A DNA stretch of 46,462 bases. Source: Eubacterium sp. (GTDB taxonomy: Bacteria > Bacillota > Clostridia > Lachnospirales > Lachnospiraceae). The notes under the pieces are model-generated. The model saw only the letters and a list, made by a program, of their open reading frames with translations, did no database searches and had not been told where the DNA came from. The stretch is from the NCBI GenBank assembly GCA_024681515.1, contig JAILAR010000136.1, forward strand, positions 1-46,462, read 5' to 3'. Numbering within the stretch: the stretch's first letter is position 1; every line of letters begins with the position of its first letter. A program made the position numbers and the translations under genes. This document shows, piece by piece, positions 1 through 46,462 of the stretch.

Positions 1-2522
1 CGTCCGTCTGCCGGTACTGCCGGAAATGTCAGCGTTGCCGGAGCAAGACCGGGAGATGTGACGCTTACGGTCACGTCCCCGGTTTCCTTCGTTGCGGCAA
101 GGATCGCCAGCAGCTTTCCGGAGAAAAGCTTTCGGGAAGTGCACTTGTATTCGTCATAATCGGTGCTGTCGCCGTTGTCCAGGCCCGCCAGACGTGCGGG
201 ACCGGAGACGGAGACCTGCATACGGTTCCGTGCGCTTTTGACCTCGCGGCCGTTTGCGTCCAAAACCGATATCTGAATAAACTGCAGGTCCTCACCGTCG
301 GCTTTCAGGTCGCCATATTCAGCCGAAAGACGGATGGCAGTGGGGTTTCCGAAACTGCAGGATTCATCGGTTGCGATCACATTTCCGCTTGTATCATAGG
401 CCTCCGCACGAAGCGCGCCCTTCTGATAGGGCAGGCGGAAATGCGCCGAGAAGTCAGCGTCATGCGCCTGATCCAGATCCTTTGTACCGATCAGTTTTCG
501 TGTTGGAGCTACCGCTGTTGTCGGAGATTCCGGCTCGAAAAACAGCGCCACCCGCGGGGCATTGGAATACACTTCCACATCGATCATCTGTCCTTCGTTG
601 AAGTCCCAGTAAGGAGAGATATGCACGAAGGGATCCTTGCCACAGGACACCCATCCGGCCTTGATGATGTATGCCGTATCTTTCAGAAAACCGGCGGTAT
701 CGATGTGTCCGAAGAAGGAATTCTTCGAGAAATAGGGCGTGGGTTCGCCGATATAATCCCAGCCGGTCCAGATATACTGGCCTGCGCAGAACGGGCGGTC
801 ACGGTCATCCGTGATGAAACGGTGCACGCTCCGGGCGCCCCAGTTGGTGGAGCAGTTGTCCAGAGAGGAACACTGCTGATCCTCATAGGTCAGCAGCCGG
901 TTGTTCTTCGGAAAATGATAGATTCCCCGGCTCTGCACGGTGGATGCAGTCTCACTTCCGTAGATACACCAATGCGGGAACTTTACGTGGTGTTCGTCAT
1001 AGACGGATTCCAGATAATTATAGCCGGAGAGTTCGAAGACATCCTGGGTCTTCTGCGCGTTCTCCCAGGCCACGAAGTTGGAGGCAATGGTGTGATATGC
1101 ATTGTGCCGCGGATCGTGCCTGCGCACGGCAGTCACCAGCCGCTCTGCGATGGAGACGGCGGAAAGGTTATTGGTGTCCGGGATCTCATTTCCGCAGGAC
1201 CACATGATAACGGAGGGATGGTTCCGGTCGCGGCGGATCCAGGCTTCCACATCCCGCTCACACCAGTCATGGAAGAAGATGCCGTAGTCATTCTCTGTCT
1301 TCGGCTGCTCCCACATATCAAAAGCATCGGAATTGATGAGGATGCCCATTTCATCAGCAAGTTCCATGAGTCCAATGGCCGGAGGATTGTGGCTGGTGCG
1401 AATGGAGTTTACCCCCAGCTCTTTCAGTTTTTCAATCTGCCGGCGAGCGGCTTTTTTATTAAATGCCGCGCCCAGTGCCCCCAGATCATGATGCATGCAG
1501 GCACCATGGATCTTTACGCTTCGTCCGTTCAGGAAGAAGCCATTGTCCGGCGTGAATTCGATGGTTCGAAGACCGATCTTCTGCGTCAAAGAATCCGTTG
1601 TCTCGCCATCATGCACCAGACGGGTTTCCAGCGTATAAAGGTATGGATCCTCGATGTCCCAGCGAACGGCAGAGTTGATCGTCAAAACCTGGGTGTTGAC
1701 AGTGGGAAGAACCGTATGGGACGGACCGGGTCCCGGCAAGGGATCCGGCTCTCCGACCGGATCAGCGCTCACGGACTGAAGACCGCGGGAGGAGGCAACT
1801 ACCTGTCCCTCGGCGTCCCGGATGGTATGAAACATTTCGCAGGAGAGTGTCTCCGTGGAGGATATCTCTGTATCGATGATGACACGGAAGGTTCGACTTG
1901 TGGCATTCGGTTCATTTGACCGGTTGCATGCAGTGGACGATGAAGCAGTCTGTGAAGTCGGTACCGTCACACCGTCCGGCTCGCCGGAAGTCATTGCGTC
2001 CTCCGGCAGGACTTCCTCCGCGTGCACATACACGCCTCCCTCCGGAATCCGCAGAGACTCTTTCGTTAGCAGCCACACATCCCGGAAGATCCCGGCGCCG
2101 GAATACCATCGGGTATTGGGGCAGCGGTAATCCACGCAGACCAGAAGTTCATTCGCCCCCTCCCTCTGGTAGGGGGTCAGATCCACTTCAAAGGACGTAT
2201 ACCCATAAGGCCAGAAGAAGATCTCCTGACCGTTCAGATAGACGGTGGTGCGCATATAGACCCCTTCAAAGAAGACGGAGTTATGCTTCGATGCGTCCAG
2301 CGTAAGCACACGTGCATAGGCGCCTACGGAGGAACGGTACAGGTTATGAACGTCCGTGATCATCCAGTCATGGGGAATATCAACGGGGCGGAAGACAGCT
2401 TTTTCCGAACCGTCAGGTCCTTCAATGCTTTGGCTTGATGCCAGGTCGCGAAGCGCCGTTTCCGGTGCCATTTCGGGTGCGTATTCCGCAAATATCCAGT
2501 TATTGTTGATCAGAGTTCTCAT
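1..2522 (-). CDS. Glycoside hydrolase family 2 (beta-galactosidase/glucuronidase type), 3' end cut by window edge
   Basis: Retaining exo-glycosidase of family GH2, probably acting on plant or host oligosaccharides; the sugar cannot be told from sequence. The reading frame is open from an ATG at 2522 to base 1, giving 840 codons, and the C-terminus lies outside the window. Domain order: an N-terminal sugar-binding jelly roll (about 1-160), an Ig-like sandwich (about 165-290), a TIM barrel (about 300-600) and C-terminal Ig-like domains including one with a GLDNGD motif typical of GH2 domain 5. Catalytic motifs are clear: RTSHNPP, WSCGNE with the acid/base at E446, and YGSETAST with the likely nucleophile E524. 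Their spacing of 78 is normal for GH2. There is no signal peptide, so the enzyme is probably cytoplasmic. The start is fixed by AAGGAGG just upstream. The Ig-like domain carries Ser/Thr/Pro/Gly-rich inserts near residues 176-205 and 240-260. Confidence 0.93.
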   Translation of the reverse strand, partial: MRTLINNNWIFAEYAPEMAPETALRDLASSQSIEGPDGSEKAVFRPVDIPHDWMITDVHNLYRSSVGAYARVLTLDASKHNSVFFEGVYMRTTVYLNGQEIFFWPYGYTSFEVDLTPYQREGANELLVCVDYRCPNTRWYSGAGIFRDVWLLTKESLRIPEGGVYVHAEEVLPEDAMTSGEPDGVTVPTSQTASSSTACNRSNEPNATSRTFRVIIDTEISSTETLSCEMFHTIRDAEGQVVASSRGLQSVSADPVGEPDPLPGPGPSHTVLPTVNTQVLTINSAVRWDIEDPYLYTLETRLVHDGETTDSLTQKIGLRTIEFTPDNGFFLNGRSVKIHGACMHHDLGALGAAFNKKAARRQIEKLKELGVNSIRTSHNPPAIGLMELADEMGILINSDAFDMWEQPKTENDYGIFFHDWCERDVEAWIRRDRNHPSVIMWSCGNEIPDTNNLSAVSIAERLVTAVRRHDPRHNAYHTIASNFVAWENAQKTQDVFELSGYNYLESVYDEHHVKFPHWCIYGSETASTVQSRGIYHFPKNNRLLTYEDQQCSSLDNCSTNWGARSVHRFITDDRDRPFCAGQYIWTGWDYIGEPTPYFSKNSFFGHIDTAGFLKDTAYIIKAGWVSCGKDPFVHISPYWDFNEGQMIDVEVYSNAPRVALFFEPESPTTAVAPTRKLIGTKDLDQAHDADFSAHFRLPYQKGALRAEAYDTSGNVIATDESCSFGNPTAIRLSAEYGDLKADGEDLQFIQISVLDANGREVKSARNRMQVSVSGPARLAGLDNGDSTDYDEYKCTSRKLFSGKLLAILAATKETGDVTVSVTSPGLAPATLTFPAVPADG

Positions 2523-2552
2523 GGTCCCTCCTTGGCATTATTCTACGGTTCT

Positions 2553-2581
2553 ATTCTACCATACGTTCCGGGTCCGTCTAC
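2553..2581 (-). promoter_or_regulatory. Possible promoter of the GH2 gene
   Basis: On the minus strand there is a TAGAAT -10 box (2553-2558) preceded by an extended TG, and a weak -35 (GTAGAC, 2576-2581) 17 bases away. The distance to the GH2 start is short. The weak -35 makes this tentative. Confidence 0.4.
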
Positions 2582-2624
2582 ATGGAAAATCGGTGCGGTT
2601 GTGCCGGAAAAACGCATGAAATCA

Positions 2625-2653
2625 TTGCACCCCATGTGGGATTATAGTATAAT
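2625..2653 (+). promoter_or_regulatory. Sigma-A-type promoter of the PAS/EAL gene
   Basis: TTGCAC (2625-2630), a 17-base spacer and a consensus TATAAT (2648-2653) lie about 30 bases before the start codon of the EAL gene. Confidence 0.75.
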
Positions 2654-2685
2654 AAACTTGGTATTTTCTGTACTTTGGGGGGCGT

Positions 2686-5600
2686 ATGAAGAGATATAAA
2701 TACAATCCAATTGAATTCTCATTACTGGAGCAAAGCCCTGTGCCGTATGCGATCTATCAGTTCGTTGATCAGCGGGTGGTTACCATTGCCTTGTCTGCTG
2801 GTTTTATGGAACTTTTCGGTTGTGATGACCGGGAGGCAGCGTATGATCTGATGGATAACAATATGTACCGCGATGTCCATCCGGATGATGTGGCACGGAT
2901 TGAAAAGGAAGCCCTGTTTTTTGCTGCGGAAGACGGAGATTATAATGTGATCTACCGTTCCAAGAAGATTGGTGAATACCGGGTGATCCACGCAAAAGGC
3001 AGACACATCTATCCGGAGGACGGGGTACGTCTTGCCATGGTCTGGTATACGGACGAGGGGGCCTATATCGGATCGGGCGACGTTCAAGAGGATCTCCTGA
3101 CCAGGGAGTTCAGCGTCTCACTGCAGGAGTCAAGCATGCATCGGAAGTCGAACTACGACTTCCTGACGGGCCTGCCGAATATGACTTATTTCTTTGAACT
3201 GGTCAAACCGCTCAAGGATCAGGCTGCAAGCAGCGGAAAGCGGTATGCTCTTTGTTTCGCGAATCTGAACGGTATGAAGTACTACAACAAGAAATTCGGC
3301 TTTGCGGAAGGAGATAAGCTTCTCCGTCTGTTCGCGGATCTTCTGGTAAAATACTTCGGAAGTGAGCATTCCTGCCGGATCGCCCAGGACAATTATGTAT
3401 TCTTTTCCTACACGGACGGGTTGGATCGAACTCTGGAAAGCCTCTTCATGGAATTTGAGGTCATGACCGGTAAGCGCGGCGTATCCGTGCGCGTAGGCAT
3501 TTATCCAAGTGATATGGGCTATATAGATACCAGTCTTGCCTGTGACCGGGCCCGGTATGCATGTAACACCATTAAGAATGCAAGCTGTTCCGCAAGCGTA
3601 AAGTTTGATAAATCCATGCTGGAGTATGAGACCAATCGACAGTATGTGATCGATCATCTGGATCAGGCCATCGAAGAGGGCTGGCTCCAGGCGTATTTTC
3701 AGCCCCTTGTGCGGACGGCAAATGGCCGTGTCTGCGATGAGGAGGCGCTGGCCCGGTGGATCGATCCCGTGAAGGGGATGCTGTCCCCGGCAGAATTCAT
3801 TCCGGTGCTGGAGGACGCCAAGCTGATCTACAAGGTGGATCTGCACATGGTAGACCTCATTATAAAGAAGCTCAAAGCGCAGGCGCAGATGGGACTCTAC
3901 CTGGTTCCGAATTCGGTGAACCTGTCCCGGACGGATTTTGATGCCTGCGATATGGTAGAAGAGATCTGCAAAAAAATGGATGCGGCGGGAGTTCCGCGGC
4001 GGCTGCTCACCATCGAGATCACGGAAAGCGTGCTGGGAAGTGATTTTGATTTCATGAAGAAACAGGTGGAGCGATTCCGGAGCCAGGGCTTCCAGGTTTG
4101 GATGGATGACTTCGGAAGCGGATATTCTTCATTGGACGTGCTGCAGAGTATTCAGTTTGATGTGATCAAGCTGGATATGCGGTTTATGAAGCAGTTTAAC
4201 AATGACGAGAAGAGCCGCGTGATCATCACGGAACTGATGCGGATGGCGCTGGGACTCGGGATCGAGACGGTTTCCGAGGGCGTGGAGCGTCAGGATCAGG
4301 TGGATTTCCTGTCCCGGGTCGGATGTACGAAGATTCAGGGGTATTATTACTGCAAACCCATTTCCATGGAGGGGATCTTTGAGCGGTATGAGAAGGGAAC
4401 CCAGATCGGCTTTGAGAATCCGGAAGAATCCGAGTATTTTGAAGCCATCGGACGGATCAATCTGTATGATGCCGTGGCGCTGACCAGAGAAGAGCAGGGT
4501 TCTATGGGGCAGTATTTCAATACTCTGCCCATGGCTGTGGTGGGGATCGATGATACGTTCCTCAAGGTGATCCGCTGTAACGAGTCCTATCGTGAGTACC
4601 TGATGAGCACGTTTCATCAGGACGATGTGGATTCACCTGTTCCCTATGCAATCTTCCTGGATGGCTTCGGTTCCGCGTTTGCAAAGGCACTGAAGAGATG
4701 TGCCGATACCGGAGAAAGGGTATTCCTGGATGAACGCCTGGGAAGTGATTCCACGATCCGCGCCTTTATCCGTCGGATCGATTACAATCCGGTGACAGGC
4801 GTGACGGCCTGCGGTGTTGTGATCCTGGGCATTTCCCACGATACCGGGCAGGGCGTGACCTATTCGGACGTTGCAAACAGTCTGTCTACGGACTATATCC
4901 ATATGTATTATGTAAACCTCGAAACGGAAAACTTCATTGAGTATACGCCGGATCCTTCGGCGGATGCGCTGGTGGTGGAACGGCGTGGGACCGACTTTTT
5001 TGCGGCCAGCCGAAGGGATGCCATGCAGTATATTTATCCGGAGGATGCGAAACATTTTGCCGAAGTATTCCATAAGGAGAATATCCTGCGTAATCTGGAT
5101 GAAAACGGATCCTTTACCTGTACCTATCGTCTGCTGGTGAACGGTGCGCCGGTTTATGTGCATATGAAGGTTGTGCGAATGAGCAATAATGATAACTATA
5201 TCATTATCGGTGTCAGCAACATCGATGCGCAGATGCAGGCCCAGAAGCATCTGGAACGGCTGCGTGAGGAACGTATCTCCTATGCGAGGATCGCGGCCCT
5301 GACCGGTAATTATATTGTGATCTACATTGTGGATCCGAAGACCGGACACTTCGAAGAATATGACGCGACTACGGAGTTTGACGAGCTGAAAATCGCCAAG
5401 GGAGGGGATGACTTCTTCGCGGCTTCCAGAGAGGAGACCCTGCGGATCATCTGCCCGGAGGACCTTCCGCTCTTTGAGCAGTTTTTCACGAAAGAGAAGA
5501 TGATCGAGGAGATCGAAGAGAACGGTGTCTTTATGATGATCTATCGGTTGATGATCAATGGAAAACCCAACTTTATCAATCTCAAGGCTGCAATGGTCCA

Positions 5601-5700
5601 GGAAGTGGACGGACCGAAGCTGGTGGTCGGTGTCAGTGATATCGATTCGCAGATCCGTCGGGATATGGAATATAAAGTGATCCATAAAATGCCGGAATAA
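2686..5700 (+). CDS. PAS / degenerate GGDEF / EAL c-di-GMP phosphodiesterase
   Basis: Probable cyclic-di-GMP phosphodiesterase or sensor of 1004 residues. The N-terminus (about 1-140) is PAS-like. A GGDEF-type domain follows (DFLTGLPN start near residue 160), but the active-site loop reads A-Q-D-N-Y at residues 233-237 instead of GGDEF, so cyclase activity should be lost. The EAL domain (about 335-575) looks intact: EEALARW with E353-A354-L355, VNLS, EITES, DDFGSGYSS with D474-D475, IKLD, SEGVE and QGYYY. The C-terminal 400 residues hold three further PAS-like modules; the last two resemble each other (DDFFAASREETLRIICPED versus DFFAASRRDAMQYIYPED) and look like an internal duplication. No membrane helices are evident, so it should be cytoplasmic. 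It is monocistronic with its own promoter and terminator. The ligand of the PAS modules is unknown. Confidence 0.92.
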   Translation: MKRYKYNPIEFSLLEQSPVPYAIYQFVDQRVVTIALSAGFMELFGCDDREAAYDLMDNNMYRDVHPDDVARIEKEALFFAAEDGDYNVIYRSKKIGEYRVIHAKGRHIYPEDGVRLAMVWYTDEGAYIGSGDVQEDLLTREFSVSLQESSMHRKSNYDFLTGLPNMTYFFELVKPLKDQAASSGKRYALCFANLNGMKYYNKKFGFAEGDKLLRLFADLLVKYFGSEHSCRIAQDNYVFFSYTDGLDRTLESLFMEFEVMTGKRGVSVRVGIYPSDMGYIDTSLACDRARYACNTIKNASCSASVKFDKSMLEYETNRQYVIDHLDQAIEEGWLQAYFQPLVRTANGRVCDEEALARWIDPVKGMLSPAEFIPVLEDAKLIYKVDLHMVDLIIKKLKAQAQMGLYLVPNSVNLSRTDFDACDMVEEICKKMDAAGVPRRLLTIEITESVLGSDFDFMKKQVERFRSQGFQVWMDDFGSGYSSLDVLQSIQFDVIKLDMRFMKQFNNDEKSRVIITELMRMALGLGIETVSEGVERQDQVDFLSRVGCTKIQGYYYCKPISMEGIFERYEKGTQIGFENPEESEYFEAIGRINLYDAVALTREEQGSMGQYFNTLPMAVVGIDDTFLKVIRCNESYREYLMSTFHQDDVDSPVPYAIFLDGFGSAFAKALKRCADTGERVFLDERLGSDSTIRAFIRRIDYNPVTGVTACGVVILGISHDTGQGVTYSDVANSLSTDYIHMYYVNLETENFIEYTPDPSADALVVERRGTDFFAASRRDAMQYIYPEDAKHFAEVFHKENILRNLDENGSFTCTYRLLVNGAPVYVHMKVVRMSNNDNYIIIGVSNIDAQMQAQKHLERLREERISYARIAALTGNYIVIYIVDPKTGHFEEYDATTEFDELKIAKGGDDFFAASREETLRIICPEDLPLFEQFFTKEKMIEEIEENGVFMMIYRLMINGKPNFINLKAAMVQEVDGPKLVVGVSDIDSQIRRDMEYKVIHKMPE

Positions 5701-5707
5701 CCTGACA

Positions 5708-5756
5708 TGTCATCCTGAGCAGGCGATCATGCCATCCTGAGCAAAGCGAAGGATCC
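5708..5756 (+). repeat. Hairpin repeat family I, copy A (with an extra left half)
   Basis: CATCCTGAGC-AAA-GCGAAGGATCC at 5733-5756 is a full element. A second left half (TGTCATCCTGAGC, 5708-5720) sits just upstream. The arms pair as ATCCT/AGGAT plus GC/GC around a tandem G-A mismatch. The 3' arm GGATCC also forms the start of the adjacent terminator. Confidence 0.75.
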
Positions 5757-5790
5757 CATCACTTAAGTTAGTGACGGGATCCTTTTTATT
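5751..5790. terminator. Bidirectional terminator between the EAL gene and hydA
   Basis: A perfect 11-12 bp stem (GGATCCCATCAC / GTGACGGGATCC) with an 8-base loop is followed by CTTTTTATTTT on the plus strand. It is placed to end both the EAL gene and the converging hydrogenase operon. Confidence 0.85.
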
Positions 5791-5806
5791 TTCGGGATTA
5801 TATATT

Positions 5807-7573
5807 TTAGTTGAATCCTTCCCTTGCCGCATAGGTGGTATGCAGCAGCTTGTGAGCCTTATGTGTGTTCGGTGCTCCCAGGAACTTGTCATAGAGCTCG
5901 ATGATCTGCGGGTTGTTGTGGGACTGACGTACCGTCTGCCGCTCATCCTCGGAGTAGAGTGCCTTTGCACGTTTCTCCTTATAGGTATCGATGATGTCAT
6001 CGTCCTCGTTGGGCAGGAAGCAGGGCCGTACATAGGGCTGGCCGCCGCCGTTGATACATCCGCCCGGGCAGCCCATGATCTCGATGAAATGATATTTGGA
6101 CTTGCCTGCTTTGATCTCTTCCAGCAGAACCTTTGCGGATTTCATGCCGGAAGCGATGGCTACATTCACTGTGGTACCGTTAATGTCCAGTGATGCCTCG
6201 CGGATACCTGCCTCATGGCCGCGCACTTCTTCAAAGGTGATGGTATCCTTCTCCTTGCCGGTGAGCTTGAAGTATACGGTACGGAGAGCAGCCTCCATAA
6301 CGCCGCCGGTAACACCGAAGATGACGCCTGCACCGGAGTAATCGCCCATGATGTCCGGATCCCAGTCTTCCTCGGGAAGACGGGTGAACATGATACCGCT
6401 TCGCTTGATCATCTTTGCCAGCTCACGGGTGGTGATGACTGCATCCACATCCGGGAGACCGTTTACCTGAAGCTGCTCACGCTGACGCTCGAACTTCTTT
6501 GCCACGCAGGGCATAACGGATACCACGAAGATGTCCTTCGGATCGATGCCTTTCTGCTCAGCCCACCAGGACTTGATGATAGCGCCCTGCATCTCGTGAG
6601 GAGACTTGCAGGAGGACAGATGGGGAAGCAGATCCCCGTAATTATATTCTGCATAGTTGATCCATCCCGGAGAACAGGAGGTGATCATGGGAAGAACGCC
6701 ACCGTTCTGCATCCGGCTGATGAGCTCATGGCCTTCTTCCATGATGGTCAGGTCCGCACCGAAATTCACATCGTAAACCTTCTCAAAGCCCAGACGACGC
6801 AGAGCTGCGATCATCTTACCGGTTACCGGTGTTCCTACCGGATAACCGAATTCTTCGCCCAGGGCTGCACGAACGGCCGGAGCTACCTGTACGATCACAT
6901 GATTGCCGCTCCGCATTGCCTCGTCCACCAGATCGATCTCGGAATGCTCCATCAGCGCACCGGTGGGGCAGACATTTACGCACTGACCGCACTGGATACA
7001 GGGAGAATCCGCGAAACTGCGGTTCTCTGCCGGAGATACCACGGTGTTGAAGCCGCGGTTCTCAAAGCCCAGGATTCCCAGTCCGTGTGCATTCTGGCAG
7101 CGTGCCACGCAGCGGCCGCAGAGGATACATTTGGAAGTGTCCCGTACCAGACCCGGAGCCAGACGGTCCACATAGGTCTTGCTGTGCATGCCTGCAAAGG
7201 CATCGTCTCTTGCGCCGGTGAGCTTGGCTACGTTCAGCAGCTCACAGTATTCATTTTTCTCACACTGCTGACAGTTCTTGTTGTGGTTGGAGAGCAGCAG
7301 TTCAACGCTCTCGCGGCGTGCCTCAACGGCAGTGGGAGAGGAGATGCGGACTTCCATGCCCTCGGATACCGGGTAAACGCAGCTGGCAACCAGTCCTCTG
7401 GCGCCGGTAGCCTCTACCAGGCAGACACGGCAGGAGCCCAGGTTGCACTCGCCGTGGTTGAAGGTGCAGAGTGACGGGATCTCGTATCCGCAGGACTTTG
7501 CAGCTTCCAGTATGGTCATGCCTTCCTCTACCTCGTAGGGAATGCCTTCGATTTTGATATTGATCTTTGCCAT
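5807..7573 (-). CDS. hydA: [FeFe] hydrogenase catalytic subunit HydA/HndD
   Basis: Catalytic subunit of a multimeric [FeFe] hydrogenase, interconverting protons and H2 in the cytoplasm. The 588-residue protein has a plant-type [2Fe-2S] domain (about 1-75), a His-Cys [4Fe-4S] segment (CQQCEKNEYCEL), two ferredoxin clusters (CILCGRCVARCQ, CIQCGQCVNVCP) and the H-cluster domain. H-cluster motifs are complete: TSCSPGW with C300, MPCVAKKFE, and GCPGGCINGGGQP. A small-subunit-like C-terminal tail follows. The gene is last in hydC-hydB-hydA, 18 bases after hydB. The NuoE- and NuoF-like partners point to the electron-bifurcating NADH/ferredoxin type; an NADP-linked Hnd type cannot be excluded from sequence. 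A separate hndB gene is absent, as in the trimeric form. Confidence 0.96.
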   Translation of the reverse strand: MAKINIKIEGIPYEVEEGMTILEAAKSCGYEIPSLCTFNHGECNLGSCRVCLVEATGARGLVASCVYPVSEGMEVRISSPTAVEARRESVELLLSNHNKNCQQCEKNEYCELLNVAKLTGARDDAFAGMHSKTYVDRLAPGLVRDTSKCILCGRCVARCQNAHGLGILGFENRGFNTVVSPAENRSFADSPCIQCGQCVNVCPTGALMEHSEIDLVDEAMRSGNHVIVQVAPAVRAALGEEFGYPVGTPVTGKMIAALRRLGFEKVYDVNFGADLTIMEEGHELISRMQNGGVLPMITSCSPGWINYAEYNYGDLLPHLSSCKSPHEMQGAIIKSWWAEQKGIDPKDIFVVSVMPCVAKKFERQREQLQVNGLPDVDAVITTRELAKMIKRSGIMFTRLPEEDWDPDIMGDYSGAGVIFGVTGGVMEAALRTVYFKLTGKEKDTITFEEVRGHEAGIREASLDINGTTVNVAIASGMKSAKVLLEEIKAGKSKYHFIEIMGCPGGCINGGGQPYVRPCFLPNEDDDIIDTYKEKRAKALYSEDERQTVRQSHNNPQIIELYDKFLGAPNTHKAHKLLHTTYAAREGFN

Positions 7574-7591
7574 ATTTCTGTCCCCCTTCCT

Positions 7592-9475
7592 TTACTGCTT
7601 CGAGATCGCACGCATACGGCAGGTGCTGATGCAGGCGCCGCACTTGATGCACTTCGAAGTGTCGATGGTGTAGGAGGGCAGCTTGTGGCCTTCCGGTGTA
7701 TAGTCCGTCTTCTGGATCGCATTTACCGGACAACCCCTTGCGCAGAGGCCGCAGCCCACGCATTTGTTCTTGTCGATTACGTATTCCATCAGGTTCTTGC
7801 AGACATGGGACGGACACTTCTTATCACGGATGTGCGCGATGTATTCGTCACGGAAATGTGTCAGCGTGGATGTGACCGGATTGGCAGCCGTCTGACCCAA
7901 TGCGCAGAGCGAATTGGCCTTTACGGTCTTTGCCAGCTCTTCCAGCTGATCCAGATCCTTCATGGTGCCCTTGCCCTCGGTGATCCGTGTCAGGATCTCC
8001 AGCATACGCTTGGTACCGATCCGGCAGGGGGAGCATTTGCCGCAGGATTCATCGCAGATGAATTCCATGTAGAACTTGGCAACGTCTACCATACAGTTAT
8101 CCTCGTCCATGACGATGGCACCGCCGGAACCCATCATGGAGCCCTTGGCTACCAGATTGTCGAAGTCGATGGGCTCATCCAGGAATTCCTCGGTAAGACA
8201 TCCGCCGGAGGGACCGCCGGTCTGGATGGCCTTGAATTTCTTGCCGCCCGGGATACCGCCGCCGATATCATAGATCAGCTCGCGGAGGGTCGTTCCCATG
8301 GGAACCTCCACAAGACCTACGTTATTGACCTTACCGCCGAGAGCAAATACCTTGGTACCCTTGGACTTCTCGGTTCCCACCTTTGCAAATTCCTCTGCGC
8401 CTTCCCGAAGAATGAAGGGGATGCAGGCCAGTGTCTCCACGTTATTGATGATGGTCGGCTTCTCCCAGAGACCCTTCACTGCCGGGAACGGCGGACGGGG
8501 ACGGGGCATGCCGCGCTTTCCTTCGATGGAATTCAGAAGCGCAGTTTCCTCACCGCAGACGAAAGCACCGGCGCCGAGGCGAAGATGACAGTCGAAAGAG
8601 AAGTCGGTTCCAAGAATGTTCTCACCAAGAAGGCCGTCTTTTCTTGCCTGCTGGATCGCGTTGCGAAGACGATTCACGGCGATGGGGTACTCTGCACGGA
8701 CATAGAAATAGCCTTCTTTTGCGCCGATGGCATAGCCGGCGATCATCATACCTTCGATGACTGCCAGCGGATTTCCTTCGAGGATGCTTCGATCCATGAA
8801 CGCACCCGGATCACCCTCGTCACCGTTGCAGACAACATACTTTTCGTCACTTTCCACGTTACGTGCAAACTGCCATTTCCGTCCGGAGGGGAATCCTGCG
8901 CCGCCGCGTCCGCGGATGCCGGAAGCCAGAACTTCGTCGATGACCTCCTGCGGGGTCATGGAGAGAGCGCGCTTTAAGCCCTGGAATGCACCGGAACCCA
9001 GTGCTTCATTCAGGTCTTCGGGATTGATCTCGCCGCAGCTGTGAAGAGCTACACGGCGCTGTTTCTTATAGAAATTGATATCCTCCTGCTTTTTGACCTT
9101 CTCGCCGGTGGCGGTGTCTACATAGAGCAGGCGGTATACCACCGTATGGTTAACGATGTCGGTATGGATGATCTCGTCTACGTCCTCCACCTTGACCAGA
9201 CGATAGAGTGTATCTTCGGGATAGATCTTAACGAACGGACCCTGGGAACAGAAGCCGAAGCAACCGACGATATTTACCGTTACCTGATCGTCCAGGCCTT
9301 CTGCCTTCAGGATCTTTTCAAAGCGTTCCTTGATCTCCATGGAATTGTTGGAGAGACAGCCGGTACCGCCGCAGAGCACGATGTGACGCTTGCCGTCCGC
9401 ACCGCTGAACTTGTCGTCCATGGCTTTTGTACAGGACGCAATGGAGCTTTCCAGAGTTTTGATATCTTTGATCAT
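7592..9475 (-). CDS. hydB: Hydrogenase NADH/FMN subunit HydB/HndC (NuoF-like)
   Basis: NAD(H)- and FMN-binding flavoprotein subunit of the hydrogenase, 627 residues. The N-terminal 120 residues are a thioredoxin-like [2Fe-2S] domain, here fused rather than encoded as a separate hndB. The NuoF core follows: Gly-rich [25 protein letters not shown] for FMN/NADH and [14 protein letters not shown] for the N3-type [4Fe-4S] cluster. The C-terminus adds a bacterial ferredoxin with two [4Fe-4S] sites ([24 protein letters not shown]). It overlaps hydC by four bases (ATGA), indicating translational coupling. Its role is to pass electrons between NADH, ferredoxin and HydA. Confidence 0.96.
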
Positions 9476-9966
9476 GCGTTTGCTCCTTTCTCTGCATCCT
9501 GGTAGGAAGCTACGATGTCATGCACCTGGTTTACGGATACCTTCGGGTATACCTTTCCGTTGATGCTGACCGCCGGAGCGATACCGCAGGCTCCGATGCA
9601 GCGGAGCGCGTCGATGGTAAAGAGTCCGTCCTCCGTGGTCTGTCCGGGGCCGACGCCCAGCAGCTCGGAGAACTTGTCGATCACCTGCTGTGCACCCTTG
9701 ACGTAGCAAGCGGTTCCCAGGCAGCAGCCGATGACATATTTTCCCTTTGGTTTAAGTGAGAAGAAGGAGTAGAATGTGACTACTCCGTAGATCTCTGCTA
9801 CAGAGATTCCGGTCTTTTCGGAGACGACCTCCTGGACCTCCAGCGGGATGTATCCATATTCGTTCTGGATATCGCTGAGGATCATCATGAGAGGGGTCTT
9901 CTCGTCCTTATAACGGTCGCAGATCTCTCGGATCCTTGCCGCAGCGGCGGCATTTAACTTCCCCAT
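9472..9966 (-). CDS. hydC: Hydrogenase [2Fe-2S] subunit HydC/HndA (NuoE-like)
   Basis: Thioredoxin-fold [2Fe-2S] subunit of 164 residues, related to NuoE of complex I. The cluster ligands lie in [12 protein letters not shown] and CIGACGIAP. The start at 9966 is chosen because AGGAGG lies seven bases upstream and the protein then begins at the usual NuoE start; the frame stays open upstream to 10074, but that part would lie across the promoter and is not family-like. It is the first gene of the operon and its stop overlaps the hydB start. Confidence 0.95.
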
Positions 9967-10002
9967 AGGTTTCCCTCCTGAAATATAGAATAAGACACAT
10001 CT

Positions 10003-10031
10003 ATCATACCAAAAAAGAGGGTATTTCACAA
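10003..10031 (-). promoter_or_regulatory. Promoter of the hydCBA operon
   Basis: Minus strand: TTGTGA (-35, 10026-10031), exactly 17 bases, TATGAT (-10, 10003-10008). It sits about 37 bases before the hydC start with the AGGAGG site between. Confidence 0.75.
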
Positions 10032-10052
10032 GGAAAAATAAGGTGCCCGGGC

Positions 10053-10093
10053 AAAAAAATAAGCTGCCGGGCATTCCGCCTGACAGCTTATTT
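10053..10093 (-). terminator. Terminator of the secreted-protein gene
   Basis: Read on the minus strand, AAATAAGCTGtCaGGC pairs with GCCcGgCAGCTTATTT across a five-base loop and runs into a T tract. It lies about 40 bases past the stop at 10136 and just upstream of the hydCBA promoter. Confidence 0.8.
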
Positions 10094-10135
10094 GATTTGG
10101 TTTTAATTTAGTTTACGATACCTGGTTTCTGATAT

Positions 10136-11341
10136 TTAATTGTTTTCCAGATTGTCATAATCATACTCTTCGTATCCGGGCATTCCGGGGAACGGCATTG
10201 TGAATACCTGTGTTACATCACTGGAGATCACGCCTGCATCAACCAGAGCCTGATAGAACGGCTTGCCTGTGACATCGGTGTGGAACCAGCATTCCATCGT
10301 ATCCAGAGCGATCAGAGCCTTGTAGTTGGATCCGTCAACCGAGAAGGTCATCTTTTCGTCGGTAACTGCGAACTTGGAGAAGGTGGAGTTGCCGATCTTT
10401 ACCTTGTAGTTGTAATTTGCTCCGTCTGCAAGTCCGACTACGCTGAGAGCGTTGAACAGCTTCTGTGTGGAACCGGAACCGGTTACAACGACTTTCTTGG
10501 TCTTGCATCTTGCCACATATTCAACCAGCGGTTCGTCGTCGATGGCGATGTAATCACCATTGGTTTCATCTTCAACGTGCTTGATGGTCTTTGCAACGCC
10601 GTCCACATACATTACCTTGGTGGTGCCGGGCTCAGTAGCCATGGTCAGGAACAGATCCATATCCTCGGCTGCATCCTTCTTGTTCTTATCCGTAATGGTG
10701 AACTCGATGCTTCCTTCGATGGTAGCGGAAGGAACAACATGTGTCTGAGCTTTCGGATTACCGCTGGAGTCAAATGAGAAGACCGTACTGTCAATCCACT
10801 TGATGGTCCATACGTCTAAATATCCTTTTTCATCAAAATGGTAGATCTTGGTAGCAATCTTGAACCAGCCGTCTTTTACATATTCGCCGGACTTACCGCT
10901 CTTGCCGTACCACCATTTGCCGTCTTTGGTCTGATGCCAGCCATAGCCCGAATCGACCATCTTACCGCTCTTGGCAAACTTGTAGCCACCGAAGAACTGA
11001 TCGGTGATCAGATAACCGTCTGCGTCAAAGTAGTACCAGTCACCGTCGATCTTCTGCCACTTCTTCTTTGCGCACCAATCGCCATACCCGTACATCCACT
11101 TGCCATCTGTGTTGATCCATTTGGCCTTCGTCTTAACGCCGTCCCAGTAGCCGTTGGCTCTGATCCAGTAACCGTTGATCCATTCCTTCTCAGCATAGGA
11201 ACCGTCGCTGAATCTGTACCAGTAACCCTTCTTGCTGTTTACCCATTTTCCGCTTACCTTTGCCTCAGATCCGAAAGCGGGAGCTAAGGACGCTGCTGCA
11301 AGAACAGCGGCAAGCGCAACATACTTGAACTGTTTCTTCAT
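10136..11341 (-). CDS. Secreted protein with choline-binding-like repeats and an unknown C-terminal domain
   Basis: Exported 401-residue protein, probably attached non-covalently to the cell wall. Residues 1-28 form a signal peptide (Lys-rich start, Ala/Leu core, likely cleavage after GSEA). Residues about 30-200 are Trp/Tyr-rich tandem units such as GYWYRFSDGSYAEKEW, GDWYYFDADGYLITDQ and GKWWYGKSG, which resemble glucan- or choline-binding repeats. Residues about 200-400 form a beta-rich region I do not recognise, ending in an acidic tail (YEEYDYDNLENN). The start has AGGAGG nine bases upstream. It is monocistronic with its own terminator. No catalytic motif is seen, so a binding or structural role is more likely than an enzyme. 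Confidence 0.85.
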   Translation of the reverse strand: MKKQFKYVALAAVLAAASLAPAFGSEAKVSGKWVNSKKGYWYRFSDGSYAEKEWINGYWIRANGYWDGVKTKAKWINTDGKWMYGYGDWCAKKKWQKIDGDWYYFDADGYLITDQFFGGYKFAKSGKMVDSGYGWHQTKDGKWWYGKSGKSGEYVKDGWFKIATKIYHFDEKGYLDVWTIKWIDSTVFSFDSSGNPKAQTHVVPSATIEGSIEFTITDKNKKDAAEDMDLFLTMATEPGTTKVMYVDGVAKTIKHVEDETNGDYIAIDDEPLVEYVARCKTKKVVVTGSGSTQKLFNALSVVGLADGANYNYKVKIGNSTFSKFAVTDEKMTFSVDGSNYKALIALDTMECWFHTDVTGKPFYQALVDAGVISSDVTQVFTMPFPGMPGYEEYDYDNLENN

Positions 11342-11641
11342 TTCATAATCCTCCTGTGTAATATTTGCTCATTTTTTCATGGATCTGTATTCCATGAAGC
11401 GATGAATCTACCCTACTACTAAACAAGATATTATCACTGTACGGGAAGAAAAACAACAGGTTGTTCCCAAAGAAATTGTATAAAAATCGAATAACTAAGA
11501 TCAATATCTGTATAAAACAGCAGAATCCTGACATATTATAATAGTTATAATTGCGTATTTTGATGAGATGAGTTAAAATAAACTCTGTGTGGCTAAGTCA
11601 CGGAATTATGAAGTTTCGGATACATGACAAGAGGAACGAGC
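11342..11641. other. AT-rich divergent intergenic region (300 bases)
   Basis: Separates the secreted-protein gene (minus) from the lipid block (plus). It is distinctly richer in A+T than the flanking genes. It holds the plus-strand promoter at 11551-11579 and several TATAAT-like strings (around 11545). I found no confident minus-strand promoter, no ORF and no clear RNA. Confidence 0.6.
11551..11579 (+). promoter_or_regulatory. Likely promoter of the lipid gene block
   Basis: TTGCGT (11551-11556), a 17-base spacer and TAAAAT (11574-11579) lie about 60 bases before the acyl-activating enzyme. Other AT-rich -10-like strings nearby make the choice uncertain. Confidence 0.5.
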
Positions 11642-13297
11642 ATGAGAAATAAGAAATATCCCTATTATGAGAATCCTGAGATCCGCGACCTGAAAGATCT
11701 TCTGGCGGTTAAAGCAGAGGCACATCCGGATAAGTCTGCCTTTATCTATCCCGTGAAGGGCGGCGAGATGAACAAGGACTATATTGATCTTTACAATGAT
11801 GTAAATGCTTTGGGTACCTGGATGTATGCGCGGAAGCTGCAGGGGAAAAATATCGCCATCATCGGTGAGAACTCCTACGAATGGATCGTAACATTTCTTG
11901 CGGCAGTCTGCGGCGGTCTGGTTGCAGTTGCCATCGATAAGGGGCTTCCGGAGGATGAGATCCAGGAGCTGCTGAAAAAAGGAAAATGCGATGCGGTCAT
12001 GGTCAGCGGCTCCTGCAGATCCAAGATCCGGAAAAAATCCGGACGAAGGATCTACTGCATGGATGATTTTGAGGCGTATCTTGACGAAGGCCGCGGCCAG
12101 CTGAACAAGGGGAAGACCGATTATAAAAAATACAATGTGCAGCCGGACAGAACGGCGGCGATCCTCTTTACTTCGGGTACCTCCGGTTTCAGCAAGGGTG
12201 TGGAACTGACGAATAAGAATATCGCCTTCGAAATCAACAATACCTGCAAGTTGTTCCGCCTGGAAGGAAATGTTCTTGCGGTACTTCCGTTCCATCATGC
12301 TTTCGGACTGATCGTCGGTATCATGATGGTGCTTTACCATGGGCAGACGGTCTTTATCAATAAGAGCCTGAAATTGGTGAAGAATAACATGGAGGAATTC
12401 CAACCTCAGACCATGTTTCTGGTTCCGCTTTTTGTGGAATTCTTCCATCGTCAGATCTGGGCGGAGATCCGGAAGCGCGGCAAGGAGAAAGCGTTCCGAA
12501 CTCTGATGAAGAGTACCAACGCCATCCGGAAGATCGGTATCGATGTACGAAAACTGACCTACGATTCCATCCGCAAGGTGTTCGGCGGAAATCTGCAGTA
12601 TATCATCTGCGGTGGAGCACCGTTGGATCCCATGTATGTACAGGAATTCCGAACCTGGGGGATCGAGATCCTGAACGGTTACGGAACTACGGAGTGTTCG
12701 CCTTGTACGGCAGTGAACCGTCCGTTCCATCATCTGGACGGATCCGTGGGACAGATCGTTCCGGGAGTCGACGCACGGATCACGGATGAGGGAGAAGTGG
12801 TCTTCCGCGGAGATCTGGTCATGAAAGGGTACTACAACGATCCGGAAGCTACGGATCTGGTACTGAAGGATGGCTGGTATCATACGGGCGATCTCGGATA
12901 CATTACGGATGACGGCTTTATCATGCTGACGGGTCGTAAGAAGAATCTGATCATTCTGTCTAACGGAGAGAATATCTCACCGGAGGAACTGGAAATGGAT
13001 CTGGCCAGGGACGATGCGGTGCAGGAAGTTCTGGTTTATGATGAGCAGTCGAAGATCATAGCGGAGATCTTCCCGGTGGAAGAGCATTTGGGAGATCAGG
13101 AATACTTCGACGCCCTGAAGGATAAGGTAAATAAGGGACGGCCGCTGTACAAGCAGATCGTCCGTGTAAAACTCAGGGATGAGGAATTCATCAAGAATGC
13201 CAGCATGAAGATCGTGCGGCATAAAAACATTTTCCCGACGGCCGGTAATTCCGGGTCAAATATCGGCTCCAATATCGGCTCCAATATCGAAGAGTAG
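11642..13297 (+). CDS. AMP-forming acyl-CoA/acyl-ACP synthetase (FadD-like)
   Basis: ANL-superfamily ligase of 551 residues that would activate a carboxylic acid, probably a long-chain fatty acid, through an acyl-adenylate. Motifs in order: TSGTSGFSKGVELT (ATP phosphate loop), YGTTECSP, DGWYHTGDLGY and GRKKNLIILSNGENISPEELE, with a C-terminal SMKIVR lysine in the A10 position. The start at 11642 is preferred over the in-frame ATG at 11624 because only it has a ribosome site (AGAGGA). The first gene of a same-strand series leading to FakA, PlsX and ACP, it may load CoA or ACP; the acceptor cannot be told from sequence. The C-terminus ends in a short repeat, SNIGSNIGSNI, coded by 12-bp tandem units. 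Confidence 0.88.
   Translation: MRNKKYPYYENPEIRDLKDLLAVKAEAHPDKSAFIYPVKGGEMNKDYIDLYNDVNALGTWMYARKLQGKNIAIIGENSYEWIVTFLAAVCGGLVAVAIDKGLPEDEIQELLKKGKCDAVMVSGSCRSKIRKKSGRRIYCMDDFEAYLDEGRGQLNKGKTDYKKYNVQPDRTAAILFTSGTSGFSKGVELTNKNIAFEINNTCKLFRLEGNVLAVLPFHHAFGLIVGIMMVLYHGQTVFINKSLKLVKNNMEEFQPQTMFLVPLFVEFFHRQIWAEIRKRGKEKAFRTLMKSTNAIRKIGIDVRKLTYDSIRKVFGGNLQYIICGGAPLDPMYVQEFRTWGIEILNGYGTTECSPCTAVNRPFHHLDGSVGQIVPGVDARITDEGEVVFRGDLVMKGYYNDPEATDLVLKDGWYHTGDLGYITDDGFIMLTGRKKNLIILSNGENISPEELEMDLARDDAVQEVLVYDEQSKIIAEIFPVEEHLGDQEYFDALKDKVNKGRPLYKQIVRVKLRDEEFIKNASMKIVRHKNIFPTAGNSGSNIGSNIGSNIEE
13256..13290 (+). repeat. 12-bp tandem repeat in the 3' end of the acyl synthetase gene
   Basis: Three units of TCCAATATCGGC (the first TCAAATATCGGC, the last truncated) encode S-N-I-G steps at the very C-terminus, beyond the last conserved motif. 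Copy-number change would stay in frame. Confidence 0.8.
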
Positions 13298-13349
13298 ATA
13301 AAGGATCAGATACAAAATCAATTCAAACAATAAACTCGGAGGACATGAA

Positions 13350-14219
13350 ATGTTAGTTCTTTTTACGGATACCGATACGGATCTTACACCGCAGGAAGCG
13401 GAAGAACTCGGATATCGGATGATCAGCATGCCCTATTCCATCAGTGGGACAGAGACCTATCCATATGTGGATTTTCAGGACTTTGATTCCCACGGGTTTT
13501 ATCAGCAGCTGAGAGAGGGAACACTGCCTTCTACCAGCGCCATCAATCCCATGAACTATATGGAGTATTTTGAACCGGTATTTGCGGAGGGAAATGATAT
13601 CCTGTATGTGCATTTCTCCCGGGCCATGTCGGCAACCTTTGCGGCCATGGATCAGGCGGTGGAAGAGCTGAGGGTAAAGTACCCGCAGCGGAAGTTTTAT
13701 ACCGTTGACACGAAGGGGATCACCATCGGCAGCCTGAATATCGTGAAGGAGATCGGAGATCTTTACAAAGCTGGGAAGGATATAAACGAGATCCTGGCCT
13801 GGGCAAAGGAGGAAGTGGATCGCTTTGCGGTTTACTTCTTTGCGGACAATCTGACCTTCTTCCGCCGCAGCGGACGGGTGTCCGGTATGGCAGGTGTCAT
13901 GGGAAATATGATCGGTGTACGTCCCATCATCCACATGGATGAGAACGGAAAGATGGTCAGCATCGGAAAAGAACGGGGACGGATCAACGCCATCGAGCGT
14001 CTGGTCGCTTATGTGGAGGAACTTGCGGATGATATCTACAGCCACAGGGTGATCGTGGCACATGCAGATGCTCCGGAGCTGGCGAAGAAGCTGGCGGATC
14101 TTCTGATCGAAAAATTCGGTGTGAAGCTTCGGATCGAGATCACCGTTGTCAATCCGACCGCCGGAAGTCACTGCGGTCCGGATACGGTGGGCGTCAGCTT
14201 CCATGCAAAACACAGATAG
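13350..14219 (+). CDS. DegV family fatty-acid-binding protein (FakB type)
   Basis: DegV-fold protein of 289 residues. Family members bind one fatty acid and present it to FakA for phosphorylation. It begins with a DegV-like strand and Thr-rich loop (LFTDTDTDLTP), has the STSAINP segment for carboxylate binding, the FFRRSGRVSG motif, and a C-terminal GPDTVGVSFH matching the family's GPG(T)xG region. GGAGG lies seven bases before the start. It is the first of two DegV genes around the FakA-like gene; the two proteins differ clearly, which suggests preference for different fatty acids (inference). Confidence 0.88.
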   Translation: MLVLFTDTDTDLTPQEAEELGYRMISMPYSISGTETYPYVDFQDFDSHGFYQQLREGTLPSTSAINPMNYMEYFEPVFAEGNDILYVHFSRAMSATFAAMDQAVEELRVKYPQRKFYTVDTKGITIGSLNIVKEIGDLYKAGKDINEILAWAKEEVDRFAVYFFADNLTFFRRSGRVSGMAGVMGNMIGVRPIIHMDENGKMVSIGKERGRINAIERLVAYVEELADDIYSHRVIVAHADAPELAKKLADLLIEKFGVKLRIEITVVNPTAGSHCGPDTVGVSFHAKHR

Positions 14220-14232
14220 AAATGATAGGGAT

Positions 14233-14280
14233 AAAAGCCTGGTTCTGCGAATGGTTGACCGTCGCGGGCTCCGGGCTTTT
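14233..14280 (+). terminator. Terminator-like hairpin after the first DegV gene
   Basis: AAAAGCCTGG pairs with CCGGGCTTTT (one wobble), with an inner stem CTGCGA/TCGCGG. Only four T residues follow, so termination may be partial and the downstream genes could still be co-transcribed. Confidence 0.5.
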
Positions 14281-14340
14281 GCGCGTAAAATGAGGCATGG
14301 CTCAAAAACGGAATAGGTAATATGAACCGAGGGGGAGCAT

Positions 14341-15465
14341 ATGATCAAGATCAGAGAGGTGAAGACGAAGAAGGAACAACGCGCATTTGTGCATTTTCCT
14401 CTAAAACTGTATAAAGGAAACGAATACTATGTGCCCATGTTCTACGGCGGCGAATTCGATATTTTCGATCCGGAGTATCCGTTCAACAAAGTATGCGATA
14501 CTGCATGCTTCCTGGCTTTGAAGGACGGAGAGGTGGTAGGACGGATCCAGGGCATCATCCAACGGGAAGCAAACGAAAAATGGGGACAGAAACGTGTCCG
14601 TTTCACCCGTTTCGATGCCATTGACGATGTGAATGTTGCAGCGGCTCTCTTTCAGCGTTTGGAGCGCTGGGCCCGGGAGAAGGGGATGGAGGAACTGGTC
14701 GGTCCTCTCGGTTATTCGGATCTGGAACGGGAAGGTCTCTTAGTGGAAGGCTTTGACCAGCCCCAGACCTTTGAGGAGCAGTACAATTACCCGTATTATC
14801 AGAAATTACTCGAGGCATATGGTTTCGAGAAGGATGCGGACTGGCTGGAGTTCCAGCTCCGCGCACCGGAGGAGCGTGCGGATCAGCTGGTGGAGATCAG
14901 CAGGCGCCTTCTGGATCGTTTCGGTCTGGAACTGGTTCAGGCGAAGTCCAATCAGGAAATAATCGATGATCACATCCATGGTGTGTTCAAGATCGTAGAG
15001 ACGGCGTATTCCAAACTGTATGGAACCATGCCGCTGAATGAGGAGATCATCGATAATTACATCAAGGATTTTAATCTGATCGTCCGGCCCCAGGATCTGG
15101 TGATGCTGTATGACAGGAACCGTCAGATGGTTGCATTTGCCCTTATGTTCCCGTCCATCTCGGAGGCGGTCCAAAAATCCAACGGACACATCACGCCGAT
15201 GTTCCTGAAGCGGTTCCTGCAGGATAAAAAACATCCGAAGGTAATGGATCTGGGACTCATCGGCGTTCTTCCGGAGTATGAGGCAAAGGGCGTGGTCATG
15301 GTGATGATCGGACTGCTGGTGAATCTGCTCATTGAGAGTGATCTGGATCATCTGGAGACGAATCTGATCCTGGAAAATAACTATAATATGCTGAACATCC
15401 TGAAGCATTTCGATAAGCGGCAGAATAAGCGGAGACGCGTGTTCAAAAAGAGGATTGAAAAATAA
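14341..15465 (+). CDS. GNAT-like N-acetyltransferase of the lipid block
   Basis: Cytoplasmic 374-residue protein resembling a family of large GNAT proteins in Firmicutes whose substrate is not known. Near the N-terminus, LALKDGEVVGRIQGIIQ is a GNAT-like strand pair; the second half (MDLGLIGVLPEYEAKGVVMVMIGLL) looks like an acyl-CoA-binding motif A followed by an N-acyltransferase end (LILENNYNMLNILKHF). The start has GAGGGGGAGC eight bases upstream. It lies between DegV and FakA-like genes with short gaps, so a role linked to acyl chains is plausible but not shown. Confidence 0.75.
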   Translation: MIKIREVKTKKEQRAFVHFPLKLYKGNEYYVPMFYGGEFDIFDPEYPFNKVCDTACFLALKDGEVVGRIQGIIQREANEKWGQKRVRFTRFDAIDDVNVAAALFQRLERWAREKGMEELVGPLGYSDLEREGLLVEGFDQPQTFEEQYNYPYYQKLLEAYGFEKDADWLEFQLRAPEERADQLVEISRRLLDRFGLELVQAKSNQEIIDDHIHGVFKIVETAYSKLYGTMPLNEEIIDNYIKDFNLIVRPQDLVMLYDRNRQMVAFALMFPSISEAVQKSNGHITPMFLKRFLQDKKHPKVMDLGLIGVLPEYEAKGVVMVMIGLLVNLLIESDLDHLETNLILENNYNMLNILKHFDKRQNKRRRVFKKRIEK

Positions 15466-15482
15466 ACAGAAACAGGAAACGG

Positions 15483-17255
15483 ATGACCATGAACTATACG
15501 GAATACAAATATATCGACGGAGAAATGTTTGAGATCTTCCTTCTGGGTGGAGCGGCCTGGCTGAAGGCCAATATCCAGAAGGTCAATGATCTGAACGTTT
15601 TCCCGATCCCGGACGGGGATACCGGGGATAATATGTATCTGACGATTTTAGGTGGTATCCGGGAGATGCAGAGGGAGGATAGTCCGCTTCTCTGGCGGAA
15701 GGCGGAGGCACTTTCCAGAGGAATGCTGCTGGCAGCCCGGGGCAACAGCGGCGTCATCCTGTCCCAGCTTTTTGCCGGGCTTTGTGCAGCACTTCGGGAG
15801 AAGGAACGTGTGACACTTCAGGAGCTGACGGAGGCCTTTAATGCAGGGGTGGAACGGGCGTATGAGACTGTGGTAACGCCGGTGGAGGGGACCATTCTTA
15901 CGGTGGCCCGGGAATCCACACAGCTGCTTCGTTTCTCGGATGAGGATACGACGCTGGGAGAGTACGCGGATTATATGCTGGAGGTCATGCATGATTCGCT
16001 GGCCAATACTCCGGAACTTCTGGATGTTCTGAAGGAGGCCGGCGTGGTTGACAGCGGCGGCGCGGGACTCTATATGATCGCAGAGGGTGTTGCAGGCGTG
16101 GTCAACGGGGAGAAGAAAGCCGTACAGTCTTCTGCAGAGGAGAGCGGTGTGGCGGCAGAACCTGCCGCAGCGGCCCCGAAGATGGATCTGTCGCTTTTTA
16201 CCGCGGACAGCAGGCTGGAGTTCGGCTACTGTACGGAATTCCTGCTCCGGCTGATGCATGCGAAGACCGATGTGGAGCATTTTGATGAAAAGGTGATCAT
16301 CGATTATCTGTCCACCATCGGAGATTCCATCGTATGCTTCAAGGATGACACTATCGTGAAGGTGCATGTGCATACCATGACGCCCTCAAAGGCCATGGAG
16401 TTCTGCCAGCAGTTCGGTGAATTCCTGACGCTTAAGATCGAAAATATGATGCTGCAGCATAACAACCATGTGATCCAGCTGGCGGAGAAACAGGAGACGG
16501 CGGATCCGGCTGCGGAGGGGTCACAGGATGAGCTGCTGCTCAGGCACACTGAGAAGAGAGAGAGTTCCATCCCCGTCGTAAAAAAGAAACGCAGTAAGTA
16601 CGCCACCTGTGTAGTGACCAACGGACAGGGGATCATAGACATTTTCAGGGAAATGGGTGCGGACGAGATCCTGGTGGGCGGACAGGGAAAGAACCCTTCG
16701 GCGCAGGATTTCATGGACTGCTTCGATCGGCTGAACGCAGATGCGATCTTTGTCTTCCCGAATAATGCGAATATCGTTATGGCGGCGGAACAGGCGGCTT
16801 CCCTGTATAAGGACTCGAAGGTGTACGTGATCCCTTCCAGGAGTCTGGGACAGGCCTACACGGCCATGTCCATGTTGGATATCAGTTTTGATACTGCAGA
16901 AGAGGTTCGGGACAACTTCATCGCAAATATGGAATATGCGGAAACAGGTATGGTCTGCAAGGCATGCAGGGAGTACGAGTCCATGGAGTTCACGGTCTCA
17001 GAGGATGACTATCTGGGTATATCCCGAAATCAGTTGATGTCAGCTTCAGCGGATAAGGTGGAGGCTTTGGGAGACCTCTGCGATAAGATGGGGATCGAAG
17101 ACAGGGGCATCGCAACGGTGATCTACGGGGAAGGCATCACGGACGAGGATCGGGATAAGACCCGGAGACTTTTTGCGGAGAAGTGGAAGGATAAGGAGTT
17201 TTACGAGATCGAAGGTCAGCAGGAACTGTATGACATTATTGTAATTCTTGAGTGA
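15483..17255 (+). CDS. fakA: Fatty acid kinase FakA-like protein (DAK2/YloV family)
   Basis: ATP-dependent kinase that phosphorylates FakB-bound fatty acid to acyl-phosphate. The 590 residues show an N-terminal DAK2 domain with the nucleotide/Mg motif PIPDGDTGDNM and ARGNSGVILSQ, then VDSGGAGLYMI, a linker of variable sequence around residues 340-370, and a C-terminal domain (EILVGGQGKNPSAQDF, VFPNNANIVMAAEQAA, VIPSRSLGQAYTAM) typical of YloV proteins. It sits between GNAT and DegV, with the second DegV starting 22 bases after its stop. The start at 15483 fits the AGGAAA upstream; an in-frame ATG two codons later is also possible. Acyl-phosphate made here can feed PlsX, encoded two genes on. 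Confidence 0.9.
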   Translation: MTMNYTEYKYIDGEMFEIFLLGGAAWLKANIQKVNDLNVFPIPDGDTGDNMYLTILGGIREMQREDSPLLWRKAEALSRGMLLAARGNSGVILSQLFAGLCAALREKERVTLQELTEAFNAGVERAYETVVTPVEGTILTVARESTQLLRFSDEDTTLGEYADYMLEVMHDSLANTPELLDVLKEAGVVDSGGAGLYMIAEGVAGVVNGEKKAVQSSAEESGVAAEPAAAAPKMDLSLFTADSRLEFGYCTEFLLRLMHAKTDVEHFDEKVIIDYLSTIGDSIVCFKDDTIVKVHVHTMTPSKAMEFCQQFGEFLTLKIENMMLQHNNHVIQLAEKQETADPAAEGSQDELLLRHTEKRESSIPVVKKKRSKYATCVVTNGQGIIDIFREMGADEILVGGQGKNPSAQDFMDCFDRLNADAIFVFPNNANIVMAAEQAASLYKDSKVYVIPSRSLGQAYTAMSMLDISFDTAEEVRDNFIANMEYAETGMVCKACREYESMEFTVSEDDYLGISRNQLMSASADKVEALGDLCDKMGIEDRGIATVIYGEGITDEDRDKTRRLFAEKWKDKEFYEIEGQQELYDIIVILE

Positions 17256-17277
17256 CAGGCACGAGGGGGGCTATGCT

Positions 17278-18195
17278 ATGAAGAGTTTTGCTGTATTTAC
17301 GGATTCCAGCAGCAACATCACCAGTGAGGAGATGAAACAGGCGGGGATCCGGGAGATCATTCCGTTTCACATTTACATCAATGATAAGGAATATCTGGCC
17401 AGTGGAGACTGGACATACATCAGCGCGAAGGATTATTACGAGATCATTCGAAACGGTGCAAACATGCGGTCTTCTCAGGCAACGGAAGCCCAGTATGAAG
17501 CGGCGTTCCGTGCGGCTCTGGCGGACGGGGAGGATGTGCTGTCCGTTTCCTGTACGGGGGCACTGTCCAATTCGTATAAGGAGAGCATTCGAGCTGCACA
17601 GAAGCTGCAGACAGAGTATCCGGATGCAAAGATCATCTGCATTGACAGCCACGGCTGCATGGATTCCATGGGAATGATGGTGATCGAGGCCTGCAGCAAG
17701 CGGGACCGTGGAGAGAGTATTGACGATGTGGCGGCCTGGATCGAGAAGGAGAAGGATTGCTATAATGAGGTAGGCACGGTGGACCGTCTCAGTTACCTTC
17801 GAAAGGCGGGACGTATCAGCGCATCTGCCGCATTCTTCGGCGGGGCGTTCAGTATCAAACCCATAGTCGTTTATGATGAGATTGGAAATAATGTGGCCAT
17901 TGAAAAAGTTCGGGGACGGAAGACGTCCATGGAACGCACTGCCGAACTCTGTGCAGAGTACATCCGGCCGGAGGGCTGCTCAAATATCGGAATCTCCCAT
18001 GCGGACTGCGAAGAAGATGCAAGGGCGCTGGGTGAGATGATCAAACAGAAGTGTAAGGAAAAGGGGATCAATACGGAGTTCCATTTCCGTTACAGCTTTG
18101 TGGAATCCGGAGTGGGTTCCTCTGTCGGTCCGGGAACGCTGATCGTGGGATTCTATGGAGATCCGCCGATGCGGACCCTTCACAGAAAGAAATAA
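17278..18195 (+). CDS. Second DegV family fatty-acid-binding protein (FakB type)
   Basis: DegV protein of 305 residues directly after the FakA-like gene, a typical FakA/FakB pair. It opens with FTDSSSNITSEE, has the SSQATEAQY ligand loop, VDRLSYLRKAGRISAS, and a C-terminal SSVGPGTLIVGF, all family hallmarks. The start at 17278 is chosen because GAGGGGGG lies nine bases upstream and the protein then begins at the conserved MKSFAVFTDS; the longer in-frame version from 17248 would overlap the fakA 3' end. Likely delivers a fatty acid to FakA and returns the acyl-phosphate. Confidence 0.9.
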   Translation: MKSFAVFTDSSSNITSEEMKQAGIREIIPFHIYINDKEYLASGDWTYISAKDYYEIIRNGANMRSSQATEAQYEAAFRAALADGEDVLSVSCTGALSNSYKESIRAAQKLQTEYPDAKIICIDSHGCMDSMGMMVIEACSKRDRGESIDDVAAWIEKEKDCYNEVGTVDRLSYLRKAGRISASAAFFGGAFSIKPIVVYDEIGNNVAIEKVRGRKTSMERTAELCAEYIRPEGCSNIGISHADCEEDARALGEMIKQKCKEKGINTEFHFRYSFVESGVGSSVGPGTLIVGFYGDPPMRTLHRKK

Positions 18196-18243
18196 ATTTA
18201 CGGGAACGGCGGAAGCAGAAAAACATGAAACAGGAGTTGTAAG

Positions 18244-19257
18244 ATGAAGATAATCGTAGATTGCCTGGGTGGAGACAACAGCCCGGCTGCAGAGGTAGAG
18301 GGCGCGGTCCTGGCCCTGAAGAATAATAAGGATCTGCGCATCGTCCTTGTGGGGGATGAAGAGAAGATCCGTGAGATCCTTACCCGGCGGCGTGTCCGCA
18401 CACCGCGGATCGAGATCGTTCATGCGCCGGAAGAGGTCACCGGAAATGACAAGCCGATCGATGCCGTTCGGCTGAAGAAGAACAGCTCCATGATCCGGGC
18501 CATCCGGATGCTCCGTGAGGACGAATCCGTGGATGCGATGGTGTCCAACGGTGCCACGGGGGTTCTGGTGGCAGCGGCGACTCTGAGGATCGGGCGGATC
18601 GAGGGCGTGCGCCGTCCTGCATTTTGTCCCATGGTACCGAATATGGCCGGCGGTCCGGTGGGGGTCTGCGACAGCGGCGCCAATGTTGATGTAACACCGG
18701 AAATGTTGCAGCAGTTTGCCATCATGGGCACACATTATATGGAGACCTTCCGGGGGATCAAGAATCCGAAGGTGGGTCTGCTGAACATCGGCAAAGAAGA
18801 AGAAAAGGGCGATGACCTGAGAAGAGAAGCCTATAAACTTCTGGAGAAAACTCCCGGGATCAACTTCTGCGGCAACATGGAAGCGAGGGAATTCTTAAAC
18901 GGTGAGTTTGATCTGGTGGTAGCGGACGGCTTCTCCGGAAATGTCCTCTGTAAATGTGCGGAGGGTACCGCACTGGAAGTCCTGAAGCGCCTGAAAAGAG
19001 ATATCAACTCAAAGAAGAAATATCAGCTGGGCGGTCTTCTGATGAAGAAGATGTTCCAGGAAGAAAAAGAATTCATGAACTATCTGAATTACGGCGGATG
19101 TGCACTTCTTGGTATGGAGAAGGTGATCGTAAAGGGACACGGAAGCAGTGACCGGATCGCCACGAAGGTAAGTATCGAGCAGGCGTGCATGCTGCTGAAG
19201 GGTGGGATGAACGAGAAGATCCGGGACTCCATCGCACTGTGCGATCAGGAATCATAA
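18244..19257 (+). CDS. plsX: Phosphate acyltransferase PlsX
   Basis: Converts acyl-ACP and phosphate to acyl-phosphate (and the reverse), the donor for PlsY in phosphatidic acid synthesis; peripheral membrane enzyme. The 337 residues are normal for the family: MKIIVDCLGGDNSP at the start, VSNGATGVLVAAATLRIGRI, GRPAF-like RRPAFCPMVP, NIGKEEEKGDDL, VVADGFSGNVLCKCAEG and KGHGSSDRIA near the end. AGGAG precedes the start. acpP follows 77 bases on. Placement next to FakA/DegV lets acyl-phosphate from exogenous fatty acid go either to PlsY or, through PlsX, to ACP. Confidence 0.96.
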   Translation: MKIIVDCLGGDNSPAAEVEGAVLALKNNKDLRIVLVGDEEKIREILTRRRVRTPRIEIVHAPEEVTGNDKPIDAVRLKKNSSMIRAIRMLREDESVDAMVSNGATGVLVAAATLRIGRIEGVRRPAFCPMVPNMAGGPVGVCDSGANVDVTPEMLQQFAIMGTHYMETFRGIKNPKVGLLNIGKEEEKGDDLRREAYKLLEKTPGINFCGNMEAREFLNGEFDLVVADGFSGNVLCKCAEGTALEVLKRLKRDINSKKKYQLGGLLMKKMFQEEKEFMNYLNYGGCALLGMEKVIVKGHGSSDRIATKVSIEQACMLLKGGMNEKIRDSIALCDQES

Positions 19258-19334
19258 ATCGTGGAACAGGTCATAAGAAAAAGCGCGTTTCGCGCAGGAT
19301 ATGATATCAAAAGTATCGATAAAGGGGAAGAGAG

Positions 19335-19562
19335 ATGTTTGAAGAGATCAGAAATATGCTTGCAAAACAACTGAAGATCAAGGATCCGTCGGTGATCCGC
19401 CCGGATTCCAAGATCAAGGAGGAACTGGGTGCGGATTCCATCGATGTCCTGCAGATCCTTCTGACACTGGAGGAGGAGCGGGGGATCACGATCCCGGATG
19501 AGGAACTGGCAACCTTCGCCGTGGTTCAGGATGTGGTAGATTACCTGGAGAAACAGTTATAA
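19335..19562 (+). CDS. acpP: Acyl carrier protein
   Basis: ACP of 75 residues with the phosphopantetheine site ELGADSIDVLQ (serine near residue 36) and the usual acidic four-helix pattern. It carries fatty acyl chains as thioesters in the cytosol. The ribosome site is a purine-rich AGGGGAAGAGAG. The PAP2 gene begins one base after its stop. In many Firmicutes plsX-acpP is followed by rnc; here it is followed by a lipid phosphatase. Confidence 0.96.
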   Translation: MFEEIRNMLAKQLKIKDPSVIRPDSKIKEELGADSIDVLQILLTLEEERGITIPDEELATFAVVQDVVDYLEKQL

Positions 19563-19563
19563 A

Positions 19564-20343
19564 ATGTCAGAAATCGTGAATCAGAATCAAAAACAAAACC
19601 GGGCAGAGCAGCCCGGGAAGAAGCAGGGAATGATAAAAGCCTGGATTGCTGAGGTCAGATCGGACTGGGCTTACAAGGGCTTTCGATTTAAAAACATCCT
19701 GGACCTGCGTTACCGCCATCTTTTTCTCCTTTTGTTCTGGCCGTTTTTTGTGTTCTCCTTTTTCTGGTCCGAGAAGATGGCTTTGGACAGCGGATTTACC
19801 ATTGTAAAGTGTTCACTGGATGATAAGATCCCGTTCTGCGAGTATCTGGTCCTTCCGTACATCATATGGTTTCCGTTCTGGATCCTGATGGTACTCTATA
19901 CCTGCGGATTTGAAGTGCCTGTTTTCATCAAACTCATGAAATACTTTATGCTGACGCTGACACTGGCACTGTTCATCTTTCTGTTCTGGCCCACAGGGCA
20001 TGATATGTGGCCGAAGGAATTTCCAAGGCACAACTTTTTTACCTGGATCGTTGAACAGATCTATGGTACGGATCATCCGACCAATGTGTGTCCGTCCGAG
20101 CATGTCTCGACAGCGTTTGGAGTTGTTCTGGCGGCAAGAGAGACGAAGCATCTGTCGAGCAGGAAATGGATGATCTATTTTTGGGCGGAAGCCATTCTGG
20201 TATGTGTTTCCGTCGTGTTTATCAAGCAGCATTCCATTCTGGATGTACTGGCTGCGATCCCGGTTATTCTGATCGGATATTTCTGGGCGTTCTATCTTCC
20301 GAAGAGGGAGGAGAGAAGACGGCGGAAGAAGGAAACCGTGTAG
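19564..20343 (+). CDS. PAP2-family membrane phosphatase
   Basis: Multi-pass membrane protein of 259 residues, probably removing phosphate from a lipid phosphate such as phosphatidic acid or an undecaprenyl phosphate. A hydrophilic N-terminus (about 55 residues) is followed by five or six hydrophobic helices. PAP2 motifs: CPSEHVSTAFG (in place of PSGH) and KQHSILDVLAAI (the HxxxD end). The first KX6RP motif is not obvious, as in the Aur1/PAP2_3-like branch. The C-terminus is highly basic (KREERRRRKKE). Its start is one base after the acpP stop with no strong ribosome site, so translation is likely coupled. Confidence 0.85.
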   Translation: MSEIVNQNQKQNRAEQPGKKQGMIKAWIAEVRSDWAYKGFRFKNILDLRYRHLFLLLFWPFFVFSFFWSEKMALDSGFTIVKCSLDDKIPFCEYLVLPYIIWFPFWILMVLYTCGFEVPVFIKLMKYFMLTLTLALFIFLFWPTGHDMWPKEFPRHNFFTWIVEQIYGTDHPTNVCPSEHVSTAFGVVLAARETKHLSSRKWMIYFWAEAILVCVSVVFIKQHSILDVLAAIPVILIGYFWAFYLPKREERRRRKKETV

Positions 20344-20376
20344 GCTTCGACGGATCGTGGCCTACGGGAACTGTCG

Positions 20377-20425
20377 AAAAAAAGACCACAACCTTGAGCG
20401 CGATCGCTCGGTTGTGGTCTTTTTT
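20377..20425. terminator. Strong bidirectional terminator between PAP2 and AAA genes
   Basis: AAAAAAGACCACAACC pairs with GGTTGTGGTCTTTTTT, capped by an inner GAGCG/CGCTC stem with a CGAT loop. The A and T tracts on both sides suit termination from both converging genes. Confidence 0.92.
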
Positions 20426-20455
20426 CGTCTGCTGTGAACAGTACCCGGCTGATCT

Positions 20456-22111
20456 TTAGTCATCCTGCGGTCTTTCCAAAGCTGCATGGGTTTCGGACTC
20501 GATCATGTCTTCGCGGACGAAGGTCAGTAGATCGTCTTCCGTCATGTTCTCATCCTGAACGATACGGGTTGCCTGACGGTCGATACACCGCTCGAAGTAG
20601 TTACGAACGAGACGCGCATTTGCGAAGTTCTTGGTCTTTCCGTCAACCATGCCGCGGAGATAAGCCTCTGCCATGGTAGCGGCATTCGGGGTCAGAACGT
20701 AGTCTGTCTCCTTGCACATGTACTTGAAGATCTCCATCAGCTCGCCGGCTTCATAATCCGGGAAGTGGATATACTTGTTGAAACGGGAACGAAGACCCGG
20801 GTTGGACTCGATGAATTCCACCATTTCCTTGGTGTATCCGGCAACGATGACGATGAAGTCATCACGGTCGTCCTCCATACGCTTCAGCAGTGTGTCGACA
20901 GCTTCCTGTCCGTAGTCGCCTGACTCCTTGTTGTGGGTCAGGGAGTAAGCCTCGTCGATGAAGAGGATACCGCCGATGGCGCGGTTGATGACCTCGGTGG
21001 TCTTCATGGCAGTACCACCGGAGAAGTGGTCTACCAGTCCGGAACGGTCTACCTCGATGAAATGTCCGCGGCTTACAACGCCCAGCTGCTTGTAGATCTT
21101 TGCAAGCAGACGTGCCACGGTGGTCTTACCGGTACCGGGGTTGCCCGTGAATACCAGGTGGAAGGACATGTCGATCCGCTTCAGACCCTTCATCTCACGG
21201 AGACGGCGCACCTTGATGATGTTGACCAGATGCATAACGTCATCCTTAACGGAAGACAGTCCGGTCAGTGCCTGCAGCTCGGCAATGAGCTCGTCTAACG
21301 GCTTATCCAGCTCTTCGGATTCATCGGAGCCTCTGCGGTTTCCGCCGACACGGTTCTTACCACGGTGCAGATCCGGTCCGTCCTGTTCCTGCTTCTGGAA
21401 GTTGGCGAACTCGGAGATATCGTCCGCACGCTTTTTCATGATGTTGTAGCCGGATACGTTGACCGCATTCTTGGATACGAAACGTCCGGTCTTAGCATCG
21501 AAGGAGTTGACTCTTCCGATGTCGGCATCGCCGGTGTTGTTGAAATGCTCGGTACTCTTGTTGGAACCGGTACGTTCCATCTCCTGCATCTTGGCCTGTG
21601 CACGGGAGGAAGGAACATTAACGCCTGCATCCTTCAGTGCGTTGTTCAGGACCTCGATATGGTCGGAGAGGAGCTTCTTTGTGGTTTCATGAACCTTGTC
21701 GTAGTTCAGGAAACCGTCGCCGAGTTTCCGGAATGCATCCACGATGAATTTGGACTTTGCAACATTTCCTTCGCGCACACCGGAGTTGGGATCCAGATCT
21801 GCACGGATGAAATAAGTCAGGGATTTCGGCGGCTCCTTCAGATAGTCGTGGTCGCTGCATTTTTCTCTTACAAATTCAGCAAAACGTTCGCCGGTACGCA
21901 TGCGGAGATTGGTTTCGATATACTGGATCTGATCTGCGGTTTCCGGATTGCCCGGCTCGTACAGATGTCCCAGGAAAACGATCATGTCATATCGGAGCAG
22001 GTCACGGAGCGGTGTCCGTGCGTCGTCCGGGAAGACATTTCCGTTCTTGTTGACCTCGTCTGCATACGCGATACACTCTGCGATCGTGTTCTGAAGATTT
22101 CGTATTTGCAT
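20456..22111 (-). CDS. AAA+ ATPase of the CbxX/CfxQ (SpoVK) type with a long N-terminal region
   Basis: Cytoplasmic AAA+ protein of 551 residues. The ATPase is in the C-terminal half: GNPGTGKTTVARLLAKI (Walker A), GGILFIDEAYSL (Walker B) and NPGLRSRFNKYIHFPDY (arginine finger/sensor region), as in CbxX/CfxQ, SpoVK and EccA proteins. The N-terminal 250 residues are charged and have no motif I recognise; residues about 120-250 look poorly ordered. The start at 22111 is chosen for GAGAGG upstream and because a longer in-frame start at 22186 would lie across the promoter. It is monocistronic. Its client is unknown: no sporulation, RuBisCO or type VII secretion gene is nearby. Confidence 0.88.
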   Translation of the reverse strand: MQIRNLQNTIAECIAYADEVNKNGNVFPDDARTPLRDLLRYDMIVFLGHLYEPGNPETADQIQYIETNLRMRTGERFAEFVREKCSDHDYLKEPPKSLTYFIRADLDPNSGVREGNVAKSKFIVDAFRKLGDGFLNYDKVHETTKKLLSDHIEVLNNALKDAGVNVPSSRAQAKMQEMERTGSNKSTEHFNNTGDADIGRVNSFDAKTGRFVSKNAVNVSGYNIMKKRADDISEFANFQKQEQDGPDLHRGKNRVGGNRRGSDESEELDKPLDELIAELQALTGLSSVKDDVMHLVNIIKVRRLREMKGLKRIDMSFHLVFTGNPGTGKTTVARLLAKIYKQLGVVSRGHFIEVDRSGLVDHFSGGTAMKTTEVINRAIGGILFIDEAYSLTHNKESGDYGQEAVDTLLKRMEDDRDDFIVIVAGYTKEMVEFIESNPGLRSRFNKYIHFPDYEAGELMEIFKYMCKETDYVLTPNAATMAEAYLRGMVDGKTKNFANARLVRNYFERCIDRQATRIVQDENMTEDDLLTFVREDMIESETHAALERPQDD

Positions 22112-22184
22112 ATCTGTTGCCTCTCTATTATAGTTTTTTAGATGTTTTCTGCTGCATGTGACCCCCATCACAACAGACATAGTC

Positions 22185-22213
22185 ATTATAGCACATTATT
22201 CCCGTTTGGTCAC
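22185..22213 (-). promoter_or_regulatory. Promoter of the AAA ATPase gene
   Basis: Minus strand: GTGACC (-35, 22208-22213), 17 bases, extended TGC-TATAAT (-10, 22185-22190). The leader would be about 65 bases. A second TATAAT at 22127-22132 is too close to the start codon. Confidence 0.6.
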
Positions 22214-22232
22214 CGGTTTTTTGTGCTGATTT

Positions 22233-22273
22233 TAAATAAAAACGAGTATGAAGGATCAGCCCTTCATACTCGT
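22233..22273 (-). terminator. Terminator of the aquaporin gene
   Basis: On the minus strand ACGAGTATGAAGG...CCTTCATACTCGT forms a 13-bp stem followed by TTTTTATTT. It lies about 47 bases past the aquaporin stop. Confidence 0.88.
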
Positions 22274-22319
22274 CTGATATTTGCTTTAAAAATGTGTTCT
22301 TCCGACGTGGGATCACAGG

Positions 22320-23042
22320 TTATTCTTCCACAGTACTCTTTCCGAAATTCCCTTCGATAAGCATGTGGATCACGGCTGCCAGTGCGGCACCGATGAACGG
22401 ACCTACGATGAATACCCATACACAGCTCAGTGCGTCGGTGTTACCGTTCATGGCTGCGATCAGAGCGGGGCCCAGGCTGCGGGCCGGATTTACGGAAGTG
22501 CCCGTAAGGCCGATGCCGAGGATGTGTACGCCTGTCAGAGAGAGACCGATGACCAGACCGCCGAAGGAACCGTGATTCTGGTTCTTGGAGGTGACACCGA
22601 GGATCGCAAGAACAAAGATGAATGTGAGAACGACCTCAACGAGGATTCCGGCGCCGGCATTTCCGCTTACGCCGCCCAGACCGTTGGTTCCGTATCCGCC
22701 GGTCATGTCCGTTACTTCACCCATGTTGAAGATCATGGCCAGAACGCCGCTTCCTGCGATGGCGCCGAGGCACTGGAAGAAGAGATAACCGAAGAAATCA
22801 GCCACGCTCATTCCGCCGTTCATAAGTACTGCCAGTGAAACCGCGGGGTTCACATGTCCGCCGGAAATGTTTCCGACACTGTAGGCCATGGCCACGATAG
22901 CCAGACCGAAGGCGAGAGCCGTGAGAATGTAGCCGCCGCCATTTGTTGAATCGCAGCCGACCAGCATGGCCGTGCCGCAGCCGAGGGTGACAAGGATAAA
23001 TGTGCCGATGAATTCGGCGATGTACTTCCGTACGCTTTCCAT
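22320..23042 (-). CDS. Aquaporin (MIP family, AqpZ-like)
   Basis: Membrane channel of 240 residues with six hydrophobic helices and both half-helix signatures: GGHVNPAVSLAV and GTSVNPARSLGPAL. The arginine after the second NPA is the selectivity-filter residue. The short length and lack of a GlpF-type aspartate after NPAR suggest water rather than glycerol, but this is not certain. The start at 23042 has AAGGAGG six bases upstream; the longer in-frame version adds a non-family, highly charged stretch. Monocistronic with its own terminator. Confidence 0.92.
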   Translation of the reverse strand: MESVRKYIAEFIGTFILVTLGCGTAMLVGCDSTNGGGYILTALAFGLAIVAMAYSVGNISGGHVNPAVSLAVLMNGGMSVADFFGYLFFQCLGAIAGSGVLAMIFNMGEVTDMTGGYGTNGLGGVSGNAGAGILVEVVLTFIFVLAILGVTSKNQNHGSFGGLVIGLSLTGVHILGIGLTGTSVNPARSLGPALIAAMNGNTDALSCVWVFIVGPFIGAALAAVIHMLIEGNFGKSTVEE

Positions 23043-23167
23043 AAGTACCTCCTTCTCTCTTCCCGTTTGACAACGCACATCAAAGCGGGTTATTTGATAT
23101 TTTTAATTTATCACATCTGGAAAAGAAGCACAACAAAAGATTTATGTAAACGTCAAAAAAGTGAAAG

Positions 23168-23196
23168 TTGACGGTATTTTTTTCGGATAGTAGAAT
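23168..23196 (+). promoter_or_regulatory. Sigma-A promoter of the esterase gene
   Basis: TTGACG (23168-23173), a 17-base spacer and TAGAAT (23191-23196) lie 115 bases before the esterase start. The 268-base gap between the divergent aquaporin and esterase genes holds nothing else I can name. Confidence 0.75.
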
Positions 23197-23310
23197 GAGG
23201 CAGTAGGATCAACTGATAGAATAATTGTTATAATTAATCAATAGAGAGAATCGGGGCGGATGCTATAGTCTGGGAATCCGCGGCATAAACAGATAAAAGG
23301 GGGAGGGCAT

Positions 23311-24492
23311 ATGGATCAGAAGAATAAAAAGATGCTGACATTTACGGCAGTCCTGCAGCCGGAGGATTACGGGCCGGTGCTGCACTGCATGATCATAAAG
23401 GCAGAAACGGAGAAGGATCATGCATGGATCCGGAGCTACCGCTTTCCCGGGGAGATCCGGGCGGTGATCCGCTCGGATGAGAAGGGGAATCCTTCGGAAA
23501 ACGGAACGTACGAAGCGGTATTTCCCGTGTCGGGGCCCGAGATCGAATGGACACAGGGCTTTGTGTATGATCATATAAAAGAGAGAAATGAGTACCGTGA
23601 GTGGAAGCTCCCGGGGCTGCAGTGCACCCGTGTCGTATGTCCGATATTGGAACGGTTCACCCGAAGAAAGGCGTACACGAAATTTGACATCACGCTGGAA
23701 TACATGGACTATCTTCCGGAGGCATATCATAACCGGAAAGGGGTTCGCACGACCCGCAAGGGGACACTGCCGCTGATCATCTGGCTGCATGGATTGGGAG
23801 AAGGCGGCACTGATCCGACCCTGGTGCTTCTCGGAAACCGCGTTACCGCATTGTCGGAGGTGACGGTGCAGCAGTATTTCCCTGAAAACGGTGCGGCGGT
23901 GCTGGCTCCCCAGTGTCCGACCATGTGGATGGATACGGACGGACAACAGCACTGGAAGGATGAAAACGTATTCGCATCAAACGGAAGATCCTTCTATACG
24001 GAAGTCCTGAAGGGCCTGATCCGGAAATATCTTCAGCTGCATCCGGAGATCGACCGGAGCCGGATCTATATCGGCGGGTGTTCCAACGGGGGATTCATGA
24101 CACTGAATATGATGCTGGCCATGCCGGACACATTTGCGGCGGCATTTCCCATCTGTCCCGCCTATCATCAGGCGTGGATGACTCCGAAGCGGATCAGGGA
24201 GTTTGCAAAGGTTCCCATGTGGGTTACGGCTGCGGCCACGGACACGACGGTGCCGCTGCGGGACAGTGAGGGCGGTCCGGCATTTGCGGATGCCCTTAGT
24301 GAGAAAATGGGTAAGCGTAATAATTTTGTATACAGCCGCCTTCCGCAGGTAATGGGCTTTGATTCGAAGGGGCTCCCGTATGAATATTTCGGCCACTGGT
24401 CCTGGGTGCCGGTGTTGGATGACCGGGTGACAAAGGAGTTTAAGGGGGAGGAGATCCATCTCTTTGAGTGGCTGGCAGCGAAGCATCTGTAA
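23311..24492 (+). CDS. Alpha/beta-hydrolase esterase or peptidase (PHB-depolymerase/prolyl-oligopeptidase-like)
   Basis: Serine hydrolase of 393 residues. An N-terminal beta-rich segment (about 1-130) precedes an alpha/beta-hydrolase core: LPLIIWLHGLGEGG (oxyanion loop), GGCSNGGFM with the nucleophile serine in GxSxG, WVTAAATDTTVP with a probable acid residue, and FGHWSWVPV with the catalytic histidine. There is no signal peptide, so the enzyme appears cytoplasmic. GGGGGAGG precedes the start. Domain make-up resembles esterases that trim acyl groups from carbohydrates or small peptide esters; the substrate is not shown. It has its own promoter and the serpin gene follows 146 bases later. Confidence 0.82.
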   Translation: MDQKNKKMLTFTAVLQPEDYGPVLHCMIIKAETEKDHAWIRSYRFPGEIRAVIRSDEKGNPSENGTYEAVFPVSGPEIEWTQGFVYDHIKERNEYREWKLPGLQCTRVVCPILERFTRRKAYTKFDITLEYMDYLPEAYHNRKGVRTTRKGTLPLIIWLHGLGEGGTDPTLVLLGNRVTALSEVTVQQYFPENGAAVLAPQCPTMWMDTDGQQHWKDENVFASNGRSFYTEVLKGLIRKYLQLHPEIDRSRIYIGGCSNGGFMTLNMMLAMPDTFAAAFPICPAYHQAWMTPKRIREFAKVPMWVTAAATDTTVPLRDSEGGPAFADALSEKMGKRNNFVYSRLPQVMGFDSKGLPYEYFGHWSWVPVLDDRVTKEFKGEEIHLFEWLAAKHL

Positions 24493-24505
24493 TCTTATTA
24501 TCATT

Positions 24506-24535
24506 TTGAAAAAAGTTTTGTATTTTTTCCATAAA
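24506..24535 (+). promoter_or_regulatory. Possible promoter of the serpin gene
   Basis: TTGAAA (24506-24511), an 18-base spacer and CATAAA (24530-24535). The -10 is imperfect. Confidence 0.4.
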
Positions 24536-24638
24536 TCCGAACTGAAGGCTCGTATCATTATCATCACACGCGAGCAAAGCACCCGGAGAGGGCAGCATGG
24601 CGAATGGTATGAATGGTATATGAGCAAGGAGGAATACC

Positions 24639-26009
24639 ATGAAAAAGAGAACAGTAAAGCTGGCAGCGATCGCGCTGACACTGGGAATGATGATAACGGG
24701 ATGCGGAAGCACAGGCGGCGGGAGCACAGCGACCGATCCGCAGCGTGCAGGAACGACCTCGGATCCGGGCAATGTGGTTGAGCCGGAGAAGCCGAATTAC
24801 GGTGCGGGCATTACCAACCTTTCGGCAAACGCAGAGAAGATCGAGATTCCCGAGACACCGATGCAGGGAGTACATGGGGCAGCTCTTTCCAGGAGCGGAG
24901 AGGTGCTTCTCTCCAGGAGCATGGAGCTTGCGAATGATCCCAACGGAAATTACCTGATCAGTCCCATTTCCATACAGATGGCACTGGGTATGTGTGCCAC
25001 AGGTTCGGATCCGGACAGCGCCACCAGGAAGGAACTGATGAATGTGCTCTTCCCGGGCGGTGGTGATGATCCGGCGGTGCTGAATGAAGAGATGGCTACC
25101 TTCGCCAAACGCATGATGGAGAGCAAGGATGCCAGCTGGAATGTGGCAAATTCCATCTGGGTAAATGACAACGGTCGTGTGAAACTTCGGGATACCTACA
25201 TCCGAGATGCTGTAAACTATTATAAGACGGAGCTCTTCCAGGCACCCTTTGACACAAGCACCGTGGAAGCTATCAATCAGTGGGTGAAGGAGAATACCCG
25301 GGAGCGGATCCCGGAGATCCTGGAAGATCTGTCTCCTGAAGCAAGGATTGCACTGGTAAATGCTCTGGCATTTGACGGTGAGTGGGCAGTGCAGTATGAG
25401 GAAACCCAGGTGGATGAGAACGGGAAGTTCACCAATGCCAATGGGGAAGAGAAGACGGTTGCCATGCTTTACAGTCAGGAGGATCGTGCCATCAAGCTGG
25501 CAGGCGGCGTCGGTTTCATCAAGCCATACAAGGGCGGACAGTATTCCTTCGTGGGTATCCTTCCCACGGAGGGCATGAGCACAGCGGATTACATGAAGAA
25601 GATCGCTGAGGATCCCACCAGCTTCGCAGAGGCTTATCTGGCTCCGGAATATAATGATGTATATGTGACCATGCCGGAGTTCAAGGTGGAGTACGAATCC
25701 GTGCTGAACGATCTGCTGAAGAACCTGGGGGTTCAGGAAGCGTATACGGATAATGCGCATTTTCAGGCCATGGTTACGGATGACAGTTCGCCGGTGAAGA
25801 TCGGTACCGTGATCCATAAGACCATGATCGAGGTGGATCGCCATGGAACGAAGGCGGCAGCCGCTACGGTAGTGACCATGGATGAGGCAGAAGCAATTCC
25901 GATGGAGGAACCCATCTTTGTGAAGCTGGATCGTCCTTTCGTCTACGCCATCGTAGACGATGCCAGCGGCGTACCGGTATTCCTGGGTGTACAGAATTCG
26001 ATGGAGTAA
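24639..26009 (+). CDS. Serpin lipoprotein (serine protease inhibitor)
   Basis: Surface-anchored inhibitor of serine proteases, 456 residues. A lipoprotein signal (Lys-rich start, hydrophobic core, lipobox MITGC) is followed by a Gly/Ser/Thr-rich spacer to about residue 70, then a full serpin fold. Family signs: SPISIQMALGMC, NAIWVN-like ANSIWVND, LVNALAFDGEW, the hinge GTKAAAATVVT and the closing signature RPFVYAIVDDASGVPVFLG. The Ala-rich hinge suggests a true inhibitor. The reactive loop is about five residues longer than in alpha-1-antitrypsin and acidic (MDEAEAIPMEE), so P1 is either Ala or one of two Met residues. AAGGAGG lies seven bases before the start. Gut Firmicutes and bifidobacterial serpins inhibit elastase-like proteases; that target is inference here. 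Confidence 0.94.
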   Translation: MKKRTVKLAAIALTLGMMITGCGSTGGGSTATDPQRAGTTSDPGNVVEPEKPNYGAGITNLSANAEKIEIPETPMQGVHGAALSRSGEVLLSRSMELANDPNGNYLISPISIQMALGMCATGSDPDSATRKELMNVLFPGGGDDPAVLNEEMATFAKRMMESKDASWNVANSIWVNDNGRVKLRDTYIRDAVNYYKTELFQAPFDTSTVEAINQWVKENTRERIPEILEDLSPEARIALVNALAFDGEWAVQYEETQVDENGKFTNANGEEKTVAMLYSQEDRAIKLAGGVGFIKPYKGGQYSFVGILPTEGMSTADYMKKIAEDPTSFAEAYLAPEYNDVYVTMPEFKVEYESVLNDLLKNLGVQEAYTDNAHFQAMVTDDSSPVKIGTVIHKTMIEVDRHGTKAAAATVVTMDEAEAIPMEEPIFVKLDRPFVYAIVDDASGVPVFLGVQNSME

Positions 26010-26102
26010 TGGAGAAACAGGATTGATCTTGCAGGAATCTGTCTTATAAAAGCACTCTTCCTGGGTAAGATCCGGAAGAGGATCCTGACGGATGCGTATC
26101 AG

Positions 26103-26333
26103 GTGACCGTTTCTACCGTGACGGATAAGGAACGGGTGATCCGAAGAAGTTATGGCAGTGGTTTTTATATTGAAGTGGATATCCCGGACAGCTACGGGGA
26201 CCGGCGGAGACTGAAGGTATCGCAGCGGTGTTACGGTGTTCTGAAAACCGGAGACCGGGTGCTGGCCATCCGTTACAATGACGGGAACTACGGATTTTAT
26301 GACTGGTTCGATATCGTAAAATGCAAGGAGTAA
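26103..26333 (+). CDS. Small protein of unknown function
   Basis: A 76-residue product from a GTG start, basic and aromatic-rich, with likely beta strands (GSGFYIEVDIPD, LKTGDRVLAIRY, YGFYDWFDIVKC). I do not recognise it. No good ribosome site precedes the GTG; the frame is open back to the serpin stop at 26009, so a non-ATG start further up, or a remnant of a larger gene, is possible. A terminator follows directly, so it is probably co-transcribed with the serpin. Confidence 0.5.
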   Translation: MTVSTVTDKERVIRRSYGSGFYIEVDIPDSYGDRRRLKVSQRCYGVLKTGDRVLAIRYNDGNYGFYDWFDIVKCKE

Positions 26334-26350
26334 GCATAGATGTAATGAGA

Positions 26351-26393
26351 AACAGTGATCATGGTCAGAATATGACTGCGGTCACTGTTTTTT
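26351..26393 (+). terminator. Terminator after the serpin unit
   Basis: ACAGTGA...TCACTGT with an inner GTCA/TGAC pairing, followed by TTTTTT. It closes the serpin/small-protein unit. Confidence 0.78.
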
Positions 26394-26423
26394 GTATGAG
26401 AGGAGGTGTATGCTTTACGCATG

Positions 26424-26462
26424 ATAATTCACGGAGCACGTCTCAGTGCGCGAAGTGTTGAA
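26424..26462 (+). repeat. Hairpin repeat family II, copy a
   Basis: ATAATTCACGGAGCAC-gtctca-GTGCGCGAAGTGTTGAAT; GCAC pairs with GTGC. The 3' end lies one base from the GGAGG site of the lipoprotein gene at 26473. Confidence 0.6.
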
Positions 26463-26472
26463 TGGAGGTCAT

Positions 26473-26886
26473 ATGAAAAGAACTCGTAAATTAGCGGCAG
26501 CGGCAATCATTCTGATCCTCTGTTTCAGTCTGGAAGGCTGCAGATATACATCTCACTGGAAAGCTACGATGTTTGTTCATACCAATACCAAACACGAGGC
26601 ATCCATGTCCTTCTCTGATTTCGAGGGAACCATGGTTCATACACTGAAGAACGACAGTGATACGAAGGGACGGCTCAGATACTCGGGCAAGATCACCGCC
26701 GGCGAACTGAAAATCTACATCGACGACAACCAGTCCAAGGAAGAGAAGCGTCTTCTCTGCACCCTCCGGGCAGGAGAGGAACTTCCGGAGACGATCTATG
26801 AACCGCTCAATCAGGGAACAGTATACGTCATCGTAGAGACCAGCGGTTCCTGCGAGGACGGGCGCCTGAATTTCGAACTTGAGTGA
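26473..26886 (+). CDS. Small predicted lipoprotein of unknown function
   Basis: A 137-residue lipoprotein: basic start (MKRTRKLAAAA), hydrophobic core and lipobox SLEGC with the cysteine near residue 23. The mature part is beta-rich (FSDFEGTMVHTLK, AGELKIYIDD, GTVYVIVETSG) and reads like a small beta-sandwich exposed on the outer face of the membrane. GGAGG lies five bases upstream; the in-frame ATG at 26446 has no ribosome site. I do not recognise the family. It precedes the trp promoter and has no evident link to tryptophan. Confidence 0.72.
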   Translation: MKRTRKLAAAAIILILCFSLEGCRYTSHWKATMFVHTNTKHEASMSFSDFEGTMVHTLKNDSDTKGRLRYSGKITAGELKIYIDDNQSKEEKRLLCTLRAGEELPETIYEPLNQGTVYVIVETSGSCEDGRLNFELE

Positions 26887-26912
26887 TACCGGTGATTCGT
26901 TCAAAAAACAAG

Positions 26913-26941
26913 TTGACACAGAGGGGAGCCGGTGCTATCAT
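26913..26941 (+). promoter_or_regulatory. Promoter of the trp operon
   Basis: Consensus TTGACA (26913-26918), 17 bases, TATCAT (26936-26941). Transcription would start near 26948, at the head of the T-box leader. Confidence 0.85.
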
Positions 26942-26947
26942 ACAGTC

Positions 26948-27290
26948 AGTTTAATACTTCAAACCGATGAAGCGGAGATAACGGCAGTGATGCCCATACA
27001 GAGAGTCCGGGAAGGTGAGAGCCGGATTGGAAACAAGTTGTCAAATGGACCGCGGAGGGCGCAGTCAAATGAAGCTGACAGGGATGTGCGAGAGAATACG
27101 TCATGCGATCCCGGGAGCTGCAGAGTATTCTGCGACGTGAGGCAGGCGTAACGTGCCGAGGATATGTTGGTATCCTACAGAGCGTACGGCAGGTCATACA
27201 GAACGTTGATCAGAGACCGTAAAACAGGGTGGCACCGCGGATAGTGTATGATTATTCGTCCCTGGCAGAGCATTTGCTTTGCCAGGGTTT
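26948..27290 (+). promoter_or_regulatory. Trp T-box riboswitch with intrinsic terminator
   Basis: tRNA-sensing leader of the trp operon. The specifier triplet TGG (Trp) lies at 27046-27048 in the usual AAA-TGG-ACC setting. The T-box AGGGTGGCACCGCGG is at 27226-27240; its TGGC pairs with GCCA of tRNA-Trp (discriminator G). The terminator stem CCCTGGCAGAGC/GCTTTGCCAGGG (27260-27287) is followed by TTTCTTT and ends about 30 bases before trpE. Uncharged tRNA-Trp should bind and stabilise the antiterminator, raising expression when tryptophan is short. Confidence 0.93.
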
Positions 27291-27319
27291 CTTTATGTTT
27301 GACTGAAAGGAGAAAAGGT

Positions 27320-28837
27320 ATGAACATCACACCGAGTCTGGAACAGGTACGGAAGATCGCGGCTACCGGGGACTACAAGGTATGCCCGGTGAGCACGGAA
27401 CTTCTGTCGGATTTTACCACACCCATTGAAACCATGCGGATCCTGAAATCCGTATCCACCCATTGTTATCTGCTGGAATCCGCCCAGGCCAGCGAGACCT
27501 GGGGCAGATACACCTTCCTGGGCTATGAGCCGAAGCTGGAGATCACATGCAGGGACGGGGAGATGAAGGTGGGAGATCTGAAATTTACCACGCAGGATCC
27601 TTCCGAAAAACTGCGGGAACTGCTGGCTGAATATCGCAGCCCCAGGATCCCGGAGCTTCCGCCTTTCACAGGCGGCCTGGTAGGCTACTTTGCCTTTGAT
27701 TATCTCGGCTACAGCGAGCCCACCATCCGCAGAGAAGTGGAGGATAACGAAGAGTTTAAGGACATGGACCTGATGCTTTTCGACGAAGTCATCGCATTCG
27801 ACAATGTCCGCCAGAAGATCATTCTCATGGTGAACATCAAGCTGGATGCGGTCGAGACTGAGTATGAGCGTGCCGCCCTCCGGCTGAAGGAATTAAAGGA
27901 ACTTCTGATTCATGGTAAGAAGAAGGAGGAGCCGGTCAGCCGTTTGTTGGGAGAGGTAACACCCCTCTTCGACAAAGAGCATTTCTGTGAAATGGTGGAG
28001 CGGGGCAAGAGCCACATCCGCGAAGGAGATATCTTCCAGATCGTGCTTTCCAACCGTCTGTCGGCCCCCTTTGAGGGAAGCCTGCTGGATACCTACCGGA
28101 TCCTTCGGACCATCAATCCGTCGCCCTACATGTTCTACTTCGCTGGAACGGATGTGGAGGTGGCAGGAGCTTCTCCGGAGACACTGGTGAAGCTGGAGGA
28201 CGGAGTGCTGCACACATTTCCTCTGGCGGGGACCCGCCCCAGAGGAAAGACTCCCGAGGAGGATCAGGCGCTGGAGACGGAGCTGCTGGCAGACGAGAAG
28301 GAACTGGCGGAGCATAACATGCTGGTGGATCTGGGCAGAAATGATCTTGGACGCATCTCAAAATTCGGTACGGTACAGGTTGAAAAGCTGCATTCCATCG
28401 AGCGTTTCTCTCACGTAATGCACATCGGTTCCACGGTGCGCGGGGAGATCCGGGAGGACAAAGATGCGCTGCATGCCATCGAGTCCGTGCTTCCGGCAGG
28501 AACATTGTCCGGAGCACCGAAGATCCGGGCTTGCCAGCTCATCGGAGATCTGGAGGGCAACAAACGGGGCATTTACGGAGGCGCCATCGGATACATCGAT
28601 TTCACGGGAAATATGGATACCTGTATCGCCATCCGTATCGTATACAATAAGAACGGAAAGGTATTCGTTCGGAGCGGAGCCGGCATCGTGGCGGATTCCG
28701 ATCCGGAGAAGGAATACCAGGAATGCCTGAACAAGGCGAGAGCGTCTCTCACCGCATTACAAATGGCGGCGGGAATGAATGAAAATGGATCGGATGGGAC
28801 ATCGGAATCGAGAGAACCGGAAAGGAGGGAGAACTGA
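27320..28837 (+). CDS. trpE: Anthranilate synthase component I
   Basis: Makes anthranilate from chorismate with ammonia from TrpG; first step of tryptophan synthesis. The 505 residues include the tryptophan feedback site CYLLESA near the N-terminus and the chorismate-binding core with GDIFQIVLSNR, LVDLGRNDLGR and GTLSGAPKIRA. The start at 27320 has AAGGAGAAAAGG upstream and matches the family; an earlier in-frame ATG falls inside the T-box terminator. The last 15 residues are a charged, nonconserved tail. trpG starts one base after the stop. Confidence 0.97.
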   Translation: MNITPSLEQVRKIAATGDYKVCPVSTELLSDFTTPIETMRILKSVSTHCYLLESAQASETWGRYTFLGYEPKLEITCRDGEMKVGDLKFTTQDPSEKLRELLAEYRSPRIPELPPFTGGLVGYFAFDYLGYSEPTIRREVEDNEEFKDMDLMLFDEVIAFDNVRQKIILMVNIKLDAVETEYERAALRLKELKELLIHGKKKEEPVSRLLGEVTPLFDKEHFCEMVERGKSHIREGDIFQIVLSNRLSAPFEGSLLDTYRILRTINPSPYMFYFAGTDVEVAGASPETLVKLEDGVLHTFPLAGTRPRGKTPEEDQALETELLADEKELAEHNMLVDLGRNDLGRISKFGTVQVEKLHSIERFSHVMHIGSTVRGEIREDKDALHAIESVLPAGTLSGAPKIRACQLIGDLEGNKRGIYGGAIGYIDFTGNMDTCIAIRIVYNKNGKVFVRSGAGIVADSDPEKEYQECLNKARASLTALQMAAGMNENGSDGTSESREPERREN

Positions 28838-28838
28838 G

Positions 28839-29414
28839 ATGATATTACTGATCGATAATTATGACAGCTTCTCCTATAACCTTTTCCAGCTGATCGGAGA
28901 ACTGGATCCGGACATCAAGGTGATCCGGAATGATGAGATGACGGTAGATGAGATCCGTGCACTCGCACCGGACCGGATCATCCTTTCTCCGGGCCCCGGA
29001 AGACCGGAGGATGCAGGAATCATCATCGAGGCGGCAAAAACTTTGGGCCGGGAGATCCCGACGCTGGGCGTGTGTCTGGGACATCAGGCCATCTGCGCAG
29101 CCTTCGGAGCCACCGTGACTTACGCGAAGCAGCTGATGCACGGTAAGCAGTCGGTGGTGAAGGCGGATACGGACAGCCTGCTGTTCCGGGGATTACCGGG
29201 GACTTTCCCGGTGGCCAGATACCATTCCCTGGCAGCGGACGAGGCAACGCTGCCGAAGGAACTGAAGGTTACGGCAGTTACGGAAGATGGAGAAGTCATG
29301 GCCGTGGAGCATACCGAGTATCCCATTTACGGGGTGCAGTTCCATCCCGAATCCATCCTGACACCGGATGGGCGGAAGATGTTGGCCAACTTCCTGGGGA
29401 AGAAGGCTGTGTGA
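28839..29414 (+). CDS. trpG: Anthranilate synthase component II (glutamine amidotransferase)
   Basis: Class I glutamine amidotransferase of 191 residues that supplies ammonia to TrpE. Visible motifs: IDNYDSFSYNL, the nucleophile region LGVCLGHQAI and the catalytic FHPES. The start at 28839 follows AAGGAGGG. It could also serve aminodeoxychorismate synthase, but its place in the trp operon favours tryptophan. A 173-base repeat-filled gap separates it from trpD. Confidence 0.96.
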   Translation: MILLIDNYDSFSYNLFQLIGELDPDIKVIRNDEMTVDEIRALAPDRIILSPGPGRPEDAGIIIEAAKTLGREIPTLGVCLGHQAICAAFGATVTYAKQLMHGKQSVVKADTDSLLFRGLPGTFPVARYHSLAADEATLPKELKVTAVTEDGEVMAVEHTEYPIYGVQFHPESILTPDGRKMLANFLGKKAV

Positions 29415-29418
29415 AAGA

Positions 29419-29453
29419 ATTCTTCGCCATGCTTCACATGGCTCAGAACGACA
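29419..29453 (-). repeat. Hairpin repeat family I, copy B
   Basis: Read on the minus strand: GTTCTGAGC-CATG-tgaag-CATG-GCGAAGAAT. The apical CATG/CATG stem replaces the simple GAA loop of other copies. It lies five bases after the trpG stop. Confidence 0.75.
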
Positions 29454-29493
29454 TGAGCATGTCATCCTCAGAACGATATGAGCATGTCATCCT
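29442..29493 (+). repeat. 25-bp tandem repeat between trpG and trpD
   Basis: CTCAGAACGACATGAGCATG and CTCAGAACGATATGAGCATG, each followed by TCATCCT, are two units offset by 25 bases with one mismatch. They join the end of copy B to the left arm of copy C, as if the array grew by duplication. Confidence 0.75.
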
Positions 29494-29522
29494 GAGCGGC
29501 ATGAAATGCCGCGAAGGATCCT
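29485..29522 (+). repeat. Hairpin repeat family I, copy C
   Basis: TCATCCTGAGC-GGCAT-gaa-ATGCC-GCGAAGGATCC. The apical stem is five perfect pairs and the outer arm is the TCC/GGA form. Confidence 0.8.
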
Positions 29523-29587
29523 GAACGGATAAAACCATGTAATAAAAGAACAAAACGAAGAAAATTTAAAAAAACGGAGGAGACACA

Positions 29588-30619
29588 ATGATCAAGGAAG
29601 CAATCGTTAAGATCGTAAACAAGGAAGACCTGACCTATGATGAGGCCTACGCAGTCATGAACGAGATCATGAGCGGCGAGACCTCCCCCACACAGAATGC
29701 TGCATTCCTGTCGGCACTGTCCACCAAGAGTGCCCGGGCAGAGACCACGGATGAGATCGCAGGCTGCGCAGCTGCCATGCGGGATCATGCAACCAAGGTA
29801 GAGACCGGCATGGAGATCTTCGAGATCGTGGGAACCGGCGGAGACAATGCCCATACCTTCAACATTTCCACCACATCTGCGCTGGTGGCGGCGGCCGGCG
29901 GCGTAAAGGTGGCAAAGCACGGAAACCGTGCGGCATCCTCCAAATGCGGTACCGCGGACTGTCTGGAGGCACTGGGTGTGAACATCCGGCAGAGTCCGAA
30001 GCGCTGCGTGCAGCTGCTGAACGAAGTGGGTATGTGCTTCTTCTTCGCACAGAAGTATCACACCTCCATGAAGTATGTGGGCGCCATCCGTAAGGAGCTG
30101 GGCTTCCGTACCGTGTTCAATATCCTTGGCCCTCTGACGAATCCGGGAACGCCTTCCATGCAGCTGCTGGGCGTATATGATGAGTACCTTGTAGAGCCCC
30201 TGGCACAGGTTCTGGTAAGCCTGGGAGTAAAACGTGGTATGGTGGTGTATGGAATGGACAAGCTGGATGAGATCTCCATGTCCTCCCCCACAAAGGTCTG
30301 TGAGATCCGGGACGGATGGTTCCGCACCACGGTGATCACACCGGAGCAGTTCGGGCTGACCCGCTGTTCGAAGAAGGATCTGGAGGGAAGCACTCCGGAG
30401 GAGAATGCGAAGATCACCATCGGCATCCTCAGCGGTCAGAAGGGACCGAAGAGGGATGCGGTTCTGATGAATGCAGGCGCATCTCTGTACATCGCAGGCA
30501 AGGCAGAGACCATGGCGGACGGCATCAAACTTGCTGCGGAGCTTATTGATTCCGGCAAGGCACTGCAGGTACTGGGCAGGCTCATCGATGTCAGCAACCT
30601 GCCGGATGACGAAGCGTGA
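29588..30619 (+). CDS. trpD: Anthranilate phosphoribosyltransferase
   Basis: Transfers phosphoribose from PRPP to anthranilate. The 343 residues show [17 protein letters not shown] (PRPP site), [21 protein letters not shown] and the [29 protein letters not shown] core. GGAGG lies eight bases before the ATG. The gene stands alone between two repeat-bearing gaps, not fused to trpG as in some bacteria. Confidence 0.97.
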
Positions 30620-30672
30620 GTCGGGAAATATAAGCAACCGGCCGTGATTAAAGGGGTTGATATCTTCGGCTC

Positions 30673-30702
30673 GTCATTCTGAGCACGAAGTGCGAAGAAT
30701 CC
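30673..30702 (+). repeat. Hairpin repeat family I, copy D
   Basis: TCATTCTGAGC-AC-gaa-GT-GCGAAGAATCC in the trpD-trpC gap. Outer arm is the TTC/GAA form, apical stem AC/GT. Confidence 0.8.
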
Positions 30703-30754
30703 CATGACGAATATCCGGAATGGTTGATGAATGCTCGTTGAAAGGATACAGCCT

Positions 30755-31543
30755 ATGACAATACTTGATCAACTGGCAGAATATGCCGGGATACGTGTGG
30801 AAGAGAAGAAGAGAAGCCTGCCGGAAGCGGAAGTGAGGCGGCTTGCAGAGACCTTTCCCAAGGGTGATTTCCCCTTTGAACAGGCGCTTCGGAAGGAGGA
30901 CATCTCCTTTATCTGCGAATGCAAGAAGGCATCTCCCTCCAAAGGACTTATTGCACCGGATTTCCCGTATCTTTCCATCGCAAAGGAATATGAGGCAGCC
31001 GGGGCGGATGCCATTTCCGTACTGACGGAGCCAAAATGGTTCCTGGGAAATGATGAGTACCTCCGGGAGATCGCAAAGGCGGTCCACATCCCCTGCCTCA
31101 GGAAGGATTTCACCGTGGATCCCTATATGATCTATGAGGCAAAAGTGCTGGGCGCATCGGCGGTACTGCTGATCTGTTCCATCCTTTCGGAGCAGCAGCT
31201 GGCAGAGTATCATTCGATAGCGACGTCCCTGGGGCTTTCGGTGCTGGTGGAGACGCATGATGAGGCAGAGGTCGAGACGGCTCTTCGGATCGGAGCGAAG
31301 ATCCTGGGAGTGAACAATCGGAATCTGAAGGACTTCACCGTGGATACGGAGAACAGCCGACGGCTGCGGGAACTGGTGCCCCCGGATGTGATCTTCGTTT
31401 CGGAGAGCGGAGTCAGCAGCCCGGAGGATGTGCAGCTGCTCCGGCAGTGCGGCGTGGACGCCGTTCTGGTGGGAGAGGCCCTGATGCGGGCAGAAGATAA
31501 GAAAAAGAGACTCCTGGAGTTGAAAGCAGGTGATACATTATGA
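30755..31543 (+). CDS. trpC: Indole-3-glycerol phosphate synthase
   Basis: Closes the indole ring from carboxyphenylaminodeoxyribulose phosphate. TIM barrel of 262 residues with CECKKASPSKGLI, LRKDFTVDPYM, GVNNRNLKDFTVD and VSESGVSSPEDV, all active-site or phosphate-binding stretches. The start at 30755 is favoured by AAGGA upstream and family length; an in-frame ATG at 30731 has no ribosome site. Its stop overlaps the trpF start (ATGATG). Confidence 0.96.
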   Translation: MTILDQLAEYAGIRVEEKKRSLPEAEVRRLAETFPKGDFPFEQALRKEDISFICECKKASPSKGLIAPDFPYLSIAKEYEAAGADAISVLTEPKWFLGNDEYLREIAKAVHIPCLRKDFTVDPYMIYEAKVLGASAVLLICSILSEQQLAEYHSIATSLGLSVLVETHDEAEVETALRIGAKILGVNNRNLKDFTVDTENSRRLRELVPPDVIFVSESGVSSPEDVQLLRQCGVDAVLVGEALMRAEDKKKRLLELKAGDTL

Positions 31544-32175
31544 TGGAAAGCTATGTTGAGGGAAGCACGAAGATCAAGTTCTGCGGACTTCGGACTACGG
31601 AGGACGTGGAGTACGCAAATGAACTTCGTCCGGATTATGTAGGTTTTGTATTTGCAAAAAACAGCAAACGGATGGTGACGGAACGGCAGGCAGAACTCCT
31701 GAAGTCCGCTCTGGAGCCGGGCATCATCAAGGTGGGTGTCTTCGTTCGTGAGGATCCGGAGCGTATCGCCAATCTGCTGCATCATGGGACCATCGACTAT
31801 GTGCAGCTTCATGGCGGTGAAGATACAGAGTACATCCGAAAGCTGAGGAAACTGACCGATCATCCCATCATTCAGGCATTTCGCGTTGATACGAAGGAAG
31901 ATCTGGCAGCGGCGGAGAAGAGCGAGGCGGATTATATCCTTCTGGATTCCGGCACCGGCGGAACAGGAACAGCTTTCAACTGGGAGCTGCTGAAGGGCTT
32001 TTCACGGCCTTATTTCCTGGCAGGCGGTCTGTCCCCCGAAAATGTACGGGAGGCCATCGAAACACTGCACCCTTACGTGGTGGATGTGAGTTCCGGTATC
32101 GAAACCGACGGCAGGAAGGATCCTGCGAAGATGGAAAAGTTTATCGATGTGGTAAGAAGTACAGAAAGTGAGTAA
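31540..32175 (+). CDS. trpF: Phosphoribosylanthranilate isomerase
   Basis: Amadori rearrangement step of tryptophan synthesis; TIM barrel of 211 residues. [18 protein letters not shown] carries the catalytic cysteine, [13 protein letters not shown] and [11 protein letters not shown] follow, and [15 protein letters not shown] with [11 protein letters not shown] holds the catalytic aspartate and phosphate site. It overlaps trpC by four bases and its end overlaps the trpB GTG start by eight, so the three are translationally coupled. Confidence 0.96.
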
Positions 32176-33370
32176 GACAATGACAAATCCGAACGGACGC
32201 TTCGGCATTCACGGTGGGCAGTACATACCCGAAACGCTGATGAACGCCGTGATCGAGCTGGAAGAAGCATACAATCATTTTAAAAATGACCCGGAGTTTA
32301 ACCGGGAACTGACGGAACTCTTCAACGAGTATGCAGGACGGCCATCCCGTCTGTACTATGCGGAGAAGATGACGAAGGATCTGGGCGGCGCAAAGATCTA
32401 TCTGAAGCGTGAGGATCTGAATCACACCGGCGCGCATAAGATCAATAACGTGCTGGGCCAGGCCCTTCTTGCAAAGAAAATGGGCAAGACCCGGCTCATC
32501 GCAGAGACCGGTGCAGGGCAGCACGGCGTGGCAACTGCTACGGCAGCGGCGCTGATGGGCATGGAGTGCGTGGTGTTCATGGGCGAAGAGGATACCATCC
32601 GTCAGGCTCTGAACGTATACCGCATGCGTCTGCTGGGAGCAGAAGTGGTGCCGGTAAAGACGGGAACCCGTACCCTGAAGGACGCGGTTTCCGAGGCTAT
32701 GCGGGAATGGACTTCCAGGATCGCAGACACCCATTATTGCCTGGGGTCCGTTATGGGACCCCATCCCTTCCCGACCATCGTCCGGGATTTTCAGGCGGTG
32801 ATCTCAAAAGAGATCAAGGAGCAGATGATGGAGAAGGAAGGTCGCCTGCCGGATGCAGTTATTGCCTGTGTGGGCGGCGGTTCCAATGCCATCGGAAGCT
32901 TCTATCATTTCATCGAGGATAAGGGTGTGCGCCTCATCGGCTGCGAAGCGGCAGGACGGGGCATCGATACCTTTGAGACCGCGGCGACCATTGCCACAGG
33001 ACGACTGGGTATCTTCCACGGTATGAAGTCTTATTTCTGCCAGGACAAGTACGGACAGATCGCGCCGGTATACTCCATCTCCGCAGGCCTGGACTATCCG
33101 GGCGTAGGACCGGAGCACGCATGGCTGCATGATACCGGGCGGGCAGAGTACGTGCCTGTAACGGATGAAGAAGCAGTGCAGGCCTTTGAATATCTGGCGA
33201 AGACGGAGGGTATCATCCCTGCCATCGAGTCGGCCCATGCAGTGGCCTATGCACGGAAGCTGGCACCGACACTGGATCCGGAGAAGATCATCGTGATCAC
33301 CATTTCCGGAAGAGGCGACAAGGACTGCGCGGCCATCGCACGCTACAGAGGGGAGGACATCCATGAGTAA
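32168..33370 (+). CDS. trpB: Tryptophan synthase beta chain
   Basis: PLP enzyme joining indole and serine to tryptophan, 400 residues from a GTG at 32168. Key features: [15 protein letters not shown], the PLP lysine in [30 protein letters not shown], and [10 protein letters not shown] for the phosphate. An ATG at 32180 in the same frame is an alternative start; neither has a strong ribosome site and coupling to trpF is likely. It overlaps trpA by eight bases. Confidence 0.96.
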
Positions 33371-34142
33371 GATTCATGAGGCCTTCGACGGAAAGAAGGC
33401 GTTCATTCCATTTATTACCTGCGGGGATCCGGATCTGGCAACCACCGCAGCAACCGTTCGGGCCATGGCGGCAGCAGGAGCGGATCTGATCGAGCTGGGA
33501 ATTCCTTTCTCGGATCCCACGGCGGAAGGCCCCGTGATCCAGGGAGCAAATCTTCGGGCTCTGTCCGGCGGTGTTACCACGGATCAGGTGTTTGATCTGG
33601 CGCGGGAGCTCCGGACGGACGTTACCATACCCATGGTCTTCATGACCTACGCAAATGTAGTTTTTTCTTATGATGCGGAGAAATTCATCAAAACCTGCAG
33701 CGAGATCGGTATCGACGGACTGATCCTTCCGGATCTTCCCTATGAAGAGAAGGAAGAGTTCCTTCCCATTTGCCGGAGGTATGATGTGGATCTGATCTCC
33801 CTGATCGCGCCCACCTCAGACAACCGGATCGCCATGATCGCCAGGGAGGCGGAAGGCTTTATCTACCTGGTATCCAGCCTGGGCGTCACCGGTACCCGCA
33901 GTGAGATCACCACGGACCTCGGCGCCATCGTGAAGGTGATCCGTGAGAACACGGATGTGCCCTGCGCCATCGGTTTCGGGATTTCCACACCCGAGCAGGC
34001 GGCGAAGATGGCCGGCCTCTCCGACGGAGCCATCGTAGGTTCCGCCATCATCAAGCTGCTGGCGAAGCACGGAAAGGACGCAGCACCTTACGTGGCGGAA
34101 TACGTGAAGTCCATGAAGGATGCGGTTAATTCCGTAAGCTGA
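33363..34142 (+). CDS. trpA: Tryptophan synthase alpha chain
   Basis: Releases indole from indole-3-glycerol phosphate and channels it to TrpB. The 259-residue TIM barrel has the catalytic acids in [16 protein letters not shown], then [22 protein letters not shown], the [10 protein letters not shown] phosphate loop and [10 protein letters not shown]. The start overlaps trpB. It is the last gene of the trp operon; a hairpin follows at 34173-34209 without a T tract. Confidence 0.97.
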
Positions 34143-34172
34143 TTTACGGCGGAAAAAACAGATAATACCCCG

Positions 34173-34209
34173 GATTATATAGCAGAAGCCATGTGCTTCT
34201 GCTATAATC
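34173..34209 (+). promoter_or_regulatory. Hairpin with an embedded extended -10 (end of trp operon / start of reductase unit)
   Basis: GATTA-ta-TAGCAGAAGC pairs with GCTTCTGCTATAATC around a five-base CATGT loop. The 3' arm contains TGC-TATAAT (-10 at 34203-34208), which could start transcription of the reductase gene at 34288. No T tract follows, so a simple terminator is less likely. Confidence 0.5.
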
Positions 34210-34287
34210 ATGTATGGAGTTGTTTTGCCGCTCATGCGGTTATATGACGGGATGGACATGCCGTCATGCGCTTAGAAGGGGGTACTT

Positions 34288-35406
34288 ATGGCGAAAAAAC
34301 TGGGCTTTGGTCTGATGCGGCTTCCGGAGATCGGGAGTGAGATCGATGTTGAGCAGACGAAGAAGATGGTGGACCTTTTCATGGAACGGGGCTTCACCTA
34401 CTTTGATACGGCACTGATGTATTGCGGCGGACGCAGTGAGGCAGTGGCGAAGGAGGCACTGGTGGATCGTTATCCCAGAGATTCCTTCACGCTGGCAACC
34501 AAGCTGCATTCGGCATTCTTCAGTTCGAAGGAGGAGAGAGACACGGTTTTTGAAGGCCAGCTAAGGAAGACCGGCGTGGATTTCTTCGACTATTATCTGA
34601 TCCATGACGTGAACAGCCACTCCATCGAACACTATGACAGGATGGATGTGTGGAGCTGGATTGCGGAGAAGAAAAAAGCCGGCCTGATCCGGGAGATGGG
34701 ATTCTCCTTTCATGATGGGCCGGAGCTTCTGGACAAGGTGCTGACGGAGCACCCGGAGATGGAATTCGTACAGCTGCAGATCAATTATCTGGACTGGAAC
34801 AGCACGGGCATCCAGTCCCGGAAATGCTACGAGGTTGCCACAAAGCACGGCAAGCCTGTCACGGTCATGGAGCCGGTGAAGGGCGGAACTCTTGCAAATG
34901 TACCGCAGGCCGTATCGCAGCTTTTTAAGGAATATGATCCGGAAGCATCCGTTCCCAGCTGGGCCATCCGCTTTGCGGCCAGTCAGCCCAATGTGCGCTT
35001 CGTGCTGTCCGGCATGAGCAATCTGGCGCAGGTGGAGGATAATACCTCCTACATGCAGGATCTGAAACCGCTGAGTGACGAAGAACTGAAACGGATCTGG
35101 AAGGCAGTAGCCATCATCAACGGAGAAATCGCCATCCCCTGTACCGGCTGCGCTTACTGCGTGGACGGCTGTCCCATGCGGATCCCCATCCCGAAGTATT
35201 TTGCGCTGTACAACGCGGAATTGCAGGAGGTGGAGGGTAAGGGCTGGACACCTCAGGGCGAGTACTACGACAATCTGGCCAAGACAAACGGCAAAGCCAG
35301 TGCCTGCATCCAGTGCGGCCAGTGCGAAGGTATCTGTCCTCAGCATCTGCCGATCATTAAGAACCTGCAGGATGTGGCGCAGCTCTTTGAGAATAATGAA
35401 AACTGA
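34288..35406 (+). CDS. Aldo/keto reductase with C-terminal ferredoxin domain
   Basis: Predicted NAD(P)H- and Fe-S-linked oxidoreductase of 372 residues. The AKR barrel (about 1-275) has FGLMRLPE, the catalytic [14 protein letters not shown] region with Asp and Tyr, and a lysine in ATKLHS. A ferredoxin-like part follows with [12 protein letters not shown] and [12 protein letters not shown], enough for two [4Fe-4S] clusters. This architecture is common in anaerobic Clostridia; substrates are mostly unknown. AAGGGGG lies eight bases before the start. Only 15 bases separate it from the converging gene, and no terminator is seen there. Confidence 0.9.
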
Positions 35407-35421
35407 ATGATTTCATGTGCG

Positions 35422-36633
35422 TTACTCCGTTGTCAGCGTCAGTGATTCGGAGATCTTCAAATAGTCGGTATAATAAGTGATGCTTGCCACTCGGTTGGAA
35501 TGGGAGTTGACGGTCAGGACCAGACAGTCGTTGTTCTTCGTGTTGTAGTAGTAATGGGATCGGGACACACCGCCCATCAGATCCTCCATCTCCCAGCCGT
35601 TTCCGCTCGCGCGGTAGGTCATTTCATGAGCGGCGGTGATCTCCGGCTGGTTCACGGACACGCCGAAGAACTGGTAAGCACGGCCGGAGGTATTGATGCC
35701 GGTCAGTTTACCGTCCAGGTAGATCAGATTCAGTTCACCGTCGGTCTTTACGGTGATATGATATTTTGAATTGGCAGAGAGTCTTTTCCCAAGTTCGGGA
35801 TTGGATTCGAACTCAGTCCCTAACTCCTTTGCGATGGTATTCTCCTGCAAACGAAGCAGGTCGGAGATCTCCTGACCGCCGGATCCAAGGAAATATTTCA
35901 GTCCGCCGTAGATCCCGAAGGTGACGGCGATCAGTACCAGAAGAGCGCCGATCCGTCCGATCAGCGTCAGGATGAATTCCACGGTTCGGTTCTCCTTCGA
36001 AAGGATCCGCCGGATCACCCTCGTCGGTACGGCGATCATGATGCAGAGATAGATGAAGACGGCCAGAGCGATCAGGTTGTCACCGCCCGTGAGCATCAGC
36101 TGGAGAGCGGAGGCCACGGTCAGAAACGCAAGTAAAATGTATCTTACAAGATTCAGGATAAAATGGGAAAATCCCTCCCGGACACCTTTATTGTCCATGT
36201 GCCGCTGCAGCACCTTGAAGATGCCGTTCTGGAAGGCGTTGAACACGATGAATACGATCAGAGCAAGCAGGATCTTGATGCCGTAATCGTAGATCGTAAC
36301 GGTATCGCCGTGCAGCCACAGAATGGTATCCTGCAGCTTGGAAGATTTGGACTGTGTGATCTCGGCGATACAGCTTCGCAGGATGATGAGAATGGATGCG
36401 ATCAGAACGACGTATCGGATCATGGTGAAAATGAAACGTACGGTGTACTGGTCTGCTTCATTTCGCCCTGCCTTTCGCTGGAGCATGGTGAACAGGGTTT
36501 CCAGAAGCCAGAGAACGCTGATGGAAATGACGAGGACAACAATAATATGAACCATGGCATCCGTCAGTGGCGTACGGTTGTCCCGGATGGATTTTAAGAT
36601 TTCATCCCCGATATCATACAGTCGGTTGTTCAT
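35422..36633 (-). CDS. Multi-pass membrane protein of unknown function
   Basis: A 403-residue integral membrane protein. The N-terminal 290 residues hold about six hydrophobic helices in pairs (for example AMVHIIVVLVISISVLWLL, YGIKILLALIVFIVFNAF, FILTLIGRIGALLVLIAV) with short basic loops. The last 120 residues are soluble and beta-rich (YHITVKTDGELNLIYLDGK, RSHYYYNTKNNDCLVLTVN). I see no enzyme or transporter motif; the paired helices recall mechanosensitive-channel paddles but the conserved MscS pore is not evident. The start at 36633 has AGGAGA upstream; a longer in-frame start at 36738 would lie across the promoter. Confidence 0.75.
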   Translation of the reverse strand: MNNRLYDIGDEILKSIRDNRTPLTDAMVHIIVVLVISISVLWLLETLFTMLQRKAGRNEADQYTVRFIFTMIRYVVLIASILIILRSCIAEITQSKSSKLQDTILWLHGDTVTIYDYGIKILLALIVFIVFNAFQNGIFKVLQRHMDNKGVREGFSHFILNLVRYILLAFLTVASALQLMLTGGDNLIALAVFIYLCIMIAVPTRVIRRILSKENRTVEFILTLIGRIGALLVLIAVTFGIYGGLKYFLGSGGQEISDLLRLQENTIAKELGTEFESNPELGKRLSANSKYHITVKTDGELNLIYLDGKLTGINTSGRAYQFFGVSVNQPEITAAHEMTYRASGNGWEMEDLMGGVSRSHYYYNTKNNDCLVLTVNSHSNRVASITYYTDYLKISESLTLTTE

Positions 36634-36709
36634 GTGTCGTCTCCTGGATTTGTCGCATGGGAAATGCAGATCATTTCCGTAAATGCAGCGGTCAAAAACT
36701 GTCAGTATA

Positions 36710-36738
36710 ATTATAGCACATGACATGGAGGGAGACAA
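36710..36738 (-). promoter_or_regulatory. Promoter of the multi-pass membrane protein gene
   Basis: Minus strand: TTGTCT (-35, 36733-36738), 17 bases, extended TGC-TATAAT (-10, 36710-36715), giving a leader of about 70 bases. Confidence 0.65.
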
Positions 36739-36802
36739 AGTGAATCACATATAAAACCATATTCAGAACACGATCGGATCATCATCCGGGAAAGGATCAA
36801 TC

Positions 36803-36988
36803 ATGTCGATACCTAAGGACCCCTATATGCTGCTCAGCTGGGCAAATATGAAGCTCAGAGATCTGTATCCTTCTCTGGGGGAACTGGCTGTGGCGGAATC
36901 CGCCGATGCGGCCGAGATCACCGGAAAGCTGGAGGCGGCGGGATATTTTTACGATTCCGAGAAGAATCAGTTTGTGATTCGTGGCTAA
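36803..36988 (+). CDS. DUF4250 domain protein
   Basis: A 61-residue protein matching the DUF4250 family of small Firmicutes proteins (pattern IPKDPYMLLSWANMKLRD ... GYFYDSEKNQF). The fold looks like a small helical domain; its function is not known. AAAGGAT lies seven bases before the ATG. The promoter of gpmI begins inside its last codons, so the two genes are physically linked, but the protein has no evident role in glycolysis. Confidence 0.85.
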   Translation: MSIPKDPYMLLSWANMKLRDLYPSLGELAVAESADAAEITGKLEAAGYFYDSEKNQFVIRG

Positions 36989-37000
36989 GTATGATACAAT
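36972..37000 (+). promoter_or_regulatory. Promoter of gpmI
   Basis: TTGTGA (36972-36977), 17 bases, TACAAT (36995-37000). The -35 lies inside the DUF4250 coding end. The leader would be about 100 bases. Confidence 0.7.
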
Positions 37001-37106
37001 GATAAGTCGGGGCATGTTAGACGTGCCTAACTGACAGACTACGATCCTCCGCAGCAGAGCAGCGCTCACTGCAGGCAGGAACCCCACACGAGAGGAGAAT
37101 ATACAA

Positions 37107-38696
37107 ATGAAAAAACCTGTTGTACTTATGATCCTGGATGGCTTCGGTCTTTCGGACAATCATGAAGCAAATGCCGCTTATATGGCAAAGACACCGAACC
37201 TGGACCGCCTGATGGCTGAATGCCCCTTCGTTCCGGGTTTTGCATCCGGTATGGCAGTCGGTCTTCCGGACGGACAGATGGGTAACTCTGAGGTCGGCCA
37301 TATGAACATGGGCTCCGGCCGGATCATTTATCAGGATCTGACATTGATCACAAAGCTGATCCAGGACGGCGAATTCTTCAAGAACGAAGAGCTTCTGGCA
37401 GCTATCGAGAACTGCAAGAAGAACAATTCCGATCTGCATCTGTGGGGACTTCTGTCCGACGGTGGTGTACACAGCCACAACACCCACCTGTATGCGATCC
37501 TGGAACTTTGCAAACAGCAGGGCTTTGAGCGGGTTTATCTGCACCCCTTCTTTGACGGAAGAGATACACCGCCGGCAAGTGGCAAGGATTACCTGCAGCA
37601 GCTGGTGGATGAGGCAGCGAAGATCGGTGTGGGCAAGGTGGCATCCCTGTCCGGACGTTACTACGCAATGGACCGTGATAACAACTGGGATCGTATCCAG
37701 AAGGCATATGATTCCCTGGTGCTGGGTGAGGGCGTGAAGGAGACAGATCCCATCCAGGCTATGCAGAACTCCTATGATAACGGTGTAACGGACGAATTCG
37801 TGCTTCCGACAGTGATCACTGACGAAGCAGGCAATCCGGTATCTCTGGTAAAGCCCAATGATTCCGTGATCTTCTTCAACTTCCGTCCGGACCGTGCCCG
37901 TGAGATCACCAAGGCGTTCTGCTTCTCCGATGAGGATATCGCAGCGCAGCCGGGTGACGCTTCCGATACCAAGTGTATCAAGTTCCTGAAGCGTGCCAAC
38001 GGCTTCATGCCGCTGACCTATGTATGCTTCAAGGATTATGACGAGACCATCCCCAACAAGCTGGTGGCCTTCAAGAAGCAGGAGATCAAGAACACCTTCG
38101 GCGAGTACCTTGCAGCCAACGGCTTAAAGCAGCTGCGGCTTGCCGAGACGGAGAAGTATGCGCATGTAACCTTCTTCTTCAACGGCGGTCTTGAGGAGCC
38201 CAACAAGGATGAGGACCGTATCCTGGTAAACTCTCCGGCAGTTGCGACCTATGACCTTCAGCCGGAAATGAGTGCGCCGGAAGTCAGCGAGAAGCTGAAT
38301 GAGGCGATCCGCTCCGATAAATACGATGTGATCATCATCAACTTCGCAAACCCCGACATGGTAGGCCACACCGGTGTTCTCTCCGCAGCGATCGCAGCAG
38401 TAGAGCGCGTAGATGCATGTGTAGGCTCTGCTGCGGAGGCAGTAAAGGAGAAGGACGGCGTGCTGTTCATTTGCGCGGACCACGGAAACTGCGAGCAGAT
38501 GGTGAACTACGAGACCGGTGCACCGCACACGGCTCACACCACAAATCCGGTTCCCTTCATCCTGTTCAACTATGATCCGGCTTACACCCTGAAGGAAGGC
38601 GGAAAGCTGTGCGATATCGTTCCGACGTTGCTTGAGATCATGGGCATGCCTCAGCCGGCTGAAATGACGGGACAGTCCCTTCTCGTAAGAAAGTAA
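37107..38696 (+). CDS. gpmI: 2,3-bisphosphoglycerate-independent phosphoglycerate mutase
   Basis: Glycolytic interconversion of 3- and 2-phosphoglycerate with Mn2+. The 529 residues belong to the alkaline phosphatase superfamily: LMILDGFGLSDN (metal ligand), QMGNSEVGHMNMGSG with the phosphorylated serine, FDGRDTPP, SGRYYAMDRD, FFNFRPDRAREI, FANPDMVGHTG and CADHGNCEQM with GAPHTAHTTNPVP. The length is near the usual 510. AGGAG lies nine bases upstream. Two copies of repeat family I follow the stop, and I see no classical terminator. Confidence 0.97.
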   Translation: MKKPVVLMILDGFGLSDNHEANAAYMAKTPNLDRLMAECPFVPGFASGMAVGLPDGQMGNSEVGHMNMGSGRIIYQDLTLITKLIQDGEFFKNEELLAAIENCKKNNSDLHLWGLLSDGGVHSHNTHLYAILELCKQQGFERVYLHPFFDGRDTPPASGKDYLQQLVDEAAKIGVGKVASLSGRYYAMDRDNNWDRIQKAYDSLVLGEGVKETDPIQAMQNSYDNGVTDEFVLPTVITDEAGNPVSLVKPNDSVIFFNFRPDRAREITKAFCFSDEDIAAQPGDASDTKCIKFLKRANGFMPLTYVCFKDYDETIPNKLVAFKKQEIKNTFGEYLAANGLKQLRLAETEKYAHVTFFFNGGLEEPNKDEDRILVNSPAVATYDLQPEMSAPEVSEKLNEAIRSDKYDVIIINFANPDMVGHTGVLSAAIAAVERVDACVGSAAEAVKEKDGVLFICADHGNCEQMVNYETGAPHTAHTTNPVPFILFNYDPAYTLKEGGKLCDIVPTLLEIMGMPQPAEMTGQSLLVRK

Positions 38697-38698
38697 GA

Positions 38699-38725
38699 TG
38701 TCATTCTGAGCGAAGCGAAGAATCC
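38699..38725 (+). repeat. Hairpin repeat family I, copy E
   Basis: TCATTCTGAGC-GAA-GCGAAGAATCC, the simplest form, two bases after the gpmI stop. Confidence 0.85.
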
Positions 38726-38746
38726 ACAGATTAGCAGGAATATCAT

Positions 38747-38832
38747 ATGTCATTCTGAGCGAAGCGGACGCTGCAGCACGGTGTGCTGCGTTAAGCGTCG
38801 AATCGACCAAGCCGGCAGGCGCGAAGAATCCT
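38747..38832 (+). repeat. Hairpin repeat family I, copy F with a long inserted stem
   Basis: Left half TGTCATTCTGAGCGAAGC and right half GCGAAGAATCC are separated by about 55 bases that fold on themselves: GACGCT-g-CAGCAC-ggt-GTGCTG-cgtta-AGCGTC, then a short GCC/GGC stem. The outer arms are intact. It ends just before the MBL-hydrolase gene. Confidence 0.75.
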
Positions 38833-38886
38833 GACGCCATGAATAATATGCAACAGAATCATTTGGGCAACAGAATAGAGATCCGC

Positions 38887-39636
38887 ATGCAGTTTATCTT
38901 CCACAGTTCCTATCTGGTGGAACTTCCGGGTGCGTACCTGCTCTTTGATTATTACCAGGGGGAACTGCCGGAGCTGGATCCGTCGAAACCGCTGTATGTG
39001 TTTGCGAGTCATGCACACTATGATCATTTTTCGTCGGTGATCTTTCAGCTCATCCGGAAATATCCGAAGACGACCTATATCCTGTCGGATGATATCCCGG
39101 ATCGTCTATGCCGGGAAGCAGTGCAGGAAATGGGGATCGATCCGCCGGAGATCCGTTGGATCCGGCCGGGCATCGAGTATACCTTCCCGGAATTTCGGGT
39201 GGAAGCCTTTGGTTCCACGGATCAGGGCGTGAGTTTTCTGATCGAAGCCGGAGGGAGAGTCCTGTTCCACGCAGGCGATCTGAATGACTGGTGCTGGACG
39301 AATGTACAGAGATCCAGAAACATTTCCATGCAGCAGAGATACTTCGCTGAACTGGAAAATCTCCGTGCAGCTCTCCGTGAGGGATTGGATAAGATCGACC
39401 TGGCGATGCTGCCCATGGATCCTGTGCTGGGAGAAGGACAGTTTCAGGGACCGGTGGAATTTCTGGAACGGGTACGGGTGCGTCATGCATTTCCCATGCA
39501 TATGTGGGAGAGGTATTCCGCGGGAGAGGAGTTCCTGTCGAAATATCCGGAGTACCGGGGCGTGTTTCATCCGATCCATCGGGTCGGCGAACGCTTCACA
39601 CTGGGAAGCGACGGGAAGTTTACCTGCGAGAAATGA
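38887..39636 (+). CDS. MBL-fold metal-dependent hydrolase
   Basis: Metallo-beta-lactamase-fold protein of 250 residues, of the UlaG-like or general hydrolase branch; substrate unknown. Metal-site motifs: SHAHYDHFS (HxHxDH), VLFHAGDLNDW (aspartate) and FPMHMWERY (histidine). The start at 38887 puts the conserved first strand (MQFIFHSSYLVEL) at the N-terminus; two earlier in-frame ATGs (38839 and 38848) lie right against repeat copy F and lack a ribosome site. Even the preferred start has only a weak GAGAT. The gene sits between gpmI and the TPP riboswitch and has no clear partner. Confidence 0.82.
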   Translation: MQFIFHSSYLVELPGAYLLFDYYQGELPELDPSKPLYVFASHAHYDHFSSVIFQLIRKYPKTTYILSDDIPDRLCREAVQEMGIDPPEIRWIRPGIEYTFPEFRVEAFGSTDQGVSFLIEAGGRVLFHAGDLNDWCWTNVQRSRNISMQQRYFAELENLRAALREGLDKIDLAMLPMDPVLGEGQFQGPVEFLERVRVRHAFPMHMWERYSAGEEFLSKYPEYRGVFHPIHRVGERFTLGSDGKFTCEK

Positions 39637-39645
39637 CGGGAGAGC

Positions 39646-39674
39646 TTGCGGTATCGGAAATGCAGTGCTATAAT
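39646..39674 (+). promoter_or_regulatory. Promoter of the thi operon
   Basis: TTGCGG (39646-39651), 17 bases, TGC-TATAAT (39669-39674). Transcription would begin about 40 bases before the TPP aptamer. Confidence 0.7.
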
Positions 39675-39713
39675 GCACGGTATATTGATTGAAGATAAGA
39701 AAATCTGAATATG

Positions 39714-39800
39714 AATTACGGGAGTTGGCGGAAGCCGGCTGAGAGGAGGCGTAATCCCGTCTCGACCGCACCTGATTTGGATAATGCCAACGTAGGGATC
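39714..39800 (+). promoter_or_regulatory. TPP riboswitch (thi box)
   Basis: Thiamine pyrophosphate aptamer: GGCTGAGA at 39737-39744 and CCTGATTTGGATAATGCCAACGTAGGGA from 39771 match the conserved core. It precedes the thiamine salvage genes and should lower their expression when TPP is plentiful. Confidence 0.95.
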
Positions 39801-39858
39801 AGCCTTATGCCATGCGGCGAAGCCGCTTCAAACAGCATTCGGCGGTGAGAAAAAGAAT

Positions 39859-39885
39859 GCGAGGCAGTCCGAATGGGCTGCCTCG
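39859..39885 (+). terminator. Hairpin of the TPP expression platform
   Basis: GCGAGGCAGtCC pairs with GGgCTGCCTCGT; TCTTGATT follows. The T tract is poor, so it may act as a weak terminator. It ends about 30 bases before the thiM ribosome site. Confidence 0.6.
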
Positions 39886-39887
39886 TC

Positions 39888-39922
39888 TTGATTCATGGAG
39901 CGCGTAAGCGCGAAGCAAGGAG
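39888..39922 (+). repeat. Hairpin repeat family II, copy b
   Basis: TTGATTCATGGAGCGC-gtaa-GCGCGAAGCAAGGAG; the 3' end is part of the thiM Shine-Dalgarno (AAGGAGG). Confidence 0.6.
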
Positions 39923-39930
39923 GTTTAGAG

Positions 39931-40767
39931 ATGTTAAAAGAATGCTGGGAAAATGTGCAGAGGAAGTCTCCTCTGGTGCACAACATCACAAATTACGTCA
40001 CGGTAAATGACGTGGCAAATGTACTTCTGGCCTGCGGCGGAAGTCCGATCATGTCGGATGAACCGGAGGATGTGGAGGACATCACCTCCATCTGTGGGGG
40101 GCTGAACATCAACATCGGGACACTGAACAAGAGCAGTATCGAGGCCATGTTCCGTGCGGGAAAACGCGCCAATGAGCTGGGCCATCCGGTGCTTCTGGAT
40201 CCCGTGGGAACCGGAGCATCGAAGCTGCGGACGGAGACGGCGGACCGCCTGGTGTCGGAGGTGAGATTTGCATGTATCCGCGGAAATATCTCTGAGATCA
40301 AGACGATCGCAAACGGCAGCGGAACCACCAAGGGTGTGGATGCGGATGTGGCGGATGCGGTGACGGAGGAGACTCTGCCCGCAGCGGTGGCATTTGCCAG
40401 GGATCTGGCCGCGCGGCTGGATACCGTGATCGCCATCACCGGTGCCATCGATATCGTGGCAGATGGGTCGAAGGCCTACGTGATCCGGAACGGACGTCCG
40501 GAAATGGGAAGGATCACAGGGACCGGCTGTCAGCTTTCGGGACTCTGTACGGCATATCTGGCGGCGAATCCGGAGCAGCCGCTGGAGGCGGTCGCAACAG
40601 CGGTCACTCTGATGGGTGCGGCTGGGGAAATAGGATGGTCGCATATGCATGCTGTGGACGGCAACTCGACCTATCGGGATCGGATCATTGATGCGATCTA
40701 CAATATGGACGGAGAGATCCTGGAAGCATGGGCAAAGGTGGATGTGTGGAGTAACGATCAACCATAG
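39931..40767 (+). CDS. thiM: Hydroxyethylthiazole kinase
   Basis: Phosphorylates hydroxyethylthiazole (THZ) for thiamine salvage. The 278 residues belong to the ribokinase-like fold: PLVHNITNYVTVNDVANVLLACGGSPIM at the N-terminus, LLDPVGTGASKLR, RGNISEI, and the anion-hole region TGTGCQLSG with the catalytic cysteine loop. The start at 39931 has AAGGAGG nine bases upstream. First gene behind the TPP riboswitch. Confidence 0.95.
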   Translation: MLKECWENVQRKSPLVHNITNYVTVNDVANVLLACGGSPIMSDEPEDVEDITSICGGLNINIGTLNKSSIEAMFRAGKRANELGHPVLLDPVGTGASKLRTETADRLVSEVRFACIRGNISEIKTIANGSGTTKGVDADVADAVTEETLPAAVAFARDLAARLDTVIAITGAIDIVADGSKAYVIRNGRPEMGRITGTGCQLSGLCTAYLAANPEQPLEAVATAVTLMGAAGEIGWSHMHAVDGNSTYRDRIIDAIYNMDGEILEAWAKVDVWSNDQP

Positions 40768-40782
40768 CAAGGAAACGCACGA

Positions 40783-40813
40783 ATGTCATCCTGAGCGTAG
40801 CGAAGGATCCTGA
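40783..40813 (+). repeat. Hairpin repeat family I, copy G
   Basis: TGTCATCCTGAGC-GTA-GCGAAGGATCCTGA between thiM and thiE; outer arm TCC/GGA. Confidence 0.8.
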
Positions 40814-40835
40814 CAGGATAGCGGGATGATTTCGA

Positions 40836-40868
40836 CAGGATTCTTCGCCCACCGGGCTCAGAATGACA
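40836..40868 (-). repeat. Hairpin repeat family I, copy H (opposite orientation)
   Basis: Minus strand: GTCATTCTGAGC-CC-ggt-GG-GCGAAGAATCCTG. It faces copy G across about 22 bases. Confidence 0.8.
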
Positions 40869-40914
40869 ACAGAGACGCATTTCCTGGTCAGACATAATTG
40901 GAGGTTGACATAAT

Positions 40915-41559
40915 ATGAATATCAAAAACGAAGACCTGCTGTTATATGCGGTGACGGACCGGCACTGGCTGGCAGAGGGAGAACCTCTGCCCCATGCGGT
41001 GCGGCAGGCGCTGGAGGGTGGTACGACTCTGGTGCAGATCCGGGAGAAGACCCTGGACGAGGCAGCCTTTGAGGCGGAAGCTTTGGAGCTGCAGGCGCTT
41101 TGCCGTAAGTACCACGTCCCATTCATTGTGAATGATAATGTGGAACTGGCCCTGCGGATCGGTGCGGACGGGGTGCATGTGGGACAGGAAGACATGGAGG
41201 CCGGGCAGGTTCGGGAACTCATCGGACCGGATCGGTTCCTGGGCGTATCGGCACAAACTGTGGAGGACGCGCTGCGCGCAGAGGCGGCCGGAGCGGACTA
41301 TCTGGGGGTCGGAGCGGTTTTCCCCACAGGTTCCAAAGATGACGCGGTAGAAGTGCCACATGATGTTTTGCGGGCAATCTGTAATGCGGTATCCATCCCG
41401 GTAGTAGCCATCGGAGGGATCACTTACGAGAACATGGATCAGCTGGCCGGCAGCGGGATAGCGGGGATCTCCGTTATCAGCGCTATCTTTGGGCAGAAGA
41501 ATATTACGGATGCAACGCGGAAATTGTATGAGAAGGCAGTGAAACTATTCAGAATATAA
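40915..41559 (+). CDS. thiE: Thiamine phosphate synthase
   Basis: Couples HMP pyrophosphate with THZ phosphate to give thiamine phosphate. TIM barrel of 214 residues with LLYAVTDRHWL, GGTTLVQIREKTLDE, VPFIVNDNVELALRIGADGVHVGQED and YLGVGAVFPTGSKDDA, plus PVVAIGGITYENM. GGAGG lies ten bases before the ATG. It is the second gene of the salvage set. Confidence 0.96.
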   Translation: MNIKNEDLLLYAVTDRHWLAEGEPLPHAVRQALEGGTTLVQIREKTLDEAAFEAEALELQALCRKYHVPFIVNDNVELALRIGADGVHVGQEDMEAGQVRELIGPDRFLGVSAQTVEDALRAEAAGADYLGVGAVFPTGSKDDAVEVPHDVLRAICNAVSIPVVAIGGITYENMDQLAGSGIAGISVISAIFGQKNITDATRKLYEKAVKLFRI

Positions 41560-41706
41560 GAACACATTCATATTTTCCCGACGAGGGGTGAGAGGAATGT
41601 GTACAGCGGTACACCGGGGGCACCACCTTGTATCGCTATAAAAAACGAAGTGAGATCATAACAGACCGCACAGGTGGCATACCATCATGGCGGAAAAGGA
41701 GGAATT

Positions 41707-42549
41707 ATGAGAACAGCACTTACGATCGCCGGAAGTGATTCCAGCGGAGGCGCCGGCATTCAGGCGGATCTGAAGACCATGCTTGCACATCATGTCTATG
41801 GCATGTCCTGCATCACGGCTCTGACGGCTCAGAACACCACCGGCGTAACAGACATCATGGAGGTGACTCCCGAATTTCTGGGAGCACAGCTGGACGCGGT
41901 ATTCACCGATATCCGTCCGGATGCGGTGAAGATCGGTATGGTATCCGGCAGCGCATTGATCCGAAAGATCGCTGAAAAGCTGCGGGAATACAAAGCGGAG
42001 CGGATCGTGGTGGATCCGGTGATGGTGGCCACCAGCGGTGCACGCCTCATCAGTGAGGACGCCATCGCAACATTGAAGGAGGAACTGATCCCTCTGGCAA
42101 CCGTCATCACTCCCAACATCCCTGAAGCTGAGGTCCTCAGCCGGATTACCATCACCACGGAAGAGGATATGGTCACGGCAGGGAGGAAGATCGCAGCTGA
42201 CTATGGCGTTGCCGTTCTGATGAAGGGTGGTCATCGGGTGAATGATGCAAATGATCTGCTGATCGAGCCTTCAGCCGAAACTGCAGAACAAGGCATTTCC
42301 GAGTTTAAAGAGACCTGGTTCCACGGCATTCGGATCGACAATCCCAATACCCACGGAACCGGCTGTACCCTTTCCTCTGCCATTGCGTCCAATCTGGCAC
42401 AGGGCAGTTCTCTCCCGGATGCAGTGAAGCATGCCAAGGAGTACCTCACAGGTGCTCTGGCTGCGGGACTGGATCTGGGCGCCGGCAGCGGCCCCATGGA
42501 TCACGGTTACCTGATCACGGAGCCCACGGACGAATTGTTGTACGTGTAG
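41707..42549 (+). CDS. thiD: Hydroxymethylpyrimidine / phosphomethylpyrimidine kinase
   Basis: Two-step kinase making HMP pyrophosphate, the other ThiE substrate. The 280-residue ribokinase-fold protein shows ALTIAGSDSSGGAGIQADLKT, GMSCITALTAQNT, VDPVMVATSGARL and the NTHGTGCTLSSAIA anion hole. The start at 41707 is set by AAGGAGG; an earlier in-frame ATG at 41674 gives a non-family N-terminus. A 147-base leader with folding potential lies upstream. Confidence 0.96.
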   Translation: MRTALTIAGSDSSGGAGIQADLKTMLAHHVYGMSCITALTAQNTTGVTDIMEVTPEFLGAQLDAVFTDIRPDAVKIGMVSGSALIRKIAEKLREYKAERIVVDPVMVATSGARLISEDAIATLKEELIPLATVITPNIPEAEVLSRITITTEEDMVTAGRKIAADYGVAVLMKGGHRVNDANDLLIEPSAETAEQGISEFKETWFHGIRIDNPNTHGTGCTLSSAIASNLAQGSSLPDAVKHAKEYLTGALAAGLDLGAGSGPMDHGYLITEPTDELLYV

Positions 42550-42630
42550 AGAGCACGGACTCAAGCGAAAGAGAAAGGCATGGAATATAATTATCACAGA
42601 GCACGGACTCGAACGAAAGGCAAAGGCATG
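42549..42630 (+). repeat. Imperfect direct repeat in the thiD-cytX gap
   Basis: AGAGCACGGACTCAAGCGAA (42549 on) and AGAGCACGGACTCGAACGAA (42598 on), each continuing to a shared AAAGGCATG, are two units of about 33 bases, 49 apart, with four mismatches. The second is preceded by ATAATTATCAC and looks like a worn family II element. Confidence 0.65.
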
Positions 42631-42653
42631 TAAGCGGAAGTCACGTGCGAGGT

Positions 42654-42692
42654 GATAATTTACGGAGCACCTTAGGCGCGCAGTAAGGAATA
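42654..42692 (+). repeat. Hairpin repeat family II, copy c
   Basis: ATAATTTACGGAGCACCTTAGGCGCGCAGTAAGGAAT, closely matching copy a. Its terminal AAGGA is the only ribosome-site-like string before cytX. Confidence 0.6.
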
Positions 42693-42697
42693 AAAAA

Positions 42698-43903
42698 ATG
42701 GAACAAAAGAAAACATCAACATTCAGTAACGGCCTCATCTGGTTTGGGGCGGGTGTCTCCATCGCTGAGATCCTGACGGGGACCTATCTGGCGCCCCTTG
42801 GCATGTGGAAAGGTGCATTGGCGATCCTGATCGGACACGGCATCGGCTGCGTCCTCCTTTTTCTGGCAGGACTCATGGGTGCAAGGACACGCAGATCCTC
42901 TATGGAGACAGCAGGGATGTCCTTTGGAAATAAAGGAAATATCCTTTTCGCGGTACTGAACGTGCTGCAGCTGGTGGGCTGGACCGGTATCATGATCTAC
43001 GACGGGGCGATCGCAGCGGGCGGCCTGTGGGACATCGGAAAGACGATATGGGCTATCATCATCGGAGCACTCATCGTTTTGTGGCTGCTCATCGGGCTGA
43101 CACATCTTGGAAAACTGAATACCGTGGCCATGATTGCCCTGTTCGGGCTGACCATCGTGATCACTGTACTGAGCTTTCGGACGATGAAGGATACCTCTGA
43201 GATCGCAGGAGATACCATTTCCTTTGGGGCGGCGGTAGAGCTGTCAGTGGCCATGCCCCTGTCCTGGTTCCCACTGATCAGTGATTACACCCGTGAGGCG
43301 GAGAAACCCTTTGCGGCAACCATGGTGAGCTCTGTAACCTATGGGATCGTCAGTTCGTGGATGTTCCTGATCGGAATGGTGGCTACGATACGGCTTGGTA
43401 CCGGAGATATCGCCGGGATCATCCTTCGGGCAGGCAGAGGGATCGCAGGCCTTGCAACGGTGGGCCTGATGATCGTAGTCCTGTCTACGGTGACAACGAC
43501 ATTTCTGGACGCGTATTCTGCGGGGATCAGTGCCCTCAGCATCTCGAAGAAAATTCCTTCCAAACTGTTTGCTGTCGTGGTGACCGTGATCGGGACTCTG
43601 GGTGCGATCTTCCTTCCGATGGAAAATATCACCGACTTTCTGTATCTCATCGGCTCTGTCTTTGCGCCTATGATCGCAGTGATGCTGGCGGACTATTACA
43701 TTCTGAAAGAGGATTCCGGCGAGAAAAAAATCAGCTGGCTGAGTTTCATTTGCTGGCTGATCGGTTTTGCACTGTATCGCTGGCTGCTGCATGTGGATAC
43801 TCCGCTGGGCAGTACGCTTCCGGATATGGCACTTACCATGGTGATTACGATTGTTGTGAAGAAGATCGTGGGATCGGCGAGCGGGAAGGCGCACCGAACA
43901 TAG
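42698..43903 (+). CDS. cytX: CytX-type hydroxymethylpyrimidine transporter (NCS1 family)
   Basis: Membrane transporter of 401 residues with about 12 hydrophobic helices, of the nucleobase-cation symporter 1 family. The opening FSNGLIWFGAGVSIAEILTGTYLAPLG is characteristic of CytX, which is usually linked to thiamine genes and takes up HMP; the substrate here follows from that context. It is the last gene of the thi set and shares its TPP control if co-transcribed. The spacing from AAGGA to ATG is long (about ten bases). Confidence 0.9.
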   Translation: MEQKKTSTFSNGLIWFGAGVSIAEILTGTYLAPLGMWKGALAILIGHGIGCVLLFLAGLMGARTRRSSMETAGMSFGNKGNILFAVLNVLQLVGWTGIMIYDGAIAAGGLWDIGKTIWAIIIGALIVLWLLIGLTHLGKLNTVAMIALFGLTIVITVLSFRTMKDTSEIAGDTISFGAAVELSVAMPLSWFPLISDYTREAEKPFAATMVSSVTYGIVSSWMFLIGMVATIRLGTGDIAGIILRAGRGIAGLATVGLMIVVLSTVTTTFLDAYSAGISALSISKKIPSKLFAVVVTVIGTLGAIFLPMENITDFLYLIGSVFAPMIAVMLADYYILKEDSGEKKISWLSFICWLIGFALYRWLLHVDTPLGSTLPDMALTMVITIVVKKIVGSASGKAHRT

Positions 43904-44077
43904 GAAAATCAGTGATCGGAAATTGAATTTTATTTCAGGCAGGATGGGGCGTTGGTATAAAATCACAGATGGACCCTATCATTTTTGGACACTTTTCATT
44001 ATTACATTCTTGTGAAAAAAATGTTAAAATTCATAATGTAGGAAAAAATGATCGATCATTTGAAGGAGCGGTAACCT

Positions 44078-44590
44078 ATGTTTGAAGTCGGTGACTACGT
44101 TGTGTACGGAACGAACGGTGTGTGCCGAATAAAAGCCGTAGGTCCCATCGACTTCTCGGGAAATTCCCGGGAACAGATCTATTACACTATGATCCCTTGT
44201 TATGTCAGAGACCGTGAGGTATTTACTCCGGTTGATAATGAGAGTGTCGTGATCCGGAAGGTTATGTCTGAAAAAGAGGCTTTGGACTTTATCGACGACA
44301 TGCAAACGATCGAGAAGATGCCGGTAGAGGATGAAAAGAAGCGTGAGCTCGCCTACAAGCAGGCGCTCCTGTCCTGTGAGCCGGCGAAGATCGTCAGTCT
44401 TATCAAGACGATCGATGACCGTATGCAGAAAAGAAAGGCCGAAGGAAAGAAGATGACCAGTCTGGACTCCAGATTTTCTCATATTGCGGAGGACAGTCTT
44501 TACGGGGAATTGGCCATTTCTCTGGGAATGGACAAGGATGCTGTGGGACCGTACATTGAGGACAAGATACACCCGTTACAGGCCGTGTGA
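44078..44590 (+). CDS. CarD family transcriptional regulator
   Basis: RNA-polymerase-binding regulator of 170 residues. The N-terminal Tudor-like domain (FEVGDYVVYGTNGVCRI) contacts the polymerase beta subunit in this family; the helical C-terminal part (about 60-160) binds DNA near the promoter bubble. CarD proteins stabilise open complexes, often at rRNA and stress promoters; which promoters here is unknown. AAGGAG lies eight bases upstream. Monocistronic with a terminator. The 174 bases before it are AT-rich and probably hold its promoter, but no clear -35/-10 pair could be chosen. Confidence 0.92.
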   Translation: MFEVGDYVVYGTNGVCRIKAVGPIDFSGNSREQIYYTMIPCYVRDREVFTPVDNESVVIRKVMSEKEALDFIDDMQTIEKMPVEDEKKRELAYKQALLSCEPAKIVSLIKTIDDRMQKRKAEGKKMTSLDSRFSHIAEDSLYGELAISLGMDKDAVGPYIEDKIHPLQAV

Positions 44591-44599
44591 CAACAGAAG

Positions 44600-44632
44600 A
44601 AAGGGAGCCTTGCTTATGGCAGGGCTCTTTTC
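44600..44632 (+). terminator. Terminator of the CarD gene
   Basis: GGGAGCCTTGC-ttatg-GCAGGGCTC with one wobble pair, followed by TTTTCTGTTTCTTTT. Confidence 0.8.
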
Positions 44633-44648
44633 TGTTTCTTTTCTGTTT

Positions 44649-44685
44649 TATCTTTGAAGCGCTTTAGGCGCGGAGTATGGAATAA
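44649..44685 (+). repeat. Hairpin repeat family II, copy d
   Basis: TTATCTTTGAAGCGC-tttag-GCGCGGAGTATGGAATA just downstream of the CarD terminator; GCGC pairs with GCGC. Confidence 0.5.
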
Positions 44686-44695
44686 ACAAAGCCGG

Positions 44696-44724
44696 TTGAC
44701 ATTGCGGATTTCGGTACATAGAAT
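44696..44724 (+). promoter_or_regulatory. Promoter of the RNA methyltransferase gene
   Basis: Consensus TTGACA (44696-44701), 17 bases, TAGAAT (44719-44724). The leader would be about 95 bases. Confidence 0.8.
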
Positions 44725-44824
44725 GATACTATCAAGGAATCATTGCAATAACTTCCGGCAGAGGGTCAGTGGGAGTTGACATAATCTAACGGTTAATGAA
44801 AAACCATAATATGAGGTTGACATA

Positions 44825-46456
44825 ATGCAGAAGAACGATTTGTGTGAGATCACCATTGAGGATATGGGCAAGGATGGCGAGGGGATCGGTCATATCGACG
44901 GACTTACGGTATTTGTGAAGGGAAGCGTCGTGGGAGATCGTGCACTCGTAAAAATGATGAAGGTAAAGAAGAATCTGGCCTATGCCCGGCTGATGGAGGT
45001 GCAGGAGGCTTCTCCCTGGCGCGTCATGCCTGTTTGCGAAAAGGCAAGTGCCTGCGGTGGCTGTACGCTGCAGCATATTACTTATGAAAAGCAGCTGGAA
45101 CTACTTCAAAGTCATGTAAAGAACTGCCTGGTTCGTATCGGAGGGGTGGAAGATGCCGAGGCCATCATGGAGCCGATTATTGGAATGAGATCAGGAACCG
45201 AATCCGAAATGGAATCCGGAATGGAATCCGGAATAAAAACCCCAATGCCGTGTTATTTTCGGAATAAAATGCAGTTTCCTGTAGGTCTGGACCGGGAGGG
45301 CCGACCGGCTTTGGGCTTCTATGCAGGGCATACCCACGCCCTGATCCCTCTTACGGACTGTCCCACCGGACATCCGGTGAACCGGGATATCCTGCAGGCG
45401 GTGCGGGAGTATCTGACAGAAGCGGAGGTCGCTGTGTATAACGAGGAGCAGCACACCGGTCTGGTGCGTCACGTACTGACCCGGGTGGGATTCTACACCG
45501 GGCAGGTCATGGTATGCATCGTAATTAACGGTAATAAACTTCCGGAGCAGGAGTTGCTGATCCGAAAGCTGCAGGAAGCGGTGGAGACGTGTAACAAGCA
45601 TACTTCCGATATGACAGGCGCAAAGGAACAGGATAAACAGGATGAGTGTGGGACCGCATATACAACGGGATTCGCGGATTCCGATGTGAATCTCGAATTA
45701 ACCTCCGTGGCCATCAGTATCAACCGTGAAAAGACCAACCGGATTCTGGGAGATCACAGCAAGGTGATCTTCGGGAAGGAGTATATCGAAGATCGGATCG
45801 GGGATCTCACATTCCGTATCGCTCCGGAATCCTTCTATCAGGTGAATCCGGTGCAGACGCGGAAACTGTATGCTAAAGCTTTGGATTTTGCGGGTCTGAC
45901 AGGAGAAGAAACCGTATGGGACATGTACTGCGGTATCGGAACCATTTCCCTCTTCCTGGCGAAGAAGGCAAAACAGGTCTACGGCGTGGAGATCGTTCCC
46001 CAGGCCATCGACAACGCGAAAGAGAATGCAAAGCTGAATCAGATCACAAATGCGGAGTTCTTTGTGGGAAAAGCGGAAGAAGTTGTACCGAAACTTTATT
46101 CGGAAAAACCGGACCGTTACCGCGCAGATGTGGTGGTGGTCGATCCACCCAGGAAGGGCTGTGACGCAGCGTTGCTTTCCACCATCGCAGCCATGGCACC
46201 AAAGCGTCTGGTGTATGTCTCCTGTGACCCCGCAACCCTGGCTCGGGACATTTCCATCCTGAAGAAGGAGGGCTTTGCGGTGGAGAAGGTGGCAGCGGTC
46301 GACATGTTTCCGCATACCATGCACGTCGAGACGATATGCCTTTTGGGCAACAAAAGTAAAAGGCCGGATGACCGGATTCAGGTTCGGGTGGATGCGGATC
46401 AGATATTTGATATCCTGGAGCGGGAGAAAGAAGAAAAGCTTCGGCAGAGTGATTGA
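44825..46456 (+). CDS. rlmD: RlmD/TrmA-type (uracil-C5)-methyltransferase
   Basis: SAM-dependent methyltransferase of 543 residues that would make 5-methyluridine, most likely in 23S rRNA; in Firmicutes relatives the target can be U747, U1939 or both, so the exact site is open. An N-terminal TRAM domain (about 1-58) is followed by Fe-S cysteines in CEKASACGGCTLQH, the SAM motif WDMYCGIGTISLFLA, VVVDPPRKGCD, the catalytic cysteine in YVSCDPATLARDI and HVETICLLGN at the end. The protein is longer than usual (about 450) because of a Glu/Ser/Met-rich repeat near residues 124-137, a loop near residues 257-285 and a charged C-terminal tail. GAGG lies nine bases before the start. Confidence 0.93.
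   Translation: MQKNDLCEITIEDMGKDGEGIGHIDGLTVFVKGSVVGDRALVKMMKVKKNLAYARLMEVQEASPWRVMPVCEKASACGGCTLQHITYEKQLELLQSHVKNCLVRIGGVEDAEAIMEPIIGMRSGTESEMESGMESGIKTPMPCYFRNKMQFPVGLDREGRPALGFYAGHTHALIPLTDCPTGHPVNRDILQAVREYLTEAEVAVYNEEQHTGLVRHVLTRVGFYTGQVMVCIVINGNKLPEQELLIRKLQEAVETCNKHTSDMTGAKEQDKQDECGTAYTTGFADSDVNLELTSVAISINREKTNRILGDHSKVIFGKEYIEDRIGDLTFRIAPESFYQVNPVQTRKLYAKALDFAGLTGEETVWDMYCGIGTISLFLAKKAKQVYGVEIVPQAIDNAKENAKLNQITNAEFFVGKAEEVVPKLYSEKPDRYRADVVVVDPPRKGCDAALLSTIAAMAPKRLVYVSCDPATLARDISILKKEGFAVEKVAAVDMFPHTMHVETICLLGNKSKRPDDRIQVRVDADQIFDILEREKEEKLRQSD
45194..45236 (+). repeat. 12-bp tandem repeat inside the rlmD-like gene
   Basis: About three units of GGAATCCGGAAT-type sequence encode E-S-x-M/I steps in a loop between the Fe-S region and the next conserved strand. 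In-frame, so copy number can vary without loss of the gene. Confidence 0.75.
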
Positions 46457-46462
46457 CCAAAG

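What the first reader, a model, noticed from the sequence alone, without database searches (positions are those of the whole stretch)
29419..40868. Dispersed intergenic hairpin family with covarying arms and apical stems (eight copies)
Copies at 5733-5756, 29419-29453, 29485-29522, 30673-30702, 38699-38725, 38747-38832, 40783-40813 and 40836-40868 share TCATYCTGAGC...GCGAAGRATCC. Seen directly: where the left arm has TTC the right has GAA, and where it has TCC the right has GGA (a GUUC/GAAU wobble in copy B). The apical part changes too but stays paired: GAA, AAA, GTA, AC-gaa-GT, CC-ggt-GG, CATG-tgaag-CATG, GGCAT-gaa-ATGCC. A tandem G-A/A-G mismatch in the stem is invariant. Such compensatory change argues for selection on the folded form, as RNA or as single-stranded DNA during mobility. 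Similar TCATTCTGAGCGAAGCGAAGAATC strings are familiar as dispersed repeats in other bacteria, but I know of no defined function.
Basis: partly seen in the sequence, partly recalled or inferred. Interest (0 to 1): 0.75.

Follow-up and report, generated by a model that had tools for sequence, protein, structure and literature searches.

The report
Widespread TGTC-tagged DNA hairpin repeat
The window carries eight copies of a tiny mobile-looking DNA hairpin that the same bacterium holds about ninety times and that occurs, nearly letter for letter and often in hundreds of copies, in genomes from many bacterial phyla, yet no enzyme that moves it could be found beside it.

Summary
All eight copies exist. 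They belong to a genome-wide family: 47 strict and 92 looser matches here, none to the reversed pattern. The conserved unit is TG-TC-AT-N-CTGAG...CGAAG-N'-AT-C-Y: a stem with an internal tandem G·A/A·G, an apical stem of variable sequence and often a GNA cap. I read it as a REP/BIME-class repeat with the TGTC/CGTC tag of Di Nocera 2013, whose main text does not mention Firmicutes. The same unit sits in up to 319 copies per genome, in records titled from about 19 phyla. The TTC/GAA versus TCC/GGA change is real pairing, but it marks two partner subtypes: inverted neighbours are unlike in 68 of 69 pairs in fetched stretches of the genus and 14 of 17 over this genome. Independent change lies mainly in the apical stems. 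Congeners lack copies or have their own at the same operon gaps. Y1/RAYT transposases are not associated; the mobiliser is unknown. An RNA role is not excluded: 87 of 136 loci in codirectional gaps lie sense.

The parts
5710..5720 (+). left half-copy (tag arm only) directly upstream of the copy at 5732
   Evidence: half-duplications of this kind are counted (this one, beside a copy with a changed arm, was not in that count)
5732..5755 (+). copy 1, C/G subtype, apex AAA, 3' of the gene ending at 5700 (EAL domain)
29418..29451 (-). copy 2, T/A subtype, degenerate foot (G-T wobble), apex CATG..CATG; tag-to-tag with copy 3
29487..29520 (+). copy 3, C/G subtype, apex GGCAT-GAA-ATGCC, between a glutamine amidotransferase (trpG-like) and a trpD-like gene
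30674..30701 (+). copy 4, T/A subtype, apex AC-GAA-GT, between the trpD-like gene and an indole-3-glycerol phosphate synthase (trpC) gene
38701..38724 (+). copy 5, T/A subtype, apex GAA, 3' of a phosphoglycerate mutase gene
38750..38830 (+). copy 6, T/A subtype, arms intact, apex replaced by a longer sequence; same strand as copy 5
38765..38824 (+). 60-nt sequence in the apex of copy 6; also inside a C/G-subtype copy on G000:C156 and, without these arms, twice in the congener G251 (100% and 97%)
40786..40809 (+). copy 7, C/G subtype, apex GTA; tail-to-tail with copy 8 (29-nt spacer), between hydroxyethylthiazole kinase and thiamine phosphate synthase genes
40839..40866 (-). copy 8, T/A subtype, apex CC-GGT-GG

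Best explanation
It is a REP/BIME-class miniature repeat of the TGTC/CGTC-tagged kind: a non-autonomous DNA element of about 28 nt, found mainly between genes, that multiplies singly, in tandem and as inverted pairs of two different stem subtypes. Shown: sharp unit boundaries, largely maintained pairing with a near-invariant tandem G·A and a common GNA cap, unlike partners in inverted pairs of the genus, presence/absence differences between related species at the same gene junctions, and patchy spread across phyla. Inferred: that the recognised form is the single-stranded DNA hairpin with its unpaired TGTC foot, as GTAG plus hairpin is for TnpA-REP, and that an enzyme acting in trans cuts and copies it. 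Which enzyme is unknown; none was found beside the copies, so it may be lost, visiting on phage or plasmid, or a host function.
For: 47 strict and 92 looser matches, reversed pattern 0. Information falls to near zero outside TG...ATCY: TG in 33 of 35 and 69 of 71 copies, a pyrimidine after ATC in 34 of 35 and 71 of 71 (own genome and G260; not forced by the pattern). 631 copies in 2.66 Mb against 2 for the reversed control; copies with two arm changes (127) outnumber those with one (39). Caps: of 44 distinct triloop apices in this genome 29 are GNA, 0 TNC, 15 other; of 32 four-base apices listed for G294 and G280, 31 are G..A, 15 of these with a pyrimidine third base, i.e. GNNA but not the RNA rule GNRA. 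Unlike inverted neighbours 68 of 69, alike same-strand neighbours 31 of 32, in fetched stretches of G000, G251 and G260. Turnover: the trpD-trpC gap holds one copy here, none in G268, G251 and G269 (13-19 nt gaps), a cluster in G260. Copies per genome in the genus 0 to 218. A tail-to-tail unit recurs with a similar spacer in an Ignavibacteria genome. Copies also on plasmids and a phage-like contig.
Against: No precise empty site was found, so insertion boundaries are inferred from conservation. No transposase is associated. Outside pair 3, one-sided changes and mismatches (180) outnumber double changes (123). Only 53 of 90 own copies have a GNA cap and 12 have loops over 5 nt. In codirectional gaps copies lean to the sense strand (15 of 21, 32 of 46, 40 of 69), as an RNA role would give. 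The replication-strand bias in two congeners (65 of 93) cannot be separated from gene direction and is absent in other phyla (35 of 86). Unlike pairing shows no excess in viral contigs (12 of 27; 14.3 expected) and is partial in other phyla (27 of 46; 15.2 expected). Spacers differ between pairs in G260, so spread of one dimer is not shown. Folding energies are unremarkable for the short class.
Confidence: 0.65

Rival explanations
1. The repeat works as RNA: an intercistronic or 3' hairpin that stabilises or attenuates mRNA, and is kept for that reason.
For: Copies lie close behind genes (median 39 nt to the upstream 3' end in this genome, by crude ORF calling) and lean to the sense strand in codirectional gaps: 87 of 136 in three sets.
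Against: Inverted pairs place one of two hairpins antisense; 14 of 21 genus genomes examined hold at most one copy, several of them incomplete; relatives lack copies at the same operon gaps; four-base caps follow GNNA rather than GNRA in the listed part of two genomes; no conserved T-run follows.
Confidence: 0.17
2. No enzyme is involved: the hairpin spreads by replication slippage, template switching and recombination, and its pairing is a by-product of palindrome correction.
For: The left half (tag and left arm up to the apex) is duplicated upstream in 44 of 485 copies, the right half downstream in 7; tandem arrays such as 13 copies at 46-nt steps in G251.
Against: Local slippage does not explain dispersed copies with unrelated flanks or presence in many phyla; palindrome correction would be expected to erase the tandem G·A, which stays in 615 and 608 of 631 copies.
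Confidence: 0.1
3. A RAYT (TnpA-REP, Y1 HUH transposase) of the host mobilises it, as for GTAG REPs.
For: Tag-plus-hairpin anatomy is REP-like; Y1 genes occur in 29 of 41 carrier genomes; 2 of the first 30 Y1 loci fetched hold a copy (no expectation computed).
Against: 60 Y1 loci in carrier genomes (59 of them new) hold 3 copies against 2.97 expected from density; 89 of the 102 matches listed were looked at in all. G266 (30 copies, completeness 100, draft) has no Y1 match, and RAYT-like frames (190 aa or more, weak match; my definition) occur in 3 of 7 carriers and 6 of 14 other genomes of the genus.
Confidence: 0.08

Closest known systems
CGTC-tagged REPs (families CGTC-1 to -4, Di Nocera et al. 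2013, PMC3733652)
   Same: Unpaired C/TGTC tag at the 5' foot, stem beginning with paired AT, short tail, 20-40 nt, intergenic, inverted pairs, often heterodimers, no flanking transposase, patchy over phyla.
   Different: Here: internal tandem G·A/A·G, 3-nt caps on apical stems of variable length, frequent clusters, and both tail-to-tail and tag-to-tag pairs. That paper's Table 1 gives loops of 4-5, clusters rare and one dimer type rare, and its text names five phyla without Firmicutes. Its Figure 2 sequences could not be seen.
GTAG REPs, BIMEs and REPINs with RAYT/TnpA-REP (PMC6006769, passages only; E. coli Y/Z REPs recalled)
   Same: Tagged hairpins, inverted mosaic of two different partner types, tandem amplification, intergenic.
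   Different: Tag TGTC instead of GTAG/GTGG; no RAYT beside copies or correlated with them.
Stable DNA minihairpins d(cGNAg), d(cGNNAg) (PMC5090098, passages and reference entries only; d(GCGAAGC) recalled)
   Same: Commonest apex is GC-GAA-GC; caps are often GNA or GNNA.
   Different: Known as in vitro motifs; no stability was measured here.

Membership tests
CGTC/TGTC-tagged REP superfamily | unpaired CGTC (or TGTC/CCTC) at one foot | tested here: met
   TGTC or CGTC in 34 of 35 copies (own genome) and 71 of 71 (G260)
CGTC/TGTC-tagged REP superfamily | stem of 8-9 bp starting with paired AT | tested here: inconclusive
   AT foot pairs kept in 603 and 595 of 631, but the nine positions include two G·A mismatches
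CGTC/TGTC-tagged REP superfamily | loop of 4-5 nt | tested here: not met
   3-nt caps commonest, on variable apical stems
CGTC/TGTC-tagged REP superfamily | 3-nt tail, mostly CCA | tested here: inconclusive
   one conserved pyrimidine; then CT or CC in own genome, TT in G260
CGTC/TGTC-tagged REP superfamily | no associated transposase gene | tested here: met
   for Y1 genes only: 3 copies at 60 Y1 loci against 2.97 expected
BIME/REPIN | inverted pairs of two REP variants | tested here: met
   68 of 69 unlike in fetched genus stretches, 14 of 17 over the own genome; not in viral contigs
BIME/REPIN | dimer disperses as a unit | tested here: inconclusive
   similar spacer in two Ignavibacteria pairs; differing spacers in G260
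GTAG REP with RAYT | 5' GTAG/GTGG tag | tested here: not met
   tag is TGTC
GTAG REP with RAYT | RAYT gene flanked by the repeats | tested here: not met
   drafts, so a missing gene cannot be ruled out
intrinsic terminator | T-run after the hairpin | tested here: not met
   no conserved T-run downstream
Rfam family | match to a curated model | tested here: not met
   no match at the copies, at gathering scores or E up to 1

The most novel reading that the evidence does not exclude
A single TGTC-tagged DNA hairpin has colonised bacteria of many phyla in up to hundreds of copies without any transposase of its own, because its form (G·A-braced stem, GNA cap, unpaired tag, paired with an unlike partner) is recognised by a widely shared host function or by an enzyme that visits on phages and plasmids. 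The rule that paired copies must differ at one stem pair arose with different base pairs in different lineages.
Probability: 0.3. Interest if true: 0.85.

Novelty: new variant of a known kind. Interest (0 to 1): 0.6.

Why it matters
What moves CGTC-tagged REPs was left open by the 2013 survey. This family gives carrier and non-carrier species within one genus, a carrier with 30 copies and no detectable Y1 gene, defined boundaries and pairing rules, so the mobiliser can be sought by comparison and tested in vitro. A near-identical hairpin in many phyla also bears on how selfish DNA crosses phyla. And it shows that apparent covariation in a repeat can be partner identity rather than compensation.

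Tried and rejected
Recurrent neighbour genes: 655 ORFs from 110 loci (30 own, 80 of the 119 genome contigs stretches); the two largest clusters (12 and 10 loci) look like common families, the second with response-regulator receivers by eye, the first not identified; not powered to find one gene per genome. RAYT by NCBIfam NF047646: none over the cut-off in 8 genomes, weaker matches in 2. RAYT flanking: not above density. Replication-strand bias: 21 of 29 loci in G251 (origin placed from 20 sampled stretches) and 44 of 64 in G260, but 481 of 559 genes there follow the same strand, only 2 codirectional loci oppose it, and other phyla show 35 of 86; not claimed. Empty site: among 514 copies with flanks, the reports that I could see (output cut, 71 in all) were repeat arrays or occupied sites. 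Phage origin from MT838150: rejected, its ORFs read like a Bacteroides chromosome piece, by eye. Same-family survey: 7 of 250 genomes carry it. Gene context uses long ORFs and misplaces some copies (window 30674 came out as divergent). A seed set of RAYT proteins was extracted and not used further. Literature: six 15-base forms of the core occur in two unrelated papers (listing); one search's 40 listed titles of 69 are unrelated; RepRanger (PMC12306157, passages) names CGTC only in its references. Figures and supplements cannot be searched, so this does not show that the repeat is unpublished.
Full report
Observation. The eight copies are present at the stated places, give or take a few bases. 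With one mismatch allowed, left and right arms each exceed all 100 shuffles of the window. The window lies on contig C168 of a 3.13 Mb draft of 197 contigs. This genome holds 47 strict and 92 looser matches, the reversed pattern none; 90 remain after I dropped two matches that span a half-duplication. Genes beside the copies are trpG-, trpD- and trpC-like, a phosphoglycerate mutase and two thiamine genes (Pfam).

Anatomy. Across 35 copies here and 71 in G260 the conserved unit runs from TG to the pyrimidine after ATC, with little information outside; this genome alone adds weak tail conservation (copies with CTGAGC just upstream were left out). Foot pairs A-T and T-A are followed by a variable pair, C-G, T-A, a tandem G·A/A·G, G-C, and an apical stem. 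In 631 copies from 2.66 Mb of fetched loci (reversed control 2) the third pair is T-A 385, C-G 184, G-C 23. Double changes that keep a pair occur at the second (19), fifth (12), eighth (34) and ninth pair (54), beside 17, 26, 29 and 68 copies with a one-sided change or mismatch; 21 of the last are G-A, as a second tandem G·A would give. The tandem G·A and A·G stay in 615 and 608. These copies are related and were not thinned by phylogeny, so I give counts, not significance.

Apex. In this genome the apical part takes 63 distinct forms; 44 end in a triloop, of which 29 are GNA, none TNC and 15 other; six end in four bases (four GNNA). By copies, 53 of 90 have a GNA cap and 12 have loops over five bases; 18 carry a second tandem G·A module. 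In an earlier, smaller set of longer apices from all sources GNA and other triloops were 6 and 6, GNNA 8 of 11, TNC and TNNC 0. Four-base apices in the listed part of G294 (52 of 251 copies) and G280 are G..A in 31 of 32, with a pyrimidine third base in 15 of the 31. That is the d(cGNNAg) rule of stable DNA loops (Nakano 2002, seen as a reference entry in PMC5090098) rather than the RNA GNRA rule (recalled). The preference of tandem G·A for PyGAPu contexts in DNA is recalled, not tested. Folding energies did not separate DNA from RNA or one strand from the other.

Two partner subtypes. Inverted neighbours within 100 nt are unlike at the third pair in 8 of 9 pairs (part of this genome), 6 of 6 (G251) and 54 of 54 (G260, 0.70 Mb chosen to hold copies), whereas same-strand neighbours are alike in 31 of 32. 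The whole own genome gives 14 of 17 unlike. In G294, a bacterium of unnamed phylum, the unlike pair is G-C with T-A, 13 of 13 among the 52 of 251 copies listed; in G280 it is 7 of 8, p 0.10. Other phyla together: 27 of 46, 15.2 expected; viral contigs 12 of 27, 14.3 expected, no excess. Both inverted pairs of the window obey the rule and its same-strand pair is alike. In G260 tail-to-tail and tag-to-tag spacers have a median of 11 nt (range 4-27 and 8-83) but differ in sequence.

Turnover. In the trpD-trpC gap this genome has one copy; G268, G251 and G269 have 13-19 nt without one, G266 has 39 nt with only a GAAGGATCC string, which may be a remnant, and G260 has its own cluster. At other junctions G269, G266 and G251 have copies of their own, and G268 and G260 hold fragments. 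Counts in 21 genomes of the genus, a sample, run from 0 (11 genomes, several incomplete) to 218; among 250 genomes of the family 7 carry it. Intergenic sequence is too diverged to show an exact empty site.

Distribution. By record title (counted by hand) these come from about 19 phyla, mostly MAGs, where misbinning is possible; isolates or finished genomes among them include Mucilaginibacter, Hymenobacter, Calothrix PCC 7103, Brocadia pituitae and Lachnospiraceae AC2029 and AD3010. The 40 genomes reached through 41 of the 119 loci, picked by hand, carry 3 to 319 copies. No convincing hit came from 50,697 phage records. Both record searches used one form of the repeat.

Mobiliser. Y1 transposases (PF01797) occur in 29 of 41 carrier genomes, with 102 matches listed. 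Of the 30 Y1 loci fetched there, two hold three copies. Sixty loci fetched afterwards, one a repeat of the first set, hold 3 copies against 2.97 expected from genome density. In the genus, RAYT-like frames occur in 3 of 7 carriers and 6 of 14 others, and G266 with 30 copies has no Y1 match at completeness 100, in 130 contigs. This repeats, for this family, the 2013 statement that CGTC REPs lack a dedicated transposase. Other enzyme classes were not surveyed.

RNA or DNA. Codirectional gaps show 15 of 21, 32 of 46 and 40 of 69 sense copies, a modest bias that an RNA role or selection against antisense hairpins could give. The top strand lies on the lagging-strand template in 65 of 93 loci of G251 and G260, but gene direction explains this as well, and other phyla do not show it. 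I weigh DNA higher because of the cap rule, the inverted pairs and the turnover, but this is inference.

Half-duplications. The left half is duplicated upstream in 44 of 485 copies and the right half downstream in 7; the direction is the same in all five sets (2:0, 3:1, 24:2, 9:3, 6:1), though events are not independent within a genome. It suggests that synthesis or cutting halts at the apex in one direction.

Known kind. I file it as a TGTC-tagged REP/BIME variant: tag, inverted unlike pairs and lack of a Y1 transposase are met; loop length is not, and stem and tail are inconclusive. Whether it equals one of the drawn CGTC consensus sequences I could not see. The paper itself says that types with unpaired residues in the stem may have escaped detection (section 17).

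Noticed in passing
window 38765-38824: A 60-nt sequence sits in the apex of a T/A copy here and of a C/G copy on G000:C156; G251 holds it twice (100% and 97%) without these arms. It looks like a second dispersed element or cargo; an exact 27-base piece was not found in viral contigs.
   Followed up: partly
window 26958-27266: T-box leader (75.2 bits, below Rfam's gathering score of 93, E 1.3e-14) ahead of the ORF at 27248.
   Followed up: no
window 39708-39816: TPP riboswitch (45.6 bits, below the gathering score of 54.3, E 7.2e-6) ahead of a hydroxyethylthiazole kinase gene at 39895.
   Followed up: no
G251:C1:1962250-1962825 (L452): Thirteen same-strand copies at 46-nt steps, a tandem array of the repeat.
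   Followed up: no
G251:C1:3357901 to 482449 (across the record's start): No copy in a 0.98 Mb arc, a quarter of the chromosome, which holds the terminus-type skew switch in the sampled stretches; the arc was chosen after seeing the data.
   Followed up: partly
L371 (MT838150.1): Record named Bacteriophage sp. whose ORFs read, by eye, like a Bacteroides chromosome fragment.
   Followed up: partly
own genome, e.g. G000:C43:5318-5347: 18 of 90 copies have a second tandem G·A module in the apical stem, as in GAGGAGC-GTA-GCGACGAAG.
   Followed up: partly
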